Virus record (IMG/VR): IMGVR_UViG_3300044675_001894
Span: 32,858 to 96,857 of that record
Strand: one strand, 5' to 3'
Source: a virus
DNA: 64,000 nucleotides
Positions 1 to 64,000 of this stretch are shown piece by piece. How positions within the stretch are numbered: the first letter of the stretch is position 1; each line of letters opens with the position of its first letter. Made by a program: the position numbers and the translations under genes. The notes under the pieces were generated by a model. It was not told the DNA's origin. It did no database searches and saw nothing but the letters and a program-made list of their open reading frames with translations.

Positions 1-462
1 ACTAATTGTAAGATGACCTGGCTGGCAGCAGGTATCTATTGAGTATTGACGGAACGTGAACACGTCACCCTCGTTGACGGGTACAGACTTGGTTCCTGTC
101 GCATTGTTCTGTTGTGTAAGCAAGGTGTATACACCGTTAACTGCGTACTGCGGTGGATCATAGACCCAACCATCATTGGTTTGATATGACCAAGTGAAAT
201 CTATTGTGTCTACATCTGCGGGAATTGTGGTCTCAATTTTGACCCAATGCGCTCCCCCACAAGGTGATCCTTGCGGCGCTAATTGATTATCAGGACCATG
301 CAGAGTTATGGCGTCGTTTACGACTTCAATGTACCCACCACAATAAGTAGACTCACTGTATGTCCATTCACCGAGAGCGTCTGCTTTAACAGAAGTGATT
401 GGCGAAATCCAAGCAAAGAGTGCTACAGGGAAGTAGATCCAAAAGCCTTTACGAAATCTCAT
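1..462 (-). CDS. exported protein of unknown function, incomplete at window edge
   Basis: The frame opens at ATG 462, two bases after a strong AAGGAGGG, and stays open to base 1, giving at least 154 residues. The N-terminus (MRFRKGF, then a hydrophobic run to about residue 20, then SVKADA) looks like a signal peptide with cleavage near residue 26. The mature part is rich in Tyr, Trp and polar residues with a CC pair near the visible end, and looks beta-rich. I do not recognise a family. Export suggests a cell-surface or extracellular role. The gene is the last one visible of a minus-strand group. Confidence 0.75.
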   Translation of the reverse strand, partial: MRFRKGFWIYFPVALFAWISPITSVKADALGEWTYSESTYCGGYIEVVNDAITLHGPDNQLAPQGSPCGGAHWVKIETTIPADVDTIDFTWSYQTNDGWVYDPPQYAVNGVYTLLTQQNNATGTKSVPVNEGDVFTFRQYSIDTCCQPGHLTIS

Positions 463-482
463 GTCCCTCCTTAGACACGAAA

Positions 483-508
483 GACGGGCCGCCCGCAGGC
501 AACCCGTC
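483..508 (-). terminator. possible intrinsic terminator
   Basis: GACGGG and CCCGTC form a 6-bp stem around a 14-base GC-rich loop; read on the minus strand the stem is followed by TTTCGTGT. It lies between the small gene ending at 579 and the exported-protein gene starting at 462. The U-run is short, so this could also be a leader hairpin of the downstream gene. Confidence 0.4.
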
Positions 509-578
509 CTCGTTGAGTCTCGGTAATACATTGTACTACATTTGTAACAACGTACTTATAAAATAGTTTGGAAAACAC

Positions 579-722
579 CTAATATACCCCTTCACAGCAG
601 GCGTCTCTGGACCCGCACTCAGGGCAACGGTAATGGGCATGTTCTGGGCGCATACGAGCGCCGCACCGAACACACTGCTCGCTACAGTCGGTTACTTCAG
701 TACTTGGAGTTTTACTTCCCAT
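579..722 (-). CDS. small zinc-ribbon protein
   Basis: A 47-residue protein with two CxxC pairs, CVRCG and CPECG, about 16 residues apart, the spacing of a small zinc ribbon, plus two more Cys (ACC) near the end. Such mini zinc ribbons often bind nucleic acid or protein, but the role is unknown. ATG 722 has GGAG eight bases upstream, inside the 3' end of the preceding small gene, with which it overlaps by 31 bases in another frame. Confidence 0.7.
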   Translation of the reverse strand: MGSKTPSTEVTDCSEQCVRCGARMRPEHAHYRCPECGSRDACCEGVY

Positions 723-850
723 GCACCTGCTCCTACAGACCGAATGTTTAATAAAACAGACGACTTGTAGCCATGAGCCTTAGCAAGACGCATTGCTTGA
801 TCAATTGCGTCCTGCATAGCAGGGGTGTGTATCGGGTAAGTAACAATCAC
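692..850 (-). CDS. small hypothetical protein, probably leaderless
   Basis: A 52-residue frame from GTG 850 (MIVTYPIHTPAMQDAIDQAM...). Residues 10-30 look helical and 33-50 look like a beta hairpin, a normal small globular composition. No Shine-Dalgarno is present; instead TAGACT ends exactly six bases before the GTG, the distance expected if transcription begins at the start codon. It is divergent from the oxygenase gene whose ATG is only 16 bases away. Function unknown. Confidence 0.6.
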   Translation of the reverse strand: MIVTYPIHTPAMQDAIDQAMRLAKAHGYKSSVLLNIRSVGAGAWEVKLQVLK

Positions 851-853
851 ATG

Positions 854-859
854 TATAGT
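854..859 (+). promoter_or_regulatory. -10 element of a leaderless start (gene at 867)
   Basis: TATAGT lies seven bases before ATG 867, and there is no ribosome-binding sequence in between or upstream. A start at the A of ATG would give a leaderless mRNA, common in Actinobacteria. No good -35 is seen. Confidence 0.45.
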
Positions 860-862
860 CTA
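857..862 (-). promoter_or_regulatory. -10 element of a leaderless start (gene at 850)
   Basis: TAGACT on the minus strand, six bases before GTG 850. It overlaps the opposing TATAGT, so the two divergent -10 hexamers share bases 857-859. Confidence 0.45.
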
Positions 863-866
863 CATC

Positions 867-1631
867 ATGGATTTATCTGACCTGACTATACCTGCACCGC
901 TTCCTGGTCCTGCTGATTGGAATGATGACGGCTTTGTCATTAAAAAAGGATTGCTTCCAGAAGACCTAATGGTTGCATATGAGCAGTGTTGGGTAGAACA
1001 TAATGAGGCAAGACCTGGTGGTTGGCCTGACTGTACTCCGTACCGTCGTCACCCAGAAGTATTAAATATTCTTACCCATCACATGATTAACGACACGATG
1101 GAACAATTGATTGGCGAACCTGCCGCTGTTCACTTAAACCTAACTGGTTGGGTTACTACTCGCCGTAACTGGCATCAAGACACTTATCTCAATCCATCAC
1201 ACGTTGGTGACTACTACGTTGCAATTTGGATTGCACTGGAAGACATCCATCCAGATTCTGGTCCATTTCAATTTGTTCGTGGATCACACAGGTGGCCTAC
1301 GGTTACAAGAGAAAAGATCCTTAACGCATTAGACCCATCTGAGCGTGACCATACATGGCCTAAGCACAGTGAGCGCTTGCTCACTCCGTTGTTTGAAGCC
1401 GAGATTGAAAAGCGTAATGCGGAAGTAATCACATATCTTCCAAAACGTGGAGATGTTTTGTTCTGGCATGGTCGTTTGCTACACCGTGGTTCTGAACCAA
1501 ACGTTCCTGGAATGCAACGCAAATCATTAATTGCACATTACTCAGGAGTTAATCACCGACAAGATATGCCTACTGCTGTACCCCATGGTAGTGGTTGGTA
1601 CTTTCCAATTGATGGAGGAAATGTTCAATGA
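867..1631 (+). CDS. phytanoyl-CoA dioxygenase (PhyH) family Fe(II)/2-oxoglutarate oxygenase
   Basis: A 254-residue cupin-fold oxygenase. The iron triad is visible as HxD at His103/Asp105 (NWHQDTYLN) and a distal His206 (LLHRGS), with Arg218 as the likely 2-oxoglutarate ligand; WIALEDIHPDSGPFQFVRGSHRW is the typical core of the family. PhyH proteins hydroxylate small molecules or side chains; the substrate here cannot be read from sequence. The gene overlaps the methyltransferase by four bases (ATGA), so the two probably modify the same target. Start chosen at ATG 867, without Shine-Dalgarno but after a -10 hexamer. Confidence 0.88.
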   Translation: MDLSDLTIPAPLPGPADWNDDGFVIKKGLLPEDLMVAYEQCWVEHNEARPGGWPDCTPYRRHPEVLNILTHHMINDTMEQLIGEPAAVHLNLTGWVTTRRNWHQDTYLNPSHVGDYYVAIWIALEDIHPDSGPFQFVRGSHRWPTVTREKILNALDPSERDHTWPKHSERLLTPLFEAEIEKRNAEVITYLPKRGDVLFWHGRLLHRGSEPNVPGMQRKSLIAHYSGVNHRQDMPTAVPHGSGWYFPIDGGNVQ

Positions 1632-2209
1632 AACTTTTAAATGTTGGTTGTGGAACACACTACGCACAGGGTTGGGTAAACGCAGATACATGGGAAACAG
1701 ATGACACTAAACCAGATGTCAAAGTAACTCCTGGTGAACCATATCCTTTTGAAGACAATACGTTTGATGCCATCTATATGGGACATGTATTGGAGCACAT
1801 TCCTTGGTTAGAAGTATCTACCTTCCTTAAAGATATGCAACGCATTGCTAAACCTAATGCACCGATGCTTATTGTTGGACCCGACGTCCATAAAACTATT
1901 AAGCGATGGAAAGACGGACAAGAGCCATGGTGGCTAGTTGAGTCAGTTATGGAGCATTTAGATGTTCCCGACACACATGTCCCTGGTTTGGAATGGTGGG
2001 ATGGTGCACACCATCATTGGAACTGCCACGAGACAAGAGTTGAGAAGTTATTGACTTCGTTGGAGTTCAATAGCATTGTTAATCAGTTTGATGTAATACC
2101 TAATGATCCAAACGGTAAGTCATGGTTTGACGCAGACAACCAGATTGAATGGCCTGTTGTAGGTAAATACTATTGGCAATTAGCCTTTAGTTGTAAAAAC
2201 CTTATTTAA
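1628..2209 (+). CDS. class I SAM-dependent methyltransferase
   Basis: 193 residues. Motif I is LLNVGCGTH at the N-terminus, followed by an acidic strand end (VNADTWETDD) and the post-motif FDAIYMGHVLEHI, typical of Methyltransf_11-like enzymes that use S-adenosylmethionine. The C-terminal third carries many His/Trp residues (EWWDGAHHHWNCHETR). ATG overlaps the TGA of the upstream oxygenase, so translation is coupled. The target is unknown; a glycan or small metabolite fits with the oxygenase partner. Its 3' end overlaps the convergent minus-strand gene by 8 bases. Confidence 0.85.
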   Translation: MKLLNVGCGTHYAQGWVNADTWETDDTKPDVKVTPGEPYPFEDNTFDAIYMGHVLEHIPWLEVSTFLKDMQRIAKPNAPMLIVGPDVHKTIKRWKDGQEPWWLVESVMEHLDVPDTHVPGLEWWDGAHHHWNCHETRVEKLLTSLEFNSIVNQFDVIPNDPNGKSWFDADNQIEWPVVGKYYWQLAFSCKNLI

Positions 2210-2810
2210 TCCAAATACCAAGTCTTTCAACTTCATTACCACTGTCACTAACAAATTTAAAACCTTCTGGCATAGGGTCTGCTTCGTCAAACCACACAGG
2301 GATCATACAAGTGTTACCGTAAGCAAAGTCAGGGTTACCTCTTAAATGAACTTCTATAAGTTTGCCATTAATAAATTCACAATTTATAGTTTTGTATTTA
2401 GTGGTTAGGTGTTTTAAGAAGGTAGGTAATGGGTAAGTCTTACTGGTCTTCTCCCAGTAAATAAACCTGCTGTACGGGTGTTCTGAATGCTTGACACCAA
2501 CAACAGACAGTATTGGCTTACCTAACTCGTAATCAATGCTTAAATGCTCACCTGTAAAGATTTCACACCAAAACTCACCTGGGTGTAGATGATTTGTACT
2601 ATCTGTGAGATACTCAACACGTGCTTTAGCACCCATGCCGTTAATATTCATAACAGGCTTAACAAAGTAGTTATCAGGTTTTGGAACTGTTACACCTGCG
2701 GGACCGCAAGTATGACCAGCATGTCTTGCAACGATTAATTTATCAAAGACCCATAAGTCTTCGTTAGATACAAACCCAATCCACGCAATGGCGTCTAGGG
2801 ATGGTTGCAT
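2202..2810 (-). CDS. hypothetical protein with ATP-grasp-like features
   Basis: 202 residues from ATG 2810, one base after the stop of the upstream gene; an in-frame upstream extension would overlap that gene. Segments such as YFVKPVMNINGMGAKA, GEFWCEIFTGEHLSIDY and LIEVHLRGNPDF follow the order of ATP-grasp ligase elements (nucleotide-binding Lys, acidic metal site, EVxxR). That assignment is by eye and tentative; I know no close relative with a proven function. It is convergent with the methyltransferase. Confidence 0.7.
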   Translation of the reverse strand: MQPSLDAIAWIGFVSNEDLWVFDKLIVARHAGHTCGPAGVTVPKPDNYFVKPVMNINGMGAKARVEYLTDSTNHLHPGEFWCEIFTGEHLSIDYELGKPILSVVGVKHSEHPYSRFIYWEKTSKTYPLPTFLKHLTTKYKTINCEFINGKLIEVHLRGNPDFAYGNTCMIPVWFDEADPMPEGFKFVSDSGNEVERLGIWIK

Positions 2811-2811
2811 A

Positions 2812-3093
2812 CTATTCTTGGTCGTCAGGGATCCCGTTACCGTCTTTGTCTTCACTGTTACGTCCTGTGGAGATCATTAGACCTGCCAACGTACCTGTGA
2901 TAAATGTTGCTACGGAAGAAAGAACACCGAAGAACATCTTGTCATTCTCGGCTTGAGCGCCAATTGGCTGTGTGACGAATACGAGTGCCCAGAGCACACC
3001 GATGGTTGTAATCATGAGAACAAAGCCAAGCATGCATCCGATAACGAACTTAAGGCGAGCATCTAGTTCTGCTGGTGTCATACGCTTTTTCAT
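2812..3093 (-). CDS. small membrane protein with two transmembrane helices
   Basis: 93 residues: a basic N-terminus, a helix at about 14-41 (FVIGCMLGFVLMITTIGVLW) and a second at about 53-75 (FFGVLSSVATFITGTLAGLM), then an acidic tail DKDGNGIPDDQE. Two helices with charged tails fit a holin, but also a generic inner-membrane protein. It overlaps the upstream lipoprotein gene by four bases, and a membrane protein beside a lipoprotein is compatible with a lysis role. SD GGAGAC lies ten bases before ATG. Confidence 0.7.
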   Translation of the reverse strand: MKKRMTPAELDARLKFVIGCMLGFVLMITTIGVLWALVFVTQPIGAQAENDKMFFGVLSSVATFITGTLAGLMISTGRNSEDKDGNGIPDDQE

Positions 3094-3314
3094 GGGGCAA
3101 CTGTCTCCTCTGTAGGAACGGTGTCAATAAATAAAGATCCTGAAAGCGGATCAAAGCCGAGCAATACGTCGGGGCATGCTCCATCTACTTCACATGCTGG
3201 TCTTTGGCACTGTGGCGCTTCCCAGTTTTCTGGGTCTTGGCACTCATAACGGTACTTACCGTCATAGCCACAACTTGCAAGCAAAACAACAGAAATAAAA
3301 AGTAGTTTCTTCAC
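3090..3314 (-). CDS. small lipoprotein
   Basis: 74 residues from GTG 3314. MKKLLFISVVLLASCG is a lipoprotein signal with the lipobox LASC, so Cys15 should be lipidated. The mature part (YDGKYRYECQDPENWEAPQC...) closely recalls a small lipoprotein I know from T4-like cyanophages, whose function is not established; spanin-like or superinfection-exclusion roles are only guesses. Four further Cys could form disulfides. No Shine-Dalgarno; a perfect TATAAT lies six bases upstream of GTG. Confidence 0.8.
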   Translation of the reverse strand: MKKLLFISVVLLASCGYDGKYRYECQDPENWEAPQCQRPACEVDGACPDVLLGFDPLSGSLFIDTVPTEETVAP

Positions 3315-3320
3315 CTACCA

Positions 3321-3326
3321 ATTATA
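3321..3326 (-). promoter_or_regulatory. -10 element of a leaderless start (gene at 3314)
   Basis: A consensus TATAAT on the minus strand, then six bases (TGGTAG), then GTG 3314. The distance puts the expected transcription start on the start codon. It lies in the 17-base gap after the upstream gene. Confidence 0.6.
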
Positions 3327-3331
3327 GATGA

Positions 3332-3541
3332 TTAGACCTTAGAGCGCCTCTTGAAGTCCGTGTGGGTACCAAGGTATGAGTAAGTCTCATACTCTGGCTC
3401 TTCTTTAGGTGCTGGCGAGGTGTATTCGTAAGATTCTACAGAGCGCATTACAAAACGATGAAATGAACGAATAGCGAATATAATGGCGGCGGCAATAAAG
3501 AAGGTAGTCATAAGGGGTTTAAGTATAACCGATTTGGTCAT
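3332..3541 (-). CDS. single-pass membrane protein, unknown
   Basis: 69 residues. One hydrophobic helix at about residues 8-24 (LMTTFFIAAAIIFAI) is followed by basic and then Pro/Glu/Tyr-rich cytoplasmic-type sequence (APKEEPEYETYSY). No family recognised. It has a good GGAGG five to six bases before ATG 3541, formed by the last codons of the zinc-ribbon gene upstream, so the two are co-expressed. Confidence 0.65.
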   Translation of the reverse strand: MTKSVILKPLMTTFFIAAAIIFAIRSFHRFVMRSVESYEYTSPAPKEEPEYETYSYLGTHTDFKRRSKV

Positions 3542-3544
3542 GAT

Positions 3545-3718
3545 TCATCCTCCATTGGAATAAAAGCCACGACCGACCAGATTGACGGCTGGAGAGAAGT
3601 AGACAGGGCGTAACTGCTCACCGCAGTCTGGACAATTGATTACTTGTTGTTCGTCATAGATACTGCGGGTTTCTTCATGACGGTGGTCATTCCCGCATTT
3701 GTAAGCATATGTTGGCAT
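3545..3718 (-). CDS. FmdB-like small zinc ribbon protein
   Basis: 57 residues beginning MPTYAYKCGNDHRHEE and continuing with INCPDCGEQLRP, which matches the FmdB putative regulatory family (MPxYxYxC..C start, second CPxCG). One Cys of the first pair appears replaced by Asn-Asp-His, so zinc coordination may use His. FmdB-like genes recur in phages without a known role. ATG 3718 lacks an SD and sits six bases after TAGACT. Confidence 0.8.
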   Translation of the reverse strand: MPTYAYKCGNDHRHEETRSIYDEQQVINCPDCGEQLRPVYFSPAVNLVGRGFYSNGG

Positions 3719-3724
3719 GACAAA

Positions 3725-3730
3725 AGTCTA
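3725..3730 (-). promoter_or_regulatory. -10 element of a leaderless start (gene at 3718)
   Basis: TAGACT followed by TTTGTC and ATG. Its first three bases are also the stop codon of the ParB-like gene upstream, so the promoter is embedded in the gene junction. Confidence 0.45.
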
Positions 3731-4096
3731 GTCGTATTGAACGGGGATTTCTGAACGTGGGTTGATGTCATTGGCAACCGCAATGCGGTGGTGCCCATCT
3801 TCAATGACAGGACCTTTGTAATCGGCTCCAGGAAAGTAATCGTACATACGACCACGAACACTGAAAGGATGTTGACCTATTGTGATTGGGTCTTGTACAC
3901 CTTCACTCTTAATTTCATTGTACAAACCTTCAGTTTTTGCTTCTTGTACTTTACGAGAAGTTACTTGAGGAAGATCTTTGTACTTTTGTGGTTTATCAGT
4001 TTCTGGCTGATCTAACGGGATCATATCCATCAACTTGTGTGCAGGGATGAACATAGCCAATTGGGCTTCGTTCAGGACATGCTTCTTTTTACCCAT
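3728..4096 (-). CDS. ParB/sulfiredoxin-like domain protein, copy 1
   Basis: 122 residues. The C-terminal half has the ParB/Srx signature EGVQDPITI...VIEDGHHRIAVAND, corresponding to ParB boxes I and II; such domains bind or hydrolyse nucleotides (CTP/ATP) or act as nucleases. The N-terminus holds AQLAMFIPAHKLM, shared with the paralog at 7365-7733 and resembling a sliding-clamp peptide (QLxMF). No HTH domain is present, so it is not a partition ParB. Start overlaps the upstream stop (TAATG). Confidence 0.75.
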   Translation of the reverse strand: MGKKKHVLNEAQLAMFIPAHKLMDMIPLDQPETDKPQKYKDLPQVTSRKVQEAKTEGLYNEIKSEGVQDPITIGQHPFSVRGRMYDYFPGADYKGPVIEDGHHRIAVANDINPRSEIPVQYD

Positions 4097-4551
4097 TAGC
4101 GTTTGTAACGAGCACCTTTTTTACCGAGGTTTACACGACCTAGATTATCAGATACATCCTCACCAGTTTCTGGATCAGTCATGGATCCTGGGCGAATCTT
4201 TAGAGGCTTACCGCCACGCATGCTGGGACCAATGTTCCCTTTGACAAATGTGTTACGTGTCTTAGCACCTGTTGGACTTTCTAAATGCTTTTTAAGTTGT
4301 TGAGCATCTATTGCCATAGCGGCGCCGTCTAATGAAACATTTCGGCTGTGCCCAATAAGACGGCGAGTGTTATCAAGAATGCTGTAAATAGGCTCACCCA
4401 AGGCTTTCATAGCAGGGGTGTGCATATGGACGTTGACGGGCGTGCCTCTAAGACCAATCATGGACTCAGGACTAATAATACGGACAGGTGCTCCACGAAC
4501 AATATGCTCTTCAGAAAACTGAATGCTATTGAAAGCACGCCTACTAGTCAT
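4096..4551 (-). CDS. hypothetical protein
   Basis: 151 residues, not recognised. The first 110 residues look folded (RAFNSIQFSEEHIVRGAPVRII...), while the C-terminus is Gly/Lys-rich and probably flexible (MRGGKPLKIRPGSMTDPETGEDVS...KKGARYKR), as in proteins that touch nucleic acid or the virion interior. It is the middle member of a tight row of minus-strand genes with one-base overlaps. Confidence 0.7.
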   Translation of the reverse strand: MTSRRAFNSIQFSEEHIVRGAPVRIISPESMIGLRGTPVNVHMHTPAMKALGEPIYSILDNTRRLIGHSRNVSLDGAAMAIDAQQLKKHLESPTGAKTRNTFVKGNIGPSMRGGKPLKIRPGSMTDPETGEDVSDNLGRVNLGKKGARYKR

Positions 4552-5393
4552 TATTCAATTCCTGGGAGTTTCATCTGCTCGCCTTGCATAGCAGGTCGTT
4601 TTTCACGCTTATTTAATCCAGCAAGTTTGTAGGCTGTTTGCCTACCTTCAGCAATAGTTTGATTTGACAAACGATCATGATCACTAAAGTCAAGGTGTTC
4701 TGGACGATGAGCCATACTCCACTTAGTGTCGTCATTCCTATTTAGTGTTTGCCTACCTGATTCGTTACTTACGGCTCCCTTAATGGCTCCCTTTTCTATT
4801 CCTCTACGAGCCAACCTACTGCTGTATTGCGTCATACTGCTAGGGCTGTGGAACTCCGCATCAGGGTGATCGTTCATAGCAATACCTATAAGGGTAGGTA
4901 AGGAACCACGCAATGTAGGGTGCACGAAAGCATTCTCAAATTGAACTTTACGTGGCTTACTTGTAAAAAACTCTGTAGGTACAGGAATGTCTTTGCGAGT
5001 TTCCGCAGGAGCATTGTGGTCTAATGCAGCACGTAGTTTCTTTGTAGGTTCAGGGTTACGTGTTGCAACCATGTCGGCTGTTGCTTTTTGGTTTTTGTCC
5101 CACATGTAGTGTTGGCTAATACCAGTATCTAAAGTCTGTTGGGCGTGTGGGTACCTAGGGTCATGGGTGTTTGCTTTTAGGTTGTCCATGTTTTTTTGAT
5201 CAAAGTCAAAGTTAACAATGGTTTCAGCAGGTTCAATGGTCTCTACTGCGATATGCCCATACGGTGTGTGAGTTGGGGGTTTCTTAGACATCTCATCAAA
5301 CTGGTTACCGTGAACCAACTTATCCCCGACAATGGAATACTTACTGTTTCTACCACCGTACCAGTGGCTATCTTTCTTATAAAACTTAGCCAC
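4551..5393 (-). CDS. hypothetical protein, paralog of the 5842-6666 product
   Basis: 280 residues from GTG 5393, not recognised. It shares with the 5842-6666 product a layout of FxTSKxR/ATVxxxFxHxxxx..., a SSRLARRGIEKG-like helix, a DxNxxRDxM-like stretch and a C-terminal QMKLPGIE (QPQLPGMED in the paralog). Polar and His-rich throughout, no membrane segment. The position in a block of accessory genes with two ParB-like proteins suggests virion-associated or host-takeover roles, but nothing is certain. TATAAA five bases before GTG may be a weak leaderless promoter. Confidence 0.7.
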   Translation of the reverse strand: MAKFYKKDSHWYGGRNSKYSIVGDKLVHGNQFDEMSKKPPTHTPYGHIAVETIEPAETIVNFDFDQKNMDNLKANTHDPRYPHAQQTLDTGISQHYMWDKNQKATADMVATRNPEPTKKLRAALDHNAPAETRKDIPVPTEFFTSKPRKVQFENAFVHPTLRGSLPTLIGIAMNDHPDAEFHSPSSMTQYSSRLARRGIEKGAIKGAVSNESGRQTLNRNDDTKWSMAHRPEHLDFSDHDRLSNQTIAEGRQTAYKLAGLNKREKRPAMQGEQMKLPGIE

Positions 5394-5404
5394 GATGCTT
5401 TATA

Positions 5405-5635
5405 TTAGTATTCTGATCCTGGGTTCATGACCATATGTGCAATGTCACGATAATCACAGCAACGTGGACAACCACAGTCACCCGCTACTGCACCAAGAAA
5501 CGCCGCCTGACGCATAGGGCGGGTTGTAGGGTTTGGCTGATCAGAGGAACCAATACGCTGTCCAGAAATGCTTGGAGCGCCCTCACTTGGAGAACTTGGA
5601 TCAGGGTTGTTTCGGTTTACTTTGCGTTTTGCCAT
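5405..5635 (-). CDS. small hypothetical protein with a Cys cluster
   Basis: 76 residues from ATG 5635 (MAKRKVNRNNPDPSS...). The N-terminal half is disordered and Pro/Ser-rich; the C-terminal half has GDCGCPRCCDYRDIAHMV, a four-Cys cluster that could bind zinc. An in-frame TTG at 5650 is a less likely start. Function unknown. Confidence 0.65.
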   Translation of the reverse strand: MAKRKVNRNNPDPSSPSEGAPSISGQRIGSSDQPNPTTRPMRQAAFLGAVAGDCGCPRCCDYRDIAHMVMNPGSEY

Positions 5636-5641
5636 GTACCG

Positions 5642-5647
5642 ATTGTA
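5642..5647 (-). promoter_or_regulatory. -10-like element before the gene at 5635
   Basis: TACAAT, then six bases, then ATG 5635, the same spacing as the other leaderless candidates of the left arm. A competing sigma70-type promoter with TTGACA lies farther upstream at 5679-5706. Confidence 0.4.
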
Positions 5648-5678
5648 CAACTAAACAAAATTACCCGCTCACCCCAAA

Positions 5679-5706
5679 AGTATCACTGATGTATACGAGT
5701 TGTCAA
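5679..5706 (-). promoter_or_regulatory. sigma70-type promoter
   Basis: On the minus strand a perfect TTGACA (5706-5701) is followed after 16 bases by GATACT (5684-5679). It lies in the 206-base gap between 5635 and 5842 and would drive the genes from 5635 leftward with a leader of roughly 35 bases. Confidence 0.5.
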
Positions 5707-5777
5707 GACCTTTTAGCGAAAAAATACACATGTATATTTCGTACACACGTCAGATGGCAGTTAAACTAAGTGTGTAA

Positions 5778-5791
5778 AGGCTAATAAGCCT
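5778..5791 (-). terminator. weak hairpin, possible terminator
   Basis: AGGCT and AGCCT pair around a four-base loop and, on the minus strand, are followed by TTT. It lies about 50 bases after the stop of the gene ending at 5842. Only five base pairs, so weak support. Confidence 0.3.
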
Positions 5792-5824
5792 CTGTATTAG
5801 TGCCTTAACCTACAAGTTGTACTT

Positions 5825-5837
5825 TCACCAAAAAATT
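5825..5837 (-). repeat. 13-base repeat after a stop codon (copy 1)
   Basis: The bases TCACCAAAAAATT (plus strand) are identical at 7022-7034; each copy lies just downstream of a minus-strand stop codon, so the transcript carries AAUUUUUUGGUGA in its 3' untranslated end. Confidence 0.6.
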
Positions 5838-5841
5838 GTGT

Positions 5842-6666
5842 CTACTTGTCTTCCATACCAGGGAGTTGTGGCTGACTGAACTGAGGACTCAACGGCTTAG
5901 GGGTATTTTTACCAATACCACGGAGTTCCTTGTAGTGTTGCTTTGCCGAACGCATGGTTGAATCAGGGATCCTCTTAGTACTAGATGTACTAAACGGTGT
6001 AGCAGAAGAAACCATGTCTCTATTATCAAAGTCGTAAGAGTTTGTAACGTCTAGTCCTGGGTTATCTTCACTGCGCTTTACAGGCAGTCCTAGTTTTTCG
6101 GCATGTTCAGTCATGCGTGAACTATGCTCTGACAGGTCATCTGATGCCGTAAGGTCACCATACTTCTGATGAAGGTATGCTCCCATGACAGGGATATGGG
6201 CTTTCATGGATGTATGAGCAAAAGCCCCACGTACTTCTGTAGAGGCAGGCTCAGGGGTAAACATTTGAGAAGTTGTTTTATGGATTTCATTTATGTTTTG
6301 TGCGTAAACTAAGCCGTAATAACGACGACTGTACTGCCTCCCACTTGGGTTAGGTTTGTTTTTGTACTCTTCATGAGCCTTAGCCGCCTCTACTGCGTAG
6401 TAGTGGGCCTTGTTAGCCTCACCTGTGAGTTCATGCCTGTCAAATCCTGTTGCATCAAACACTTTTTGACCTGCTTGGCTTCGTGTAATTTCAGAATTGT
6501 CTTCTAATTGCTTGAAATTCTCACGCTCACGGGCTGGTTGGTGTCTAACGGTCATAGTTGCACGTGGGTACATACCACGAGCGTTAGGGCGGTCACTAAT
6601 TGCGTGAACTTCTTCGTAAGTCAATCGTCCGCCATAAGGAGTCTGGTCTGAGTAGTATTTAGTCAT
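5842..6666 (-). CDS. hypothetical protein, paralog of the 4551-5393 product
   Basis: 274 residues, not recognised. Begins with YYSDQTPYGGRLTYEEVHAI and ends SPQFSQPQLPGMEDK. Middle segments (GAFAHTSMKAHIPVMGAYLHQKYGDL, SSRMTEHAEKLGLP) parallel those of the 4551-5393 product, so the two are diverged duplicates. Mostly helical and polar by eye. SD AAGGA lies before ATG, which overlaps the stop of the upstream gene by one base. Confidence 0.7.
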   Translation of the reverse strand: MTKYYSDQTPYGGRLTYEEVHAISDRPNARGMYPRATMTVRHQPARERENFKQLEDNSEITRSQAGQKVFDATGFDRHELTGEANKAHYYAVEAAKAHEEYKNKPNPSGRQYSRRYYGLVYAQNINEIHKTTSQMFTPEPASTEVRGAFAHTSMKAHIPVMGAYLHQKYGDLTASDDLSEHSSRMTEHAEKLGLPVKRSEDNPGLDVTNSYDFDNRDMVSSATPFSTSSTKRIPDSTMRSAKQHYKELRGIGKNTPKPLSPQFSQPQLPGMEDK

Positions 6667-7001
6667 TACTCGTCCTTTGTAGGAAACTGCTGGTTGGATA
6701 GGTATTCACGCCTTCTTTTGGTGTTTCTGTATTTTACTTTTGGTAATGTGATTTCACCAGAAGACAATCCGTGTAAGTAATCTTCTTGGGCGGATTGGAT
6801 ATAGTCTCCCCATTCAGCCTGATTAGGGCGGATACGACCCATATTGCGAGGACCCATTGAGATGTCGCCGTATTCTTCCTGCTCTACATCGTCTGTATAT
6901 CTGCCCATAGGTTTACGAGGCTCTGAGTCTCCTTTTAACGATGTGTAGTTAGTTACACGCTCTTTAGCCCGAGGCGGAAGTGGCTTGCGAGGATCCTGCA
7001 T
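6666..7001 (-). CDS. hypothetical protein, probably leaderless
   Basis: 111 residues, charged and Arg/Pro-rich (MQDPRKPLPPRAKERVTNY...KYRNTKRRREYLSNQQ), not recognised. The basic C-terminal part could contact nucleic acid. No SD; a consensus TATAAT lies six bases before ATG 7001 in the 42-base gap to the previous gene. Confidence 0.65.
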   Translation of the reverse strand: MQDPRKPLPPRAKERVTNYTSLKGDSEPRKPMGRYTDDVEQEEYGDISMGPRNMGRIRPNQAEWGDYIQSAQEDYLHGLSSGEITLPKVKYRNTKRRREYLSNQQFPTKDE

Positions 7002-7007
7002 AAACTA

Positions 7008-7013
7008 ATTATA
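7008..7013 (-). promoter_or_regulatory. -10 element of a leaderless start (gene at 7001)
   Basis: Consensus TATAAT on the minus strand followed by TAGTTT and ATG 7001. Best of the set together with 3321-3326. Confidence 0.6.
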
Positions 7014-7021
7014 GACGGTCA

Positions 7022-7034
7022 TCACCAAAAAATT
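7022..7034 (-). repeat. 13-base repeat after a stop codon (copy 2)
   Basis: Identical to 5825-5837. It follows the stop of the GNAT gene by about ten bases and precedes the -10 element of the next gene. A U6 run on the transcript suggests a termination or mRNA-stability role. Confidence 0.6.
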
Positions 7035-7043
7035 ATGCAGATA

Positions 7044-7361
7044 CTACTGACCCATCTTCTTTTTCCAGTTTGCACCTTCATCAGATGAGGTCGGACCAAT
7101 ATCAATTGGACCATAGTGTGACTCGGCGGCGTTAAACATTGCGGTGGCTACACCTCTGTTTTGATACCGTTTGTTTGTAGCAATACCGAACACTACGTGC
7201 TCACGCTCTTGTCCAGAATTAAAACCGAGCATGACGCCTAAGCGACCAGTAACGGTCTTACCACTGCGTGCTTCAACATCACCGAACGGGTTCGTACGGA
7301 TCGTGTGCTCTTTACCACGCTTGTCTACGAACTGGTGGCTGAGACTCTCATATGCTGACAT
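7044..7361 (-). CDS. GNAT family N-acetyltransferase, short form
   Basis: 105 residues. HVVFGIATNKRYQNRGVATAMFNAAESHYG is GNAT motif A with the acetyl-CoA-binding RxxGxA (QNRGVA). The family is usually 140-170 residues; here the N-terminal strands are short and the C-terminal beta6-7 region ends with DEGANWKKKMGQ. It might acetylate a protein, sugar or small molecule; the target is not deducible. SD GGAG lies before ATG; three bases separate it from the ParB-like gene upstream. Confidence 0.75.
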   Translation of the reverse strand: MSAYESLSHQFVDKRGKEHTIRTNPFGDVEARSGKTVTGRLGVMLGFNSGQEREHVVFGIATNKRYQNRGVATAMFNAAESHYGPIDIGPTSSDEGANWKKKMGQ

Positions 7362-7364
7362 GTA

Positions 7365-7733
7365 CTACGCTCCTGGTCTCTGGTCTACAGAATAACGTAC
7401 AGGTACTTCCATGTTTGGGTCAATATCATGGGCTGTGGCAATACGATGGTCACCATCCCATACTCGTACACCAGAGCCATAATTTGTTAGACGCAGGTGT
7501 ACAGGGGTTTGAACCCCTTCTTTTTTAATATTGTCGTAAAGACTCTCTTTTTTACCCCCATATGGGTGTCCCTCTTTAGATTCTCGCAATTTTGTAGCAC
7601 GTAGGTTAGGAGACTCAGCCATAGGAAGATAACCTGAACTAGATGTTTCCTCACCTGCGGCGGGGTATGTCATCAGTTCCCGTGCAGGGATAAACATGGA
7701 CAACTGACCACTGAGGTGCTCTTGTGCGGGCAT
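7365..7733 (-). CDS. ParB/sulfiredoxin-like domain protein, copy 2
   Basis: 122 residues, same length and layout as the 3728-4096 product: N-terminal GQLSMFIPARELM, linker, then KKEGVQTPVHLRL and VRVWDGDHRIATAHDID, the ParB-like GxHR box with a preceding Asp. Both copies lack a DNA-binding HTH. Expression appears leaderless: TATACT lies six bases before ATG 7733 in a 17-base gap behind the ADP-ribosyltransferase-like gene. Confidence 0.75.
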   Translation of the reverse strand: MPAQEHLSGQLSMFIPARELMTYPAAGEETSSSGYLPMAESPNLRATKLRESKEGHPYGGKKESLYDNIKKEGVQTPVHLRLTNYGSGVRVWDGDHRIATAHDIDPNMEVPVRYSVDQRPGA

Positions 7734-7739
7734 TTATCT

Positions 7740-7745
7740 AGTATA
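7740..7745 (-). promoter_or_regulatory. -10 element of a leaderless start (gene at 7733)
   Basis: TATACT, then AGATAA, then ATG 7733. It fits in the 17 bases after the previous stop codon; no SD. Confidence 0.5.
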
Positions 7746-7750
7746 GAGGG

Positions 7751-8137
7751 TTACTTAACTTCAAGCACATTCTCTGGAGGAATGTGACCCCAGTGCATTG
7801 CTGAACCTGTTTGGCGAAGGCTATTCTTCCAGTCACTAGAATCATCAGTACGTAGTTTAGACTCATCAAAATTTCTATTTACGCTTGTGTGTACAGGATC
7901 CTCAAAGGAGTTCCAGTCCACTTGCAGGTTTCTTGGGTTTACACGGACTTTTACGATTGCTGGGTCTTTGTGCATACTGGCGTAGTGTTCAGCCAATTCA
8001 TGGTCAGGTGTTACATAAACATTGGGCTTACCGAGTCCTGTGCGTGCACCTATCCCATGTTCTTTAATGTCTTGAGCGTTCTCTTTTGAAGTCCCATGGT
8101 ACATATGCATGTGGAACTGGTCGGGACTAAGAGCCAT
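7751..8137 (-). CDS. ADP-ribosyltransferase-fold protein
   Basis: 128 residues. HMYHGTSKENAQDIKEHGIGARTG is the first strand-helix of the ART/PARP fold with the NAD-binding HGT; PNVYVTPDHELAEHYASMHKD is the second element (Tyr-x-Thr plus helix). In H-Y-E enzymes the third residue is Glu; a candidate is in HIPPENVLEV at the C-terminus. Phage ARTs modify host RNA polymerase or other host proteins with ADP-ribose; others act as toxins. First gene of the left-arm minus block. No SD; TATACT is seven bases upstream. Confidence 0.75.
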   Translation of the reverse strand: MALSPDQFHMHMYHGTSKENAQDIKEHGIGARTGLGKPNVYVTPDHELAEHYASMHKDPAIVKVRVNPRNLQVDWNSFEDPVHTSVNRNFDESKLRTDDSSDWKNSLRQTGSAMHWGHIPPENVLEVK

Positions 8138-8144
8138 AGTTTCA

Positions 8145-8150
8145 AGTATA
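8145..8150 (-). promoter_or_regulatory. -10 element of a leaderless start (gene at 8137)
   Basis: TATACT, then seven bases, then ATG 8137. No -35 and no SD are recognisable. It marks the left border of the gene-free 8.14-9.22 kb region. Confidence 0.5.
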
Positions 8151-8275
8151 GGGCTATTTGGGCGGGTTGGGTGGTCGGTCGGATTTTTGGATGGGGCTAT
8201 TGCGGTGGAGCAGTTCGGGTGGGGCCTGTTGTCTACCCCCCGCCTCCGCTCGCCCCCTCACTTAACCATGGGGGG

Positions 8276-8375
8276 TTATCCACAGCCCGCTCCATGCCCT
8301 GTATGGCTCGCATGGGTTATCCACAGGTACCCCTGTGTACAGCCTGTGGATACTGTGGAACATCTCTGTGGAACA
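8276..8375. other. DnaA-box cluster, candidate replication origin
   Basis: Two perfect TTATCCACA boxes on the plus strand (8276-8284 and 8317-8325, 41 bases apart), one 8/9 match on the minus strand (TGTGGATAC, 8345-8353), and two weaker minus-strand copies of TGTTCCACA (8354-8362, 8367-8375). Five DnaA-like sites within 100 bases, in a gene-free region where transcription diverges, is typical of an origin that borrows host DnaA. No clear AT-rich unwinding element is seen right beside it, which lowers confidence. Confidence 0.6.
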
Positions 8376-8396
8376 TTGGGGGCGAACACCCGTTTG

Positions 8397-8460
8397 TGTG
8401 ACGTTCGTCACGTGTGACCATCGTCACATGGATTGTTCCAATCGTGTGACATTCGTCACA
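8397..8460. repeat. array of 16-bp palindromic repeats
   Basis: Three copies of TGTGAC-N4-GTCAC[AG] at 8397-8412, 8413-8428 and 8445-8460. The empty slot 8429-8444 holds a different inverted repeat (GATTG-TTC-CAATC), so the array has an exact 16-base period over 64 bases. It starts 22 bases after the last DnaA-like box. It could be an iteron array for an initiator or an operator for a phage regulator. Confidence 0.7.
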
Positions 8461-9085
8461 AACCCTTGACAAACGCCAAAACGCCTCAGACGCACCACAA
8501 TGCGTTCTCAGAGGAGGAGGGAGGGATGTAAGGGGTCAAGGCGGGCAGTGGTACAAAGTACCCTCAGAGAGGCTCTCGTACGCCTACGAATAGGGCTATG
8601 AGCCTTGCTGGGTAAGGGTTTGCGGGGTATGGGTAGGTTACGAAGTACTCGCCACAGCGCCCCAATTGCTATCCACTGCACACTCGCTCCATATCGGCAC
8701 CTGCACGCAACACAGAGCCTCCTAGGCACCTCTCCTGCCATCCTGCGGTATTCATTGATCAATTGAATTCTGTGGGTATTCATGCCTCCTCTCTCCTGTA
8801 TCTCCTCCTCCATCCGATGGATGGCTGGTCGTTGGGGGCGCCCAATTCCAGCCCTGTCCCCGCCGTCCCGAGGCTCCAGCCCATGCTGGGCAAGGCTCAA
8901 AAGAATTCTCAGGAATTGTTTAATTGGGGGTTGACAGATGTACCCCATCTGTGCGTTTAATGGGGGTGGAGGGGGATGCGTCCCCCGCCTCGGTTCCTTG
9001 ACAAGTGGCAGGTACGGCACGCAGGCTTCGCCCTGCGCATTTTGCGTTCCTGCCCTCAGAATCAAACATGGTTCAAAATTCCTCA
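8461..9085 (+). other. gene-free, hairpin-rich region
   Basis: No convincing coding frame on either strand. It holds a purine SD-like run ending in a minimal ATGTAA (8526-8531), nested hairpins at 8823-8853 (GGCTGG/CCAGCC outside TTGGG/CCCAA) and 8879-8891, a promoter/operator candidate at 8931-8961, a GGGGGA/TCCCCC hairpin at 8971-8986 and a large imperfect stem-loop at 9007-9054 (outer GGCAGG/CCTGCC, inner CGCAGG/CCTGCG). Likely part of an origin and/or a long structured leader or non-coding RNA. Confidence 0.55.
8931..8961 (+). promoter_or_regulatory. promoter with internal operator-like palindrome
   Basis: TTGACA (8931-8936) and TTTAAT (8956-8961) are spaced by 19 bases, a little long. 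The spacer contains a perfect inverted repeat, ACAGATG and CATCTGT around five bases (8934-8952), placed where a bound repressor would block RNA polymerase. It could drive the first plus-strand gene at 9217. Confidence 0.45.
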
Positions 9086-9211
9086 GCGTCACGGGCTGGC
9101 TTCGGCTGGCTCGTGGCGCTCAATGAGGGCTGGAGGCATTCCCCCTGCTTCAGCCCTGATTGAGCGCACAGCGCTCCATTGGCACACAGCCAATGCAGTC
9201 CTGAGGAGGAC
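9086..9211 (+). promoter_or_regulatory. structured leader A (class I) with SD hairpin
   Basis: P2 at 9086-9119 is a 15-bp stem (GCGTCACGGGC side) closed by a TTCG loop. P3 at 9116-9167 has 9 bp (GCGCTCAAT/ATTGAGCGC), one mismatch, then 7 bp (AGGGCTG/CAGCCCT). P4 at 9177-9195 is CATTGG/CCAATG. The SD hairpin at 9198-9211 is GTCCT-GAGG-AGGAC, placing AGGAGG across loop and 3' arm, six bases before ATG 9217 (counted from its last G-A-C). Confidence 0.75.
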
Positions 9212-9216
9212 ACACC

Positions 9217-10194
9217 ATGGATATTCAACTATCAACACTCAATCCTGTGGAACACGATTTGCTGTACATGGAGCGCCTACGGACAGCGTCCAAAGCGAAC
9301 TACCAGTACCGAATCACCAGCCACTACTTGATCAGTGCCTATGGCAAGGAGTTGCGTTGGAGCAATGGCTACGGAAGCCGTGACAGCGTTGCTGTCGTGG
9401 ACTACCGCACCGATCCAATGCCCACCGAATATGCACAAGCACGTCTCATGGAGTTGTACGGCGAAACTGCCGAGGCAATGTTCAATGACGGCGTGGTCGG
9501 CATTTACGGCTCACTGCCAACCCGTGAGGCTGAACGCTTCACTGAGGCTCGTATCGCAATGGAGGATGCACGGCGTGACCTGCGTGAGTGTGACACCGAA
9601 TATGACAGCCGTCCTTGGAGTCGTTACTTCTTGGTCACGTCATCGGATGGGCACATTCACTCCAGCACACAGTGCTCCACCTGCAATAAGGGCGTCAATG
9701 ACACTGAGTTTGCACTCGTGCCTTACCTCAGCGGATCCAGTGCCGATGTTGCGGTTGCCGATCTCGGATCGGCGCTGTGCTCGGTCTGCTTCCCTGATGC
9801 TCCCGTGGAGTCACGTGAGCAGGTCAAGATCAGCGCCAGCGTGGCGTTGACACTTGCCGAGCAGGGCGTGGAGGCATTCCAGCAAGCCCGAGCCAAGGCT
9901 CGTGCGAACGCTGTGAAGCGTGCTCAGGAGCGTTGCGAAGGCAGTGGTCAACCAACGGTCAGAAGTGATCGCTGGCATCATTGCCCAGTATGCGGATATG
10001 GACAGCGTGCGGACGGTAAGTCCCGTGCACATCGCCGTCCTCGCTTCTACGCCACCAAAGAGGTCGGCTACGACACCAAATACTGGAACGGCACCACGTG
10101 GGCGCCATCAACCAAGAAGGTTGACCTACTCACTCGTGAGCAGGCTGAAGCCGTCTTGGTGGCTCACGGTGGCTCACGAGTCATTCAGGATTGA
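9217..10194 (+). CDS. hypothetical protein with two zinc-finger regions
   Basis: 325 residues. Cys/His groups HIHSSTQCSTCNKG and ALCSVCFPDAP, spaced about 40 residues, look like one zinc site; HHCPVCGYGQ near residue 260 looks like part of a second. I have seen similar proteins in actinobacterial phages and plasmids, without a known role; nucleic-acid binding is plausible. The N-terminal 120 residues are not recognised. Start at ATG 9217 directly behind the SD hairpin of leader A; a single-gene unit followed by leader B. Confidence 0.75.
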   Translation: MDIQLSTLNPVEHDLLYMERLRTASKANYQYRITSHYLISAYGKELRWSNGYGSRDSVAVVDYRTDPMPTEYAQARLMELYGETAEAMFNDGVVGIYGSLPTREAERFTEARIAMEDARRDLRECDTEYDSRPWSRYFLVTSSDGHIHSSTQCSTCNKGVNDTEFALVPYLSGSSADVAVADLGSALCSVCFPDAPVESREQVKISASVALTLAEQGVEAFQQARAKARANAVKRAQERCEGSGQPTVRSDRWHHCPVCGYGQRADGKSRAHRRPRFYATKEVGYDTKYWNGTTWAPSTKKVDLLTREQAEAVLVAHGGSRVIQD

Positions 10195-10200
10195 TCATTC

Positions 10201-10279
10201 CCCCAGCGCCTAGGGCGTGCCCGTTCAATCGGGACTGGGGACTACTGGCACCCGCCAGTTACAACGACCTGAGGAGGTC
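10201..10279 (+). promoter_or_regulatory. structured leader B (class II, three-way junction) with SD hairpin
   Basis: P1 CCCCAG/CTGGGG (10201-10206, 10235-10240) encloses P2 CGCC-TAG-GGCG (10207-10217) and P3 CCCG-TTCAAT-CGGG (10220-10233), a compact three-way junction. After the linker ACT follows P4 ACTGGC-ACCC-GCCAGT (10244-10259), then the SD hairpin GACCT-GAGG-AGGTC (10266-10279) and ATG 10285. It begins six bases after the stop codon of the previous gene. Confidence 0.75.
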
Positions 10280-10284
10280 AAGCC

Positions 10285-10971
10285 ATGAATACAGAAGCAA
10301 TCTACGACAAGGTGCAGGCAATCCTTGATCGTGCCAATCACCCGAACACGCCACAAGCGGAAGCCGAGACGGCTCTCGCCATGGCACAACGGCTCATGAT
10401 GAAGCACGGTCTTGAAGAGTCCGCATTCGCCAAGGCTCAAGATCGTGACGAGAACATCGTTACCGATCAGATCCCAATCAGTGGTCAATGGCAACTTCGC
10501 CGTCTCGGTCTTGCTGGTGCAATCGCTAGTGCCAACTCTGTTGCCAACTACCGCTCCACATCGTGGGCGGATGGCAAGAAGTCGTTGGTGTTGGTGGTGT
10601 ACGGCACTGCTGGTGACATCTTCGCTGTCAAGACACTGTTTGCATCGGCAGACTTGCTCGCTTCTCGTGTGATCCCAAAGGGTGATCGGTCATTCCGCAA
10701 TGCGTGGTGGCTCGGATTCTCCTCGGGAGTGCGTGAGGTGTTGCGCAAGTCCAAGAACGAAGTGATCGCAGAGCAAGGTGCTGGCACTGGGCTGGTGCTC
10801 GCTGACAAGTTCAAGCGTGCAGACGCTGAGATGCGTTCAAAAGTCAAACTCAAGTCCAGTGGGTACTACAGGTACTCATCGGGTAACGGTTACAACGCTG
10901 GTCGTTCTGCTGGTCGTTCGTTCAACACTGGTGGCATCGGTAACGGTGTCGCTGGAGCGCTCGGACGATGA
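10285..10971 (+). CDS. DUF2786 domain protein
   Basis: 228 residues. IYDKVQAILDRANHPNTPQAEAETALAMAQRLMMKHGL is the DUF2786 helical domain (residues 5-45) found in phages and actinobacteria. The middle (AIASANSVANYRSTSW...VLVVYGTAGDIFAVKTLFASADLLASRV) matches the usual second domain of these proteins, and the C-terminus is Gly/Ser/Tyr-rich. Role unknown. Its stop overlaps the start of the metallopeptidase gene by four bases. Confidence 0.8.
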   Translation: MNTEAIYDKVQAILDRANHPNTPQAEAETALAMAQRLMMKHGLEESAFAKAQDRDENIVTDQIPISGQWQLRRLGLAGAIASANSVANYRSTSWADGKKSLVLVVYGTAGDIFAVKTLFASADLLASRVIPKGDRSFRNAWWLGFSSGVREVLRKSKNEVIAEQGAGTGLVLADKFKRADAEMRSKVKLKSSGYYRYSSGNGYNAGRSAGRSFNTGGIGNGVAGALGR

Positions 10972-11444
10972 GCATCCATGCATACATGGAGGTAGTGCGG
11001 GAGGGCGTTGCAAAGCGCTCTCCCAAAATGCCCGAACATCAAGCCACGGTGTATGCAATTGAGAATGTGGTGGAGCGTCACTTGCCATCGCAAGTGATCG
11101 CTACCAAGAACGCATTCGCTTGGCTGGATCGTGTGTGTGAGACCGAAGGCTGGGACACGCCGATGGTTGATCGCATCCGATCCACCAAGTGGGCAGGTGT
11201 CGCTAGTGCCGAAGGCAATGTCATCGGCATCAGTGGCTCCAGCACGACAGCACTGGTACTGGCTCACGAACTCGCTCACATCGTGTGTGGCGAGCGTGGT
11301 CACAATGAGTGTTGGCGTAATGCGTTCGTGAACATCGTCCGAGATCACATCTCGGTACAGCATGCGTCACTCCTGCATACCTTGTACGAGCGTTTCCAAC
11401 TTCAATCAGGTCAGTGGAGGCTGACCGACACATCACGAGTGTGA
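10968..11444 (+). CDS. putative zinc metallopeptidase (HExxH; TIGR04338-like)
   Basis: 158 residues. LVLAHELAHIVCGERGHNECWRNAFV contains the zinc-binding HELAH, with His and Glu residues downstream (GHNECW) that could give the third ligand. The layout (HQATVYAIENVV at the N-terminus, HExxH near residue 103) recalls the TIGR04338 putative metallohydrolases of Actinobacteria. Substrate unknown. Coupled to the DUF2786 gene by an ATGA overlap. Its last codons form the 5' arm of the P2 hairpin in leader C. Confidence 0.75.
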   Translation: MSIHAYMEVVREGVAKRSPKMPEHQATVYAIENVVERHLPSQVIATKNAFAWLDRVCETEGWDTPMVDRIRSTKWAGVASAEGNVIGISGSSTTALVLAHELAHIVCGERGHNECWRNAFVNIVRDHISVQHASLLHTLYERFQLQSGQWRLTDTSRV

Positions 11445-11531
11445 ACTCGTGGTGCTGTCATGGCTCATCGGCGCAAGTTGGTGAGTCATGACAGCATCAT
11501 CCGATGCTGAATAAAGCGACCTGAGGAGGTC
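11431..11531 (+). promoter_or_regulatory. structured leader C (class I) with SD hairpin
   Basis: P2 CATCACGAG/CTCGTGGTG (11431-11454) spans the stop codon of the previous gene. P3 (11453-11496) is a 15-bp stem with one G-U pair (TGCTGTCATGGCTCA side). P4 CAGCATC-ATCC-GATGCTG (11492-11509) uses five bases of the P3 3' arm, so the two are partly exclusive. SD hairpin GACCT-GAGG-AGGTC at 11518-11531, ATG 11536. Confidence 0.75.
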
Positions 11532-11535
11532 AACC

Positions 11536-12090
11536 ATGAAAACATCAGAGATCAAGCAGATCATTGCCAAGGATCCGAACGCCGTGTTTCGCATTGGCGG
11601 TCGTGGTCGGTACACGCACTACGGCTCAATCACAGAGATTAAAGAAAATGTCGTGGACACTTACAGCAGTTGGGGTCGCAAGACGGGCACCCGTGTCAAT
11701 GTGTTATTCACAGTGCGTTACGAGTACTTCACTAGTGGCACTGAGGCTCATTACGGCTACCCCGAGAAGTTGCCTTCAGTAACACTGGAGCGCAACACTT
11801 GGACTAAGCCACGTGACATTGAATGGCACGTGTCGGACTTCGGTCAGACCATTGAAGAATATGTGGTAACGACTGACGCCGAAGTGAAGGCTGACTGGCA
11901 GGCAAAGAAGGACAATGACAATGCCAAACAACAACTGATCAACCGAATTCTCAACGACTTCGGAATCGTGTTGAGTGTGGGTGATGAAGCCACTGACAAG
12001 CGCTGGGATCACCTAAACGATGAGTTGGACAGACTCAGCCTTGACACATTGAAAATGCTTGTACACAACTACACACCTTCACGGGTGTGA
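11536..12090 (+). CDS. hypothetical protein
   Basis: 184 residues, not recognised. The N-terminal half looks beta-rich (AVFRIGGRGRYTHYGSITEI, VNVLFTVRYEYF), suggesting a small barrel-like domain; the C-terminal half looks helical and charged (KADWQAKKDNDNAKQQLINRILNDFG). Single-gene unit between leaders C and D. Confidence 0.7.
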   Translation: MKTSEIKQIIAKDPNAVFRIGGRGRYTHYGSITEIKENVVDTYSSWGRKTGTRVNVLFTVRYEYFTSGTEAHYGYPEKLPSVTLERNTWTKPRDIEWHVSDFGQTIEEYVVTTDAEVKADWQAKKDNDNAKQQLINRILNDFGIVLSVGDEATDKRWDHLNDELDRLSLDTLKMLVHNYTPSRV

Positions 12091-12097
12091 TTGGTTC

Positions 12098-12178
12098 CCC
12101 TAGCGCCTCGGGCGTGCCGATTCAATTCGGACTAGGGACTGTGAGCACTCGCTCACTACAAAATACCTGAGGAGGTAT
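12098..12178 (+). promoter_or_regulatory. structured leader D (class II, three-way junction) with SD hairpin
   Basis: Same fold as leader B with compensatory changes: P1 CCCTAG/CTAGGG (12098-12103, 12132-12137), P2 CGCC-TCG-GGCG, P3 CCGA-TTCAAT-TCGG (12117-12130), linker ACT, P4 GTGAGC-ACTC-GCTCAC (12141-12156). The SD hairpin is ATACCT-GAGG-AGGTAT (12163-12178), six pairs, before ATG 12183. The unpaired TG, TTCAAT, ACT and TACAA are kept. Confidence 0.75.
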
Positions 12179-12182
12179 AGCC

Positions 12183-12506
12183 ATGGCATATCAACTAACA
12201 GACTGGGATCTAGAGCAGATCACTGACACGCTGGACATGTATGAAGCGGGCACCGTGAGGCGGTACTCGGGTCGTGCGATGTACGGCGAGCAGTGTCTCG
12301 GCATCGTGACCGAAGATGTGGCATCAGCATTCATGATCCTCGGATCAGCACTCGCTGACTTGGGCAATGACGGTAACGCATTGACAAGAAAACTTCTTCG
12401 TGAAGTGCGCCAAGACAGCATGGGTCGTGACTCAGCCGTTGTCTACTTCCCATCCATCACAATGCCCGAGGGTTACGTGGAGGGTGACGAAGACAGCGAC
12501 AACTAG
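12183..12506 (+). CDS. hypothetical protein
   Basis: 107 residues, not recognised. WDLEQITDTLDMYEAGTVRRYSGRAMYGEQCLGIV followed by a helical DVASAFMILGSALADLGN and an acidic C-terminus (EGYVEGDEDSDN). Small acidic proteins of this kind are common in early phage regions and often target host proteins, which is only a guess here. Start behind the SD hairpin of leader D. Confidence 0.7.
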   Translation: MAYQLTDWDLEQITDTLDMYEAGTVRRYSGRAMYGEQCLGIVTEDVASAFMILGSALADLGNDGNALTRKLLREVRQDSMGRDSAVVYFPSITMPEGYVEGDEDSDN

Positions 12507-12525
12507 TCGTAAGTGGTAGTCGGGA

Positions 12526-12629
12526 GCATCACGGGTTCGCCCGTGATGCCCTCACAGTGCATCGGCGTTGTGTCGGTGCATTGTGAGGGCATACAATTGC
12601 CCGTTCAACTAATAAGACCTGAGGAGGTC
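12526..12629 (+). promoter_or_regulatory. structured leader E (class I) with SD hairpin
   Basis: P2 GCATCACGGG-TTCG-CCCGTGATGC (12526-12549), ten perfect pairs with a stable TTCG loop. P3 (12548-12590) is a 14-bp stem with one G-U pair (GCCCTCACAGTGCA side). P4 GGGCA/TGCCC (12587-12602) reuses four bases of P3. SD hairpin GACCT-GAGG-AGGTC 12616-12629, ATG 12633. Confidence 0.75.
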
Positions 12630-12632
12630 ACC

Positions 12633-12887
12633 ATGGATGCAACTATTCACAAAGTAACTGGGCTTCGGATTGAGAAGACTGGTGACTCACGACTCCACAC
12701 GATTGATCTCGTGATTGAGTACGAAGACTTGGCGTTCAGCCGTCCCCAGTGGGAGCAGGACAACGAGTCATTCGGTTACGCAAAGTTGGAGTCAACGATC
12801 ACGCTCTTCATCAGTGACACCGCTGATATTGAGACAGTGTTGTGGAAGGCGATCGCAGATCTCACTTCCGACCTTGCCAATGCGTGA
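12633..12887 (+). CDS. hypothetical protein
   Basis: 84 residues from ATG 12633, chosen because it follows the SD hairpin; an in-frame upstream extension would run through leader E. The sequence alternates strands and a final helix (LRIEKTGDSRLHTIDLVIEYEDLAF ... FISDTADIETVLWKAIADLTSDLANA). Not recognised. Single-gene unit. Confidence 0.7.
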   Translation: MDATIHKVTGLRIEKTGDSRLHTIDLVIEYEDLAFSRPQWEQDNESFGYAKLESTITLFISDTADIETVLWKAIADLTSDLANA

Positions 12888-12904
12888 GTAATGAGCAATG
12901 GGCA

Positions 12905-13010
12905 GTCATGGCGCAAGCCATGGCGTGCTCGGAGTGCACTGACCCCCATCGGTGCATTCCGAGGACGCAAGTCCATACTTAGTAATTCAAAACAGAATCT
13001 GAGGAGGTTC
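12905..13010 (+). promoter_or_regulatory. structured leader F (class I) with SD hairpin
   Basis: P2 GTCATGGC-GCAA-GCCATGGC (12905-12924) has a GNRA loop. P3 (12928-12963) is 11 bp with one G-U (CTCGGAGTGCA side). P4 GGAC-GCAA-GTCC (12963-12974), a second GNRA hairpin. SD hairpin GAATCT-GAGG-AGGTTC (12995-13010) has six pairs including one G-U. ATG 13016. Confidence 0.7.
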
Positions 13011-13015
13011 TTACC

Positions 13016-13741
13016 ATGGGTGCAATAACACCAAAACAGCAAGCGTTCATTCGCACAATGCTCCTTGAGCGTGCTTCAACACTCGGTCTTGATGAGGCTG
13101 GCGTTGATCAGTACATCATTGATCAGAAGGTGAATGAGTTGTCAAACAAGTCAGCGTCCACCGTCATTGATGCGATCAAACGCATTGAAATCAAGCGTGT
13201 GGGCACCGATCACTTGCCGAAGGCAGAGCGCACCATTGTCAACAAGTATGCGAACCCGTGCACATTGTGCGGTCATCCTGTACCTGTTGGTGCTGGTCAT
13301 GCATTGCTTATCGGTGGCAAGTGGCAGACGTACCACGCACTCGGTCAGTGCTCCAGCGAAACTGCTGTAGCGCCCGAGCGTGTGAGCAATGAGTTGTTCG
13401 GGACATTGCCTGATGGCTTCTATGCAATGAAGTCAACGGGCACCAATGACCTCGTGTTCTATGCGGTGAAGACAAACAAGGGTTTTCATGATCCGAAGTT
13501 CAAGGGTCACCGCTCCATCTACCTGATCGTAGGTGGACACAAGGACGAGCGACTCACTGGTGAGCGTGGCGTGAACGCTGTGAAGCGTCTCGTAGCGCTC
13601 AACGATGCAGAGCGTGTGCAGGCACGAGCACTGTACGGTCAAGAGATCGGACGGTGTGGTGTGTGCGGGCGTCATCTCACTGATGAGGCAACACGCAAGC
13701 GAGGCATCGGCAATGACTGCGCAAGCAGGTTGGGCATCTAG
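13016..13741 (+). CDS. DUF6011 domain protein with a central zinc finger
   Basis: 241 residues. C-terminal IGRCGVCGRHLTDEATRKRGIGNDCASRLG is the DUF6011 module, common in actinophages. The N-terminus (TPKQQAFIRTMLLERAS...VNELSNKSASTVIDAIK) is the helical segment usually found with it. A central group CTLCGHPVPVGAGHALLIGGKWQTYHALGQC probably binds zinc. Function unproven; DNA or RNA binding is likely. Single-gene unit between leaders F and G. Confidence 0.8.
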   Translation: MGAITPKQQAFIRTMLLERASTLGLDEAGVDQYIIDQKVNELSNKSASTVIDAIKRIEIKRVGTDHLPKAERTIVNKYANPCTLCGHPVPVGAGHALLIGGKWQTYHALGQCSSETAVAPERVSNELFGTLPDGFYAMKSTGTNDLVFYAVKTNKGFHDPKFKGHRSIYLIVGGHKDERLTGERGVNAVKRLVALNDAERVQARALYGQEIGRCGVCGRHLTDEATRKRGIGNDCASRLGI

Positions 13742-13750
13742 CCCAAGGAT

Positions 13751-13842
13751 GTCATGGCGTAAGCCATGGCGTCCTCACAACACATCGGGCAACTGGTGTG
13801 CTGTGAGGACGCAAGTCCACTAACAATTACCTGAGGAGGTAA
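13751..13842 (+). promoter_or_regulatory. structured leader G (class I) with SD hairpin
   Basis: P2 GTCATGGC-GTAA-GCCATGGC (13751-13770, GNRA loop; same arms as leader F). P3 (13771-13810): GTCCTCACA/TGTGAGGAC, an A/C mismatch, then CACA/TGTG. P4 GGAC-GCAA-GTCC (13807-13818) reuses four bases of P3. SD hairpin TTACCT-GAGG-AGGTAA (13827-13842), six perfect pairs. ATG 13849. Confidence 0.75.
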
Positions 13843-13848
13843 CAGACC

Positions 13849-15381
13849 ATGAATACACAACTAGGAGAACTAAGCGCATTGCTTAGTCGTGTTGAGCGTG
13901 TAGCGCCAGCCATCACGGCTGACCCTGCGCTCCATGCGTTAAGCAGTGCTCACGATGGCGAAGTCGCTGTAGACCTCGCCCAACCTCTCTTCCCATTCCA
14001 GCGTGCTGGTGTGGCGTATGCACTCAAGCAACGCCGTGCCATCATCGGAGATGAGATGGGGCTGGGTAAGACTCCACAAGGCATCGCAGTAGCAGTGCAC
14101 GCACACAAGGAGGGACACAAAGTCCTCGTTGTAGTGCCACCATCGCTCCGCATCAACTGGCAACGCTCCTTCGCACTGTTCGCACCGTGGCTCTCAACAG
14201 CCATTGTGTCGGGCAACAAGGTGACGGCTCTTCCCAAAGCAGATGTGCTCATTATTGGTGACAGCATCATTGACACTTGGTCAGTGAGGCTCGTCAATGC
14301 CAAGTTCGGCGCACTGATCGTGGACGAGGCACACCGTGCGAAGAATGCAAAGTCAGGACGCACCAAGGGCATCGCACATATCGCAAAGTCAATCCCGACT
14401 GAAGGATATGTGACGCTCTTGAGCGGAACGATCATCGTGAACCGTCCGAACGAATTGGTCTCGCCATTGTCAATCATTGGCAGGCTTGACCGAGTGTTCG
14501 GTGGTAAGTCAGCGTTCCTGTTTCGTTACTGTGACCCGATCCACAACGGCTGGGGTTACGTGTATAACGGAGCAACCAACACCACTGAGTTGAACGACAA
14601 ATTGCGTGGCACCTGCTACGTGAGGCGTAACAAGTCAGATGTGTTGAAGGAACTACCTGCCAAGCGCCGTGCTCAGGTTGCTACCGAGATCAGCAACACC
14701 GATCTCGTGGCATATCGCTCTGCCGAAGAGAACTTCCGTGACTTCGTCATCGCCAATGGCGGTGTTGAAGCGTGGCAGAGAGCCTCTAAGGCTGAAGTGA
14801 TTACACGCTTGAATGCATTGCGCAGGTTGCTAGGCATCGCCAAGATCCCGTATGTGGTTGAGCACGTAGAAGAACTTGTCGCACAAGGCGAGAAGGTCAT
14901 CGTGTTCGCACACCACAAAGAAGTCATCGCACAACTAAGCAGTGCTCTTCATGAGCACGGCGTAGTCAAGGTGGCTGGCGGACTCAGCGATGTGCAGAAG
15001 CAGGAAGCAGTTGACGCATTCCAAACTGGTAGCGCCAAGGTGTTCATCGGACAATTTCAATCCGCTGGTGTTGGTCTCACATTGACCGCATCATCGCATG
15101 TCGTGTTCGCTGAATTGCCATGGGAGCCAGCCTCCGCAGTACAAGCCGAAGACCGTGCGCATCGCATCGGTCAAGACAACGCTGTGGTGGCATGGTGGCT
15201 ACTGGCTGTAGACAACACAAGCGAGATCCCAACAGTGGACGATCGCATGTGGGCGCTACTGAATGCCAAACACGAGACAGTCTCGGCTGTCTTGACGGGG
15301 CATGGTGAGGACATGGGCGCCGAGGGTGCGACAAGCATCACTCAATCGCTCATTGAAGGCATCATCGGCAACGGAGGTTGA
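13849..15381 (+). CDS. SNF2-family DEAD-like helicase (SMARCAL1-type)
   Basis: 510 residues. Walker A GDEMGLGKT (Lys74), motif Ia VVVPPSLRINW, DEAH box LIVDEAHRAKNAKSGR (about 158), motif III LLSGTI, and C-terminal helicase motifs VIVFAHHKEVI, FIGQFQSAGVGLTL and QAEDRAHRIGQ. This is a complete SF2/SNF2 ATPase that translocates on dsDNA; relatives of the SMARCAL1 kind anneal or remodel replication forks. The phage has a second, different SNF2 helicase at 38979-40526. Single-gene unit. Confidence 0.9.
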   Translation: MNTQLGELSALLSRVERVAPAITADPALHALSSAHDGEVAVDLAQPLFPFQRAGVAYALKQRRAIIGDEMGLGKTPQGIAVAVHAHKEGHKVLVVVPPSLRINWQRSFALFAPWLSTAIVSGNKVTALPKADVLIIGDSIIDTWSVRLVNAKFGALIVDEAHRAKNAKSGRTKGIAHIAKSIPTEGYVTLLSGTIIVNRPNELVSPLSIIGRLDRVFGGKSAFLFRYCDPIHNGWGYVYNGATNTTELNDKLRGTCYVRRNKSDVLKELPAKRRAQVATEISNTDLVAYRSAEENFRDFVIANGGVEAWQRASKAEVITRLNALRRLLGIAKIPYVVEHVEELVAQGEKVIVFAHHKEVIAQLSSALHEHGVVKVAGGLSDVQKQEAVDAFQTGSAKVFIGQFQSAGVGLTLTASSHVVFAELPWEPASAVQAEDRAHRIGQDNAVVAWWLLAVDNTSEIPTVDDRMWALLNAKHETVSAVLTGHGEDMGAEGATSITQSLIEGIIGNGG

Positions 15382-15462
15382 TCGTGGGCGCTCGGCGCCT
15401 CATGGTCGGCGCCAGTAGCGACAGACGATGTGTTCTTGTCCTCACGAGAACCCATCACAGTG

Positions 15463-15564
15463 CATCACGGGCGCAAGCCCGTGGTGTTCTGACAGTACAT
15501 TGGCACACCGCTTGTGTACTGTCAGAACATCACCCGATGTTCAAGTAACAACGCCTGAGGAGGC
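15463..15564 (+). promoter_or_regulatory. structured leader H (class I) with SD hairpin
   Basis: P2 CATCACGGGC-GCAA-GCCCGTGGTG (15463-15486, GNRA loop). P3 (15486-15528) is a perfect 14-bp stem (GTTCTGACAGTACA side). P4 GAACATC-ACCC-GATGTTC (15525-15542) shares four bases with P3. SD hairpin GCCT-GAGG-AGGC (15553-15564), ATG 15568. The 81 bases between the helicase stop and P2 hold two more inverted repeats: GGCGCC/GGCGCC (15394-15413) and GTTCT/AGAAC. Confidence 0.75.
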
Positions 15565-15567
15565 ACC

Positions 15568-15804
15568 ATGAAAGTAAGTCAAGCAATCAAGTTATTGAGT
15601 GAGATCAACCCTGACGAAGAGATCGCTATCTCTTGGTGGGAATCAAACTTGTTCACTGACAAAGACAACAACCAACTATTGGCAGACTCAGAACTGTGGC
15701 TCAAGGCAGTCGCAGTGTTTGACGCCAACGGTGGTTACGACAGCGTCAACCAATTGGTATGGGATTACCTCAATTACGACATCAATCAAGAAGGAGAGTT
15801 TTAA
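15568..15804 (+). CDS. small hypothetical protein, paralog of the next gene product
   Basis: 78 residues (MKVSQAIKLLSEINPDEEIAISWWESNLF...). The N-terminus parallels that of the next gene (xxSxAIxxL..., EIxxxWW/WS) and both end with a QLVWDYL/QLVYEIV helix, so the pair look like tandem duplicates. Acidic. Not recognised. First gene of a four-gene unit behind leader H. Confidence 0.65.
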   Translation: MKVSQAIKLLSEINPDEEIAISWWESNLFTDKDNNQLLADSELWLKAVAVFDANGGYDSVNQLVWDYLNYDINQEGEF

Positions 15805-16047
15805 ATGGACATTTCAGAAGCAATTCAAACAATGATCACTAATCGCCACCTCAAAGAACACGAAATAGTGGTGAGGTGGTCGTGGTGCGACATCCAAGCG
15901 ATGTACCCACAGTGGACAGAAGACCAATGCCGAGATGCCCTGTATGAAGTTGACGATTATGTACACGAGAGAATCGTGGAACTCGGCAACGATGTGTTGA
16001 AGCAACTTGTATACGAAATCGTTGAAACGAAATGGGAGAGTGAATAA
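15805..16047 (+). CDS. small hypothetical protein, paralog of the previous gene product
   Basis: 80 residues, acidic (MDISEAIQTMITNRHLKEHEIVVRWSWCDI...). Central WTEDQCRDALYEVDDYVHERI is helical. A normal SD AAGGAG lies upstream inside the end of the previous gene, not a hairpin. Function unknown. Confidence 0.65.
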   Translation: MDISEAIQTMITNRHLKEHEIVVRWSWCDIQAMYPQWTEDQCRDALYEVDDYVHERIVELGNDVLKQLVYEIVETKWESE

Positions 16048-16352
16048 TGAACAACATCGGAACACCAATCGGTGCATGGGCAATCATCAAGTGGTATGAC
16101 TCAGGCATTGAGAGCGAGGTATTCATCTCGTTCGGTACATGGAATGAGAACGAGTGGAACGGCGAGTTTGACTCGTTCGGGAATCGTGACGATGAGGTCT
16201 TCTTCTACTGCGAAGGTGGAGAAGAGGAACTCAAGTCGCTCATGGGTGACAGCAAGGAAGACTTCGTGGTCATCAACTACGCAGTTGACTACAGCATCCC
16301 GCTCGTGCTCGCTGACATGGACGAGCCAGTATTCAAGGAGGAAGCACAATGA
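16047..16352 (+). CDS. hypothetical acidic protein
   Basis: 101 residues, rich in Trp, Tyr, Phe, Asp and Glu (AWAIIKWYDSGIESEVFISFG...FFYCEGGEEELKSLMGD), very acidic, not recognised. Possibly a DNA-mimic-like or host-targeting early protein, which is speculation from composition. Start overlaps the previous stop (TAATG). Confidence 0.65.
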   Translation: MNNIGTPIGAWAIIKWYDSGIESEVFISFGTWNENEWNGEFDSFGNRDDEVFFYCEGGEEELKSLMGDSKEDFVVINYAVDYSIPLVLADMDEPVFKEEAQ

Positions 16353-16612
16353 TCGGTACAAAGAGTTGGCTACTGACAGGTTGTTATGTAGACGGCACAC
16401 ACGGCGTCTACAGCGCCATGGAAGCGTGCAGGATCGCACGAGAACTCGGATGGGATGGGCAACAGCCCACAGACATTGAGGACTCGTGGTACCAAGAAGA
16501 GGTAGCCACGGAATGGCTGAACGAAATGATCGCTGATGATGGTCACTCGTTCGGCTGGCATGACGCCGAATACTTCTACATGCCACAAGCATGGTGGGAG
16601 GATGTCGCTTGA
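16349..16612 (+). CDS. hypothetical acidic protein
   Basis: 87 residues, Trp-rich and acidic (KSWLLTGCYVDGTHGVYSAMEACRIARELGWDG...WYQEEVATEWLNEMIADDGHSFGWHDAEYFYMP). Not recognised. SD AAGGAGG and an ATGA overlap couple it to the previous gene. Last gene of the four-gene unit. Confidence 0.65.
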   Translation: MIGTKSWLLTGCYVDGTHGVYSAMEACRIARELGWDGQQPTDIEDSWYQEEVATEWLNEMIADDGHSFGWHDAEYFYMPQAWWEDVA

Positions 16613-16619
16613 TCGGGAG

Positions 16620-16729
16620 CATCACGGGCTACGGCTCGTGGTGTCCTCACAGCCCATAAATCATATTTGTGGGTTGTGAGGGCACTCAGTGCCCGATAAA
16701 TTAATTAATCCCTATGACCTGAGGAGGTC
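16620..16729 (+). promoter_or_regulatory. structured leader I (class I) with SD hairpin
   Basis: P2 CATCACGGGC-TACG-GCTCGTGGTG (16620-16643). P3 (16645-16681): CCTCACAGCCCA pairs with TGGGTTGTGAGG, one G-U. P4 GGGCAC-TCA-GTGCCC (16680-16694) can alternate with an outer ATCGGG/CCCGAT helix (16612-16617 with 16692-16697). AT-rich linker, then SD hairpin GACCT-GAGG-AGGTC (16716-16729) and ATG 16732, only two bases away. Confidence 0.75.
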
Positions 16730-16731
16730 TT

Positions 16732-17091
16732 ATGTTAGAGCCAGTAATCACGATGACCGTTGAGCAATGGGAAGAGCAATACGAACCCTTTGTCAATCAC
16801 CTAGATGCAGATGCATCATGGGCAACCGATGACGCCAACGGCATCATGTTTGAAACGTACGGTGCCGAAGTTGATTATGTGTTTGCCCGACCGCTCAACC
16901 ACACATGGACATATGTGGATGGCGAAGAGGGCACATACATTATTGCTGGACGCCATCTCGTAAATCGCATCGGTTACTTCGTAACTGCGGTGCCATGGAA
17001 GGATGACTTCAACACCAAGTATGAAATTCAAGTAAGCGCCAATGATGATTATTACCAAACAGTGTTAGACCTTGAAGGAGGTAGCAAATGA
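16732..17091 (+). CDS. hypothetical protein
   Basis: 119 residues (MTVEQWEEQYEPFVNHLDADASW...MFETYGAEVDYV...TWTYVDGEEGTYIIAGRHLVNRIGYFVTAVPW). I know similar proteins of unknown function from actinobacterial phages and plasmids. Beta-rich, acidic. First gene of a two-gene unit behind leader I. Confidence 0.7.
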   Translation: MLEPVITMTVEQWEEQYEPFVNHLDADASWATDDANGIMFETYGAEVDYVFARPLNHTWTYVDGEEGTYIIAGRHLVNRIGYFVTAVPWKDDFNTKYEIQVSANDDYYQTVLDLEGGSK

Positions 17092-17309
17092 GCAAGATCA
17101 GTTTTGACAATGTGGATGAAGGTACCGAGGTAGAAGTACTCGTGCAGATATCCCCGAGGGAGACATTCCCGTACACAGGGATCGTTTCACGAGTCAGTGA
17201 CACCGAGTTGTCAATGTGGACTACAGACAGTCCGAACGACACTTACGAGACCGAGCGTGAGATTGATATTCCAATCGCAAAGATCCTTGAACTGGACATC
17301 TTTGAATAA
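17088..17309 (+). CDS. small hypothetical protein
   Basis: 73 residues, acidic, beta-rich (VDEGTEVEVLVQISPRETFPYTGIVSRVSDTELSMWT), reminiscent of a small SH3-like barrel by pattern only. Overlaps the previous gene by four bases with SD AAGGAGG. Function unknown. Confidence 0.65.
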   Translation: MSKISFDNVDEGTEVEVLVQISPRETFPYTGIVSRVSDTELSMWTTDSPNDTYETEREIDIPIAKILELDIFE

Positions 17310-17349
17310 TGAATCGTTAAGCGAGTCCTGAGAGGCTTGTACGAAGGGT

Positions 17350-17469
17350 GGCATCAGCCTCGGCTGGTGTCATCCCGTGGATGCTCTGCTTCCTATAGGG
17401 GGTCAGCGGAGCGTCCACGGGGTGAGGCAACTGTGCAACACCTGTACATAACAATGATCTGAGGAGGTC
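17350..17469 (+). promoter_or_regulatory. structured leader J (class I) with SD hairpin
   Basis: P2 GGCATCAGC-CTCG-GCTGGTGTC (17350-17371). P3 (17374-17421) is a 16-bp stem with two G-U pairs (CCCGTGGATGCTCTGC side), the longest of the set. P4 GGTG/CACC (17421-17442) is weak. SD hairpin GATCT-GAGG-AGGTC (17456-17469), five pairs including one G-U. ATG 17473. Confidence 0.7.
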
Positions 17470-17472
17470 AAA

Positions 17473-17718
17473 ATGAGTAAATGGAATGTAACGGTCTCGC
17501 TCCAAACGGGCGTGTACCTAAAAGAAGTCATTGCAAATGATCCATCAACATTGATTGAGGGAGACCTCAATGAAGCAGATGTGATCAAAGCATTGATTGA
17601 GCAATTGCAGTCGGGTGATTCAACACTGGACTGGGTAGTGGAAGAAGTGCAAACACTGGACGGTCGTGTCGTGCGGTTTGACGATGAGGATCGTGTATGG
17701 CTCGGAGATGCAGTATGA
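17473..17718 (+). CDS. small hypothetical protein
   Basis: 81 residues (MSKWNVTVSLQTGVYLKEVIAND...DWVVEEVQTLDGRVVRFDDEDRVWLGDAV), acidic, alpha/beta by eye, not recognised. First gene of a five-gene unit behind leader J. Confidence 0.65.
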   Translation: MSKWNVTVSLQTGVYLKEVIANDPSTLIEGDLNEADVIKALIEQLQSGDSTLDWVVEEVQTLDGRVVRFDDEDRVWLGDAV

Positions 17719-17921
17719 GCAAAGGCTGGGTCACACAGATCGTCATGCTTCTCGGTGTCACGGAGATGGAAGCCGAACAGATTGACAAGTACGCCCTTGA
17801 AGAAGGGCTGTACAACGAGATAGACAGCAGTGAAGCCAGTGTGGCAGAACTTAAAGGGTTCTACGCAATGGTTAGCGATGAGTACAGAAGAGCAAACAAC
17901 ATTGAAACAAAGAGCCTTTAG
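17715..17921 (+). CDS. small hypothetical protein
   Basis: 68 residues from ATG 17715, which overlaps the previous stop (ATGA); an in-frame upstream start would lie inside the previous gene. Helical and acidic (GWVTQIVMLLGVTEMEAEQIDKYALEEGL...). Function unknown. Confidence 0.65.
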   Translation: MSKGWVTQIVMLLGVTEMEAEQIDKYALEEGLYNEIDSSEASVAELKGFYAMVSDEYRRANNIETKSL

Positions 17922-17932
17922 GAGGGCACAAC

Positions 17933-18229
17933 ATGGGAACAATTAATGCACTAGGCATGGCGGAAGCCGTGGAAGACGGAATGATTGAACTGCGTCAGGC
18001 GCTCGCATGGCACCTGCAAAGCAATCACTATCCAGCAGTACCACTGAACATGGTTGATCCATGTGTTATTGCAATTCAGTTAGTCACCGAAGGTGAGCAC
18101 GACAGCAATGTCTCGCTCCCCGACGGAATCTTGTGGCGAGGTCAGCCAGTTGCTCCAGCGTGGGCAGTTGTAGACGCACACCACCTTGAATCATTCATTG
18201 ACATCAGCGAAGAAGAATGGGGTTTCTAA
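17933..18229 (+). CDS. hypothetical protein
   Basis: 98 residues (MGTINALGMAEAVEDGMIELRQALAWHLQSNHYPAVPLNMVDPCVIAIQLV...). A helical N-terminus followed by mixed strands; not recognised. SD AGGAGGG precedes ATG; the stop overlaps the next start. Confidence 0.65.
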   Translation: MGTINALGMAEAVEDGMIELRQALAWHLQSNHYPAVPLNMVDPCVIAIQLVTEGEHDSNVSLPDGILWRGQPVAPAWAVVDAHHLESFIDISEEEWGF

Positions 18230-18780
18230 TGAGCGAAGAAACAGTAAACAAATGTTGTGAGTGCGAGGAGATCGTGGACACCGAAGGTGACTTCGGCTGG
18301 AGCACCGTCAAAGAGGATTACCTCTGCTGGGGTTGCTACGAGTCAGATCAGAACCACGCTTCAACTTTGCAGGTCATTGATGATGGTGCAGTACTCAAGT
18401 ACTACATCGGAGATCATGTACGCATGGATGAATACGGCGATGACATGTTTCGTACCAACATCACGGTCAATCGTGAGTATGTGCACTCCAGTGCATGGCG
18501 TGGTTACTACAACACCACGATTGAAGGCTGGACACAGGTCATGGATGGCTGGACAACGGGAGGCTGGGATGACCCAATCGCTCAACGTAAGCAGACATTC
18601 AATGAATGGGCTGAGTCATTAGTGACAGGTGACTTGGTACCGCCCGTTCCTGTAGCCATCGTGGCTGACCCCACGAGCAATGTGTTCAGCATGGGCATCT
18701 CGGTGCTCACACCTGAGCCAGCCAAACTCAAGGAATGGATCAACGGAGACTTTGACAAACTTTACGGAGCACTGTCATGA
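18229..18780 (+). CDS. hypothetical protein with N-terminal zinc ribbon
   Basis: 183 residues from ATG 18229 (TAATG overlap; an earlier in-frame ATG lies inside the previous gene). NKCCECEEIVDTEGDFGWSTVKEDYLCWGCYES gives two CxxC pairs about 22 residues apart, a zinc ribbon. The rest is acidic and Trp/Tyr-rich, with VPVAIVADPTSNVFSMGISVLTPEPAKLKEWI near the end. Function unknown. Confidence 0.7.
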   Translation: MSEETVNKCCECEEIVDTEGDFGWSTVKEDYLCWGCYESDQNHASTLQVIDDGAVLKYYIGDHVRMDEYGDDMFRTNITVNREYVHSSAWRGYYNTTIEGWTQVMDGWTTGGWDDPIAQRKQTFNEWAESLVTGDLVPPVPVAIVADPTSNVFSMGISVLTPEPAKLKEWINGDFDKLYGALS

Positions 18781-19061
18781 GAGACTACACAAAGACCAAC
18801 AACAGGATCACAGGAGCGTTCTATGTGTACCTTGCGGTTCTTGTAACAGTATTCGTAGTAGTACTGTTCCGAGATTATGTAGAGCGCATGGACTCGTATG
18901 TCTGCAACACAAAGCAACACACCGTGACATACGGGGAGAGCCTGTGGGAGATCGCTCAGAGCAACTGCTCAGGCAATATCCGATCAGCCGTAGATGACCT
19001 CGTAGACACCTACGGGTCAACCATCCAAAACGGGCAGGTCATTGACCTTCCCACAAAATAG
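18777..19061 (+). CDS. membrane-anchored LysM-like protein
   Basis: 94 residues. One transmembrane helix at about 12-32 (ITGAFYVYLAVLVTVFVVVLF) is followed by HTVTYGESLWEIAQSNCSG...VDDLVDTYGSTIQNGQVIDLP, which matches a LysM domain (VxxGDSLWxIA ... NG..I..GQxI.LP). The protein would sit in the membrane with the LysM outside, touching peptidoglycan. It overlaps the previous gene by four bases. A superinfection or lysis-timing role is conceivable. Confidence 0.75.
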   Translation: MRDYTKTNNRITGAFYVYLAVLVTVFVVVLFRDYVERMDSYVCNTKQHTVTYGESLWEIAQSNCSGNIRSAVDDLVDTYGSTIQNGQVIDLPTK

Positions 19062-19150
19062 AAATAGAAGTTGCAATTCCCAATCCACGGAGGTAGTTTT
19101 ATCTCAGTGGTACAACAAATCAAATAAGTCAAACAACAAGGAGAAATAAC

Positions 19151-20176
19151 ATGTCAAGAGAAACCAGCCAGTGGCTCAACCAGAACGTTCTGGTGGGCTT
19201 CACATCCAAGCGTGGAAATGCATGGCACTACAAGGCAACTGAACAAGGAACCGAGCCAAACCATTATGAGCAGGCGATCCCTGTTGAAGATGTGCGCAGG
19301 CGTTTGTTCAACTGGCAGGCTGTTGAAGCACCAGTGTTCGTTCAAGTTCCTGACAACGCTGGAGTCAACCGTTACATTGCGCAGAATGACCGCAAGGCAA
19401 TTGTTCGCAACGACACCTATGAGACTCTCGGTCTCTTCAAGGACTCGTATCAGATCCACCAGTACAACGAGTGGTTGATCGGAACCATCAGCAACATCAT
19501 TGATGACAGCAACCTTCAGATCGGCTCTGCGGGCTTGCTCCGCAACGGTGGAGTTGCTTGGGTCAGCATTGAGATGCCTGAGACAGTTCAGACCAAGGCG
19601 GGCTTTGAGTTCCGTCCTCACCTACTCGGAACTACGAGCCACAACGGCACACTTGCCACCACCTTCAAGCGCACAGTCACCGCTGTGGTGTGTGACAACA
19701 CGCTTGCTGGAGCACTTGGTGAGAGCGGATCAGAGTTCAAGACCCGTCACAGCAAGTTCAGCAACGGACGCATCCAAGACATCCGTGATGCTCTCGGAAT
19801 CATCCACACCATGGCAGACGAAGTCAGCCTTGAGATTGAGCGCTTGTCATCATTGACAGTCACCCAGTCTGAATGGGATGCCATCGTTGACCGCTTGGTG
19901 CCAGTGAGTATCACTGATGATGCTCGCCCTCAAGCCGTGAGCCGTGCTCAGAACAAGCAAGAGTTGATCCGTCACCTCTACAAGAATGACCCACGCTGTG
20001 CTCCATGGGTTGGTACCCAACTCGGAGTGTTGCAGGCATTCAACACATGGACTCACCACTTCAGTGGCAAGGACGAGTCCCGTGTAGAGCGCAACGCAAT
20101 GAATGCACTCAACGGCAAGACCGATGAGTTTGACCGTCAGGTGCTTCGCATCATGAATGACGTGGTACTCGTATGA
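19151..20176 (+). CDS. DUF932 family protein
   Basis: 341 residues. YETLGLFKDSYQIHQYNEWLIGTISNIIDD...SAGLLRNGGVAWVSIEMPETVQTKAGFEFRPHLLGTTSHNGTLATTFKRTVTAVVCDNTL is the conserved core of DUF932 (phage/plasmid-like TIGR03299). Such proteins are widespread on phages and plasmids; the role is not settled. Its upstream gap has a plain AAGGAG and no GAGG-loop hairpin, unlike the units to its left. ATGA overlap with the WhiB gene. Confidence 0.85.
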   Translation: MSRETSQWLNQNVLVGFTSKRGNAWHYKATEQGTEPNHYEQAIPVEDVRRRLFNWQAVEAPVFVQVPDNAGVNRYIAQNDRKAIVRNDTYETLGLFKDSYQIHQYNEWLIGTISNIIDDSNLQIGSAGLLRNGGVAWVSIEMPETVQTKAGFEFRPHLLGTTSHNGTLATTFKRTVTAVVCDNTLAGALGESGSEFKTRHSKFSNGRIQDIRDALGIIHTMADEVSLEIERLSSLTVTQSEWDAIVDRLVPVSITDDARPQAVSRAQNKQELIRHLYKNDPRCAPWVGTQLGVLQAFNTWTHHFSGKDESRVERNAMNALNGKTDEFDRQVLRIMNDVVLV

Positions 20177-20565
20177 CCGAAGCGCTGGTGGGGGAGCAAT
20201 CCCCCACCTATGCTCGGGACACCGAATACACAGCCTTACCATTCCCCGAAGTGATGGCGGAATGGAGATCGCAAGCCAAGTGCAAAGATGAAGACGGATC
20301 ACTGTGGTTTGCCAGCAAGCCGAAAGGCATTAACAACTCATCCATCAAAGGAAGAATTGTTAACAGCCGTAGGAAGCGGGCACAGCGTATTTGTAAAGTG
20401 TGTCCTGTTCAGTATGAATGCCTGCGCTACGCCGTCTTGAATGACTTCAGGGATGGCATATGGGCTGGTTATGAAATGGATGACCTCACACATACAGACC
20501 GTCAAGTACTTCGTCAGCGTATTAAACGAGCAGAACGAAAGTTAAGTAAGACTGTCAATAAGTGA
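20173..20565 (+). CDS. whiB: WhiB-family regulator 1
   Basis: 130 residues. Four Cys (37, 74, 77, 83; RICKVCPVQYEC) bind the [4Fe-4S] cluster, and GIWAG (95-99) is the family turn before a basic C-terminus (RIKRAERKLSK) that touches DNA. WhiB-like proteins bind the principal sigma factor and retune transcription; phage versions act on host promoters and superinfection. Coupled to DUF932 by a four-base overlap. Its 3' end overlaps the convergent glycosyltransferase by 24 bases. Confidence 0.9.
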   Translation: MTEALVGEQSPTYARDTEYTALPFPEVMAEWRSQAKCKDEDGSLWFASKPKGINNSSIKGRIVNSRRKRAQRICKVCPVQYECLRYAVLNDFRDGIWAGYEMDDLTHTDRQVLRQRIKRAERKLSKTVNK

Positions 20566-21615
20566 ACTGAGGCGGTGTGCTCCGAGGCTGATGTCTCGTG
20601 AGCGCACCGCTTCTAGTAAAGCCTCTCCCTCGTCTGCTCGCCTGACTGGATCCCGAAGATCCTTCAGATGCTTGAGCCACTGCGATGGTTTACTCGCAGT
20701 ACGACCAATCCCCCAACTCTTACGCAAGCCCTCATACGCTGATAGCGATGAACCAATCCATGGAATGCCCGAGGCTGAGTACTCCAGCAACTTGATGTCG
20801 CTCTTGGCATGGTTGAATGGTGTGTCACGCAATGGTGCGATACCCACGTCCATGGTCAGCAGAGATGGGTACTCCCTAGCGTCTACAGCATTTAGAACGC
20901 TTACTTGATCTTCGTGAAGTCCAAGTTTGCTGGCAACAGATACTGCATGTGCATAATGCCCACTATGTTGAAACTTAATATCGTTATTAGCAAGCAAAGG
21001 GTTGATAACCCCCTTCATAATCTCTAAGTCACTGGAGCGATGGCTCGTGGCTCCCACCCAACCAACTACAGGAACAGAACTATCGGTGTGCACATGCGGA
21101 GTAAACCGTGCGATGTCTACGGTGTTCTCCAGCACAATGATCGGACAACGAACGAAGGACTTAATGCGATCAGCAAGGTACTGCGTGGACACTGTGACCA
21201 TATCGCTGGAAGCAATCACCTTCTTGTAATGGTCTCGGTTCTCTTTTGGGTTTGTCTTTGGGTGCGAGGAATTGAATGCGTCATTGGTTGGATCAAGACC
21301 CCAGTACCAATCGTCTAGGTCATTCACTACTATCTGACCAACGGAACGAGCCTTATAGATGTGATCGGCAAGCGAATCGTGCATGAGGCGTTGCATGATA
21401 ATCATGTCAACTTCCTGTAGTTCTTCGTACTGGTCACGAATGAGGAAGCGATCATCCTTCCATGTCAACACGCCTGTGAACACTTCTTTCTCCAAGTGCT
21501 CTAACCATTCAACGTACTGACCAAAGCGTGCCCATCCCGAGCCACCCCAATGCTCTAATCCATCTTTGGATTTCAATGCTGGCAGGTAGTCTCCACTAGC
21601 AAACCCAACCCTCAC
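20542..21615 (-). CDS. glycosyltransferase, GT4-like
   Basis: 357 residues, two Rossmann-like halves: an N-terminal acceptor half (MRVGFASGDYLPAL...VVNDLDDWYWGLDP) and a C-terminal donor half VVGWVGATSHRSSDLEIMKGVI ... LTMDVGIAPLRDTPFNHAKSDIKLLEYSASGIPWIGSSLSAYEGL, the GT4 pattern with Lys and Glu contacting the nucleotide sugar. It may glycosylate DNA, virion protein or host surface; target unknown. ATG overlaps the TGA of the small zinc-ribbon gene upstream. Confidence 0.85.
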   Translation of the reverse strand: MRVGFASGDYLPALKSKDGLEHWGGSGWARFGQYVEWLEHLEKEVFTGVLTWKDDRFLIRDQYEELQEVDMIIMQRLMHDSLADHIYKARSVGQIVVNDLDDWYWGLDPTNDAFNSSHPKTNPKENRDHYKKVIASSDMVTVSTQYLADRIKSFVRCPIIVLENTVDIARFTPHVHTDSSVPVVGWVGATSHRSSDLEIMKGVINPLLANNDIKFQHSGHYAHAVSVASKLGLHEDQVSVLNAVDAREYPSLLTMDVGIAPLRDTPFNHAKSDIKLLEYSASGIPWIGSSLSAYEGLRKSWGIGRTASKPSQWLKHLKDLRDPVRRADEGEALLEAVRSRDISLGAHRLSSLIDSLT

Positions 21616-21749
21616 TTCTTCTCCACCATTTCTACAGTGAGGCTGGTGTGCTTTTCAGGGTTAGTACACGTTGGTGGCACCGATGGCTTTACATACACGG
21701 TGACGACCTTCCCACACTGTGGGCATTCGTAGTGTCGCTTGTCGCTCAT
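21612..21749 (-). CDS. small zinc-ribbon protein
   Basis: 45 residues: MSDKRHYECPQCGKVVTVYVKPSVPP then TCTNPEKH. CPQCG plus a distal Cys and His give a likely zinc site. Overlaps its neighbours on both sides by ATGA, so it is part of the HTH-glycosyltransferase unit. Role unknown. Confidence 0.7.
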   Translation of the reverse strand: MSDKRHYECPQCGKVVTVYVKPSVPPTCTNPEKHTSLTVEMVEKK

Positions 21750-21955
21750 TGTTGTGCCACCTTCCATGGACGCCACTCAGCAAGGAATGCCTGAATGTCA
21801 CGCTTATCCCAAATTGGTGTTGATGCCAAGTTTGCGATTGGTTGTGGAAACTTCTTCTGCTTACGCAGTGCATGGATGCGCTGTTTGGTTACTCCAAGAA
21901 TTACAGCGATCTCGCTAGTGCCTGCTAAGTGTTCGGGTTGTAGTTGATTTGTCAT
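21746..21955 (-). CDS. HTH DNA-binding protein (AlpA/MerR-like)
   Basis: 69 residues. LAGTSEIAVILGVTKQRIHALRKQKKFPQPIANLASTPIWDKRDIQAFLAEW is the winged helix-turn-helix of the AlpA/excisionase/MerR type, which binds DNA as a small regulator or directionality factor. No integrase was found nearby, so a regulatory role is more likely. ATGA overlap with the downstream zinc-ribbon gene. Confidence 0.8.
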   Translation of the reverse strand: MTNQLQPEHLAGTSEIAVILGVTKQRIHALRKQKKFPQPIANLASTPIWDKRDIQAFLAEWRPWKVAQQ

Positions 21956-21987
21956 GTTTACATCCTACCTTGTTGTGTACGTTGTTG

Positions 21988-22485
21988 CTACAAACTCCAG
22001 TGACCAAGTCCTCCGTTGTCATACAGATACTTCGCTACCGACAGGTTGCAATCCACATTGAATAATCCTTTTATTTCTGTCCCGCATATGTTCCTCGTGA
22101 CCGTTTTCCATGAGGAATTAATCTGTACGAGTCCAAGGTCTTGTGAGCCGTTTTTGTTTAGAGTGCGGTTCCAAGCATTTACGTTGCACCGACTTTCTCT
22201 ATACGAGATGTACGAAAATGCAACTACTGGCAAGCCATACTCACGGAACTTGTCTTCCCATTGCGGGCATCGCTTTGTTGGGTCTTTCGGTATTCCTTTA
22301 GGCACTACCACCTCTTCGGGTGCCAATTCCTTTGCATTTACTACCTCAAGTGCTACCGACTGCACTAGTGGGGTTAATTGAACTGTTGTTACTTCGGGCG
22401 TTGGTGATTGTGAGGAAATCCCAAGTACCAATGTCATTATTGAGTACAGGATTGTCCCCGCTACTACTAGCGTGCGATCTAACAA
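21988..22485 (-). CDS. exported lytic transglycosylase-like protein
   Basis: 165 residues from TTG 22485 with SD AAGGAG seven bases upstream. An N-terminal hydrophobic helix (about 6-22) is followed by a Pro/Val-rich linker and then a lysozyme-like fold: VVAFSYISYRESRCNVNAWN with the catalytic Glu in YRESR, GSQDLGLVQINSSW, and DCNLSVAKYLYDNGGLGHWSL. Enzymes of this type cleave peptidoglycan glycan strands. Being membrane-anchored and outside the tail genes, it may act as endolysin or wall-remodelling enzyme. Confidence 0.82.
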   Translation of the reverse strand: MLDRTLVVAGTILYSIMTLVLGISSQSPTPEVTTVQLTPLVQSVALEVVNAKELAPEEVVVPKGIPKDPTKRCPQWEDKFREYGLPVVAFSYISYRESRCNVNAWNRTLNKNGSQDLGLVQINSSWKTVTRNICGTEIKGLFNVDCNLSVAKYLYDNGGLGHWSL

Positions 22486-22510
22486 TATTCTTCTCCTTGA
22501 TAGGCGGATA

Positions 22511-22554
22511 AAGCAAAACGCCCACAGGATTCTGTGAAGAACTCTATGGGCGTT
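22511..22554 (-). terminator. intrinsic terminator
   Basis: On the minus strand AACGCCCA pairs with TGGGCGTT (8 bp; an inner CACAG/CTGTG can stack) and is followed by TTTTGCTTT. It lies about 20 bases after the stop of the second WhiB gene, and would separate it from the transglycosylase. Confidence 0.7.
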
Positions 22555-22574
22555 ACCCTTCTAGTTTACAGGTG

Positions 22575-22991
22575 TTAAGGCTGAATCAACCTAAACTTAA
22601 GCATCTCTAAATCAATCTCTTTGTCACCCATCTTAGGAATCTCTTCAATATTTATTTTATTAATCTCTGCTGACTCTGCTTCCGCACACTCATTACAGCG
22701 ACAACCTTGTCTGTAACGCACCCAGGTGCCATGTTGACGCATGATGCTCGCTTTAGGATGCTCTACAGTGAGCGCTGTTCGCTCTTGTGGTGTGAGACCG
22801 CCCCACATTCCCCACTTCTCATCCACCCCATCGTCTAAACATTCTTTCCACACAGGACATTGGCGACATACTGCTTTAGAAATTATGTAGTAATTATCTG
22901 GTACGTCAGTGTCTAGCGGTGGGTACCAAAGGTCAATGGCTCGGTCTTTGCAAAGTGCGTCAACACGCCAGTCCTCTGCGAACTGTGGCAA
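22575..22991 (-). CDS. whiB: WhiB-family regulator 2
   Basis: 138 residues from TTG 22991. Cys14, Cys42, Cys45 and Cys51 (ALCKD ... VCRQCPVWKEC) and the turn GMWGG (61-65) are the WhiB core with TPQER following. A C-terminal add-on HGTWVRYRQGCRCNECAEAE holds a further CxCxxC, a module I know from actinophage proteins. The presence of two WhiBs suggests stage-specific reprogramming of host transcription. One base separates it from the upstream coiled-coil gene. Confidence 0.9.
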   Translation of the reverse strand: MPQFAEDWRVDALCKDRAIDLWYPPLDTDVPDNYYIISKAVCRQCPVWKECLDDGVDEKWGMWGGLTPQERTALTVEHPKASIMRQHGTWVRYRQGCRCNECAEAESAEINKINIEEIPKMGDKEIDLEMLKFRLIQP

Positions 22992-23426
22992 TTAAAACTC
23001 TTCCGTTGGAACTTCATCGTGGATGCGCTTGTCACGAATCGGACGAATGGTGTTTTCAATAGCGGTGTATATCGCTGTACTCATGCGTTCTACTTGCTCA
23101 TTCATCTTTTCAATCTGTCCGAGAAGGGCAACAACCTCACCTGACAGGCGTTTGTTTTCTACAGCCAATTGAAGGATATTGTCCCAGTTGTCTAGCAAAA
23201 TCTCTGCCATGGACAACTCAGCCTGAGCCGAGAACTCTTCCAATGTAGGTGTTGTTTCTTGCTTTACAATCTGTGGAATCATGCTGAGGGCGTACGACAT
23301 ACGCTTGCGCTCACGTTCTAGTTCCTGTGCCATCGTCCAATGGTTCGGTTCACTAGGGTTATAGATGTAGCGTGGGTCTTTTTTTGACATCCACTCATTG
23401 TAATAGTCGTGGTTGTTGTGCATCAT
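22992..23426 (-). CDS. hypothetical protein with coiled coil
   Basis: 144 residues from ATG 23426 (overlapping the upstream TGA). The middle and C-terminus (ALSMIPQIVKQE ... LQLAVENKRLSGEVVALLGQIEKMNEQVERMSTAIYTAIENT) form long amphipathic helices with heptads. No family recognised. It is translationally coupled to the DUF6378 gene. Confidence 0.7.
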   Translation of the reverse strand: MMHNNHDYYNEWMSKKDPRYIYNPSEPNHWTMAQELERERKRMSYALSMIPQIVKQETTPTLEEFSAQAELSMAEILLDNWDNILQLAVENKRLSGEVVALLGQIEKMNEQVERMSTAIYTAIENTIRPIRDKRIHDEVPTEEF

Positions 23427-23740
23427 TGAAGACCCTCTTCCTGCACTTCGCAATCCCAACCGCAGGCTCCGTAACCAATAGCGTCAGTCCAGTGGTCACG
23501 CTTTTCAGGAGTCCACGAGAGTCGGGCGATCTTAAGAAGCATCATCATTACAGCAACGTCATGTGGTTTGATCTGCACTTCTTGACGGCGGTCAATGATG
23601 CGCCGAAGGTAAGTGCTCCACAAGTCCCCTGTGGTGGCAAAGTCATCAATTGGATCGCCGTAATCGGCGTCTCGGACACCATTTACTAGGTGATCGGCTT
23701 CCGCCAAGATGTTGGTACGGTTGGTGGGATTACTAGTCAT
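23423..23740 (-). CDS. DUF6378 domain protein
   Basis: 105 residues from ATG 23740, preceded by GAGGTG; a longer frame from TTG 23797 is less likely. ILAEADHLVNGVRDADYGDPIDDFATTGDLWSTYL...VAVMMMLLKIARLSWTPEKRDHWTDAIGYGACGW matches DUF6378, a helical phage domain with conserved Asp/Glu that resembles all-alpha NTP pyrophosphohydrolase neighbours; enzymatic activity is unproven. Confidence 0.8.
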   Translation of the reverse strand: MTSNPTNRTNILAEADHLVNGVRDADYGDPIDDFATTGDLWSTYLRRIIDRRQEVQIKPHDVAVMMMLLKIARLSWTPEKRDHWTDAIGYGACGWDCEVQEEGLQ

Positions 23741-23793
23741 GGTGCACCTCGCTGTTGGGTTGCGGGAATTATAGAGGTGCGTGAGCGGTTCTG

Positions 23794-25230
23794 TCAATTA
23801 TCTTCGGATAGATCCAAGATATCTGAGTACATGGAATTGGTCGCATTTGGTCCCATTCCGCCACCTTCTAGCATGCGATTGGATTCTCCAGCCTTGGCTC
23901 CAAATAATCTAGATAAAACTCCGCTGGATCCTCGTGCTTCCATCTCTAAACGGATGGTGTCACGGGTGTCTGAGATGTTCTTGAAACGGTCAATCAAGTT
24001 GAACAAGCGATCCATTTCGTTGGACAACGCTGGGTCAAGACCTTGACCTTCTAGTTCTTCAGCAAAGCGAGCGAACATCACACGACCTACTTGCATCTCT
24101 AACAGGGCACGCATCGCCGCCTGTAATTGATCCTTTGTGCGTATCTCAATCGGCAAGTTAAATGCGCATTCTGTGTTTTCTTTAAATGAAGGACATCTAC
24201 TGCTCAAATAGCAATTATTGCATTGGCGTAAAGGGTTCGCATTGTAACGAATTACGTTCACTTTTTCAGGGTCAATTTCTATTGATTCCCCTTGATTATC
24301 AACGGTTTGTGAGCCAAAGGAGGTGATCGTTTCCATACCCATTACTGGTAGCAATACACGGTCACTCTCGTGCCGCTTGTTTGGTACGTTGATAGCAATA
24401 GATGACCCCCCTGAAACCGCTAAAGTGGGGGTATGTGGTTTAGGGTCAATAGCAATTATTGACCCATCTTCAGTACTACTGATCTCTTGCTCGTCATCGT
24501 CATTCATAGGGTCATAGCCCCCAAAAGTATGGGTCTCCCACTGGCGCCATGAAGCGATAGCGAGGGTACCGATTGCGGATACGTTGTCATCCATTACAGC
24601 ATCAAAGTCAATACCGAGTCGGATGATGTCCGCTCGGTGCTTCTTTCGTGAAGACTCTTTCTGTTGTGCTGGGTATCGGCGCAAGCCGTGACCGTCCCAC
24701 ACCTGTGTCTCGCCGTAACGGATAGCGCTCGTCCATGATCCCACGATTACGGTGTCCCATGGGATGCGCTCAATCAGATCGGGCTTAGATGTAATGCCGA
24801 CTAACTTGGCACTCCAGCGCTGTTGTATGGACGCTATGCGCCCCACATTGCGTCCTGTGACCGCCTTGTCGCTGATCGCAGCACGACCGTACTTCTGGCA
24901 CAGCCATGTCAGGCGCTCCAGATCTTGCTCGTCATTCCATAGCGGGTAGTACTTATCACCCAGCCATGTCCCGTCATACTCAGGACGCCCAATCACAATA
25001 TGTATATTATCTGCGTGATCCCGTACGAACTGATCAAATCGGCTTGTGTCCTCATCGTTCTCGGATGTGTACACAATGACCTCGCCACCTCCGAAGAGCA
25101 CGCTGAGGTCTAGTTCTTTCTTCTTGGGGATCGGAAAGTGGGTCAGGTTGATGGCATGACGCTCTACCCCAGCGTCAATGAGCATCTTCCGATACGTCCC
25201 CTTTTCCGCTCCGCCAAAGAAGACTTTCAT
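23794..25230 (-). CDS. large hypothetical protein with a four-Cys cluster
   Basis: 478 residues, not recognised as a whole. The N-terminus (MKVFFGGAEKGTYRKMLIDAGV) and a TIM- or Rossmann-like stretch (VIVGSWTSAIRYGETQVWDGHGLRRYPAQ) precede a variable middle. CNNCYLSSRCPSFKENTEC at about 345-365 has four Cys with Fe-S or zinc spacing, followed by a helical domain. Related proteins, as I remember them, occur in actinophages without function. It overlaps the next gene by four bases. Confidence 0.75.
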   Translation of the reverse strand: MKVFFGGAEKGTYRKMLIDAGVERHAINLTHFPIPKKKELDLSVLFGGGEVIVYTSENDEDTSRFDQFVRDHADNIHIVIGRPEYDGTWLGDKYYPLWNDEQDLERLTWLCQKYGRAAISDKAVTGRNVGRIASIQQRWSAKLVGITSKPDLIERIPWDTVIVGSWTSAIRYGETQVWDGHGLRRYPAQQKESSRKKHRADIIRLGIDFDAVMDDNVSAIGTLAIASWRQWETHTFGGYDPMNDDDEQEISSTEDGSIIAIDPKPHTPTLAVSGGSSIAINVPNKRHESDRVLLPVMGMETITSFGSQTVDNQGESIEIDPEKVNVIRYNANPLRQCNNCYLSSRCPSFKENTECAFNLPIEIRTKDQLQAAMRALLEMQVGRVMFARFAEELEGQGLDPALSNEMDRLFNLIDRFKNISDTRDTIRLEMEARGSSGVLSRLFGAKAGESNRMLEGGGMGPNATNSMYSDILDLSEDN

Positions 25231-25481
25231 TCGTTTGAAGGAAGTTCTTCCCAGCCAGCCTTACGCCATACTGACGGGCTGTGGTTCTGCTCTACGAGCA
25301 TCGCTTCAAGATCATCTACATAAAGACGCAAGATGTGAATGCAAGGGTCATCGCCCTCGTCCCATGCGCTGTCTTCGTCCTCGGTGGATGGTAACCCGTC
25401 ATGTGTTGAACACACAGGAGGACCGACCCACTTATTCTCTAATCCCATTTTAAGCCATGAGTCAAAATCCAATTTAGACAT
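25227..25481 (-). CDS. hypothetical acidic protein
   Basis: 84 residues from ATG 25481, which overlaps the end of the upstream gene. MSKLDFDSWLKMGLENKWVGPPVCSTHDGLPSTEDEDSAW... has a Cys-Ser-Thr-His-Asp-Gly motif and an acidic stretch, like small actinobacterial/actinophage proteins of the type GPPVCxTHDGxP. Function unknown. Confidence 0.7.
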   Translation of the reverse strand: MSKLDFDSWLKMGLENKWVGPPVCSTHDGLPSTEDEDSAWDEGDDPCIHILRLYVDDLEAMLVEQNHSPSVWRKAGWEELPSNE

Positions 25482-25956
25482 CGCCCCAATTCCTTTCCGC
25501 TCTTGCAAGAGCCTGCTTCTCGGTTTCTTCTACAATATCGCCCCACTCTTTCTTAAAGCGGGACTCAGACCATTCAGGTCTAACGGTGTGTGGCACCGTC
25601 ATTAGCAGTGTAGGGATTCCGTTATGGGCTACACGGGCTATGACATTCGGGTCAACGTCAATGTACCAGTTGATGCGTCCATAAACAGCATGCAGATTAC
25701 TAATTCTTGCGACCTTGGCTTCAACAGTGTTTTCAGGAATAAAATCAACCGTTGATGCTTTAAAGTTTTCACGCTTCAACCAACTAAGCAAACCCTCTTG
25801 GTTTTCTACACCATGAGCAAACACCACCATTCGTCCGCTGTATGCGGGGAACAGTGTGTTCCATAGTTTCCGACCCTCAGGTGTTGGTTGTCTTGCTCCG
25901 ACATCATCACTTACTGGGCTAGGTACCGAAAGGACATCTAGCGACAGGATAATCAT
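25474..25956 (-). CDS. hypothetical protein, possibly HAD-like fold
   Basis: 160 residues. IILSLDVLSVPSP at the N-terminus, RMVVFAHGVENQEGLLSWLKREN in the middle and RINWYIDVDPNVIARVAHNGIPTLLMTV later follow the strand order of HAD-like hydrolases, but the second catalytic Asp of DxDxT is Leu here, so a phosphatase activity is doubtful. I do not recognise a closer family. One-base overlap with the upstream gene. Confidence 0.65.
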   Translation of the reverse strand: MIILSLDVLSVPSPVSDDVGARQPTPEGRKLWNTLFPAYSGRMVVFAHGVENQEGLLSWLKRENFKASTVDFIPENTVEAKVARISNLHAVYGRINWYIDVDPNVIARVAHNGIPTLLMTVPHTVRPEWSESRFKKEWGDIVEETEKQALARAERNWGDV

Positions 25957-26420
25957 CAGTCGTAAAGACCCAACTCAATTCGTTGACGGTGCGTGTAGTA
26001 CTCGGCGGCTGGGCAGTACATGCAGAGATACTGGCGTTTATCTTTAGGAACACCAACCTTGCGACCGACTGTCTTGTCGTCCGCACACCAGTCAAGACAA
26101 CCTTGCTTAGGTCGGTTGTGTCGGTTAAAGCACTTGAGTGCATCTACCTTTAACTCGTCACGAGTGTCACGGATGTAGACGTCATTCTTTTCTAGTTCAC
26201 CCTTGACGGCTGTCTCGGTGTCTAGTTTCTTGGCGGTCTCTTCATCTGTGCGGAAGATGATGGCGTTACAGTCTTGTGGGTTTGGCACCTGTGCGTTGTG
26301 GCGATCGCAGAGTTCACGCAACTCTTGGTCGTACTCTGCTGGTCCGTCATACGGCTTCATCTTGTACATAACGCCGTGTGTTTTGCATACCAAAAGACGG
26401 TGTGCTTGATCATTAGCCAT
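25956..26420 (-). CDS. hypothetical Cys-rich protein
   Basis: 154 residues with seven or more Cys (LVCKTHG, ELCDRH, DALKCFNRH, GCLDWCADD, YLCMYCPAAEY). The last group RPKQGCLDWCADDKTVGRKVGVPKDKRQYLCMYCPAAEYY suggests a metal cluster at the C-terminus. Not recognised. SD GGAG lies before ATG; a hairpin and a -10-like TATAGT precede it. Confidence 0.7.
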   Translation of the reverse strand: MANDQAHRLLVCKTHGVMYKMKPYDGPAEYDQELRELCDRHNAQVPNPQDCNAIIFRTDEETAKKLDTETAVKGELEKNDVYIRDTRDELKVDALKCFNRHNRPKQGCLDWCADDKTVGRKVGVPKDKRQYLCMYCPAAEYYTHRQRIELGLYD

Positions 26421-26433
26421 GTTGTGCTCCTAA

Positions 26434-26450
26434 CTTCGGTCTAGCCGAAG
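26434..26450 (-). promoter_or_regulatory. leader hairpin before the gene at 26420
   Basis: CTTCGG/CCGAAG with a five-base loop, between the upstream gene and the SD of the Cys-rich gene. On the minus strand a TATAGT (26457-26452) lies just upstream, so the hairpin may be the first structure in that transcript. It has no U-run and is unlikely to terminate. Confidence 0.35.
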
Positions 26451-26461
26451 CCTACTATAAA

Positions 26462-26647
26462 TTATTCCGTGTCTGTTCTGCCGTACAAAGGTTGCATAGT
26501 CAACAAGCCATCATTGCATGATTTACACAAATGGGCTGTGAGATGTTCAGGGCTTTCCTGCTCTGTATCGCAATGAACGCAGGTGCGCTTATAGTCCTTC
26601 TTATTGACCGAAGGGTTACCTCTAAACGCCCGATAGTCGGGACGCAT
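26462..26647 (-). CDS. small zinc-ribbon protein
   Basis: 61 residues: KRTCVHCDTEQESPEHLTAHLCKSCNDG gives CxxC-(17)-CxxC, a zinc ribbon, with a basic N-terminus. Start is two bases after the previous stop codon with no SD, so it depends on translational coupling. Role unknown. Confidence 0.7.
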   Translation of the reverse strand: MRPDYRAFRGNPSVNKKDYKRTCVHCDTEQESPEHLTAHLCKSCNDGLLTMQPLYGRTDTE

Positions 26648-26648
26648 G

Positions 26649-26852
26649 TTATTGGTGCAGGTGTGCTTCGGGAGCGTTAGCCAAAGGGGTGCGCTCTACT
26701 ATGCCGTATTGTGCTTGGAGTTCCATAGCACGCACTGAAGCGTCAGTTGGATCAAGGTCACCACCACGGTCTGGTGTGGTGCTCTTAAACTTACCGTCCT
26801 TGGCACCAAGGCGAAGGTCGTTGTTCATTGAGCGGGTTTCGTTTACAGCCAT
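26649..26852 (-). CDS. small hypothetical protein
   Basis: 67 residues, mostly disordered (LRLGAKDGKFKSTTPDRGGDLDPTDASVRAMELQAQYG...). Not recognised. AGGA lies about eight bases before ATG. Similar in style to the run of low-complexity proteins upstream. Confidence 0.6.
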   Translation of the reverse strand: MAVNETRSMNNDLRLGAKDGKFKSTTPDRGGDLDPTDASVRAMELQAQYGIVERTPLANAPEAHLHQ

Positions 26853-26865
26853 AGTATTAATCCTA

Positions 26866-27534
26866 TCACGGTTTCTGGGTATTTAGAGATTCACGTATTT
26901 TGTTAATAGCGTCAGCGCCCATAGACCTACGTTGTGAGCGGGTCTTTGCTGGTGTTTTAGCAGGTGCAGTACGCTGTGCTTTCATCTGAGCCACTCCAGC
27001 AACAGCACTTTGTTGCAGTGGGGTCAATGGTGGGCGAGCAGGGGGAGGAGTTCCTGGTGCTGGGAACGCTTGGTTCTGCGATGGAGTTCCGAATGGTTGT
27101 ACTCCTGGCGCTGGTGGTGGCATTGCTTTACTAGGCAATGCTGGTGCAGGGGACTTTTGAAAAGCGGCTTGATATTGTGCTCGGTTAGCAAGTCCTACAT
27201 ACTGACTATAAAAGTTCTGACCAGCCTGCTGACTCTGTTGAGCCTGTTGGGCTTGTGCTTGACGGTTCAGGTTTCGGTTAACAAGCCCTTGTCCAATTGC
27301 ATTAACAGCATCGGCAGTAGCGCCTGGTTTGGTGCGGGTGTCACGGATTTCTCCGCCACGCCACGCCTGCTGTACGCCAGCATTTGGGGCTTGGTACTTA
27401 TTTTGCTGAGTGCGATTACCCTGCTTAAACTCACCCTGCATCCATGATGGTGTGCGGTTTAAGTAACTCGCATTCATTGACTGCCAGCGAGAGGTGCTTA
27501 AGTTACCAATGTAGTCACTGTCATTGTCAGCCAT
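26866..27534 (-). CDS. Gln/Pro-rich low-complexity protein, probably virion-associated
   Basis: 222 residues. A central Gln/Ala run (RQAQAQQAQQSQQAGQ), a Pro-rich stretch (ALPSKAMPPPAPGVQPFGTPSQ ...) and a basic C-terminus (KTPAKTRSQRRSMG). No domain is recognised. Such disordered, basic proteins in phages often sit inside the head or bind DNA; the neighbouring genes are of the same type. Two bases separate it from the upstream gene. Confidence 0.65.
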   Translation of the reverse strand: MADNDSDYIGNLSTSRWQSMNASYLNRTPSWMQGEFKQGNRTQQNKYQAPNAGVQQAWRGGEIRDTRTKPGATADAVNAIGQGLVNRNLNRQAQAQQAQQSQQAGQNFYSQYVGLANRAQYQAAFQKSPAPALPSKAMPPPAPGVQPFGTPSQNQAFPAPGTPPPARPPLTPLQQSAVAGVAQMKAQRTAPAKTPAKTRSQRRSMGADAINKIRESLNTQKP

Positions 27535-27536
27535 AG

Positions 27537-27854
27537 TTACATCCCCAAACTTTGCATTGAATAGCGACTAGAACCTGAGAAGTTGTCTTCCATGAATGTA
27601 CCATCACGGAACATTACAGGAGCGCCAGAAACCCATGAACGATTTGAAGCCGCATAACGGTCAATGTTCAGTACATCCATGATGCCCATTGTCTGTTTCT
27701 CAAAGCCACGGTTTTGTGGGAACACTTGCTGTGGGTAGACAGGGCGAATCTTGCGAATGGTGTCTGGATCAGATATGGCGTTCTGCAATGCCATATCAAC
27801 GAGCATCTCGGTGTGAGACTGCCACGGGCGTGAAGGTGGGACTTGTTGAGCCAT
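27537..27854 (-). CDS. hypothetical protein, probably virion-associated
   Basis: 105 residues (MAQQVPPSRPWQSHTEMLVDMALQNAISDPDTIRKIRPVYPQQVFPQNRGF...). Helical N-terminal half, aromatic C-terminal half (SWVSGAPVMFRDGTFMEDNFSGSSRYSMQSLG). Not recognised. Packed three bases from the next gene upstream. Confidence 0.65.
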   Translation of the reverse strand: MAQQVPPSRPWQSHTEMLVDMALQNAISDPDTIRKIRPVYPQQVFPQNRGFEKQTMGIMDVLNIDRYAASNRSWVSGAPVMFRDGTFMEDNFSGSSRYSMQSLGM

Positions 27855-27857
27855 TAG

Positions 27858-28268
27858 TTAGTTGTACCAACCGTTTTTGTACTTATCTTCACGGCTTTCA
27901 CGCTCAGGTAACTTAGGACGTGGCATACCGTATGGGTTTGCATCGTCATTACCACTCTTCTTAGGCTTGTCTTTACCAGCATCACCAGTTTTAGTCTTAG
28001 GCTTCTTTGGTGGTTGTTTGCCACCTTCGCCTGCCATGGCTTTGTAAATGTTGCGTGGGGACAAGTCAGAGATACGTGCTTCTTGACCCGTGTACTCAGG
28101 GGTGTTGGGGTCATCCAAATCTGGATTTCCTGGACTACCCATAAGGGCGTTCTTAAGGCGACTAGCGCCTTTTTGCAGACCACCAGACGCAGGATGGTTG
28201 CGCATCTTGTATGCGTTCATGTCAACAATACGTGCACCGTTGCGTGATTCGTCATTACCTTTTGCCAT
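27858..28268 (-). CDS. hypothetical Lys/Pro-rich protein
   Basis: 136 residues, strongly charged: GGKQPPKKPKTKTGDAGKDKPKKSGNDDANP in the middle. The frame is preferred over a competing overlapping frame because its start and stop fit the tight spacing of neighbours. Probably disordered and nucleic-acid binding. Function unknown. Confidence 0.65.
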   Translation of the reverse strand: MAKGNDESRNGARIVDMNAYKMRNHPASGGLQKGASRLKNALMGSPGNPDLDDPNTPEYTGQEARISDLSPRNIYKAMAGEGGKQPPKKPKTKTGDAGKDKPKKSGNDDANPYGMPRPKLPERESREDKYKNGWYN

Positions 28269-28270
28269 GG

Positions 28271-28762
28271 TTATTTCCAGTTCGGTGCTAGGGATTTGAG
28301 TTGAGAACGGCGTTGAAGGCTGATTTCTGTAGCCTCTTCACGCTTTTGGTCTCGTGAAATACCACGAGGACCGACCTTGCCATCATTAGTAAGACGCACA
28401 GGCTCTGCACCAGTTGGCGCAAACTTCAAACCTTGTGCTTGATACTGAAGAGCAGTATAAAGGTTGAACTCATCGGGCCAAATGTAATCGCCCGCATTAA
28501 TCCGTTCACCTTTATGCACACCACGTGAGTACTGGCGAGCATTCATTCGGCTGAGTGAGCCGAGGATCTTGTCTTGACGGCGGTTAGCCGACATGGTGCC
28601 AAGGTATCCGTCTGGATACTGGGTGTCAGCGCCTGTCTGGTAACCAGATAGCGCTAGGTCTTTGGCGTTGCGGAATACTGGGCTAGGACCAAAGTCGGAC
28701 TGCGTGCCTACACCGTTTTGCGCCGCTGGAGTCATCCATGATGTAAAAGTGTTTTTGCTCAT
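28271..28762 (-). CDS. hypothetical protein, probably virion-associated
   Basis: 163 residues (MSKNTFTSWMTPAAQNGVGTQSDFGPSPVFRNAKDLALSG...). Middle part folded (GDYIWPDEFNLYTALQYQAQGLKFAPTG), C-terminus basic and helical (SRDQKREEATEISLQRRSQLKSL). Not recognised. ATGA overlap with the small basic gene upstream. Confidence 0.65.
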   Translation of the reverse strand: MSKNTFTSWMTPAAQNGVGTQSDFGPSPVFRNAKDLALSGYQTGADTQYPDGYLGTMSANRRQDKILGSLSRMNARQYSRGVHKGERINAGDYIWPDEFNLYTALQYQAQGLKFAPTGAEPVRLTNDGKVGPRGISRDQKREEATEISLQRRSQLKSLAPNWK

Positions 28763-28926
28763 ATGCCCGTTTGACCTTGTCCGCTCGGACTGAGCAGACC
28801 ACCCATTATACCTCCACCTAGAGGTGAGATTGGGCGTATTGCATAGCGGGCACCGCCACGCTCACCAGTCATAGATGCAGGAGTCCTACCGATAGTAGGT
28901 TTGCGAGGCTTCTTCTTGGAAGCCAT
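28759..28926 (-). CDS. small basic Gly-rich protein
   Basis: 55 residues: MASKKKPRKPTIGRTPASM then a Gly-rich tail (ISPLGGGIMGGLLSPSGQ). Highly basic N-terminus. Overlaps the next gene by ATGA and follows the previous gene by two bases, which supports it despite its size. Function unknown. Confidence 0.65.
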   Translation of the reverse strand: MASKKKPRKPTIGRTPASMTGERGGARYAIRPISPLGGGIMGGLLSPSGQGQTGI

Positions 28927-28928
28927 GG

Positions 28929-29555
28929 TCACATCTCGTTAGGTTTTTTGGCTTTAGGGTTAGGAATTGTTGCCTTCGGGTAAGTCTTGTTGGCAACTGA
29001 AGGTGCATCAATGCGCTTAGTGCGCTTGCTAGGTTTGTCATTAGGCAACAATGCCATGCGCCGTTCACGCTTTGCTTTACGGGTTGCGTTTAGTTTTTCT
29101 GAAGCCATTGCTTTAACAGTTGCATTGCGCTCTTCAACATACTTGTCTCTGCCAGCCATGTACTCATCATGAGTAGCAGGGGTGCCTACAGTTCTACCCA
29201 GTAAACGTGGATGGTTCTTTTCTAGTTGCTCAGGTGACGCTGTTTTACCTGTTGACTCAAGTCTTTCAACTGTTTGGGTATTTGGGTCACGCAAAGCAAT
29301 ACGGACGTTTCCTACATCACCAATGTGGCTTGTCTTGGTTGAAGTGTTGCGCTCAATTTTAATACGGTTAGTCCACTTGACTGGATACCCAGCATCGTCT
29401 GGACCCAATGTCCCTGCTTCACGGGCAGGAGTGTGGATCATAGGAACAACAGTTTCAGTAGGTTCTTCTGAAGACTTACCAGTGTTTGGTAGATCCCAAA
29501 TCTTAAATGAAGACTCTGAACTTGCTCCAGATGCGAAGTGGTCTTTACGAGCCAT
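28929..29555 (-). CDS. hypothetical protein with basic C-terminus
   Basis: 208 residues. An N-terminal part with some strand character (FKIWDLPNTG ... YPVKWTNRIKIERNTS), then helical (DEYMAGRDKYVEERNATVKAMASEKLNATRKAKRERRMALL) and a very basic end (KPSKRTKRIDAPSVANKTYPK). Not recognised. A DNA-contacting virion protein is plausible. Confidence 0.65.
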   Translation of the reverse strand: MARKDHFASGASSESSFKIWDLPNTGKSSEEPTETVVPMIHTPAREAGTLGPDDAGYPVKWTNRIKIERNTSTKTSHIGDVGNVRIALRDPNTQTVERLESTGKTASPEQLEKNHPRLLGRTVGTPATHDEYMAGRDKYVEERNATVKAMASEKLNATRKAKRERRMALLPNDKPSKRTKRIDAPSVANKTYPKATIPNPKAKKPNEM

Positions 29556-29806
29556 TAACGACCAGATACATCGTATGGTTTGGCGTAACCGTTCTTCATG
29601 CCCCAGTCTTTATCCATCTGTGATAAGCGTGCATCAACTTGCGGAGTTGTCATTGCTGGCTTACCACCTGATCCCAGTTTTCCTTGGGCATCAAGTTGCT
29701 TAGGAGAGCCAGTTGGGCGAGTTGTTACCCATGATGGTGGTTGTGGTGGAGCGCTACGCATACCACGATGTGGTTCGTTATTTGAAATACGGCTGTGGAT
29801 GCTCAT
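29555..29806 (-). CDS. small hypothetical protein
   Basis: 83 residues from ATG 29806; an earlier in-frame start would lie within the upstream gene. Pro/Ser/Gly-rich N-terminus (MRSAPPQPPSWVTTRPTGSPKQ) and a short helical end (QVDARLSQMDKDWGMKNGY). Function unknown. Confidence 0.6.
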   Translation of the reverse strand: MSIHSRISNNEPHRGMRSAPPQPPSWVTTRPTGSPKQLDAQGKLGSGGKPAMTTPQVDARLSQMDKDWGMKNGYAKPYDVSGR

Positions 29807-29811
29807 GGCTG

Positions 29812-30102
29812 TTAGTAACCTGCTTCTTTCAACCAACTATCATCTTCTTTAGCGGTTGCTTGAGGTTCAGCCGCTTTTGCACGGATTCCGTCACCCCACA
29901 CATCTCGCTTCATGTTTCCAACCTCATCTTGTTCGTAAGCCCTGTTTTGAGGAGCCAGAGGTTTTCCGTTTTTGCCATAACCACCAGATGAAAATACGTT
30001 TTGTGCACCTGGAACGTACGCTTGACCTGGTTGGGTGAACTGTTTCTTCTTTGCTGGGTACTCAGGGTACGAACCACCACGAATCTTGCTAAAAATGCCC
30101 AT
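29812..30102 (-). CDS. small hypothetical protein
   Basis: 96 residues (MGIFSKIRGGSYPEYPAKKKQFTQPGQAYVPG...), Gly/Pro/Lys-rich, likely disordered, ending in SWLKEAGY. Not recognised. Two bases from the next gene upstream. Confidence 0.6.
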   Translation of the reverse strand: MGIFSKIRGGSYPEYPAKKKQFTQPGQAYVPGAQNVFSSGGYGKNGKPLAPQNRAYEQDEVGNMKRDVWGDGIRAKAAEPQATAKEDDSWLKEAGY

Positions 30103-30104
30103 AG

Positions 30105-30311
30105 TTAGTCTTCTACTTTCGTCAAAAAGGATTTAGAGGAATCATAATCAGGATGCTTTTCCATACCTGCTGGCATGTCAAGGTCATCACTGTCTTGTGT
30201 TACGCCGTGAGGGTCATCCCCACGACCTGCATTGTAAGCACGATGGTGCACCATTTTTGAACGGGCAGCGGCTGGAAGAGTGCCTCGCAATTTTGGGCTG
30301 ATATCTGCCAC
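30105..30311 (-). CDS. small hypothetical protein
   Basis: 68 residues (MADISPKLRGTLPAAARSKMVHHRAYNAGRGDDPHGVTQDSDDLDMPAG...), mixed charge, probably disordered. Two bases after the stop of the SpoVS-like gene. Function unknown. Confidence 0.6.
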   Translation of the reverse strand: MADISPKLRGTLPAAARSKMVHHRAYNAGRGDDPHGVTQDSDDLDMPAGMEKHPDYDSSKSFLTKVED

Positions 30312-30313
30312 GA

Positions 30314-30604
30314 CTACCTCACAATTGGTTTGAAGGAGATAGCCGAAATGGATTCTCCGTTATCACCAATAATATCATCAAACCCAATAATGTAAGTAAG
30401 ATCCACACCACGTGGGGCAACAAAGCCTCTGGCAATTGCGGCGGCTTTTGCGGCTTGGTTGACTGCGCTTGCACCAATCGCTCGCATCTTTGGCGCTTGC
30501 CCTGCGTTCACTGCACGAGCAAGAATGGATCCAACGCTCTGTGGGTTGCTGGAACCCGAGACTTTGAGGACGTCTTCAATTGGGGAATTAAGTTCTTGTG
30601 ACAT
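30314..30604 (-). CDS. SpoVS-like protein
   Basis: 96 residues. EDVLKVSGSSNPQSVGSILARAVNAGQAPKMRAIGASAVNQAAKAAAIARGFVAPRGVDLTYIIGFDDI is a clear match to stage V sporulation protein S, an Alba-superfamily protein: VLKVSxxSNPxSVAgaLA, IGAGAxNQAxKAxAIARGFVAPxGVDL. SpoVS regulates sporulation and septation in Bacillus and relatives bind nucleic acid; a phage copy could act on host development or on DNA. Clear SD AGGAG before ATG 30604. Confidence 0.88.
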   Translation of the reverse strand: MSQELNSPIEDVLKVSGSSNPQSVGSILARAVNAGQAPKMRAIGASAVNQAAKAAAIARGFVAPRGVDLTYIIGFDDIIGDNGESISAISFKPIVR

Positions 30605-30648
30605 GTTTGTACTCCTAATAGAACAATGAATTAAATTGTTCCCAAAGT

Positions 30649-31014
30649 TTAGAAGTACTCTGCCTCTTTCAAGAGTTCTATCAGGTCATCTAGCCTCATC
30701 ACAGCGTACGACTCACCCAACGCTTTTTCCCCTTTACCTTTCCTCTTCACTACCAACGCAGGAACGCCGTCACCTAGACGATCCGCCTGCTCTACAGTGT
30801 CATTGAGCCAACCACTGATGTTAAATGACTTGTCGTTCTTGCACTGGATCGCAACCTCACGTTCGGTAACACGGCGCACAATGCCATTGATGTCACCTGT
30901 GTCCATGGCTCCAGCAAGGGCTGTTCTGCGGGCATTACGAAACCCTGCACCGATCAAGTAGTCCTTGACCAAAGTCTCAAAGGCTGTTCCTTTGGCTTTG
31001 TGTTTGTTACCCAT
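30649..31014 (-). CDS. Holliday-junction-resolvase-like nuclease
   Basis: 121 residues. KGTAFETLVKDYLIGAGFRNARRTALAGAMDTGDINGI...VAIQCKNDKSFNISGWLNDTVEQADRL shows the PD-(D/E)XK order: Glu13, Asp of GDI, and QxK (IQCKN). The layout fits the Hjc/VRR-NUC-like resolvases of actinophages, which cut branched DNA before packaging. SD AAGGAG. First enzyme of the replication-recombination block. Confidence 0.8.
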   Translation of the reverse strand: MGNKHKAKGTAFETLVKDYLIGAGFRNARRTALAGAMDTGDINGIVRRVTEREVAIQCKNDKSFNISGWLNDTVEQADRLGDGVPALVVKRKGKGEKALGESYAVMRLDDLIELLKEAEYF

Positions 31015-31026
31015 TACTTAACTCCT

Positions 31027-31812
31027 TTACTTATACTTTGTGATGACAGGGTACCCAGTCAGTGGGCACATTTCTAAGTCTGGCGATACTGGGCTGGTGT
31101 AACTGCGGACAAGCAAACGTTGAACCCAACGGTCGGTCCCGTCATAACTGGCTTGGAATGGCTTACGACCATGGACGGTGTTGGAGTTGTCAATAATCAA
31201 AAGGTCACCTCTAGTTAATGCTATTTCGTTAGTGTGCTTCTCTATTGCACGACCAAACTCTTCTAAAGCATCTTGAGCCGCCGCTGTAGTGCCACGCATG
31301 ACGGACTTGTCGTAGCACATGGTGCTACGCCCATCCTTAACTCCTAATACAGAAGTTGTAACAACAGTGTCAGGTTCCCCATGCGTTCTAAAACTATCGT
31401 CAACAGTTGTTTCAAATAGAGGCATTGACAATAGCGCAATACAAACGTCATCTAACTCGGGCAAGATGTTTTGCAACTGCGCATAAGTTGTAAAGGCTTG
31501 TGGATCACCACGTAGGCACAGCAACATAATGTAGTCAGGCTTGTACGGGTGAAAGGCTGTTTCAGTATGGAGCGCCAAGGTTGTTTTAGATGACGAAGAT
31601 ATCTGTGAGTACTCAGTCTTTGGGTTGGGCACAATGTTTTGAATCAGTCTGCCGTTTTGTTCTTGTTTATAACCTACTGGTACGCCAAGGTTCTTTGCGT
31701 AATGAAACAAGGTGTCACGAGCAATAGGACAAGTATCCTCAGAGATGTTTGGTGTGATTGGTGTGGTTGGTATTGGACCAACGGGCACATCTTTAAACAG
31801 AACAATGGTCAT
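31027..31812 (-). CDS. Fe(II)/2-oxoglutarate oxygenase, clavaminate synthase/TauD-like
   Basis: 261 residues. LALHTETAFHPYKPDYIMLLCLRGDP contains the HxE iron site, and RGDLLIIDNSNTVHGRKPFQASYDGTDRWVQRLLV the distal His (VHGR) and the 2-oxoglutarate Arg. HTExAFHxxxPDYixLxCLR is typical of the clavaminate synthase/arginine and asparagine hydroxylase group, which hydroxylates amino acids. In a replication block it might act on an amino acid or on a base; substrate unknown. Overlaps the next gene upstream by four bases. Confidence 0.85.
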   Translation of the reverse strand: MTIVLFKDVPVGPIPTTPITPNISEDTCPIARDTLFHYAKNLGVPVGYKQEQNGRLIQNIVPNPKTEYSQISSSSKTTLALHTETAFHPYKPDYIMLLCLRGDPQAFTTYAQLQNILPELDDVCIALLSMPLFETTVDDSFRTHGEPDTVVTTSVLGVKDGRSTMCYDKSVMRGTTAAAQDALEEFGRAIEKHTNEIALTRGDLLIIDNSNTVHGRKPFQASYDGTDRWVQRLLVRSYTSPVSPDLEMCPLTGYPVITKYK

Positions 31813-32333
31813 GGGTTATATCGTGCTTGTCTACGCTCCTGCGGAGCAATGCTGATACGGCGACTAAGTTCTCGGGACAATACCTGTGCACCACGCTCAC
31901 AGCGTTCAAACACTGAGTCCACCATCTTGCGGTATGCACGGGAGTTCAAATGTTCTTCCTGCTGTTCAATAACATCAGGGTCAACATCTCGGCGGGCTTT
32001 AGCCAATGTCACTGTGTCACCTTTAGCGGTGTCACTCCATTGTCCGATTAAGCATCGTGCTTCAACGATCCGACAATTGTTTGCTTGTCGCTCTTCGCTG
32101 ATTTCTGCTTCTACCAATTCTGCTTTGGCGTATGACACCCACGCCATGAACTCTCCATAGAGAGCCATTAGTTCAGCGTCTGATAACTCGTCCAGATACT
32201 GGGGTACCTGTGGCATCTCCCCCGCTGGTCGTGGGGGCATCGTGAACTTCTGATTGAACTTCTCCCTCACTGAGGAGTTGTCCTGTGAAGGGTTTGTCAT
32301 TGTCATCGGTTCTGGTCGCAGTATTGTTCGCAT
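31809..32333 (-). CDS. hypothetical helical protein
   Basis: 174 residues from ATG 32333, which has AAGGA six bases upstream. It overlaps the end of the nuclease gene by 161 bases in another frame, unusually long. The main part is helical and charged (DELSDAELMALYGEFMAWVSYAKAELVEAEISEERQANNCRIVEARC ... RAYRKMVDSVFERCERGAQVLSRELSRRI). Probably a DNA-metabolism accessory by position. Confidence 0.7.
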   Translation of the reverse strand: MRTILRPEPMTMTNPSQDNSSVREKFNQKFTMPPRPAGEMPQVPQYLDELSDAELMALYGEFMAWVSYAKAELVEAEISEERQANNCRIVEARCLIGQWSDTAKGDTVTLAKARRDVDPDVIEQQEEHLNSRAYRKMVDSVFERCERGAQVLSRELSRRISIAPQERRQARYNP

Positions 32334-33201
32334 CGTTTTCCTTCCAGCATGTGTTTTTGAATGGGCATTGCTTGCATGTCTTATGTTCTGAGTCCGTTAC
32401 CCACGCTGGACGCATGGGTGGGACTGATGAATCTAGCGCCCGAACTACCGTTTCGCAAGCGCTAAGAATCGGATCAACTAGTTCCTGTTGGAACTGGACT
32501 ACGAACTCTTTTACTTCTTGGGTGGCTTTCCATTCGTAGATAAACACCATGGTATGAATGCCTGTGCAGTACATGTACAACATGGCTTGACGGACATGAG
32601 ACTGAAACGGTTGACGGATGCGTTTCCACATCTCATCAGGTTTACCTTCAGACTCTTTAAATATGTCATAACTCTCAAAACGGATGGTGCCAGCGCCAAC
32701 ACTCTTAATCTCAATAAGAAATGGCTCTTCTTTCCCGTTGTTGACAATACCGTCAGCATGCCCAAGGATATGAAATTGATCGTTGGTTACAGGAACTTCA
32801 CGATAGATAGGACCAGGGGTCCCGCATGATGGGCACTTTTGTGGACTCAAATCTACCCATTTGTGACTACAAATATCGTTCTTGCACTGCCACGTACCGT
32901 GGAGAACGCCTGCGTCACGAAGCCACCCTTGCCACTTGGCATGAATAGCGTGACCTTCTGCAAAGACGTTCAAGCGTTGAAACGCAAACTTCTCGTCTTC
33001 TTTCTCATAACCCTTGATGGTGTACCAAGACGAACGAGGGCACCAATCCTTTTTAGCAATCTCGCTTGGGTGTAGGTGAGCAGTGTCTCGTGTAGATGAC
33101 AAGCGCTCTTTGATTAACTGAGCCTGCACAATAGGAATGACCTTACCTTTGCTGGTAAGAGCCTTCTTATATTCCTGTAAGTGCCATGGTGTTTCAGTCA
33201 T
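32173..33201 (-). CDS. PD-(D/E)XK nuclease, RecB/Cas4-like
   Basis: 342 residues. HLHPSEIAKKDWCPRSSWY carries the first Cys; ILGHADGIVN...EPFLIEIKSVG gives the Asp and ExK of the nuclease core; RQAMLYMYC is the QxxxY-like helix; CKQCPFKNTCWKEN supplies three further Cys, completing an Fe-S-type Cas4/AddB set. A zinc ribbon (CKNDICSHKW ... CPSCGTPG) is inserted. Likely a single-strand exonuclease for recombination. The last 50 residues are low complexity and overlap the next gene. Confidence 0.85.
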   Translation of the reverse strand: MTETPWHLQEYKKALTSKGKVIPIVQAQLIKERLSSTRDTAHLHPSEIAKKDWCPRSSWYTIKGYEKEDEKFAFQRLNVFAEGHAIHAKWQGWLRDAGVLHGTWQCKNDICSHKWVDLSPQKCPSCGTPGPIYREVPVTNDQFHILGHADGIVNNGKEEPFLIEIKSVGAGTIRFESYDIFKESEGKPDEMWKRIRQPFQSHVRQAMLYMYCTGIHTMVFIYEWKATQEVKEFVVQFQQELVDPILSACETVVRALDSSVPPMRPAWVTDSEHKTCKQCPFKNTCWKENDANNTATRTDDNDKPFTGQLLSEGEVQSEVHDAPTTSGGDATGTPVSGRVIRR

Positions 33202-33529
33202 CGTTTATCCCGCTCATCTCTAGAAAGTCATCTTCAGTAATTATCACGTACCTACGGTTGTTAAGGTCAAACTGCAATACAGGAAGGCGATCTTCCAAGA
33301 TGGCACGTTCAACTAACTCTGATAGGTCTTTATGTTTAATGGTGATTTGTTTGGTGTTGGTGGTGAACTTGTTCTCAATCAAGATATCGGCAGTGCGTAC
33401 GTCATTCTTACGCAACCAACCTGATCCTGAGCCTGCATTACGACTTCCTTTGTAGGACTTAGCGCTTCGCTGTTCCTGTTTCTTGGATGTCTTATTAATG
33501 GCTTTGCGGTCGTCACCACCAAGGATCAT
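33194..33529 (-). CDS. small PD-(D/E)XK endonuclease-like protein
   Basis: 111 residues. A basic N-terminus (KTSKKQEQRSAKSYKGSRNAGSGSGWLRKNDVRTADILIENKFT) includes an Asp followed by ENK (the E-x-K of the nuclease fold); then DLSELVERAILEDRLPVLQFDLNNRRYVIITEDDF. This is the pattern of small resolvase or restriction-like nucleases of phages. It overlaps both neighbours by a few bases and sits beside recA, consistent with recombination. Confidence 0.7.
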   Translation of the reverse strand: MILGGDDRKAINKTSKKQEQRSAKSYKGSRNAGSGSGWLRKNDVRTADILIENKFTTNTKQITIKHKDLSELVERAILEDRLPVLQFDLNNRRYVIITEDDFLEMSGINDD

Positions 33530-34542
33530 TCAAGACCAAACTTTGCAAACACTTCTTTAGTGATCTTGTCTCGCAAGTCAAGGTCTTCACGAACTGCTTG
33601 AAGCACTCCGTCTTTACCTTGCCACTTTTGGTCTCCGTAGGAGTAGTAGGCACCTGCACGGGTAACCAACTCATAAGCAATTGCAATGTTGACAACGTCT
33701 TTTACAGTGTCATACTCACCACGACTGAATCCTGTGGTATCTGCAAAGTAGTAGTCAACTACAGCAACTTGCTGTGGTCGGTACGTCTTGTTCTTCATGG
33801 TACGAGCCTTGATCGTTTGACCTACGGTCTCGTCCTTGGCTTTGATCCACTCGTCACGCTTTACTTCAACACGGCAGAAGTAATGGAAGTTCTTAGCCTT
33901 ACCACCTGGGGTAGTGCGGTTGTCTCCCCACATCACACCAATCTTCTCACGCCACTGGTTGATCATGATGCCTGTGCACTGGCGCTCATCATGAATCAGT
34001 GAGCGCTTCTGTGACTTAGAAGACTTGCGGAAGAACTTACCTGTGAGGCGAGCACCAAGACCTACGGTGAACTCTTCCATCATCTTTTCTGATTCGTCAC
34101 TTGGTACGAGAGCAGGGAGTGAGTCAATCACGATCATGTCAACGGCACGGTTGTCCAGTGCTTTAATGACAAGGTCATAAACCTGTTCCATGATGTTGGA
34201 CTCAACGACCCACAAACGGTCAAGGTCTACACCAATGCTCTTAGCATAATCAGGTACGTATTCTTCAGCCGCAATCCAAAGCGCTGTAAAGTCTGGGTCA
34301 AGTGCTTGGTTAGCCGCAATGGTCTTGTATGCAAGTGCAGTCTTACCTGAAGACTCTTCACCGATGATTTCACTCCACTGGTTAGCAGGCCAGCCTCCAC
34401 CAAGCATGAGGTCATAAGCAAGAATGCCTGTGGTGATGCGAGGCATTAACTCACGAACGGAACTGCCCTTAACGAGCGTGCCGTCTCCGTACTTCTTGTT
34501 CATCGCATTGATGATTGAATTGAGTGATTCGTAATCAGTCAT
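33526..34542 (-). CDS. recA: RecA-like recombinase
   Basis: 338 residues. Walker A GEESSGKT (61-68) after the typical GGGWPANQWSEIIG, Walker B VDMIVIDSLPALVPSDE, then GIMINQWREKIGVMWGDNRTTPGGKAKNFH, which corresponds to the L2 region and following motif (NQxRxKIGVMFGxPexTtGGxALkFyas in RecA). It forms filaments on ssDNA and drives strand exchange for repair and recombination-dependent replication. Adjacent nucleases and gp32-like SSB fit. Confidence 0.93.
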   Translation of the reverse strand: MTDYESLNSIINAMNKKYGDGTLVKGSSVRELMPRITTGILAYDLMLGGGWPANQWSEIIGEESSGKTALAYKTIAANQALDPDFTALWIAAEEYVPDYAKSIGVDLDRLWVVESNIMEQVYDLVIKALDNRAVDMIVIDSLPALVPSDESEKMMEEFTVGLGARLTGKFFRKSSKSQKRSLIHDERQCTGIMINQWREKIGVMWGDNRTTPGGKAKNFHYFCRVEVKRDEWIKAKDETVGQTIKARTMKNKTYRPQQVAVVDYYFADTTGFSRGEYDTVKDVVNIAIAYELVTRAGAYYSYGDQKWQGKDGVLQAVREDLDLRDKITKEVFAKFGLE

Positions 34543-34932
34543 TTAAACTCCCCAACTAGATCCGTCGCCTTGTGAAAACCTTCCGTTCCAACCACACGCA
34601 TAACAACGTGGTGCTGGCTGTGCTCCGTTGATCATACTGTTTGATCCTCGTCCTACACGGCTAAATACATAAATACTTCCGCATTCAGGACAAGTTGAGT
34701 TGCCTTCTTTACGAGCCGCTTCTCCACCTTTCCACAAGCGAATTGCATCACTCATGTTTAGTTGGTCAGTCGGTAAACGATTAGGGTCTAACAACTCTTG
34801 GTTACCCTGTTGTACTTGCTGTTGTGGTTGTGCAACAGGGAAATTTAGAACAGGAGAAGTTGGGGGTGTTGCATACGTGCGAGGTGTTGTTGGCTTCTCC
34901 CCTGCAATCTTTTTACTCCACCAGTCACTCAT
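34543..34932 (-). CDS. hypothetical protein with C-terminal zinc ribbon
   Basis: 129 residues. A Pro/Gln-rich N-terminal half, then STCPECGSIYVFSRVGRGSNSMINGAQPAPRCYACGWNGRFS, two CxxC pairs forming a zinc ribbon. Directly upstream (in transcription) of recA with no gap. Possibly a nucleic-acid-binding cofactor. Confidence 0.7.
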   Translation of the reverse strand: MSDWWSKKIAGEKPTTPRTYATPPTSPVLNFPVAQPQQQVQQGNQELLDPNRLPTDQLNMSDAIRLWKGGEAARKEGNSTCPECGSIYVFSRVGRGSNSMINGAQPAPRCYACGWNGRFSQGDGSSWGV

Positions 34933-35278
34933 CGTCTTCTTCCTCCATCAGGTTGTCTAACATTATTAAAATTCTCTCTGAGTCCGCAAGTTTGTTAACT
35001 GCCGCCATACCGAACACTGTCAATATGGCAACAATCTCATCTTTAGGGGACACTAGTTTATCCGATTTCTCTAGTAGATCAGCAAACCAGTTAGCGCCTT
35101 CTAAGATTTCATTGTAAATGTCAGTAGCAATAAAGACGCCCCATCGGGACAGTACATCTGCGTATTCCACTTCTCTTACATCTTCTGATGGTGGTGAAAA
35201 CCCCATAGTGCTGGCGTAGTCCTGCCCGTCAGGGACAGACAGCATAAGGTAGAAGTTACGCTGTTCTATTTCCTGCAT
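34925..35278 (-). CDS. hypothetical acidic protein
   Basis: 117 residues, helical and acidic (YADVLSRWGVFIATDIYNEILEGANWFADLLEKSDKLVSPKDEIVAILTVFGMAAVNKLADSERILIMLDNLMEEEDDE). Not recognised. It overlaps the polymerase gene stop by one base and the zinc-ribbon gene by eight, so it belongs to the replication unit. Confidence 0.7.
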   Translation of the reverse strand: MQEIEQRNFYLMLSVPDGQDYASTMGFSPPSEDVREVEYADVLSRWGVFIATDIYNEILEGANWFADLLEKSDKLVSPKDEIVAILTVFGMAAVNKLADSERILIMLDNLMEEEDDE

Positions 35279-37359
35279 TACTTAGCGTCTGCCCAGTTAT
35301 GTGCAACGTTGCAAGACACCTTGAGTGGTACGCCACGCAAGATAACACCGTCACCCATGGCTTCAATAAAACGTGGCATGATTTCCTCCCAAGAGTTCTC
35401 TGGTACAGCGGTCACGATTTCGTCATGAACCTGTACCAACATCCTAGTGTCAGTTCCTTGGAGGGCTTTTTCAATGTCAATCATGGCAATCTTGCATATA
35501 TCAGCCGCACTGCCTTGAACCACAGCGTTAATAGCCTGTCTCTCGGCTCTGGAGCGCTTCTCATCGTCTGTGGACTTGATATCGGGCAAACGGCGCCTAC
35601 GCCCCGTCAGAGTCGTTACGTAGCCTTTGGCACGGGCTTGGGACACAACATGGCGCTTCCACTGGGTTAGCCCTGCAAACTGCTCGTAGTAACGGTTGAT
35701 CATGTATTTGGCACGATCCTCAGGGATACCTGTAGTGCGAGCCAGTTTCATATAGCCACCGCCGTAAGCGGTCAAGAAGTTCACACCTTTACCAATTTGG
35801 CGTTCTTCGCTAGTTACCTCTGAAACGTCCTTGCCAAACAACAAAGCGGCGGCACCTGCGTGAATGTCAATGTCATTATTGAAGATGTGGATCAACTCAG
35901 GATCCTTAGAGAACATCGCCATGACTCGGAGTTCAATCTGGTCGTAGTCAGCCACCATCAAGGTGTAACCCTCGGGAGCAATAAAAAGGCTACGAATACT
36001 GGACTCACGAGGAATGTTCTGTAGGTTCGGATTAGAAGCAGACAAACGACCTGTAGCAGTTCGGTGCAGGTTGTATGACGGGTGCAAACGACCCTTGGAC
36101 AACTTAGGCAACAGTCCGTCAACATAAGTTGATTTAAGTTTCTGAGTTTCAGACCATTGCAAGAGCAACGTAATCGCTGGGTGCTTGGACTCCAGGCGCT
36201 TCAATGACTCTTCGTCTACTGATGGCGCTCCACCTTTGGTCTCCTTGAATGGTTTTAGTCCCAAACCACCTTCACGCTTCTTGTTAAACAAGAACGCTTG
36301 CTTGTGCTTTGTGGAGTCAGGGTTAAACCCAATTGGTGCGTACTTGGACAACTCCAACAGAGTGTCTCGCATCTTCCCGTCTAGTTCCTTACCAAGAATC
36401 TTTAACTGGAGATGGTCTACTGGGATGCCTTCGTTCTCCATCTGCATGAGTACACGAAGCACTGCGGAGTCTTGTTCAACAACTCGGGTCAGGTCATTAT
36501 GGTGCTGGAGGTAATTAGACAGACGCTCATAAAGCATCCATGTCCAACGGGCATCAAGGTGTACATAACGAGCCGCTGAATCAAATGGAACCTCATCAAT
36601 GATCTTGCCCAACTTACCTTCACGGGAATAGGCGTTGTGCTTGTCATAGTTATGTTGGATCAAACTTTCAAGTGAATAAGACATCAAGTTCTCATTGATG
36701 GCGTGCTGTAAGAGCATGGTGTCCCTGAATGGATTAGACGGGACTTCGTTGTAGTACTTGCTCAATGAGCGAGCATCAAACTTCACGTTGTGCCCAACTT
36801 TAATCAAGTCACTAAAAAACAAAGGGCGCAACTCTTCAAGTACAACGGAGCGAGACAGTTGCTCAGGTACTGGTGAGTATTGCGCTGGTATGTGGTAACG
36901 AGCCTTAGCGGTGGACTCTTGACCGCTCTTAAGAACTTTGCGGTAACCCTCAGGTGGGACAGTAGTACCGTCACCAATCTCCTCGGGTACCAAGATGGAA
37001 CCACGACTGTGCCCCATAGGGATTGCCCATGAGTGTCCTTTAGTAGCGATACCTAACCAAAAGACTTCGTTGCGCAAAGGATCAAGCGCAAGCATCTTGC
37101 GGTAATCGCCTTCTATTTTCTCCCGTGCTTTACGAGCGATGTCGGGGGAAGGGTTCTTGAGTTTTGCGACATGCGCTTTCCATTCCTTTTCAATGTGTTC
37201 AAGAAGGTCGGGATGGCGATCAAGGATTCCACGGGACTCAATGTCAAACGCAAAAGCCCCAACGTTTTGGATAACTTTGATGATTTCATGTAGTTCTGCG
37301 ATGGTAGACACAACATGGGGCGCTTGGCGCCCCATGTCATTGTCGTTAGTTGTGGTCAC
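35278..37359 (-). CDS. polA: family A DNA polymerase with 3'-5' exonuclease
   Basis: 693 residues. Exo I FAFDIESRGI, Exo II KVGHNVKFDARSL and Exo III YVHLDARWTW supply the proofreading acidic residues. Polymerase motifs: RTATGRLSASNPNLQNIP, motif A MVADYDQIELRVMA, motif B RQIGKGVNFLTAYGGG, motif C VQVHDEIVTAVPE. There is no 5'-3' exonuclease domain, as in phage replicative enzymes of this family. Motif B keeps Phe at the position of E. coli Phe762. It is the replicative polymerase of this phage. Confidence 0.95.
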   Translation of the reverse strand: MTTTNDNDMGRQAPHVVSTIAELHEIIKVIQNVGAFAFDIESRGILDRHPDLLEHIEKEWKAHVAKLKNPSPDIARKAREKIEGDYRKMLALDPLRNEVFWLGIATKGHSWAIPMGHSRGSILVPEEIGDGTTVPPEGYRKVLKSGQESTAKARYHIPAQYSPVPEQLSRSVVLEELRPLFFSDLIKVGHNVKFDARSLSKYYNEVPSNPFRDTMLLQHAINENLMSYSLESLIQHNYDKHNAYSREGKLGKIIDEVPFDSAARYVHLDARWTWMLYERLSNYLQHHNDLTRVVEQDSAVLRVLMQMENEGIPVDHLQLKILGKELDGKMRDTLLELSKYAPIGFNPDSTKHKQAFLFNKKREGGLGLKPFKETKGGAPSVDEESLKRLESKHPAITLLLQWSETQKLKSTYVDGLLPKLSKGRLHPSYNLHRTATGRLSASNPNLQNIPRESSIRSLFIAPEGYTLMVADYDQIELRVMAMFSKDPELIHIFNNDIDIHAGAAALLFGKDVSEVTSEERQIGKGVNFLTAYGGGYMKLARTTGIPEDRAKYMINRYYEQFAGLTQWKRHVVSQARAKGYVTTLTGRRRRLPDIKSTDDEKRSRAERQAINAVVQGSAADICKIAMIDIEKALQGTDTRMLVQVHDEIVTAVPENSWEEIMPRFIEAMGDGVILRGVPLKVSCNVAHNWADAK

Positions 37360-37362
37360 GGC

Positions 37363-38085
37363 TTATTTGTCAAAGCCGAGTTCTTCTGATGCAATCTGCA
37401 TCAAATCACGCTTAGAAGGGACCTGAATGATCTCCTCGGTGTATGCACTCTCTGTAAGTTCAGCAAGTTGCTCAGGTGTAATCACTGCAAGACCCCACTC
37501 TTCAAGGTCAGCCGCTTTGACCATCTGAAGCAAGGTGGACGATGTTGCGCCCTTACCTGTGCGTGAGATAGCCCAGTAGTGCTTATCAAGAGGACCTGTG
37601 CGGTCGCTGTTGTGGAAGTTCTTCAACTGGTCAATTACTCGTGGACCAATTTCCAATGAACGGAGCGCTGGCTCTTCACCTTCGGTGAGAAGTGCAACGT
37701 TGAAATTGTGACGCTTGGATGGGCGACTACCTGCTTTGCAAAGTGGGCAATCTTCACCGATACAAACGAATGACTTCTGACCAGAACGCTCAAGCCAGTG
37801 CTGACCATACGAAGCGTATGGAGCATCACCAATGAAGCGAATGATCTGAGTGTCTTCGGTCAACTTAAGACGGACGGCGTAGTTGCTGTCGCCTGTCTTT
37901 ACGGAGTCAACACCGCTCCAACCACTGCGGACAACACGGCGTGCTTTTGGAGCATCGTCTTCGTCTGCAACACGGGCTGGTCGTGGCTTGGCTGTAATCT
38001 CATCGTCATCGTTTGAGACGATTGGCTTCTTACGAACGACAGGTTGAAATTCCTGCTCGTCATCTTCAAATTCATTAAATGGCAT
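37363..38085 (-). CDS. gp32-like single-stranded DNA-binding protein
   Basis: 240 residues. An acidic, disordered N-terminus (EFEDDEQEF...) precedes an OB-type core with FVCIGEDCPLCKAGSRPSKRHNFNVALL, the Cys cluster that marks phage gp32-like SSBs. TEDTQIIRFIGDAPYASYGQHW is the usual first strand pair. It protects ssDNA at forks and helps RecA and polymerase. Three bases from the polymerase gene. Confidence 0.85.
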   Translation of the reverse strand: MPFNEFEDDEQEFQPVVRKKPIVSNDDDEITAKPRPARVADEDDAPKARRVVRSGWSGVDSVKTGDSNYAVRLKLTEDTQIIRFIGDAPYASYGQHWLERSGQKSFVCIGEDCPLCKAGSRPSKRHNFNVALLTEGEEPALRSLEIGPRVIDQLKNFHNSDRTGPLDKHYWAISRTGKGATSSTLLQMVKAADLEEWGLAVITPEQLAELTESAYTEEIIQVPSKRDLMQIASEELGFDK

Positions 38086-38103
38086 CGTTTTTCTTTCTAT
38101 GAG

Positions 38104-38538
38104 TTATTTTGGATAGTTTTTTGATGTGTGATTTGCAAACCCTGCCCAGTCTGCTTGCGCAGTATCTAGTTTGAAGGTTTGTATTGCATCAAGTAGAAAC
38201 TCTACCTGTGCTCTGCTGTAAAGCCTACGACCTTTTACAGATTTATTAGGAATCTGTGCAGTCTTCGGAGCGGGAGTGCGATAGGTGGCTTTAGGTACCC
38301 ACCCACGTGTTTCCCACATACGAATTGTTACGGGCTTTCGGTTTACAGCAATTGCTAACTGACCAATAGTAAACATTTGCATGTCTTCTCCATTGATCCG
38401 ATAGACCTTGTAGCGAGCGCCATTAAAGCGATCACTTAATAATGAGTTTTGTTTCTTAGAAGAGGGGCGATTCTTAGGCGCACGAGAACCTGGGAAGTCA
38501 GGCAGGTCGCCAAACATCTCAAGTGCTTTGTCGCTCAC
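38104..38538 (-). CDS. MerR-like HTH protein
   Basis: 144 residues from GTG 38538, which forms a GTGA overlap with the upstream stop; a GTG at 38553 is an alternative. QMFTIGQLAIAVNRKPVTIRMWETRGWVPKATYRTP...GRRLYSRAQVEFLLDAIQTF is a MerR-type winged HTH. The N-terminal 55 residues are basic. A replication-linked regulator or structural DNA binder. Confidence 0.8.
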   Translation of the reverse strand: MSDKALEMFGDLPDFPGSRAPKNRPSSKKQNSLLSDRFNGARYKVYRINGEDMQMFTIGQLAIAVNRKPVTIRMWETRGWVPKATYRTPAPKTAQIPNKSVKGRRLYSRAQVEFLLDAIQTFKLDTAQADWAGFANHTSKNYPK

Positions 38539-38969
38539 GCTTTGAATGCCCACGTTTCTTTCTCAACATAGAACGAAGTAACGGTCTCTTCATGGTCTTT
38601 GTGTTCCCATGCAAACTTAACAAGGTTGTCCTCGTCTACGACTTCTACAACTTTCTTGATGGTGTCCCAATAACCATTGGAACGTGCCCACTGCTCTACA
38701 GCCATGACGTCCAATGAACGGGAGATACGGCGTTCACGCTTCAATTCAAATGAACCAACTTTGAGCCATTGATGACCCTTGTCATCGGTGTAACCGAAAA
38801 CGGTAACAGCCTCGGCAAGTTGCTTCTTCATGTCGCCTAAGCGCTTCTCAAGAATGTCAACAGTCTCTTTGGACTTCTTGAACTCTTCGGCAAGGCGCTC
38901 TAAATGCACTTCATCAAAATCCTTGATGATTGATTCTTCTGCTGGTTTTTCTCTTTTTACTGTTGCCAT
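38535..38969 (-). CDS. hypothetical protein with coiled coil
   Basis: 144 residues. HLERLAEEFKKSKETVDILEKRLGDMKKQLAEAVTVFG is a coiled coil; the rest (QWLKVGSFELKRERRISRSLDVMAVEQWARSNGYWDTIKKVVEVVDED) is mixed. Resembles phage proteins sometimes annotated as Gam-like or siphovirus DUF domains by pattern only; not assigned. Placed between the SNF2 helicase and HTH genes. Confidence 0.7.
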   Translation of the reverse strand: MATVKREKPAEESIIKDFDEVHLERLAEEFKKSKETVDILEKRLGDMKKQLAEAVTVFGYTDDKGHQWLKVGSFELKRERRISRSLDVMAVEQWARSNGYWDTIKKVVEVVDEDNLVKFAWEHKDHEETVTSFYVEKETWAFKA

Positions 38970-38978
38970 CGTTTTTCC

Positions 38979-40526
38979 TTATAGTTGTGATGTTGATATG
39001 AAGTCAGACAGGGTACCGATTGTTAATTCAAACTTACCTTGGCTGTCGTAATTCCCGTCAATGAAAGCCTCATTGATGCCACGCTTCTGTTGAAGCATTT
39101 CGTACTGGCGTTCTTCAATTGATCCCTTCATAACGAAGGAGGCAACTGTAACATGGGGGTGTAACGAAGACAACCTAATGATGCGAGCCTCTCGTTGATC
39201 CAGTTTCCCAGCACTCCATGGCAGGTCATAAGAGATGAGGTAGTTGGCATTTGGCAAGTCCACGCCATAACCACCAGCATCTGATGACAGGAATATACGG
39301 GTATTTGGATCGGTAGCGAACTGCTGTTTGGCGGCGTCACGTTCTTCGGCAGTCATGCCACCCATAAAAAGAACACTATTAGTCTGAGGTTTAAAAGCCG
39401 TTTGCAACAGTCGTAGGTTCTGTTTAAAGAATGAGAATAGAACAACCTTGCTATCAGGGTCACCCGACAAGATGTCAGTCACGTACTCAATGACTGATGC
39501 CATCTTTGGCGATTTGGCAGTTTCTGATAACCAACCAGCCTTGATGATCTTGTCTGCATACTGGCTTCCATCTTTGCCTTGTGTCTCTCGGAACTTACGA
39601 GCAGAGTCATACACAAGGGCTGGATTGTCACACAACATGCGCAAGATAGTTAGGCGGGACATGATTTGCCCCTGCGCTTCTCCGCCACCGTCTCCACCGT
39701 TGTAGTGGGACCATAGGTCAAAACCACGTCCATGTGTTGCAATGGCGTTTGCTATTTCTTTTAGAAGGTCTTTAGCAATTGCTTCGTAGGCAACTGCGCC
39801 AGCGTTATCAAAAGACACAGGTATTACTTGATGTATAACTTTTGGCAACTGATCTGCAATGTCTGCTCGTGTCTTACGAACCATGGACTCAGTGAGACTG
39901 TCTTGTAGTTGCTTAAGGTTGCGGTAGCGCATTGGTTTGCCGTAGTGATCACGAACAATGAAAGTGCGGTCAAAGATGTCAAAGCGACCTAGCACTCCCT
40001 TATCTACAAACTCCATGATGGAAAACAACTCTTCTGGTTTGTTCTCAATTGGCTGACCTGTGAGGGCAAAGCGGTAATGGCATTTAGCACCAAGACGCTT
40101 GAGCAACTTAGAACGCTTTGCTCTAGGAGACTTGATGATGGTTGCCTCGTCTATGACCATGGCATCAAACTTAAGTGCAAGAAACTCTTTCTCGTCCTTT
40201 ACCAACATCTCAGGGTTGACAATGATGTAGCGACAACGTAAAGCATTGCGCCACAAAGGTGCACGAGCGGCTTTGGTACCATCAATCACAATTGCTTTTG
40301 AGTTGGTGAACTTCTTGATTTCACGTAACCACTGGAACTTAAGTGATGAGGGAACTACTACGGCTACACGATCAATCTCCCCATCATCAAACAAACGTTC
40401 AATGGCGGCAAGCGTTGTTGGTGTCTTACCAGCACCCATGACCATGGCAAGCATCATCTGCCCACGGTCAACCATGCGTTCCATGGCTTCCTGTTGGAAT
40501 GGATAAAGGGTGCCGTTAAAAGTCAT
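38979..40526 (-). CDS. SNF2-family helicase 2
   Basis: 515 residues from ATG 40526 (TAATG overlap with the primase stop). LYPFQQEAMERMVDRGQMMLAMVMGAGKTPTTLAA has motif Q and Walker A GAGKT; VVVPSSLKFQWLREI is motif Ia; the DEAD position is AMVIDEATIIKSPRAKRS; FALTGQPIENKPEELFSI is motif III; VVLFSFFKQNLRLL, LSSDAGGYGVDLPNANYLISYDLPWSAGKLDQREARIIRL are motifs IV-VI. A phage SNF2 ATPase in a replication block, likely a fork or recombination remodeller. Confidence 0.9.
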   Translation of the reverse strand: MTFNGTLYPFQQEAMERMVDRGQMMLAMVMGAGKTPTTLAAIERLFDDGEIDRVAVVVPSSLKFQWLREIKKFTNSKAIVIDGTKAARAPLWRNALRCRYIIVNPEMLVKDEKEFLALKFDAMVIDEATIIKSPRAKRSKLLKRLGAKCHYRFALTGQPIENKPEELFSIMEFVDKGVLGRFDIFDRTFIVRDHYGKPMRYRNLKQLQDSLTESMVRKTRADIADQLPKVIHQVIPVSFDNAGAVAYEAIAKDLLKEIANAIATHGRGFDLWSHYNGGDGGGEAQGQIMSRLTILRMLCDNPALVYDSARKFRETQGKDGSQYADKIIKAGWLSETAKSPKMASVIEYVTDILSGDPDSKVVLFSFFKQNLRLLQTAFKPQTNSVLFMGGMTAEERDAAKQQFATDPNTRIFLSSDAGGYGVDLPNANYLISYDLPWSAGKLDQREARIIRLSSLHPHVTVASFVMKGSIEERQYEMLQQKRGINEAFIDGNYDSQGKFELTIGTLSDFISTSQL

Positions 40527-41446
40527 TACATCCACCAAGGAAGCACTGATGCGTGCTTGATTGCGTAGTCCACTTCTTCGTCCGTCATGTCACCAATGTC
40601 TTTGGCATCTGTCTTACTGTAGTCCAGGAAGAATATACCGTCACGAAAACGTGGTAACGCTTTTAGCAAAGTCTTAGCGGACTCAATTCCTGCTTTGTCG
40701 TTATCCATTGCAATAATCACTCGCTCTGCTGATTCAGAAAGCAAAGTCATTTGCTCGTGACTTACATGGGCACCAAATGTGGCGAGTGCTTGCATACCCC
40801 CGAATGATGATGCAAACCTCACCACATCCAATGGTGACTCAACGAGCACAGCAGTCCTTGATTGAAAACGTTCAATACCAAAAAGAGTCTTGCTCTTCTT
40901 TATACCAACTGGGTGGTTGTTGAAATACTCAGGACCTTTTTCTTGCCAACCCATAAGTTCACCTAATGGAGAGACAATAGGAATAACCCATGCTTTCTTC
41001 ATCATGTTCCATTTGATGCCGTGAACTAACGCAACGTCTGCATCAAGGTGTCGCCTTACTAACTCTCTGTGAGGCACCTGTTCAAAGCGACTGTACGAAA
41101 CCCAGTCAACTTCTGGCTGGTACTCAACTCGTTCTGGAGCAGTGAGACGATTGATACCTGTCTCAATCAACAACTGGTTAACAGCCGAAACACTGTCAGG
41201 GTTACCTGTCAACTCTGAAACAAGACCAGCAAGTGTTCCACGAGCGCCACATGAGTGACAGATCCACAAACCGCTCTCTGCATTCATTGACCATGAAGGA
41301 GAACCATCTGCACGACCAGTGCGCTTCTCATGTACAGGACAGCATCCTGAAATCTCACGACCACTTGTTCGGCGTACATCTACGCCAAGTTCTATAAGAA
41401 CATTAGAAAGATCAGTAGTACCAGTTGTCTGTGTCGCCATTGTCAT
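40526..41446 (-). CDS. dnaG: DNA primase (CHC2 zinc finger plus Toprim)
   Basis: 306 residues from ATG 41446, nine bases after GGAGG; two neighbouring in-frame starts (41452, 41440) are possible. ISGCCPVHEKRTGRADGSPSWSMNAESGLWICHSCGARGTLAGLV is the CHC2 zinc finger; AVLVESPLDVVRFAS and RVIIAMDNDKAGIESAKTLL are the Toprim elements with catalytic Glu and DxD. It makes RNA primers and adjoins the helicase. The helicase-binding C-terminal domain of DnaG is absent. Confidence 0.9.
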   Translation of the reverse strand: MTMATQTTGTTDLSNVLIELGVDVRRTSGREISGCCPVHEKRTGRADGSPSWSMNAESGLWICHSCGARGTLAGLVSELTGNPDSVSAVNQLLIETGINRLTAPERVEYQPEVDWVSYSRFEQVPHRELVRRHLDADVALVHGIKWNMMKKAWVIPIVSPLGELMGWQEKGPEYFNNHPVGIKKSKTLFGIERFQSRTAVLVESPLDVVRFASSFGGMQALATFGAHVSHEQMTLLSESAERVIIAMDNDKAGIESAKTLLKALPRFRDGIFFLDYSKTDAKDIGDMTDEEVDYAIKHASVLPWWM

Positions 41447-42668
41447 TTTCATCAACCTCCGTAAAGTTCATATTTTCCCAATCCCATTTAATTCTTACTT
41501 CACCCTTAGGTGATGACCGAGACAAGATAACTCTGATGATTGCTTGGTTATCTACGTCAGGATCTGATTCCACACCGAGCACAAGGTCTGAGTCCTGTGC
41601 GAACGATGATGTGTAACCAATTGCTTCCGCCGTAATCTGTCGTGACTTCTTGTTTCCAAGTTTCCACGACAATACTTGTGTTGTCCCGATGATAGGGATA
41701 TCAAAGCGCTGTGCCAACCTCTTAAGCGAGCGTGTGATATTTGTCAATGCTTGTGGTGAACCCTTTGGTTCTCCTTGCTCATCGTCCATGAGGTACACAC
41801 CGTCAACGATAAGCAAACGTGGTCGGTGCTGTTGCACCTTTCCAGCAAGTGCACTTACTGTTGTTAGAGAGTGCGTATCTTCGGTCATGATGAACGGGTG
41901 CATGTTCTTGCGAAGTTTCAGCGCTTTTGAAATACGCTCCATGTCTTGCGCAGTCAAGTCACCTCGGATGATGCGTGTATGTGGCACTCCTGAAATGATG
42001 GCGTCATAACGAGCCGCTTGCTCTTCAATACTCATTTCAAACGAAACATACATTGGCGTGATGCCGTGGCTGTGAGCCGCATCAGCCATGATCAAGGTCA
42101 TTAATGATTTACCTTTTTTCGCTTCACCAACGAATGTAACCAACTGCTGAGGCCGAAGACCAGCAGTGATCCGATCAAGACCCAAGAAGCCTGTCGGAAT
42201 GCCACGTAGACCGTTCGGGGTGTTACGCATTTCTTCATACTTTGCTAACCGTCCTTCCCATGATTCCATGAGGTCAATGTCTCGGAGTCGTGCAACTTCT
42301 ACTGATGCCTTCTGTAGACCCTCGGAGAGTTTGTTAAAGGCTTCTTCAGTCTCGTTGTTATTAAGCGATGGGAGCGCAGATGTAATTGCGCTGACCAAGT
42401 GCTGGTGTTTGTAAGCAATATAGATCTCGTCAATGAGCGCTTGAAATGGTTCGTTCTCAGCGTTGAGCAAACGTAGGTCTGCGTACTGTTGCTTGAACAC
42501 ACGAGCGCTTGGCACCACGCTGTATTCACGCCAGTAGTCAAGAACCCATAGCCAGATGTCAGACCATTCACCACTGAAGTGATCAGGGCGAAGTCCACCG
42601 TCAATAATCTCGCTGAGGTCAGCAGTCTGAATAACCTTGCTAATTAAGAGATGTTCAGTTGATGCCAT
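41412..42668 (-). CDS. dnaB: DnaB-like replicative helicase
   Basis: 418 residues from ATG 42668 (TAATG overlap). N-terminal DnaB domain, then GIPTGFLGLDRITAGLRPQQLVTFVGEAKKGKSLMTLIMADAA with Walker A, MYVSFEMSIEEQAARYDAI (motif H1a), LLIVDGVYLMDDEQGEPKGSPQALTNITRSLKRLAQRFDIPIIGTTQVL (Walker B, H3), and the arginine-finger region VILSRSSPKGEVRIKWDWENMNF. It unwinds DNA 5'-3' as a hexamer. Walker A is GEAKKGKS rather than the usual GxxxxGKT/S with small residues, still compatible. Confidence 0.9.
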   Translation of the reverse strand: MASTEHLLISKVIQTADLSEIIDGGLRPDHFSGEWSDIWLWVLDYWREYSVVPSARVFKQQYADLRLLNAENEPFQALIDEIYIAYKHQHLVSAITSALPSLNNNETEEAFNKLSEGLQKASVEVARLRDIDLMESWEGRLAKYEEMRNTPNGLRGIPTGFLGLDRITAGLRPQQLVTFVGEAKKGKSLMTLIMADAAHSHGITPMYVSFEMSIEEQAARYDAIISGVPHTRIIRGDLTAQDMERISKALKLRKNMHPFIMTEDTHSLTTVSALAGKVQQHRPRLLIVDGVYLMDDEQGEPKGSPQALTNITRSLKRLAQRFDIPIIGTTQVLSWKLGNKKSRQITAEAIGYTSSFAQDSDLVLGVESDPDVDNQAIIRVILSRSSPKGEVRIKWDWENMNFTEVDENDNGDTDNWYY

Positions 42669-43108
42669 TAGAAAACCCAAGCGCTTGTAGGAGATGAAAC
42701 TGTCGCACGAATACCAAGCGCAAATGCTTGTTCTTGGTGCGGGACGAAGATTGTACGGACAGATCTCTTGAAACGCAAGTCGTATTCAAGTTCTCCTACA
42801 TTTTTATAATAGAGAACAGGAAGAGACATTCCTTTACGTTGTAGCCAGTTGTCTACTGCTTCAACTGCGTCTATTGCCAAGAAGGTGTACACCTCTGCAC
42901 CAATACCTAAACGATGCGTTGTGTCATAGAGCGACTTCAACGGAAGGTCGTGTGACTCCCACAAGTTAAGAACACGGTTCCAGTTGTTGCGTGCTTTGTA
43001 CAACGAACTACCAATACCTTTAAACCCTCCAGGAGGAGAAGCAAGTAGTTCTTCAAAGATAACTCCGTATCCAACATCATCGTATGACTGAATATCGTTA
43101 CCGAACAT
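42668..43108 (-). CDS. hypothetical protein in the helicase-loader block
   Basis: 146 residues (MFGNDIQSYDDVGYGVIFEELLASPPGGFKGIGSSLYKARNNWNRVLNLWESHDLPLKSLYDTTHRLGIGAEVYTFLAIDAVEAVDNWL...). Not recognised; the second half alternates strands and helices and has a nucleotide-fold flavour. Its one-base overlaps with loader and helicase genes suggest a replisome role. Confidence 0.7.
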   Translation of the reverse strand: MFGNDIQSYDDVGYGVIFEELLASPPGGFKGIGSSLYKARNNWNRVLNLWESHDLPLKSLYDTTHRLGIGAEVYTFLAIDAVEAVDNWLQRKGMSLPVLYYKNVGELEYDLRFKRSVRTIFVPHQEQAFALGIRATVSSPTSAWVF

Positions 43109-43740
43109 TAGTGCTCCAACCTGTAGTCAGCACCAGTTACTCCCATAATGAAACATGATTGTTTGATAATGGAATGCACTCGTGGACTGTACAGAGTTGG
43201 TAACTTGTCGGGGTTGATTTCTGTTGTAAAGATTGTTGGCAACTGCATGTCATAGCGAGACTCAATCATGCTTGACACAGTCTTGGACATGTACTCAGTT
43301 AATCGGTCGGCATTCAAGTTGTCAACAACAACGATGTCATAAATGCGGCGCATGTACTTAAGCAAGTTTGGATCGCCGTACATCTCAGGAAGTTCACCAT
43401 CATTGTTGCGTGAGTCGTGCACCATCTCAACAAAGATGTCGTAGGAGATAAACAAACCACTGAGTTCGTTCTTTGAAACAACTTCACGCAAAGCGGCTAC
43501 CGCCATGTGTGTTTTACCAAGACCTGTCTTGCCATGGATATACAAACCCATGCCGTCTTCCATACGCTTTTCAATATTGTTTGTCCACTTGATGACAGCA
43601 TCTTTGAATGCAGGAGAACCTTCGTTCTCGTCATAGTTTGCAAACGTGCTGTTCTTGTAGCGAGGTGGTATGCGCAGGTTACGAACCCGTTCTTCAACGG
43701 GGCGGTTGCGCCAGTACTTTGAACTCTTCCAGTCAGTCAT
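43108..43740 (-). CDS. DnaC-like helicase loader ATPase
   Basis: 210 residues from ATG 43740; a GTG 39 bases upstream is less likely. GMGLYIHGKTGLGKTHMAVAALREVV is Walker A, YDIVVVDNLNADRLTEYMSKTVSSMIESRYDMQLPTIFTTEI is Walker B (VVVDNL, where Asp-Asn replaces the usual Asp-Asp/Glu) and sensor 1, and SPRVHSIIKQSCFIM holds the arginine finger region. AAA+ loaders of this type place DnaB on ssDNA. Confidence 0.88.
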   Translation of the reverse strand: MTDWKSSKYWRNRPVEERVRNLRIPPRYKNSTFANYDENEGSPAFKDAVIKWTNNIEKRMEDGMGLYIHGKTGLGKTHMAVAALREVVSKNELSGLFISYDIFVEMVHDSRNNDGELPEMYGDPNLLKYMRRIYDIVVVDNLNADRLTEYMSKTVSSMIESRYDMQLPTIFTTEINPDKLPTLYSPRVHSIIKQSCFIMGVTGADYRLEH

Positions 43741-43847
43741 GCTTTTCCATTTTGTGAGGGGGTAACGATGATACCGCACACCTGTGGTCTAAAAACGTAA
43801 CTGCATCTAAAAAGTAAAGATCACAGCAAATACAATGTATATACGAT

Positions 43848-44249
43848 CTACTCTTCGGTAAGTCTTGGGTCAATTGAGATTGAGGTCGGCTGATCGTCTT
43901 CTTTGACATAGTTTTCCTTTGCGTATTTATCCAAGTTTGCTAAGAATGCTCTCCACGGCGCAACCTCCACTGGTAACGGTCTCCGTGTTATCTCTTTTAC
44001 AAACGCCATGATCATTGCACGTATCTGGTCAGTTGTAAAGCCCTTGTCGGTGAGTTTCTTGAAACCCTTCATCAGAGCGGGACCATTCACTGGGGCGGTG
44101 ATTCTGTCCATGGTCTCGGTCGGGAGACTGGCACGGAAGAAATACACCAAGTTTCCTCGGGAGTCTTGTCGGGTTTGTTTTGGGGCGGGTTCTTTTTTGT
44201 CGGGGTCTTCACCTAAGCCGACGCCCCAGTCGTCAGAAAGTTTCTTCAT
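43848..44249 (-). CDS. hypothetical protein
   Basis: 133 residues from ATG 44249, with AGAGG seven bases upstream inside the previous gene. LVYFFRASLPTETMDRITAPVNGPALMKGFKKLTDKGFTTDQIRAMIMAFVKEITRRPLPVEVAPWRAFLANLDKYAKENY is helical; not recognised. Coupled with the initiator-like gene, hence probably replication. The 107 bases to the next gene hold no clear promoter. Confidence 0.7.
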   Translation of the reverse strand: MKKLSDDWGVGLGEDPDKKEPAPKQTRQDSRGNLVYFFRASLPTETMDRITAPVNGPALMKGFKKLTDKGFTTDQIRAMIMAFVKEITRRPLPVEVAPWRAFLANLDKYAKENYVKEDDQPTSISIDPRLTEE

Positions 44250-44718
44250 CTTCAAGCCTCTGATCTACTTGTGTTGAAATTTTCCCTTTCTTGTTAAATT
44301 TACTCTTGTTATATACTCTTGATTGGGTGTCACCCGTGACACTACTAGTGGTGTCTCCCGTGACACTACCTAGTGTCTCCATGGACACTACTAGGGGTGA
44401 CTCATGTGACACTACTGGGTTGTTAAAATTGACGTAATAGCGGTTCGTCAAGTTCTTGTTGTTGCGGGTCACACGGTGTTGTTTAACGATCAAGCCAATC
44501 TCTTCTAGGCGCTTCATAGAGCGTATTACGGTTCGGCGGTCACAGCCCAACTGGTCAGCAATGTGCTGGTAGGAGGTTGTCAGTTCCTGCGTATCTGGAT
44601 GGAGGTACTGAAGCATGTGGTTCAGTACTGCATGCGAGATGTAGTCCGTAGAGATGTATGGAAGCACCCATCTCGGGACAGGTAAAAAGGGTCCGCTCAA
44701 CTTATTGTTTCGTGCCAT
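44233..44718 (-). CDS. winged-helix protein, probable replication initiator
   Basis: 161 residues from ATG 44718, chosen because GAGGAG lies four bases upstream; the frame extends to 44751. HAVLNHMLQYLHPDTQELTTSYQHIADQLGCDRRTVIRSMKRLEEIGLIVKQHRVTRNNKNLTNRYYVNFN is a winged helix of the phage/plasmid initiator type; the tail has GSVTGDTTSSVTGDTQS-like repeats typical of such proteins. First gene of the replication unit. It could bind repeats such as those at 8397-8460 (inference). Confidence 0.8.
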   Translation of the reverse strand: MARNNKLSGPFLPVPRWVLPYISTDYISHAVLNHMLQYLHPDTQELTTSYQHIADQLGCDRRTVIRSMKRLEEIGLIVKQHRVTRNNKNLTNRYYVNFNNPVVSHESPLVVSMETLGSVTGDTTSSVTGDTQSRVYNKSKFNKKGKISTQVDQRLEDEETF

Positions 44719-44916
44719 ACTGCTCCTCAGGTTGTTATCTAGGGTCGCCATGCTACACTCTCGCTAGTCGCTTTAGCACTTCCCTGATCGGGTGCTAAAG
44801 TGGGCATAGTGTTGGGGGGAGGGCGACCTCCTCAGGAAATACAGAGCAAGGGTCTTTCCCTCCTTTCTGCCCTTGCCCTTGTTAACGGCCCTCCCTTCAA
44901 CCGCTAAACTATGTTC
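44719..44916. promoter_or_regulatory. divergent leader region with degenerate SD-hairpin motifs
   Basis: 198 bases between divergent genes. On the minus strand CCTGAGGAGG occurs at 44836-44827 and CCTGAGGAG at 44731-44723, the core of the plus-strand SD hairpins but with the outer stem lost. Between them lies a 9-bp hairpin (CTTTAGCAC/GTGCTAAAG, 44771-44800). GGAGG at the first motif can pair with CCTCC (44818-44831). A 22-codon frame (44807-44739) between the motifs might be a leader peptide. GCAAGGG/CCCTTGC forms another hairpin around 44853-44883. Confidence 0.5.
44905..44910 (+). promoter_or_regulatory. -10 element of a leaderless start (gene at 44917)
   Basis: TAAACT, six bases, then ATG 44917; no SD. 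Same geometry as the left-arm set. Confidence 0.4.
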
Positions 44917-45081
44917 ATGGCATCTAAAAAAGAAGTATGGGATAAACCCAATCCAAAGAAGAAGTCAACCAAGTTGACACCTGACCAGAAGTCAGAAGCA
45001 AAGGCTCGTGCTAAAGCCGCTGGTCGTCCATATCCAAACCTTGTTGACAACATGGCTGTCTCCAAGAAAGGTAAGAAATAA
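44917..45081 (+). CDS. small basic protein
   Basis: 54 residues: MASKKEVWDKPNPKKKSTKLTPDQKSEAKARAKAAGRPYPN... A Lys-rich helix-forming protein similar to small proteins found beside DUF5872 genes in cyanophages (from memory). An in-frame ATG lies six bases earlier. Its stop overlaps the DUF5872 start (TAATG), so the pair are translated together. Possibly DNA-binding or virion-internal. Confidence 0.75.
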   Translation: MASKKEVWDKPNPKKKSTKLTPDQKSEAKARAKAAGRPYPNLVDNMAVSKKGKK

Positions 45082-45350
45082 TGGCTGAGAGTAAGAAAGA
45101 CCCACGACTTGCACGTGCAGGTGTGTCTGGTTTCAACAAACCAAAAGCAACACCTGACCACCCAACTAAGTCGCATGTTGTTGTTGCTAAAGAAGGCGAC
45201 AACGTTAAGACCATTCGCTTTGGGCAACAGGGCGTCAAAGGTTCACCTGATGGTTCCGCACGCAATGCTTCGTTCAAGGCACGTCATGCCAAGAACATCT
45301 CTAAAGGAAAGATGTCTGCCGCCTATTGGGCTGACAAGGTGAAGTGGTAA
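45081..45350 (+). CDS. DUF5872 protein
   Basis: 89 residues. RLARAGVSGFNKPKATPDHPTKSHVVVAKEGDNVKTIRFGQQGVKGSPDGSARNASFKARHAKNISKGKMSAAYWADKVKW is the DUF5872 pattern known from T4-like cyanophages and other myoviruses. Very basic; the conserved R-H-A-K...WAxKVKW end suggests nucleic-acid binding. Function not established. Ends one base before the convergent minus gene. Confidence 0.88.
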   Translation: MAESKKDPRLARAGVSGFNKPKATPDHPTKSHVVVAKEGDNVKTIRFGQQGVKGSPDGSARNASFKARHAKNISKGKMSAAYWADKVKW

Positions 45351-46172
45351 CTAAATAGTTGCACCGAAGCCAAACAACTGTTTGACTTCTTCCACGTTTG
45401 CAGGACGGCTCATAATCACTCCGCTAGGGAATGTTGCCGTAAGCATGCAGGTGTCATAAGAATTAGTAACTGCTCGGTCGTTTTGAGCACTACTTACAAC
45501 ATGGAATGTACCTAGATCAATAGGTGGCAAGATGTCTACTTCTTCTACTTCGGTATCTTCAATAATTGGGTCTGGCATCGTAACGTCATTGAGTATTGCA
45601 TCAACGATTTGTTCTTTAGTCATGGTCGTTCCTACTTGGATACCTTGAGCCTTTGCGTTCTTGCGAAGGACACCAATAGACATTGACAACATTTCATCAC
45701 GGCTAAACGGTTCAATCTCAACTTCTTCAGTTGGTACTGGTGCAGTCTTTTCTTCGTGCGTTATGTCAACAACAATTGGGACCAATCCATTAGTCAAGTC
45801 CAGGATTGTTACACCAGCGTCAGCGGCATCAAAACAAATCTCTTCCATTTCAGGTATCAATGTGTCATCCCAAAGAAGCAAAAGAGTTCCTTTTGTCTTT
45901 GACAAGTAGTGGATGATGTCTCTCGCTGGGTTTGCCTCTAGTCGTTCAACTGAAGCCTTTTCAATGAACTCCGCAGGAGCCTTACCATTGTGGGTAAGCA
46001 TGAAATTAACTTCCATGTCAATCAGCCAGTTGATAACTCGTGACTCTGACTCAGATGGTTTGGCACCACATGTAACAATAAAGTCGTTGTCTACACCTAG
46101 TTCATTAAGAGCATCTTCAATGATGTTCTTGCTAGTTCTACCTGTTCCTAAAATCCCATATTTCTTTAGCAT
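45351..46172 (-). CDS. hypothetical protein
   Basis: 273 residues. The N-terminal half is Rossmann-like (MLKKYGILGTGRTSKNIIEDALNELGVDNDFIVTCGAKPSESESRVINWLID ... ILDLTNGLVPI); a SAP/Rho-N-like helix pair SIGVLRKNAKAQGIQVGTTMTKEQIVDAIL follows at about 160-190. The C-terminus has HVVSSAQNDRAVTNSYDTCMLTATFPSG. No established family. SD AGGAG. Downstream gene of the tail block. Confidence 0.7.
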   Translation of the reverse strand: MLKKYGILGTGRTSKNIIEDALNELGVDNDFIVTCGAKPSESESRVINWLIDMEVNFMLTHNGKAPAEFIEKASVERLEANPARDIIHYLSKTKGTLLLLWDDTLIPEMEEICFDAADAGVTILDLTNGLVPIVVDITHEEKTAPVPTEEVEIEPFSRDEMLSMSIGVLRKNAKAQGIQVGTTMTKEQIVDAILNDVTMPDPIIEDTEVEEVDILPPIDLGTFHVVSSAQNDRAVTNSYDTCMLTATFPSGVIMSRPANVEEVKQLFGFGATI

Positions 46173-46181
46173 CGTTTTCTC

Positions 46182-46436
46182 CTATTTTAATGATTTGCGT
46201 TGTGACATGTCCCCCACAAGCGTAATCATTCGGAGTACACCGTGGCAGGCGCCAGCCAGTGTAGCGACAACAAGACCCGAAGTCCACATGTCTTCAATAT
46301 TTAAAACAAAAGATGCGCCGTATCCAAATACAACGCCAGCAAGAATCTTGACCCAAGGCATCGCTTCCCTTGGAGTTATTACATTTAGTAGTTGAACCAA
46401 TTTGTATACCGCTAACCCAGCGATTATGTAGTTCAT
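46182..46436 (-). CDS. small membrane protein, holin candidate
   Basis: 84 residues from ATG 46436 (ATGA overlap with the baseplate gene). Three hydrophobic segments: NYIIAGLAVYKLVQLL, WVKILAGVVFGYGASFVL and SGLVVATLAGACHGVLRMI, with a short basic tail (SQRKSLK). Size and topology fit a class I holin, but no lysin gene is adjacent; membrane protein of unknown role is the alternative. Confidence 0.7.
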   Translation of the reverse strand: MNYIIAGLAVYKLVQLLNVITPREAMPWVKILAGVVFGYGASFVLNIEDMWTSGLVVATLAGACHGVLRMITLVGDMSQRKSLK

Positions 46437-48055
46437 AAAGCCTTTCCAGGAATCCAATCAAACATCACTTGATACTTAGGCTGTCCGCTTTCAGTACCCA
46501 GCATTGTAACTGGAAGGATCTGGGGAAGCAATCGCTCAATAGCGTCTTGGGTTTTCTTTCGGTTTGTTGTATACGTGGAGTAAGACGCTTGGTCTGTGCC
46601 CGACCATAGATAGTCAGAACTAAACCCTTGATACAAGAATCCTCCAAACACGGTGTCCCCGTCAAAGAATTGACCGACCTTGTTTGGTTCAACCATCCAT
46701 CGTGACAGTGTCACAGATTGGTTTGCACTTAGTTTAAACACAAACACAGGTCGTTTAGTGCCAGAAGCGCTTGACGCCATTTGGTATGCATAACGTCCTG
46801 TTACCCCTACAGGAACGCTGGCACCAGCCGTTGTGGCAGACCAATCAGACCATGACGCACCTGATGACCAATACCCACCATAGGTAACCTCTGGGGGACT
46901 ATTTACATCAACAGACATATAGTATGAACGGTCTGTTTCCATAGGTACGGCTGTTTTACACATAACGGCTACTTTTGTAGCAGTAGCACCTGCTGTGATT
47001 GTAATGCCTTCCGCAGGGGCTGTGCTAACCGTTGTGGAGTTTTCTGAGTACACCTGCCATGTTGTTCCACTTGTTCCTGCAAAACGAGGATCAGAAATTA
47101 AGTTTGATCGTTCTGCATGAATTGCAAATGTGTAATAGGGGGCACTTGCTCCAGTAAACAGTGTGACATCACTACCACCTACCGCAGTAATGAAGGCTTC
47201 TGTAGTTTGTAAAGTCCCTTTGTTTCTGCGAAGGTGCCCAATGTCGTGGAGTAACGCACGGGTTCTAGATACGCCAATGTCAGAGACACCAATCTCAAGA
47301 CCAAGCATTTTGGCAAGTTCGTCAATGGCTTCGGCTTCTGCAAGTAGTGGATCGTATTGAACCATCATGGTGTCAACCAAGGTGCGAGTGCGGTCTAACT
47401 CAAATCCAAAAGTGTCTATAAATCTATAGAGTTGGTTATCGTTTGAAATGTCTTGCTCACGGTAATACGTAGGAATCCGTTTCCACATGTCACCACGAGA
47501 TCCGTAATCTTTAGGAACAATGATTTCAAGTTGCGCCAACATCTGATAGTAATAAGTACCACTTTCGCCTTCAGTGTTAAAGTAAGCAAACAAAGAATAG
47601 TAAGCCCATTTACCTGTCTCAGGCTCAAAAGTTGTTTCAATCCCTTGGTCAGTTGTTATTTGGATTGGCTCTTGATGTAAATAAGAGTTAGCGGTACCTT
47701 GGTAGATCAGTTTTCCATCGGTAACTGTTTGTGGGTACCCTGTTTTTGAATACACAACGGCTACGTTAAGTATTCCAGAATCACCTACTCCAATATCCGC
47801 AATATCAGAAAATGCTTCGGTCAAAGTCCAGTCAAGCAACACAGCATTGTACTCAATAGCGATTGCTTCAAATAATGATTCTGGAGTTGTTGGGACTACT
47901 GCAATAATGTCCGTTGAGCGGATAGCAGAGTCTTGGTCAAGAGAAGATGCTCCAGCAGTCGTCTGTAGGGCACTGGTACCTCTTACAAATGAACCAACAC
48001 CAACCGTATCTCCAGATACAATTGGGCGCCTAAGCCTAAAAGATTGACGTGCCAT
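46433..48055 (-). CDS. baseplate/tail protein (gpI-like domain)
   Basis: 540 residues. The segment YGSRGDMWKRIPTYYREQDISNDNQLYRFIDTFGFELDRTRTLVDTMMVQYDPLLAEAEAIDELAKMLGLEIGVSDIGVSRTRALLHDIGHLRRNKGTLQTTEAFI matches the phage tail protein I/baseplate wedge pattern. N- and C-terminal parts are beta-rich and may decorate the baseplate or bind fibres. It follows gpJ directly, as in P2-like baseplates. Confidence 0.8.
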   Translation of the reverse strand: MARQSFRLRRPIVSGDTVGVGSFVRGTSALQTTAGASSLDQDSAIRSTDIIAVVPTTPESLFEAIAIEYNAVLLDWTLTEAFSDIADIGVGDSGILNVAVVYSKTGYPQTVTDGKLIYQGTANSYLHQEPIQITTDQGIETTFEPETGKWAYYSLFAYFNTEGESGTYYYQMLAQLEIIVPKDYGSRGDMWKRIPTYYREQDISNDNQLYRFIDTFGFELDRTRTLVDTMMVQYDPLLAEAEAIDELAKMLGLEIGVSDIGVSRTRALLHDIGHLRRNKGTLQTTEAFITAVGGSDVTLFTGASAPYYTFAIHAERSNLISDPRFAGTSGTTWQVYSENSTTVSTAPAEGITITAGATATKVAVMCKTAVPMETDRSYYMSVDVNSPPEVTYGGYWSSGASWSDWSATTAGASVPVGVTGRYAYQMASSASGTKRPVFVFKLSANQSVTLSRWMVEPNKVGQFFDGDTVFGGFLYQGFSSDYLWSGTDQASYSTYTTNRKKTQDAIERLLPQILPVTMLGTESGQPKYQVMFDWIPGKAL

Positions 48056-48058
48056 TTA

Positions 48059-49633
48059 TCAGCCTCCTGAGGCGATGATGCCACCACTTGGGTTAATAGT
48101 AAAGGTAGATGATGAGGCAATAGTCAACAAAGACGTGTCTGGTGCTATTACCCCAGTAAACCCACCACTACTATCAATCACATTACTGCTTGTTGTAGTA
48201 AAACGAGTAACAACGGCATAGTCAACACCTTGAATATCCAGAATTGTTCGGTAAACAGTACCTAGTGACACACGTCCACCAAAGTCCATATTGTCAAAAG
48301 AGAACAACTCACGAATGGCTGCAACCACATTGTCGTTTACTGCCTCCTGGATATACCCATCTTGTACTTGGACGTTTGCAACAAAGTTTACTTTTGTCAA
48401 ACTTACAGAAGCGCCAACGTTTGATGAAGCAAATACGATCTCTCTTGGCTCTAGGTAATCAATAATTTCTTGTTGTTTAGTGGCGCTAAGGGCAAGGGTT
48501 AATGCTGAACCATAATCTGATGGTTCTTCTAAGGCCAGTACTTGAACGATGTTACTACCGTCAACGTATGCTGTTGAACGCACAATACCAGGAATTCTCT
48601 TTACAATGTCTTTGTAGTCTTGAAGGGATACTGCACGATCTTGTGTTCTAAACGATGCAGGGATATTTGCTTTTAGAGAAGCCATTGATTCAATGTCAAC
48701 ACCACCAGAAGCCACAACAGTGTTAGGTATAACACGAATACCATCAAGTGCTGGCTTATTTAAAACGGTAGTGCTTTCTAAAGTAGTGATTGCACCAACA
48801 ACTACGTTTCCAGCAGATCCACGACTACGGCGATACTCAATAGTTATAGAAGCGTTAGTAGTAGGAATCTTCCCGTTAATACCGTTTCCAAAAGAAACAA
48901 TGGTGTAGTTGTCCGCATCAATATCTACAGTGAATATCTTAGAACCACTATTACCATCAATGATACGTGCAGAGTATGCGTATCTTACGTCTGATTCATT
49001 AGGACCTTCACCAACATTAACAAGTATGCTTCCTGTAACAACTCCACTTTGGCGAAGCGTTATTCGCTGACCAGCAAGACCTGTAGCCGTATATGTTTCA
49101 GTAAATCGTTCACCTTCAGTAACTACAGCAGAAACAGTTGTTGTCTTTGGGTATGTCGCATACGTAACACCATCTGACACAATGTTGGCACTTGCTCCAG
49201 ATACTGTTCCCACAAAGGCAATAGGGGTATTTAAAGTAAACACAACACTAGTAGCGGTATCTACTAATGGAGACGCTAAGAAACGGGTGTATTGGGGAAT
49301 AAAAATAGGAGTTGAGTCTGTAGCCGTAGTCAGGGTGGCGTCCAATTGAATGGTTGCAGTAGCAGGGCGTCGTCCTGTAGGGACGTAATCTAGTAAGTTT
49401 GCAATAGCAAGTACACTTTCACGTTGTGTGGCTGTGTCTAGAAATGACTCACCAGCGGCACGGTCTACGTAATAATGAAGGACATCCCCCATGTACGACC
49501 ACAAGTCAACCATGACCATACCAAAGTCAGAAGACTCACGTGATGTCCATTCTGGTATTTGTCTTGATGCACGTGCAAGCAAGTCTGTTTGAATAGCCGC
49601 ATAATCACGACTTGTATAGTCAAAAGTTGTCAT
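48059..49633 (-). CDS. baseplate J-like protein
   Basis: 524 residues. TSRDYAAIQTDLLARASRQIPEWTSRESSDFGMVMVDLWSYMGDVLHYYVDRAAGESFLDTATQRESVLAIANLLDYVPTGRRPATATIQL is the N-terminal gpJ signature; VQVQDGYIQEAVNDNVVAAIRELFSFDNMDFGGRVSLGTVYRTILDIQGVDYAVV is the C-terminal arm. It builds the wedge of the contractile-tail baseplate. Overlaps the gp25-like gene by four bases. Confidence 0.93.
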   Translation of the reverse strand: MTTFDYTSRDYAAIQTDLLARASRQIPEWTSRESSDFGMVMVDLWSYMGDVLHYYVDRAAGESFLDTATQRESVLAIANLLDYVPTGRRPATATIQLDATLTTATDSTPIFIPQYTRFLASPLVDTATSVVFTLNTPIAFVGTVSGASANIVSDGVTYATYPKTTTVSAVVTEGERFTETYTATGLAGQRITLRQSGVVTGSILVNVGEGPNESDVRYAYSARIIDGNSGSKIFTVDIDADNYTIVSFGNGINGKIPTTNASITIEYRRSRGSAGNVVVGAITTLESTTVLNKPALDGIRVIPNTVVASGGVDIESMASLKANIPASFRTQDRAVSLQDYKDIVKRIPGIVRSTAYVDGSNIVQVLALEEPSDYGSALTLALSATKQQEIIDYLEPREIVFASSNVGASVSLTKVNFVANVQVQDGYIQEAVNDNVVAAIRELFSFDNMDFGGRVSLGTVYRTILDIQGVDYAVVTRFTTTSSNVIDSSGGFTGVIAPDTSLLTIASSSTFTINPSGGIIASGG

Positions 49634-50043
49634 ATCAAAGACTCCTCAGTAAGGCCATTAGGTGTTGCTATTTTAAAAGAAAACACTCTGCTAGTAGACA
49701 TAGCCATGCTGTACTGGACTTTAATTTCAATAACTACAGAGGGGTCTTCATCTACGTATGGGTTTTCAGAAGGTTGGATAAGCATATTGTTAATAGACGC
49801 CATGGTTAAATGTTTATTTAATTCCATTAAAGCATCTGTTTTGAACTCTCCATAAATCAGGTCGTCAACTGGTTCATAGAGTAATTGCGTGGCACCAGCA
49901 CCATATGTTGGGCGCATTACCCGTTCAAATTTAGAAGTCGTCAAAACATCTATAATTTGTTGCTCTACAATCCGTTCTGGGGTATTGGTTTTAGCAACCC
50001 TTCCCGAACTTTCAATTCTAAATGGCGTGTATATAGATGGCAT
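49630..50043 (-). CDS. baseplate wedge protein, gp25/gpW-like
   Basis: 137 residues. TNTPERIVEQQIIDVLTTSKFERVMRPTYGAGATQLLYEPVDDLIYGEFKTDALMELNKHLTMASINNMLI contains the R-P-x-Y/F-G-x-G-x-xxLLYEP core (RMRPDFGxxLxxLLFEP in relatives) of gp25-type wedge proteins, which nucleate sheath attachment in the baseplate. Lies between spike and gpJ genes. Confidence 0.9.
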   Translation of the reverse strand: MPSIYTPFRIESSGRVAKTNTPERIVEQQIIDVLTTSKFERVMRPTYGAGATQLLYEPVDDLIYGEFKTDALMELNKHLTMASINNMLIQPSENPYVDEDPSVVIEIKVQYSMAMSTSRVFSFKIATPNGLTEESLI

Positions 50044-50045
50044 AA

Positions 50046-50471
50046 TTAATTAAATACTCCTAAAAGAAATGCGTCTTTGTATGACTCTAGTTCAGTTATA
50101 CGACCTGTGATACTAGAGATAGATGATGTATTAGAACCTACAGTTGTTTGTAGAGTTCCTACGTCAGATTGCAATGTGTCTACATCTGAAGTTACTGCGT
50201 CTATCTGTGCCTGTATACCTGTTAACGAAGTGGTGGGATCAGGGGCTACCTGAAGCCAAAACAGGTTAGTAAGGTTGGCATCGTCAGCAGTGACTACAAT
50301 TTGTGAACCTATTGATGGAACAGCCCAGACTCCATTATACGCTGTCCGTCCTACATAAGAAATAGGCAAAGCGCCGTCAACACCTGCTAATACAGGCACC
50401 CGAACCTTTATTTCTCCAGTAACACTATTAGAGTAAATAACGGTTCCACGATAAACAGGGGCATCAAACAT
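50046..50471 (-). CDS. baseplate spike/assembly V-like protein
   Basis: 141 residues from ATG 50471. The N-terminus is an OB-like fold (YRGTVIYSNSVTGEIKVRVPVLAGVDGALPISYVGRTAYNGVWAVPSIGSQIVVTADDANLTNLFWLQ), typical of gp5/gpV spikes. The C-terminus is a trimeric coiled coil (IQAQIDAVTSDVDTLQSDVGTLQTTVGSNTSSISSITGRITELE) rather than a beta-helix. It overlaps the hub gene by eight bases. Confidence 0.82.
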   Translation of the reverse strand: MFDAPVYRGTVIYSNSVTGEIKVRVPVLAGVDGALPISYVGRTAYNGVWAVPSIGSQIVVTADDANLTNLFWLQVAPDPTTSLTGIQAQIDAVTSDVDTLQSDVGTLQTTVGSNTSSISSITGRITELESYKDAFLLGVFN

Positions 50472-51633
50472 AGATGTCACCGTATGCCTTAGAAGATAGC
50501 CAAATCCCATCAAGTAGTGTTGGGGATGGGGGGTCAACATATGCAGCAACTGGAACAACCTCGGGGTTTTTACCGCTTGTTGAATCTGTAGAAATGTTTA
50601 GTTCTGTTAGGAAGTTAGATCTAGTTACAGTATGGCGTACTGAACGGACCAACCAGTACCCATCAAAATTAGAATCGTAATTGTCAATCTTTGCAATAGA
50701 CCCTGGTACGGGATCTGGGGTTCCCGTAACAATTACTTTGGCGTTGTATGGGTAGTGCTTACGAATTGCTGAATTTGCAAACTTATTTAACATTTCTAAT
50801 GACGATACGTTAACGTTTACAGTTGTTGTGTATCGTGATGGTACTGCCTCACCTAAACGACTGTATTCCATGTCATCTGGTGATGTTGTAATAGCCCTAC
50901 CTGAGGCATCTACTCCTACATAATTAACTTTATTTGAATCACCGTCTGGGGTAACATCTCCAAAAGTACCTGTAAATTCCATAATGCGTCCTGGAACATA
51001 GTCTAAATCTCCATAAGCACCACGAACCGTAACTAGTTCAACGTATGGTAGTCCACGTCCTAACGCTTTAAATGGATCATAAACATGGATGTGGGTGCCA
51101 TTAGTAGTTAAAGAGTACCCAAGAGATGAACAAGTCTCTTGAAGGAAAGCCCAATCAGACTGTTGGTTTTGTAACAATCTTTTCCAAACAAAGTATTCTG
51201 CTGGTACAGAATATGAATAATTATAAGTAGTTGCTAAAGATTCAACAATGTTTGTAAGCGTTGTATTTTCCCAAACTTTGTTCTTGCTATTAGACATGGT
51301 GTAACTGGCGCCTAAACAAACAACAGTTGCAGATTGCACTGGGCTGTTATTAATTAAACCCTTCCTTGTAATCATCTCAGGTTCTATATAAGTGACGTAT
51401 CCATAGAAGGTTGTGACTTGTGCTGGGCTTACTGAAATAGATATGTAGACAGGGGTGCCAACATAATCAGTAATGGCTTTTGGTAATAACCCAACAAACT
51501 CAATAGTTGCCATGTCATGTTTGTTTTCAGCAATGTCAATAATGACAGTTTGAATAGATGTGTAATCAACAGATACACCACTGAACACGACAGAGACATC
51601 TGGGGAATTAGGAAAAGCACTTTTAAAAATCAT
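50464..51633 (-). CDS. baseplate hub protein, gpD-like
   Basis: 389 residues. VIIDIAENKHDMATIEFVGLLPKAITDYVGTPVYISISVSPAQVTTFYGYVTYIEPEM..., then FVWKRLLQNQQSDWAFLQETCSSLGYSLTTNGTHIHVYDPFK, follows the late-control D/gp27 hub fold (QNxQSDWAFL is a typical motif). It forms the trimeric hub on which the spike sits. Neighbours: spike on one side, LysM protein on the other. Confidence 0.85.
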   Translation of the reverse strand: MIFKSAFPNSPDVSVVFSGVSVDYTSIQTVIIDIAENKHDMATIEFVGLLPKAITDYVGTPVYISISVSPAQVTTFYGYVTYIEPEMITRKGLINNSPVQSATVVCLGASYTMSNSKNKVWENTTLTNIVESLATTYNYSYSVPAEYFVWKRLLQNQQSDWAFLQETCSSLGYSLTTNGTHIHVYDPFKALGRGLPYVELVTVRGAYGDLDYVPGRIMEFTGTFGDVTPDGDSNKVNYVGVDASGRAITTSPDDMEYSRLGEAVPSRYTTTVNVNVSSLEMLNKFANSAIRKHYPYNAKVIVTGTPDPVPGSIAKIDNYDSNFDGYWLVRSVRHTVTRSNFLTELNISTDSTSGKNPEVVPVAAYVDPPSPTLLDGIWLSSKAYGDIYV

Positions 51634-51881
51634 GATGGAATTCTAAGGTACGTACCTACTGGAATCTCATTAGGAAACTTAACTTGAGGGTTAAGATTAG
51701 CAATACGCCAGTATTGACTAGGGTCTCTATAAATACGTGTGGCAATATTGTCAAAAGTATCACCAGACCTAGATACATATGGGGTGTACTCTTCTGATGA
51801 TATTTGTTTAGGAATAGCAAGCAACGTAGAGGTACTTGGATCCCTGTAAGTCGTGTAGCGTGATGAGGAATTAAGAGCCAT
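51630..51881 (-). CDS. LysM-type tail/baseplate protein, gp53/gpX-like
   Basis: 83 residues. EYTPYVSRSGDTFDNIATRIYRDPSQYWRIANLNPQVKFPNEIPVGTYLRIPS is a LysM domain, which in contractile tails (gpX, gp53) joins hub to tube. Overlaps the hub gene by four bases and the next gene by eleven. Confidence 0.88.
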   Translation of the reverse strand: MALNSSSRYTTYRDPSTSTLLAIPKQISSEEYTPYVSRSGDTFDNIATRIYRDPSQYWRIANLNPQVKFPNEIPVGTYLRIPS

Positions 51882-53517
51882 TTTCTAACTCCGCTATTTC
51901 TGTGTCTCCATACTTTTTACCATTCATTGAGTCTGCCATGAACCAAATTTCTCCATAAAGCATTGACTGCTTTTCTGCTACACCTACTTGAGGCGCTGTA
52001 ACACTTCCAGTAGCACTTTCTAGTGTAAAGAAAACCGTGGCTTTTATTTTATATTTAGCATTAGACGCTCTATCAAAAGATTTAGAAGTGGTATCTTTTG
52101 GGTTTTCAATCTTAAAGGTAATCGTGTCTCTACCTTTACCCACATCGGTCATATTGCATGTTCCATTGATAGTTGTTTCAAATGCTGTTTGATTAATACC
52201 ATATGCAAGATTAGTTGCAGGATCACCTGACGTCCTACCTAAATAGGTCATCAGTATATGAATATGTGGAGTAATTGTTCCCTTTTTTTCTTTTGCCCAA
52301 GTTTTAGTAGACTCACTAAAAGAAACACTTACTTTCAAATCCGTTGTACCATCTCCGTCATCATTAAAGATTCTAAATGCATTTAAAACGTATGCATCTT
52401 TAGTAGTAAAGAATGATTGTAAGGTTTCGTAATCTTTAGTTAAGTCTTCACCTAGTTTTTTAAGAGCCTTATTTTCAGCAGTTTGATCGGTACCTGAAGA
52501 ACCATCAGAACCAAATGCAGTAGTGGCATCGTAATCTTTATACAAGGTAGTAAGGTACGTATCTTTATTAGCAAATCCAATATACATTGCTTGCATCTGT
52601 ACTGATATCTGACACTGTGTTGGAACCATTGCCGTATTAAACTTATTAAATACAACTGCCGTGCTAGTTATAAACCCTTCAACCATAAAACTAGAAGAAA
52701 ACACAACACGTATTGGTTGAGCAATTAAAAACGCTGAGTTTCCAATGTTCGTTCCTAAAAAGATTTCAGTTTTACTCTTATCAAAAGGTATTTCTTTATC
52801 CTCTTCATCCTCCGTACCCCCTCCAGGGTTTGCAAGGTTGTAAGCAGACGTAACTTCTCCTGCCCGTGTAACAATTGCTTCTATCAATCCTTTATTCATC
52901 CCTTGACCAATAATTTGATCAAAGACCATAAGGTCGGCAAGTACCCCAATATCTGTAACCCATGACTGGTCATAAGGATTGTCTTCAAATCCTATAGTGG
53001 TCTTTTTTGGCCTTGATGGGTGCCCACCACCTGAGTTTGTAATTACTTCTCTTGATATGTTTGCTGCTTTTTCATTTTTTACAACTTTTCCGTTGTTGTT
53101 TCTGTAAGAACCACTAACCAACTCTGCTTCTCTGTTGAACAGCAGATCAAATGAGAAGTTTGCATCACCAGGGATTGGTTGAGTAAATTGAAAAGGATCC
53201 TGGTTTTGCCACATTTGAATGTCATTACGGGCAGAAACCATTCTGGTTAAAGTGTCTGGATTAAATTGAAAATGAAGCCTACGATTATGTAAAAGGCTGT
53301 CTGCTCCCAAAGCGTCACCATATGCAGATGTAATCATCTTCATGTAGCCACGTTGTATTTTGGTAGTACCCTCTGGACCTATCGCAGCATTTTTATTTAC
53401 ATCGTTAGGCCATATAAACTTTGGGTTATCTTGTGTTGTCCTATTTGAGGCTTTTCCAATACCTGGCTCATAGTTTCCAAAGTTATAAAATTGGTTTGTT
53501 GCATAACGATCAGCCAT
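51871..53517 (-). CDS. baseplate/tube-initiator protein
   Basis: 548 residues. NRRLHFQFNPDTLTRMVSARNDIQMWQ...FSFDLLFNREAELVSG recalls the tube-protein N-terminal fold of contractile injection systems (FQFNPxxL ... FxLxFxRE). The rest (PIRVVFSSSFMVEGFITSTAVVFNKFNTAMVPTQCQISVQMQAMYIG) fits the same class. Long charged loops lie between. Position between LysM hub protein and tape measure supports a tube-initiator role; the exact homolog is not established. Confidence 0.75.
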   Translation of the reverse strand: MADRYATNQFYNFGNYEPGIGKASNRTTQDNPKFIWPNDVNKNAAIGPEGTTKIQRGYMKMITSAYGDALGADSLLHNRRLHFQFNPDTLTRMVSARNDIQMWQNQDPFQFTQPIPGDANFSFDLLFNREAELVSGSYRNNNGKVVKNEKAANISREVITNSGGGHPSRPKKTTIGFEDNPYDQSWVTDIGVLADLMVFDQIIGQGMNKGLIEAIVTRAGEVTSAYNLANPGGGTEDEEDKEIPFDKSKTEIFLGTNIGNSAFLIAQPIRVVFSSSFMVEGFITSTAVVFNKFNTAMVPTQCQISVQMQAMYIGFANKDTYLTTLYKDYDATTAFGSDGSSGTDQTAENKALKKLGEDLTKDYETLQSFFTTKDAYVLNAFRIFNDDGDGTTDLKVSVSFSESTKTWAKEKKGTITPHIHILMTYLGRTSGDPATNLAYGINQTAFETTINGTCNMTDVGKGRDTITFKIENPKDTTSKSFDRASNAKYKIKATVFFTLESATGSVTAPQVGVAEKQSMLYGEIWFMADSMNGKKYGDTEIAELENGS

Positions 53518-56222
53518 TAGTAACTCCTCATAGCAGCACGCTTAAGATCTTGGGTCATTATCTTGGCAACTTCCTGAGCGGCACGTTGAGCATCAGCAAC
53601 GTTACTACCTGTGCTTTGGATATAAATGTTTGGTGCAATAGTAATACCACCGCCTGAAACTACTGTAGTTCCTCCCCCACCACTACGCATAGGTGTTGTA
53701 GGGTCACCTGTAGTAGGGAGGTTCATGCTTTGGGCGATCTTCTTACTTTGCGCCATAGCACCTGGATCTATTCCATTTTTCCAATCGCCCTTAACATTCC
53801 ATGGGCTTAAGTTGCCACCACCGTAAGTAATACGTGCGGCTTTAATATTTATCTTTGGATCAAACAGTTCACCATCTTCAGAGATGCCAAATTGCTTACG
53901 GCGAGCCTCTCCTAAATAGCCTTTCATGTTTATTTGGAAGAGACCGTAGGAGTCATCAACAGGTCCAACGTTTCTTACAGAAGGGATCCAACGTGATTCT
54001 CTGTTGGAGATAGCAAGCATCTTCCAAATATCTTCTCTTTTAAAACCACGGCGTAAAAGGATCTCAGCAATAGATCGTGGGTCCATAGGACTACCAGTCG
54101 TAACAGACCCTGATGTTTGAGTTGATGTACTAGCGGACCCGATGTTACGAACACGCTTACCAGTCATCATGCGTCCGCCGCCACCACCCCCTCCACTTAG
54201 TCCTGTAGCGGCTTTAAAAGCCATGACTTGCTCACTAAGCCCCATTTGGCTAAATGAAGGAACTGCGCCACCACCGCTTGATTTCATTAAAGCATCAGAA
54301 ACACCACCATCTGAAGACATTCCTTCAAACTTGCTGTTTGGGTCAAACTGTTCTGCACCAGCAATAGTTCCCCATGGAGCGCCTGCTTTTTCGTATTGCC
54401 TTCTACTGTTTGGTAGTTCTGCTGGCTGTACGTGCCAAGGTTCATCGTTAACATCCGCAAATGTCTTTAGACCATACTTAGCCGCATTTTGTTGAACCCA
54501 TGCAAGGTCACCCGTAAGGTCAGCCGCAAGTCCAATTTCGTGCATAGACATTCCTGGAGGAGCCGCATCGGCTACACCTGAGTTTTTCTTCCAGTATGCA
54601 CCATCCCAGAAAGTCCCTGTCTTTTCTGATGTGCGTGAGTAACGTGACAAGAACAAAGTCCGCTGTTGTGCACTTGAACGAAACCCACCACCAACAGAAA
54701 CGTTGGGGTTATCTTGCATCATCTTTTCAAGACGCTGTCTAAAGGTTGTATTTAAACTGTTTAAAGAAGATGAAGTCTTTCTAGTGGTGCTTACAGTGGC
54801 ACCTTTATTATTACTCTTTGTTTCAGTACCATCACCTGTAAAAGCACTACCAAACATGGTAAGTCCACTAGCCGCTAAACCAAGACCTAGTGGGGCACCA
54901 GCACCAGTAAACCCAATTGCTGCTCCACCACCCATCATTGCCAACCCAGCAACGCCTTTAAGTGCACGCATACCAATAGAACCACGTGTAGAAATACGCT
55001 TACCAATAAGACCTGACGCCATTTCTTCCATAGCGGTCTTTAACTCAATCAGCGCTTGAGTGTTCTTTTCCATTGTTGCAAGGTTGTCTTTTTGACGGTT
55101 GTAATACTTCTCATCACGCAGTTCTGACAAGCGAGTAGTCTCTTCACGCTGTGTAGCAAAGTTGGCTTCAATACCCATGGCTTGGCGTTGTGCTTTGTTC
55201 TCAGGGTTATACATACCCTGACGACCGCCAGTTTTCTTTTGGAACTGTACGTTTGACTGAGCGTACTGAAGAACAAGGTCTTGCATGTCCTCAGGAACAC
55301 CCATAGCGCTCAAACGAGCACGGGTCATAGATCCTTGTTGCATAGCGCCCTGTACAGTTCGTGCATTGGTTAAACCAGCACCACGGGTAATACCTTGGAA
55401 TACCTCGGTCATTGAACGTTGTTTACCACCAATGCCATACAAGCCTGTACCAAGAGTCATGGTCATACGGTTGTTTACTTGTGGTGATGCAAGTGTTTGA
55501 AGCATCTGAGCCATTTGGTCAGTGCTAAATGAATAACCAGATACGGCTCGCATACCTGCTACGGCATTGGCTTGTGTGCTTGCTTGAATACCTGTACGTG
55601 CCTGTAAGGCTAAAAGGCTATTGATACCGCCAGCACCTAAACGTGCACCCTGTATTCCTTTTCTATAATCGTTGTAATACTGCTGTTGGCTGATACCTTG
55701 TGTCTGCTGGTACAGAACAGCCAATTGATCGTTCTGTAGCATTCGTGGGTATGCAGAGTTAGTGCGGGCATCAATACCACCCAGTATCTGCCCACCCACT
55801 TGCATTGCAGTATTTGCGGCACTTGCATAACCCGCACCTCCACCACTGCCAAGAGCACCACGCATGTTGGCAAAGAAGCCACCACCGCCACCACCCATAG
55901 CGGCGGCAGAAGCAATAGGAGCACTACCAACTTGTGCTTTGGATGAAGCGATCGCTTGAGCGATAGCCCCGCTTGAAGACATTGCGGAAGTAGAAGAAGC
56001 ACCAGTCTTACCAGTTGCATTTTTAAGTGCGTTTGCAAAAGCATTAATTTGTGCAGTTGCTTTATCCAAGCGTGCAGAGAACTTATCAACAAGTTTAGGA
56101 ACTTGGGCAAGTGTTAAAGCGGCATCACCTTTACCTGCTGTTGGGGCAGGGACAAACGAGTCAACAGCAGAGCCACCAAACGCCCCACCACCAATGTTCG
56201 CTTCATTAGGCATTTCCGCCAT
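53517..56222 (-). CDS. tape-measure/tail lysin with M15 peptidase and transglycosylase domains
   Basis: 901 residues. N-terminal Ala/Gly/Ser-rich part (about 1-370) with coiled segments, a hydrophobic patch near 430 (MRALKGVAGLAMMGGGAAIGF), then a VanY-type M15 peptidase (about 505-600: GGFRSSAQQRTLF, SMHEIGLAADLTGD, EPWHVQP, the zinc His/Asp/His set) and a lytic transglycosylase (about 735-850: ISNRESRWIPS with the catalytic Glu, DDSYGLFQINMKG). These would cut peptide and glycan during DNA entry. Length suits a tape measure for a tail of moderate length. Confidence 0.88.
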   Translation of the reverse strand: MAEMPNEANIGGGAFGGSAVDSFVPAPTAGKGDAALTLAQVPKLVDKFSARLDKATAQINAFANALKNATGKTGASSTSAMSSSGAIAQAIASSKAQVGSAPIASAAAMGGGGGGFFANMRGALGSGGGAGYASAANTAMQVGGQILGGIDARTNSAYPRMLQNDQLAVLYQQTQGISQQQYYNDYRKGIQGARLGAGGINSLLALQARTGIQASTQANAVAGMRAVSGYSFSTDQMAQMLQTLASPQVNNRMTMTLGTGLYGIGGKQRSMTEVFQGITRGAGLTNARTVQGAMQQGSMTRARLSAMGVPEDMQDLVLQYAQSNVQFQKKTGGRQGMYNPENKAQRQAMGIEANFATQREETTRLSELRDEKYYNRQKDNLATMEKNTQALIELKTAMEEMASGLIGKRISTRGSIGMRALKGVAGLAMMGGGAAIGFTGAGAPLGLGLAASGLTMFGSAFTGDGTETKSNNKGATVSTTRKTSSSLNSLNTTFRQRLEKMMQDNPNVSVGGGFRSSAQQRTLFLSRYSRTSEKTGTFWDGAYWKKNSGVADAAPPGMSMHEIGLAADLTGDLAWVQQNAAKYGLKTFADVNDEPWHVQPAELPNSRRQYEKAGAPWGTIAGAEQFDPNSKFEGMSSDGGVSDALMKSSGGGAVPSFSQMGLSEQVMAFKAATGLSGGGGGGGRMMTGKRVRNIGSASTSTQTSGSVTTGSPMDPRSIAEILLRRGFKREDIWKMLAISNRESRWIPSVRNVGPVDDSYGLFQINMKGYLGEARRKQFGISEDGELFDPKINIKAARITYGGGNLSPWNVKGDWKNGIDPGAMAQSKKIAQSMNLPTTGDPTTPMRSGGGGTTVVSGGGITIAPNIYIQSTGSNVADAQRAAQEVAKIMTQDLKRAAMRSY

Positions 56223-56225
56223 ACG

Positions 56226-56393
56226 TCAGTCTCCAGATTTACGCCATTTGCCCATTGCAGACCAGTAGCGCCTTTGGCGTACCGTCATATTTTGTAAGTC
56301 AGTGAGCGTGAAGCCCTTGTAAACCGTGGCGATCAGATCGTATTCCCAGTATATATGAGTTAGATTAACCAAATAAAAGGGATGCCCAATCAA
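56226..56393 (-). CDS. small tail-assembly protein, overlapping the gene upstream
   Basis: A 55-residue frame from TTG 56393 (IGHPFYLVNLTHIYWEYDLIATVYKGFTLTDLQNMTVRQRRYWSAMGKWRKSGD) that shares 29 bases with the end of the upstream gene in the +1 frame and ends four bases before the tape measure. Content (aromatic, WEY, LTxxQxMxxxxRRYW) resembles the second product of tail-assembly-chaperone gene pairs. It may start at TTG or be reached by programmed frameshifting near TCCCTTTTATTT. Confidence 0.7.
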   Translation of the reverse strand: MIGHPFYLVNLTHIYWEYDLIATVYKGFTLTDLQNMTVRQRRYWSAMGKWRKSGD

Positions 56394-57147
56394 GCGCTAG
56401 AACCATTGGTTCACCACACGTGGCGCATTGGGCATTCACCTCCCCTACGACAGGTCCTGGCTGGTTGTCCAGTAGGAGTTTGACGAGGTTGGCTCGGTCT
56501 TTTAGACCCAATCCCTTCGCCCAATTCTCAGCATTTTTAATGTGAGTGCTGGTGACACAGCGAGCAATCATAAAAGTGTTTTGCTCTGCTGTGCTTTTTG
56601 CTTTCTTGGCTACAAACTGGCTATCGCCACCTGTAGGAAGACGGAACTCTATCTCAGAACCATCGGACAACTTACCTAGCAAAGGTTTGTGTACGTCTAG
56701 ATCAGTCTTCTTGTTTTCAAATTCATCCATAGAAACAATAACGTCATTGGATGCACCGCATGCATTACAGGTAACTTGGTACTCACGGTTTTTTCCATAG
56801 GTGGCTTCAACAACCCCTAGAAAAAGCAAGTCACGATCACCAATAATAAGGTTGTCAATAACTGATGGGTGATTGGCAATTACCATAGAACCAATAGATA
56901 CAACTGCTCGCTTTAACAGCGTTGACATGTACTCGGCGTAAACCAGACTGCGGTTATCTAAGGAAGCCAATGCTTCTTCATCAAAACCGTTCAGTTCACG
57001 AACAATAGCCGTGGTGTCCCATGACCCAAGTTCGTCATTGAAAACACCACGGATAAGTTCAACTACCGTGTTTGGCGCTGGCTTCATTTCTGGAATGTCA
57101 TCTTGAATAGCCGAATTGATGGCGTCAGCCTGTTGTTTTGCGTCCAT
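56365..57147 (-). CDS. tail assembly chaperone-like protein with two zinc knuckles
   Basis: 260 residues. LNGFDEEALASLDNRSLVYAEYMSTLLKRAVVSIG ... NLIIGDRDLLFLGVVEATYGKNREYQVTCNACGASNDVIV, then a C-terminal CATCGEP. The two CxxC pairs about 100 residues apart could form a zinc site. By position (after tube, before tape measure) it is the tail assembly chaperone or a T4 gp26-like hub factor. SD AGGAG. The end overlaps the next frame. Confidence 0.78.
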   Translation of the reverse strand: MDAKQQADAINSAIQDDIPEMKPAPNTVVELIRGVFNDELGSWDTTAIVRELNGFDEEALASLDNRSLVYAEYMSTLLKRAVVSIGSMVIANHPSVIDNLIIGDRDLLFLGVVEATYGKNREYQVTCNACGASNDVIVSMDEFENKKTDLDVHKPLLGKLSDGSEIEFRLPTGGDSQFVAKKAKSTAEQNTFMIARCVTSTHIKNAENWAKGLGLKDRANLVKLLLDNQPGPVVGEVNAQCATCGEPMVLALDWASLLFG

Positions 57148-57184
57148 TTGTGCTCCTACTTTGTTTGACTTAATTTAACGAGTG

Positions 57185-57820
57185 TTATTTGGTATCAATG
57201 TTAGCGATGTCTGTGTCGCTCCATGCGATGTAGAAACCTTCGTGGTGAACTGTCATTGATTGGATCAGGATACCATTGTCTCCAGCGTTCAAGTCAGTGA
57301 GTGCGTAAGCGCCAGGCCATGCGTTGAAAAGTTTAAATGCAAACTTAACGTTACCTGGGGTGATGGAGTCACTCTGGGTGCCACCGTCATACTGGTACTT
57401 CAAAGCACCGCTGTTCAATTCACTTGCGGTATGTGGGTGATCATAAACACGAACCACGATGTCACAACGGTAGTCTCCGTCGCCCATTGCAAGTCCCTGT
57501 TCTCCAGAAATGCCGCCGCCCAACCATGCATGGATGAACTTTTGCCACTTCCACAATTGGTCTTGCCCAGCAAATGCTCCACGTGCAAAAGACACAGGAG
57601 CAAAGTCTGACTGAGCAACCATCTTGTGTGGGTGGGTGTTCATTCCGCCTTCACGGTAGGAGATGACTTCGTTGGTTACTGAGATACCACTTACCTGAGC
57701 AAAGCCGAGTTCGCCAATTTGGCTAAGGTTATTAGCCAAGTTGCCATCAGCCGACTTTGGCGAGATGCTCACTCGGAACTTAAAGTTACGGAGTGGATCA
57801 GTGCGTAGTGTAGTTGCCAT
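57185..57820 (-). CDS. tail tube protein
   Basis: 211 residues. DPLRNFKFRVSIS ... LGFAQVSGISVTNEVISYREGGMNTHPHKMVAQSDFAPVSFARGAFAGQDQLWKWQKF is the tail tube fold of contractile phages (T4 gp19-like, with the GL/GISxxxEVxxYREGG strand). Polymer of hexameric rings inside the sheath. SD AAGGAG; directly downstream of the sheath gene. Confidence 0.93.
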   Translation of the reverse strand: MATTLRTDPLRNFKFRVSISPKSADGNLANNLSQIGELGFAQVSGISVTNEVISYREGGMNTHPHKMVAQSDFAPVSFARGAFAGQDQLWKWQKFIHAWLGGGISGEQGLAMGDGDYRCDIVVRVYDHPHTASELNSGALKYQYDGGTQSDSITPGNVKFAFKLFNAWPGAYALTDLNAGDNGILIQSMTVHHEGFYIAWSDTDIANIDTK

Positions 57821-57838
57821 TTTTTAAATGCTCCTTGA

Positions 57839-59416
57839 TTAGAGAGTTCCAGCGGAGTTTCCGCCAGCCCACTGAGTGAGGTTGATTACAACGAATTCGG
57901 CTGGGTACTGCAGTGCAATGCCAACCTCAATATTTACGTAGCCATCTTCAATAGACGATTGTGTGTTATTTGTAGAATCACAAAGGATGTAGAACGCACT
58001 GTCTGGGTTTGAACCCTTCAAGTTGCCCTTTGCCCAGAAGTCGGTCAAGGTGCTTGACAAAGCAATCTTGATACGGCTCCATAGACGCTCATCGTTTGGC
58101 TCAAACACAGCAAATTGTGTTTGATCCGCAAGAGCAACACGCAAGTACGAAAGGGTACGGCGGATTGGGATGTACTTATCTGGACGATTCTTTGCCAAAG
58201 TGCGAGCACCATTGATAATGGTTCCGCCTCCTGCAATCGTACGGATGCAGTTAACATGGTTAACGTTGTACAAGGTTCCTTGATCAGCATCTGTAAGAGT
58301 TGCTACAAGACCAAATACGTTCTGTAGATCCAAGAAGTAACCAGCAGGTGCTTTAGCAACACCACGGAGACTTTCTGAACGTACATACGCACCAGCAACT
58401 GCTCCACCTGTGTAGGTGTCACGAATAGCCGTTGGACCACTCTTCGCTGGGTCATACATCTTCAATGCTGGGAAGTACACAGCACCGTAGCCACCGTTGG
58501 TGGTGCTGTAACTAGCAATGGCAGTCTGCATGTCAGCCTTAGTTGCCGCATTCAAAGGGCAGTCAATGATAACAAAGGCGTCTGCACGTGCTGCAGCGTA
58601 AGAAAGGGCTTGGTTGATACGGGTGCTGCTGGTTTGTCCAACGAGGTTAATCAACAAAGGACCATTTACAATGTCCAAGTTGGTTACGCCAGTTGCCCAC
58701 TCAGTGTCATCGCTTACAGCACCTGGGGTAACTGCGTCCGAACCACCAGTCAATGCGAAGGAAGTCTCATAGTCATTAAGACCAATTCCCGAAACGGTAA
58801 GTGTAGCGTTGCTTGCAATCGTTGCAGGTGTTCCTTGCAGTTTTACATACGAAGAATAAAGTTCAAGAACAGTCTTGTAGTAGCGACTTGATGAAGCATC
58901 AAACGATAGTTCTTGCCAGCGTTCTACTTCTACTGTTGAACCAGAACGTGTCTGACTTACAGTAAGTGCAAACAAAGTGTTTGCTCGGATTTTTGGTGCT
59001 GTTGACAAATCTGCCAAAGTGTTTGGGTCAAATGAAATGCTTACTGAGAGGTTGTCTCCCCATGCACCCTTTGAAGCGGCTTCCAAAACAAACATTGTTG
59101 AAGCGGCTGATGCGCCAGTCAATGTTCCTTGGAAAGTGTATGACGATGCTACTGCGGTAGTATCAAGCACTCGTGACACATAGGCGTCACGTCCACCGTT
59201 AGCAAAGTAGTGGTAGATGGCATAACCAAGGTCATAAGTATTTGAGATTTCTCCATACTTAGCCTTGTAGTCGTTCCAAGAGGTGATCAATGTTGCTGAT
59301 GCTGGACCACGTTCTGCGTAGCCAACAAAGGCAGCGGCAGTAGTAGCGGCACGAGGGGTTACATTGCTGGTAAATGGAGTCTCACGTACGTAGACTCCAG
59401 GGCGGTCGTATGCCAT
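57839..59416 (-). CDS. tail sheath protein
   Basis: 525 residues. MAYDRPGVYVRETPFTSNVTPRAATTAAAFVGYAERGPASATLITSWNDYKAKYGEISNTYDLGYAIYHYFANGGRDAYVSRVL is the N-terminal sheath signature. The C-terminus KIALSSTLTDFWAKGNLKGSNPDSAFYILCDSTNN...DGYVNIEVGIALQYPAEFVVINLTQW matches the conserved sheath core. It contracts to drive the tube through the envelope. SD AGGAG. Confidence 0.96.
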   Translation of the reverse strand: MAYDRPGVYVRETPFTSNVTPRAATTAAAFVGYAERGPASATLITSWNDYKAKYGEISNTYDLGYAIYHYFANGGRDAYVSRVLDTTAVASSYTFQGTLTGASAASTMFVLEAASKGAWGDNLSVSISFDPNTLADLSTAPKIRANTLFALTVSQTRSGSTVEVERWQELSFDASSSRYYKTVLELYSSYVKLQGTPATIASNATLTVSGIGLNDYETSFALTGGSDAVTPGAVSDDTEWATGVTNLDIVNGPLLINLVGQTSSTRINQALSYAAARADAFVIIDCPLNAATKADMQTAIASYSTTNGGYGAVYFPALKMYDPAKSGPTAIRDTYTGGAVAGAYVRSESLRGVAKAPAGYFLDLQNVFGLVATLTDADQGTLYNVNHVNCIRTIAGGGTIINGARTLAKNRPDKYIPIRRTLSYLRVALADQTQFAVFEPNDERLWSRIKIALSSTLTDFWAKGNLKGSNPDSAFYILCDSTNNTQSSIEDGYVNIEVGIALQYPAEFVVINLTQWAGGNSAGTL

Positions 59417-59454
59417 TGTTTACTCCTAAATCAGGGGTGACAGGGTTTCAATAA

Positions 59455-60090
59455 TTAATTTGTCTGTTCAAGTGTAGTTGATACAGACGATACTTTCTTG
59501 AGACCAGTTAGTGAAGACGTTGGGATCTCCGACGTCATTTGTAGTGTGTATACCTTACGGAAAATACGCTTGCGGTAGCCCGCCTCAGGGTCTAGGAGGT
59601 CTGCTGTAGACCAATCTAAGAGGTCCAAACGACGAGACGTTCCATCCGCCTCAATCATTATGGAACTGTACCTGTAGGGAACTATGCTCGCAAGCATTTG
59701 TGAAGCCAGTTGTCGGTCATGTATAGCACTTCTTGTAAACGTAGAAACTTGGTATAAAAGGTCTACAGGGGTAAATTCCGTAGTCCTGAAAGAGTCAAAC
59801 CCTGCAACATTAGGGGAACTAGCCGAAGAGGTGCTAGGCCAGTAGTCAAGGTTATTTGGGTGACCTGCACGGTGGGTGTCCAGATAGGTGTCAGAATGCT
59901 GACGGTTTTTGGCATGGACAATGTCAATAAGTTCAATCGTAATAAAAGGGTATTTACGCTCAGTTTCACCTTCTGGATAACGAAAGAAAACTTGTACGGG
60001 GCGCTGTGCGTCACGATCATCAGAGACAGTCAGGTCAGAGAAACGCTTTTTAATAGCCTCGTCTTCAGCGAACAGAAACCCTTGTTTCAT
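59455..60090 (-). CDS. tail terminator/completion-like protein
   Basis: 211 residues. RPVQVFFRYPEGETERKYPFITIELIDIVHAKNRQHSD... and LLYQVSTFTRSAIHDRQLASQMLASIVPYRYSSIMIEADGTSRRLDLLDW are the kind of alpha/beta elements seen in tail-completion proteins (gp15-like, gpU-like): a single ring at the top of the tail. Assignment rests on position upstream of the sheath. Overlaps nothing; the 128-base gap upstream has a hairpin. Confidence 0.7.
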   Translation of the reverse strand: MKQGFLFAEDEAIKKRFSDLTVSDDRDAQRPVQVFFRYPEGETERKYPFITIELIDIVHAKNRQHSDTYLDTHRAGHPNNLDYWPSTSSASSPNVAGFDSFRTTEFTPVDLLYQVSTFTRSAIHDRQLASQMLASIVPYRYSSIMIEADGTSRRLDLLDWSTADLLDPEAGYRKRIFRKVYTLQMTSEIPTSSLTGLKKVSSVSTTLEQTN

Positions 60091-60186
60091 TTAGGGGCTT
60101 TTACACAGACGGCAAAACTAGAACTCAAAGGCAACACAGATGACAAGCCGATCATGGCACATCCTTAAGTTCTAGGCGTTGGACCC

Positions 60187-60202
60187 CTTAGCGCTCGCTA
60201 AG
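60187..60202 (-). other. hairpin in a 127-base intergenic gap
   Basis: CTTAGC/GCTAAG with a four-base loop. It lies 16 bases after the stop of the gene ending at 60218 and before the tail-completion gene. No U-run follows on the minus strand, so termination is uncertain; an mRNA-processing or 3'-end role is possible. Confidence 0.35.
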
Positions 60203-60217
60203 ATTGATCTAAGTTTA

Positions 60218-60754
60218 TCAAATAATAGGCAACGCTGTAGGCCAAGGTAGGTTTTGAGTACCCATAGATTCAGGACCTACGTCAAACGGCATTTCTTGAT
60301 TTATGTAAACTTCAATACCTTCAACCACTACCATGACGTCATCACGAAGGCGACCACGAACACGGTAGGTGGCAATAGCAAAGTAACGACCGTCATACAA
60401 GAACATGTCGTTTAGGTGTCTCTGGTACTCAAACGGGTCGGTAACCCCTGCCGTTCTAAAGTCTTCAATAGATGCCACAAAGTTAGTAAGTTCTACAGGC
60501 TGACGACCTTCTGGAATGGCTCTCTTTTGGTCTTCAGTTTCCGTAACCATCAAGGTAGGAATGACTACACCAGCCTTATACCTACGCCCACCTGTTCCCA
60601 CAATGCCTTCGTCGTAGACATCATCGTAGATAGATCCTGCACTGGCTGGGGTAGTTTGTGGGATGTACTCAAACCAAACTATTGATTCACCGTAGTTCCT
60701 CGTGTATTCACGGTAGTGACGGCGTATCTGAGATAACTCACGTCTAATATCCAT
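60218..60754 (-). CDS. neck/head-tail connector-like protein
   Basis: 178 residues (MDIRRELSQIRRHYREYTRNYGESIVWFEYIPQTTPASAGSIYDDVYDEG...). The VYDEGxxGTGGRRYKAGVVIPTLMVTETED segment and the beta-rich end resemble neck proteins of T4-like and related myoviruses. Placed right before the adaptor-like gene. Role by synteny. Confidence 0.7.
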   Translation of the reverse strand: MDIRRELSQIRRHYREYTRNYGESIVWFEYIPQTTPASAGSIYDDVYDEGIVGTGGRRYKAGVVIPTLMVTETEDQKRAIPEGRQPVELTNFVASIEDFRTAGVTDPFEYQRHLNDMFLYDGRYFAIATYRVRGRLRDDVMVVVEGIEVYINQEMPFDVGPESMGTQNLPWPTALPII

Positions 60755-61566
60755 TAGAAAAACGAATTGTTGACGTAGCCCTCTTGAGGAGCCATATCAA
60801 CAAATACGTCCTCACGCAAGTTGTCAATCGGGGCTTCTTCCAATTGAATAACCTCTTTGTCAGGGTTCGGGAAGATACGCTCGGTAGGACTGTAGTCACC
60901 AAGTTCTTTAGCCTTGAACATCGGTACATAACGGTTAGTCGTTCTGGAGACACGACGCAGATTGAATATTTCAATTCTGTCAACACCAATATTGAGGGAA
61001 CGAGCCTGTGTCTCATATTGGTTGCTCCAATACGCAAGGAGGCTCTGTACCATGCGGAAACGCTGGCTGGCAGGAATATGGATGGACTCTGAGGTCATGA
61101 CGTCAATGTCACGGCTGAACTCAGACATCAAAGCACCAAGGGCTTCTACAATGCACCCAATACCAATGGTTTCAATAATTAGTTTAGCCATGTTTTCTAA
61201 AGGAATGTCAAGGCTAAAAGTATGTTGGTTAATGGCTTGCTTGGCGTAGAACTCTAGATCCTGTGGGGAAACCCATTCGTAGTGGTATCCCTCAATCATG
61301 ATCTTGGCGCCAGATGCAGGCGTGGTAGCCAAGCGCAGGATTCCATTGCGGGTATCCAAGGAGTATTGAGCGGTAGTTAATTCGCTAACTGAAGCGCCAA
61401 CATTACTGGCAATCCACAAAGTATCAGGATCAATGTTAGGATGACCTAATTCGTAAGTCCTGCCTACGGAGTCAAAAGAAACCTGAAAGAACTTAGGGAA
61501 GTCTCGTAGGTATGTCCGTGCTACTTCTGTGACTTCATCAAGGATGCTCTGGGCGTAGATTGACAT
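60754..61566 (-). CDS. neck/head-tail adaptor-like protein
   Basis: 270 residues (MSIYAQSILDEVTEVARTYLRDFPKFFQVSFDSVGRTYELGHPNIDPDTLWI...). The first part resembles strand-rich adaptor domains; RFRMVQSLLAYWSNQYETQARSLNIGVDRIEIFNLRRVSRTTNRYVPMFKAKEL is helical. Similar proteins occur as structural neck proteins in cyanophage-like myoviruses (from memory). One-base overlap with the next gene. Confidence 0.7.
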   Translation of the reverse strand: MSIYAQSILDEVTEVARTYLRDFPKFFQVSFDSVGRTYELGHPNIDPDTLWIASNVGASVSELTTAQYSLDTRNGILRLATTPASGAKIMIEGYHYEWVSPQDLEFYAKQAINQHTFSLDIPLENMAKLIIETIGIGCIVEALGALMSEFSRDIDVMTSESIHIPASQRFRMVQSLLAYWSNQYETQARSLNIGVDRIEIFNLRRVSRTTNRYVPMFKAKELGDYSPTERIFPNPDKEVIQLEEAPIDNLREDVFVDMAPQEGYVNNSFF

Positions 61567-61585
61567 GCTTACAGTTTACTTCAAA

Positions 61586-61741
61586 TTACTGATCTCCTGA
61601 GCCAGCCCCAGGAACAGTGTCACGTGATGGCTGGTTTATCTCGGGTTGTGTCTCCCTATGGCGGTGGGACATAGTTCCACGAAGACGGGTTATGTCTTCT
61701 ACGGTGCCTGTTGGTTTAGGGATTGGTCGCTCTAAGGTCAC
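61586..61741 (-). CDS. small hypothetical protein
   Basis: 51 residues from GTG 61741 (MTLERPIPKPTGTVEDITRLRGTMSHRHRETQPEINQPS...), Pro/Arg-rich and disordered. GTGA overlap with the stop of the upstream gene and an AAGGTGGG seven bases upstream support it. Function unknown. Confidence 0.6.
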   Translation of the reverse strand: MTLERPIPKPTGTVEDITRLRGTMSHRHRETQPEINQPSRDTVPGAGSGDQ

Positions 61742-62052
61742 TTAAACCCACCTTCTGCTTTAGCCCGTTGATAACTAGCCCAAGGACCATTAATAAAGTT
61801 ATTAAACATAAAAGCCGCATTTGTATAGGCGTTGAGAGACGGTGATAGATGAGGTATACCACCTTCAAAGGCTTCACATAAACCTTCAATAGAAGAACGA
61901 AGGTTTTCTGTGATGTGCTTTTTTATGGCTGGTATAAAGTTTGGGTCAGCCTCAGCAAGTTCAATTAATAAATGAGGCTCTTGTATTGTGATGTACTGAG
62001 CACCTTGTTTAATTAAAGGTCCATTTAACGTTGCAATTAATTCATATTCCAT
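61738..62052 (-). CDS. hypothetical protein
   Basis: 104 residues (MEYELIATLNGPLIKQGAQYITIQEPHLLIELAEADPNFIPAIKKHITENLRSSIEGLCEAFEGGIPHLSPSLNAYTNAAFMFNNFING...). Alpha-helical, acidic; not recognised. Lies in the neck block, probably structural or assembly. Confidence 0.65.
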   Translation of the reverse strand: MEYELIATLNGPLIKQGAQYITIQEPHLLIELAEADPNFIPAIKKHITENLRSSIEGLCEAFEGGIPHLSPSLNAYTNAAFMFNNFINGPWASYQRAKAEGGFK

Positions 62053-62056
62053 GTTG

Positions 62057-62212
62057 TTACCATTTTCCTATCGGGCACTTTGACCCTTTGAGTTGTGCTT
62101 TTACTTTCATGAAACAACCACACTCTTTACAAGTCATGGTTGGTGTAAATAGACGAGGGCACTCACGACAAATGTCCAGCCGTTGTTCTGGAGTAAGTTC
62201 TTGTGGGCTCAT
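62057..62212 (-). CDS. small Cys-rich protein, DUF6171-like
   Basis: 51 residues: RLDICRECPRLFTPTMTCKECGCFMKVKAQLKGSKCPIGKW. Five to six Cys in a CxxC...Cx2CxC...C order and the CPIGKW end match small proteins of T4-like cyanophages (DUF6171-like, from memory). Zinc binding likely. ATGA overlap with the fibre gene upstream. Confidence 0.8.
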   Translation of the reverse strand: MSPQELTPEQRLDICRECPRLFTPTMTCKECGCFMKVKAQLKGSKCPIGKW

Positions 62213-63171
62213 GCTGGAGAGTATATAAACCTTTCCATACTATTTGCTTGTGTTCCTGTAGTTGTTGGCGCCAGTATAAACCCATGTCGTTTAGCCGTAA
62301 TAGGGCTAGACGGAGTGTTAGTCAGAGTTTCAATAGTAGTTCCGCCATTCATTTTAGCGGTTGCTGTAATAACTCCAGCCTTAGACACACTTGCCTGTAC
62401 ATACTCAATTGTAGAATTAGACGTTGTTGTTGTTTGTATGTTCTTTGTGGCTACTTCAGTGACTGTTCCAGCAACTGACTTAATTAACCTTATTTTATAT
62501 GTGTATTGTGTTGTTGCGGTGTATGACGCACCTGTAACAGTGTTGTAAATAGTGTAAGGAGTACATGCAGCATCTGCTGAACCAACATAAGACAAACTAG
62601 GTGAACTACAACCATATGTTAAACCCATTCCAGCCCCAGGAATATCGTATAAACAACCTCCCCATATCGCTCCATCAATAAAAGTGAAACAAAGTGTGTC
62701 AGTGTAATAAGAAAAAGGGCCACATGCGTAATACCCATAACAGCCAGTTCCCGATAAAATAAGACCTCCTGGACATGAGTAAGTACAAGACAGTCCTGTA
62801 GTTGTAGTCGTAGTGTCTGGTTTCTTACAAGTTGTACCTGTCAATGTGTCGCCAGGATCACAGACATAACCAAATGTTTTATCAGTAACTACAGCCCACC
62901 AGTTGGCTGTATCTTTAACCCAAAATGCCACACCCCACCCATGCGTGTCCGCTGCTCCATAATCAACACGAACGTTTACAGCAGGTGTATTAGAGTTAAA
63001 AGAAGCAAGAGGGTATGAAGAAGCCGCAGTCGCTGTAGATGACTTTCCTTCTACAACAGACCATGAGCCACGTGTGCTAGTCCAGCGTTGTGCTAAAGAA
63101 CCTGTTCCCGAAAACTCGTCGGTAAAAGCACGAGCGGCTGAAACTGCGGAATCTACAATTCCTGGAATCAT
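62209..63171 (-). CDS. tail fibre-associated protein with Cys-rich insert
   Basis: 320 residues. The first part (DEFSGTGSLAQRWTSTRGSWSVVEGKSSTATAASSYPLASFNSN ... VDYGAADTHGWGVAFWVKDTANWWAVVTD) is a jelly-roll/LamG-like start; a Thr run and a Cys-rich insert follow at about 103-200 (CTYSCPGG, GCYGYYACG, CFTFIDG, GCLYD, YGCSS, AACTPY). Many Cys are unusual for a cytoplasmic fold, so it is likely an external, disulfide-bonded appendage that binds the host. Confidence 0.75.
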   Translation of the reverse strand: MIPGIVDSAVSAARAFTDEFSGTGSLAQRWTSTRGSWSVVEGKSSTATAASSYPLASFNSNTPAVNVRVDYGAADTHGWGVAFWVKDTANWWAVVTDKTFGYVCDPGDTLTGTTCKKPDTTTTTTGLSCTYSCPGGLILSGTGCYGYYACGPFSYYTDTLCFTFIDGAIWGGCLYDIPGAGMGLTYGCSSPSLSYVGSADAACTPYTIYNTVTGASYTATTQYTYKIRLIKSVAGTVTEVATKNIQTTTTSNSTIEYVQASVSKAGVITATAKMNGGTTIETLTNTPSSPITAKRHGFILAPTTTGTQANSMERFIYSPA

Positions 63172-63174
63172 AGA

Positions 63175-64000
63175 TTAATCCGTAAGGTTTCCGATAGCCA
63201 CCCAACTATTTGCACCACGTTTAATCAACGTGCAAGCAGCCCATTGGTTAAGGAGTTTACGCTTACCACTGTCAGTGTTTAGGGTAACGCCCGCTCCAGG
63301 AACCAATGTTACTTGACCTAGATCCGTTTGAATGATGTCAATGCGATCACCTGTAGTAAACGCAACAGAGTCAGTAGGGATGGTGAGGTTGCATGCTGAA
63401 CCGCTTGCTACTTCAACTAACTTACCCAAGTCACTTGCTACCAAAGTGTATGAACCCGCTACAGCATTAACCGTTGAGTTAAAACCTGCACGAGGAGCAC
63501 CCGTTGCAAGTTTGGCGGTTGTAATTGAAGCATCTGCAATCTGTGTGCTACCTACAGTTCCAGCAGTAATTGCTGAACCAGCAATGTTTGTTAGTGACGC
63601 ACCCGATCCTGAGAAAGTAGTTGCAGTTACAGCCCCTGCGGTGAAATTACCGCTTGCGTCACGTTGAACCAAAGTGTTAGCCGTGTTGGCTGAAGCCATT
63701 GCTACATAGGTAGCAAGGTTGGTCCATGTAGACGCCCCAGTCTTCACATAGACATGAGACTGACCAGTGTTAGATGGGCTGGTGGTAGTTACATAAGTGT
63801 CACCTACAGAACCCGTACCGCCAGCAGGCGCACCAGAAGCCACACGGCTTAGTGAGGACGAAGCAAATGCTCTCTTATCTACAACCAACTCTGTGGTGTA
63901 GGTGGTATTAAAAGTATTCTTTACATAGACGGCATACAGCGGAATTTGTGTGTCAGCCAGCGTTGGGAACACTGGGTTAGTTGCACTAGATGTTCCCTGT
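63175..64000 (-). CDS. tail fibre protein, incomplete at window edge
   Basis: The frame stays open from the stop at 63175 to base 64000 (275 residues visible, starting QGTSSATNPVFPTLADTQ). It has fibre-type repeats: ANTANTLVQRDASGNFTAGAVTATTFSGSGASLTNIAGSAITAGTVGSTQIADASITTAKL, as in long tail fibres of myoviruses. GTG 63972 is within the frame and probably not the true start. A host-recognition role is likely. Confidence 0.85.
   Translation of the reverse strand, partial: QGTSSATNPVFPTLADTQIPLYAVYVKNTFNTTYTTELVVDKRAFASSSLSRVASGAPAGGTGSVGDTYVTTTSPSNTGQSHVYVKTGASTWTNLATYVAMASANTANTLVQRDASGNFTAGAVTATTFSGSGASLTNIAGSAITAGTVGSTQIADASITTAKLATGAPRAGFNSTVNAVAGSYTLVASDLGKLVEVASGSACNLTIPTDSVAFTTGDRIDIIQTDLGQVTLVPGAGVTLNTDSGKRKLLNQWAACTLIKRGANSWVAIGNLTD

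Follow-up and report, generated by a model that had tools for sequence, protein, structure and literature searches.

The window, a 64,000-nucleotide stretch of a 96,857-base virus record, carries on its minus strand a series of tail genes in the order sheath, tube, chaperone and tape measure. The tail sheath protein (57839–59416) matches PF17482 (E = 2.3e-7) and PHROG_23 (E = 2.7e-47), and the T4 gp19-like tail tube protein (57185–57820) matches PF06841 (E = 2.1e-22). A 901-aa protein (53517–56222) is presumed from its position and length to be the tape measure protein; residues 492–598 of this protein form a VanY-type D-Ala-D-Ala carboxypeptidase domain (E = 2.7e-8). Behind it, a 548-aa protein (51871–53517) gave no match at E = 1 in either Pfam or PHROG, and no tRNA genes were found within the window. 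Between the tail tube and tape measure genes lies the gene of G (56365–57147, with the TAA stop at 56365–56367), a 260-aa putative tail assembly chaperone. Overlapping its end is a 55-aa ORF with a TTG start (56226–56393), which is open from 29 nt before the G stop to 139 nt after it; the ORF list and a frame check bear out the sequence-only reading that this frame is +1 (equally -2) to G. Its last 49 codons (56229–56375) make up the putative T extension, which is conserved at the protein level and ends at a TGA (56226–56228), 3 nt before the ATG of the tape measure gene. The candidate +1 slip site, CTT_T (56376–56379), consists of codon 257 of G and the next base.

G belongs to PF12322 (T4_baseplate), the family of T4 gp26 and gp51 (E = 2.3e-13; 50.8 bits against a curated cut-off of 24.5), and also matches PHROG_150 (baseplate hub; E = 7.9e-15). 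A predicted structure of the 260-aa protein (mean pLDDT 90.8) had 61 matches in BFVD at E ≤ 0.001, with annotations such as baseplate hub or T4-like, including gp26 of Aeromonas phage 25 (E = 1.9e-6). Among solved structures, a sequence search with G gave one chance-level match (E = 0.18), and a fold search with the model gave none at E = 0.001.

A search with the G protein identified 54 viral contigs and seven phage records, i.e. six from Streptomyces phages (five phages, BRock being present twice) and one from an uncultured phage, of which four were examined. A profile search added 80 of 336 further viral matches as well as 5 bacterial contigs. Among the 143 loci, including the window, 7 were dropped for lacking a stop in the fetched DNA; the remaining 136 encoded 100 distinct proteins after removal of 36 duplicates, and 94 after 6 more with identical last 150 residues had been merged, with Alone3 left out. 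Candidate +1 shift sites were retained even among proteins with about 30% identity. Since one locus (L092) ends at a contig edge, the length of the extension was counted in the other 93.

By our estimate, an open stretch of about 46 codons is unremarkable by itself, and the evidence for a coding function is its conservation. The +1 frame remains open past the G stop in all 94 distinct loci, extending for 127–241 nt (median 145) in 93 of them and to the contig end in L092, whereas the other frame past the G stop has a median length of 32 nt, with single loci reaching 392 nt. In the window itself, the -1 frame closes 5 nt past the G stop, and the window falls outside the -1 heptamer class described below. 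The ratio of nonsynonymous to synonymous change in the extension was 0.37 in the +1 frame, compared with 5.3 and 6.4 in the other frames (23 sequences); for a second clade (16 sequences) the values were 0.39 against 4.4 and 10. The relatives share an extension core, roughly Y.EY....W.L....LT.RER..W. As judged from these sequence comparisons, the +1 extension is under purifying selection and evolves as protein.

Each of the 94 distinct loci has a codon prone to +1 slippage close to the G stop, and the loci could be divided into two classes, UUU_C (65 loci) and CUU_YUA (29 loci, including the window). The distance to the stop is 12 nt in all 29 members of the CUU_YUA class, while in the UUU_C class it is 9–12 nt in 60 loci and 18–21 nt in the other 5. 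In the latter class the base after UUU is C in 65/65 but the encoded residue can be R, L, Q or P, the next codon being CGN in 43, CTC in 14, CAR in 6 and CCN in 2. Elsewhere in the genes of this class, phenylalanine is encoded by TTC 258 times and by TTT 138 times, with TTT_C occurring 15 times; in the 16 genes with more than 60% GC the corresponding figures are 75 TTC and 6 TTT, yet TTT is present at all 16 slip sites. One or the other site occurs in the last seven codons of 100/100 sequences, compared with 7.4% of the 22,705 windows taken elsewhere in these genes, a control that gives scale rather than a clean test since the motifs were picked after the sequences had been seen.

In the CUU class, CTT_YTA is constant (29/29) but the codon before it varies (TCC in 20, TCA in 7 and GCA in 2), and TCC_C is therefore unlikely to be the slip site. 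Since the G gene of the window has another in-frame CTT_T at codon 108, the signal must comprise more than CUU_U, and other context must matter. Two candidate stimulators were set aside. A rare-codon pause at UUA is not supported, because TTA and CTT are both common elsewhere in genes of the CUU class (137 and 185 of 776 leucine codons, respectively), and single RNA folds showed nothing unusual in five sequences (z from -1.14 to 0.74). Among 23 distinct near relatives, codons 250–257 of G (56377–56400) show almost no synonymous change, their synonymous difference of 3.2% being the lowest of any 8-codon window and comparing with 46% over the whole gene; codons 232–239 are also low (10.5%). Overlap with the extension explains just part of the block at codons 250–257, because the block starts upstream of the slip site.

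We found that a -1 heptamer is present, by sequence, at the same place in most of the other PF12322 phages examined. In cyanophage-type loci, of which 80 of at least 591 were taken, 55/55 distinct proteins (81 loci) had T_TTT_TTC close to the stop of gp26 together with a -1 T frame. Most of these loci also have an ATG 5 nt past the gp26 stop, so that separate initiation is possible there as well. Among 12 isolates in which a small frame follows a single gp26-like gene, T_TTT_TTN was present in 9, in two of which it had first been noticed; the three without it are Vibrio phage K469 and the Ackermannviridae HMGUkp5 and Coodle. In these three (L247, L251 and L253) a small -1 frame lies behind the gp26-like gene and may be a separate gene. 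Six further isolates, checked afterwards, all contained the heptamer; P10VF lies close to RL38J1, however, and YB07 has a T frame of poor likeness. Unannotated T-like -1 frames were also observed behind gp26 in CC2 (L260, after 1226), with no start before +89, and in Aeh1 (L248, after 2217). Both of these phages and EniLVp02 are classed as Straboviridae. In seven T4-type gp26 genes, a T-like frame was not seen by eye.

T4 gp51 consists of a G domain and a T-like C-terminus. Profile alignment of the -1 T set, from which the heptamer-less K469 and both Ackermannviridae were omitted, gave 97.7% (E = 1.5e-12) with the gp51 C-terminus and 89% (E = 2.3e-6) with the +1 T set. The direct comparison of the +1 T set with the gp51 C-terminus was weak (15%, E = 0.0018), and control alignments with the N-terminal part of gp51 gave E values of 0.09 and 0.16. 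The gp51 profile was built from 13 of 17 sequences, three near-copies and the interrupted L153 being left out. Independently of this, PHROG_634 joins the cyanophage protein with residues 147–246 of gp51; two +1 T peptides did not match PHROG_634, and the window's 55-aa frame had no PHROG match. When 105 G domains were placed in a tree, a branch separated each of the +1 classes from the remaining sequences (CUU_Y, 100/97; UUU_C, 90/89), and both classes were distant from the T4 group. The rows of gp26 and gp51 (100/98) fall among the -1 rows, beside Aeh1, K571 and EniLVp02 (94/85, not a strong fork). Since the tree is rooted at its midpoint, the order of events read from it is tentative.

Taken together, these data suggest that the locus very probably encodes a G/GT tail assembly chaperone pair, with GT made by a +1 slip at CUU_U. 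Homologous T domains situated after a -1 heptamer in other PF12322 phages, as judged by sequence, support this assignment. What the DNA and its comparison with relatives show is the open frame, the protein-level conservation of that frame, the retained slip codon, the order of the genes and the protein family; ribosome slippage at this site, its rate, a stimulator and the binding partners of G and T are the parts of the model that we infer. The majority of ribosomes would end at TAA 56367 and release the 260-aa G. In a minority, the tRNA-Leu on CUU (56379–56377) would re-pair on UUU, moving the ribosome one base forward; the slipped ribosomes would bypass the G stop and add 49 residues to residues 1–257 of G, giving a GT of 306 aa. 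By analogy with lambda, G may bind the tape measure protein and T may recruit tail tube subunits. The earlier proposal that the chaperone is made as two products is thus supported by the gene position, the PF12322 assignment, the conserved downstream frame and the slippery codon, and the shift that it placed near TCC CTT TTA TTT, in either the +1 or the -2 direction, is likelier to be a +1 shift at CTT_T.

The same downstream frame could also be reached in other ways. The 55-aa frame might be a small gene in its own right, with reinitiation or an internal TTG allowing its translation, in which case free T would be produced but no fusion protein. The window's frame contains TTG at two positions relative to the G stop, -26 (56393) and -5 (56372), and in near relatives the conserved DNA block begins right at the first of these. 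Records of the four Streptomyces phages differ, BRock, LuckySocke and GiJojo being annotated with two separate genes here and pSt2308 with none, and in K469 and the two Ackermannviridae an overlap or short gap without the heptamer is all that is seen. However, with the core taken to begin about 14 residues before R.R..W, at least 17 of the 94 loci (the window not among them) contain no ATG, GTG or TTG upstream of it, and the alternative start raised in the sequence-only reading, TTG 56393, is absent from divergent members of the same class such as L088, L097, L101 and L118. No Shine-Dalgarno-like stretch was seen by eye before TTG 56393, in agreement with that reading, and no ribosome binding site is evident; moreover, a separate gene would give no reason to keep a slippery codon. 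We therefore regard separate translation as unlikely.

Fusion by a -2 shift, as in Mu, would lead to the same frame as +1, but the tRNA of UUU or CUU would then face UGU/UAU or CCC/CAC, with which it does not pair, and the bases concerned are not conserved; because of these mismatches the -2 option fits poorly and is highly improbable. Slippage of RNA polymerase on a T-rich stretch could in principle yield the fusion as well, and CCCTTTTATTT is present at the site. The longest run there is only four T, however, and the relatives keep an in-frame codon rather than a run, which makes this route extremely improbable.

Chaperones made by frameshifting are a familiar feature of long-tailed phages, and passages of a 2016 review except T4 while naming -1, -2 and +1 cases (PMC5009743). 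Lambda gpG/gpGT, as described in the same passages, resembles the window in having a short and a frameshift-extended chaperone right before the tape measure gene; lambda uses a -1 shift, in contrast to the +1 shift proposed here, and the likeness is one of arrangement. The tail chaperone shift of the haloarchaeal myovirus HSTV-2 is called very likely +1 there (PMC5009743), although this is an archaeal virus and can be likened to the window by description only. As proposed for the window, Listeria phage PSA and SPP1 gp17.1 are described, in the source text available, as having a +1 shift near the stop of a phage tail gene; these shifts occur at a CCC codon before the stop in capsid or tail tube genes, and the SPP1 chaperone is listed with a putative -1 shift. 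The PA-X site of influenza A, UCC_UUU_CGU, involves a +1 slip on UUU followed by CGN (PMC3498833, in part), as in 43 of the 65 UUU_C relatives, but it operates on eukaryotic ribosomes, and the window itself has CUU_U rather than UUU_CGN. In Pseudomonas phage Adele and the Vandenendeviridae, the portion of PMC12846349 available describes, on the basis of conservation, a downstream frame misannotated as a separate gene; that shift is -1 at a GTTTTT motif, unlike the +1 shift of the window. A chaperone frameshift is also reported for mycobacteriophage ErnieJ (cluster C), its direction not being given in the part of the source available.

Extracts of PMC10885494 and PMC12846349 attribute the T4 gp26/gp51 chaperone arrangement to Vladimirov, Gautam and Davidson 2022, the latter also crediting Vladimirov 2022 with poly-T signals, and because of this prior art we do not claim gp26 and gp51 as G and GT as new. 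T4 shares the family PF12322 with the window's G, but its two forms come from two genes, whereas the window has one gene and a +1 frame. The cyanophage-type gp26 with a short gp51 belongs to the same family and carries a homologous T domain in another frame, behind the -1 heptamer T_TTT_TTN rather than a +1 slip codon. In the literature searched, which covers few subscription papers, no +1 shift in a PF12322 chaperone was found, and a forward frameshift in this family appears to be undescribed so far.

We lean towards the view that one chaperone family has switched the direction of its shift at the same place in the gene, with -1 at U_UUU_UUN in the cyanophages and several others of the T4 group, +1 in Streptomyces phages and the branch of the window, where the site is UUU_C or CUU_Y, and none in T4, where the fused gp51 took over. 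This may also explain two oddities noted in the accessible text of a 2010 study (PMC3037559), i.e. a cyanophage gp51 without its first 200 residues and the absence of gp51 from Aeh1: the short cyanophage gp51 would correspond to just the T half, and an unannotated -1 T-like frame is present in Aeh1. The +1 reading would supply a product that is missing from a phage group in which some members have been isolated. If it is true, bacterial phages would also have the UUU_CGN class of motif that has been described in eukaryotic viruses, and these phages would offer many natural +1 sites, UUU_CGN among them, for asking what makes bacterial ribosomes slip forward.
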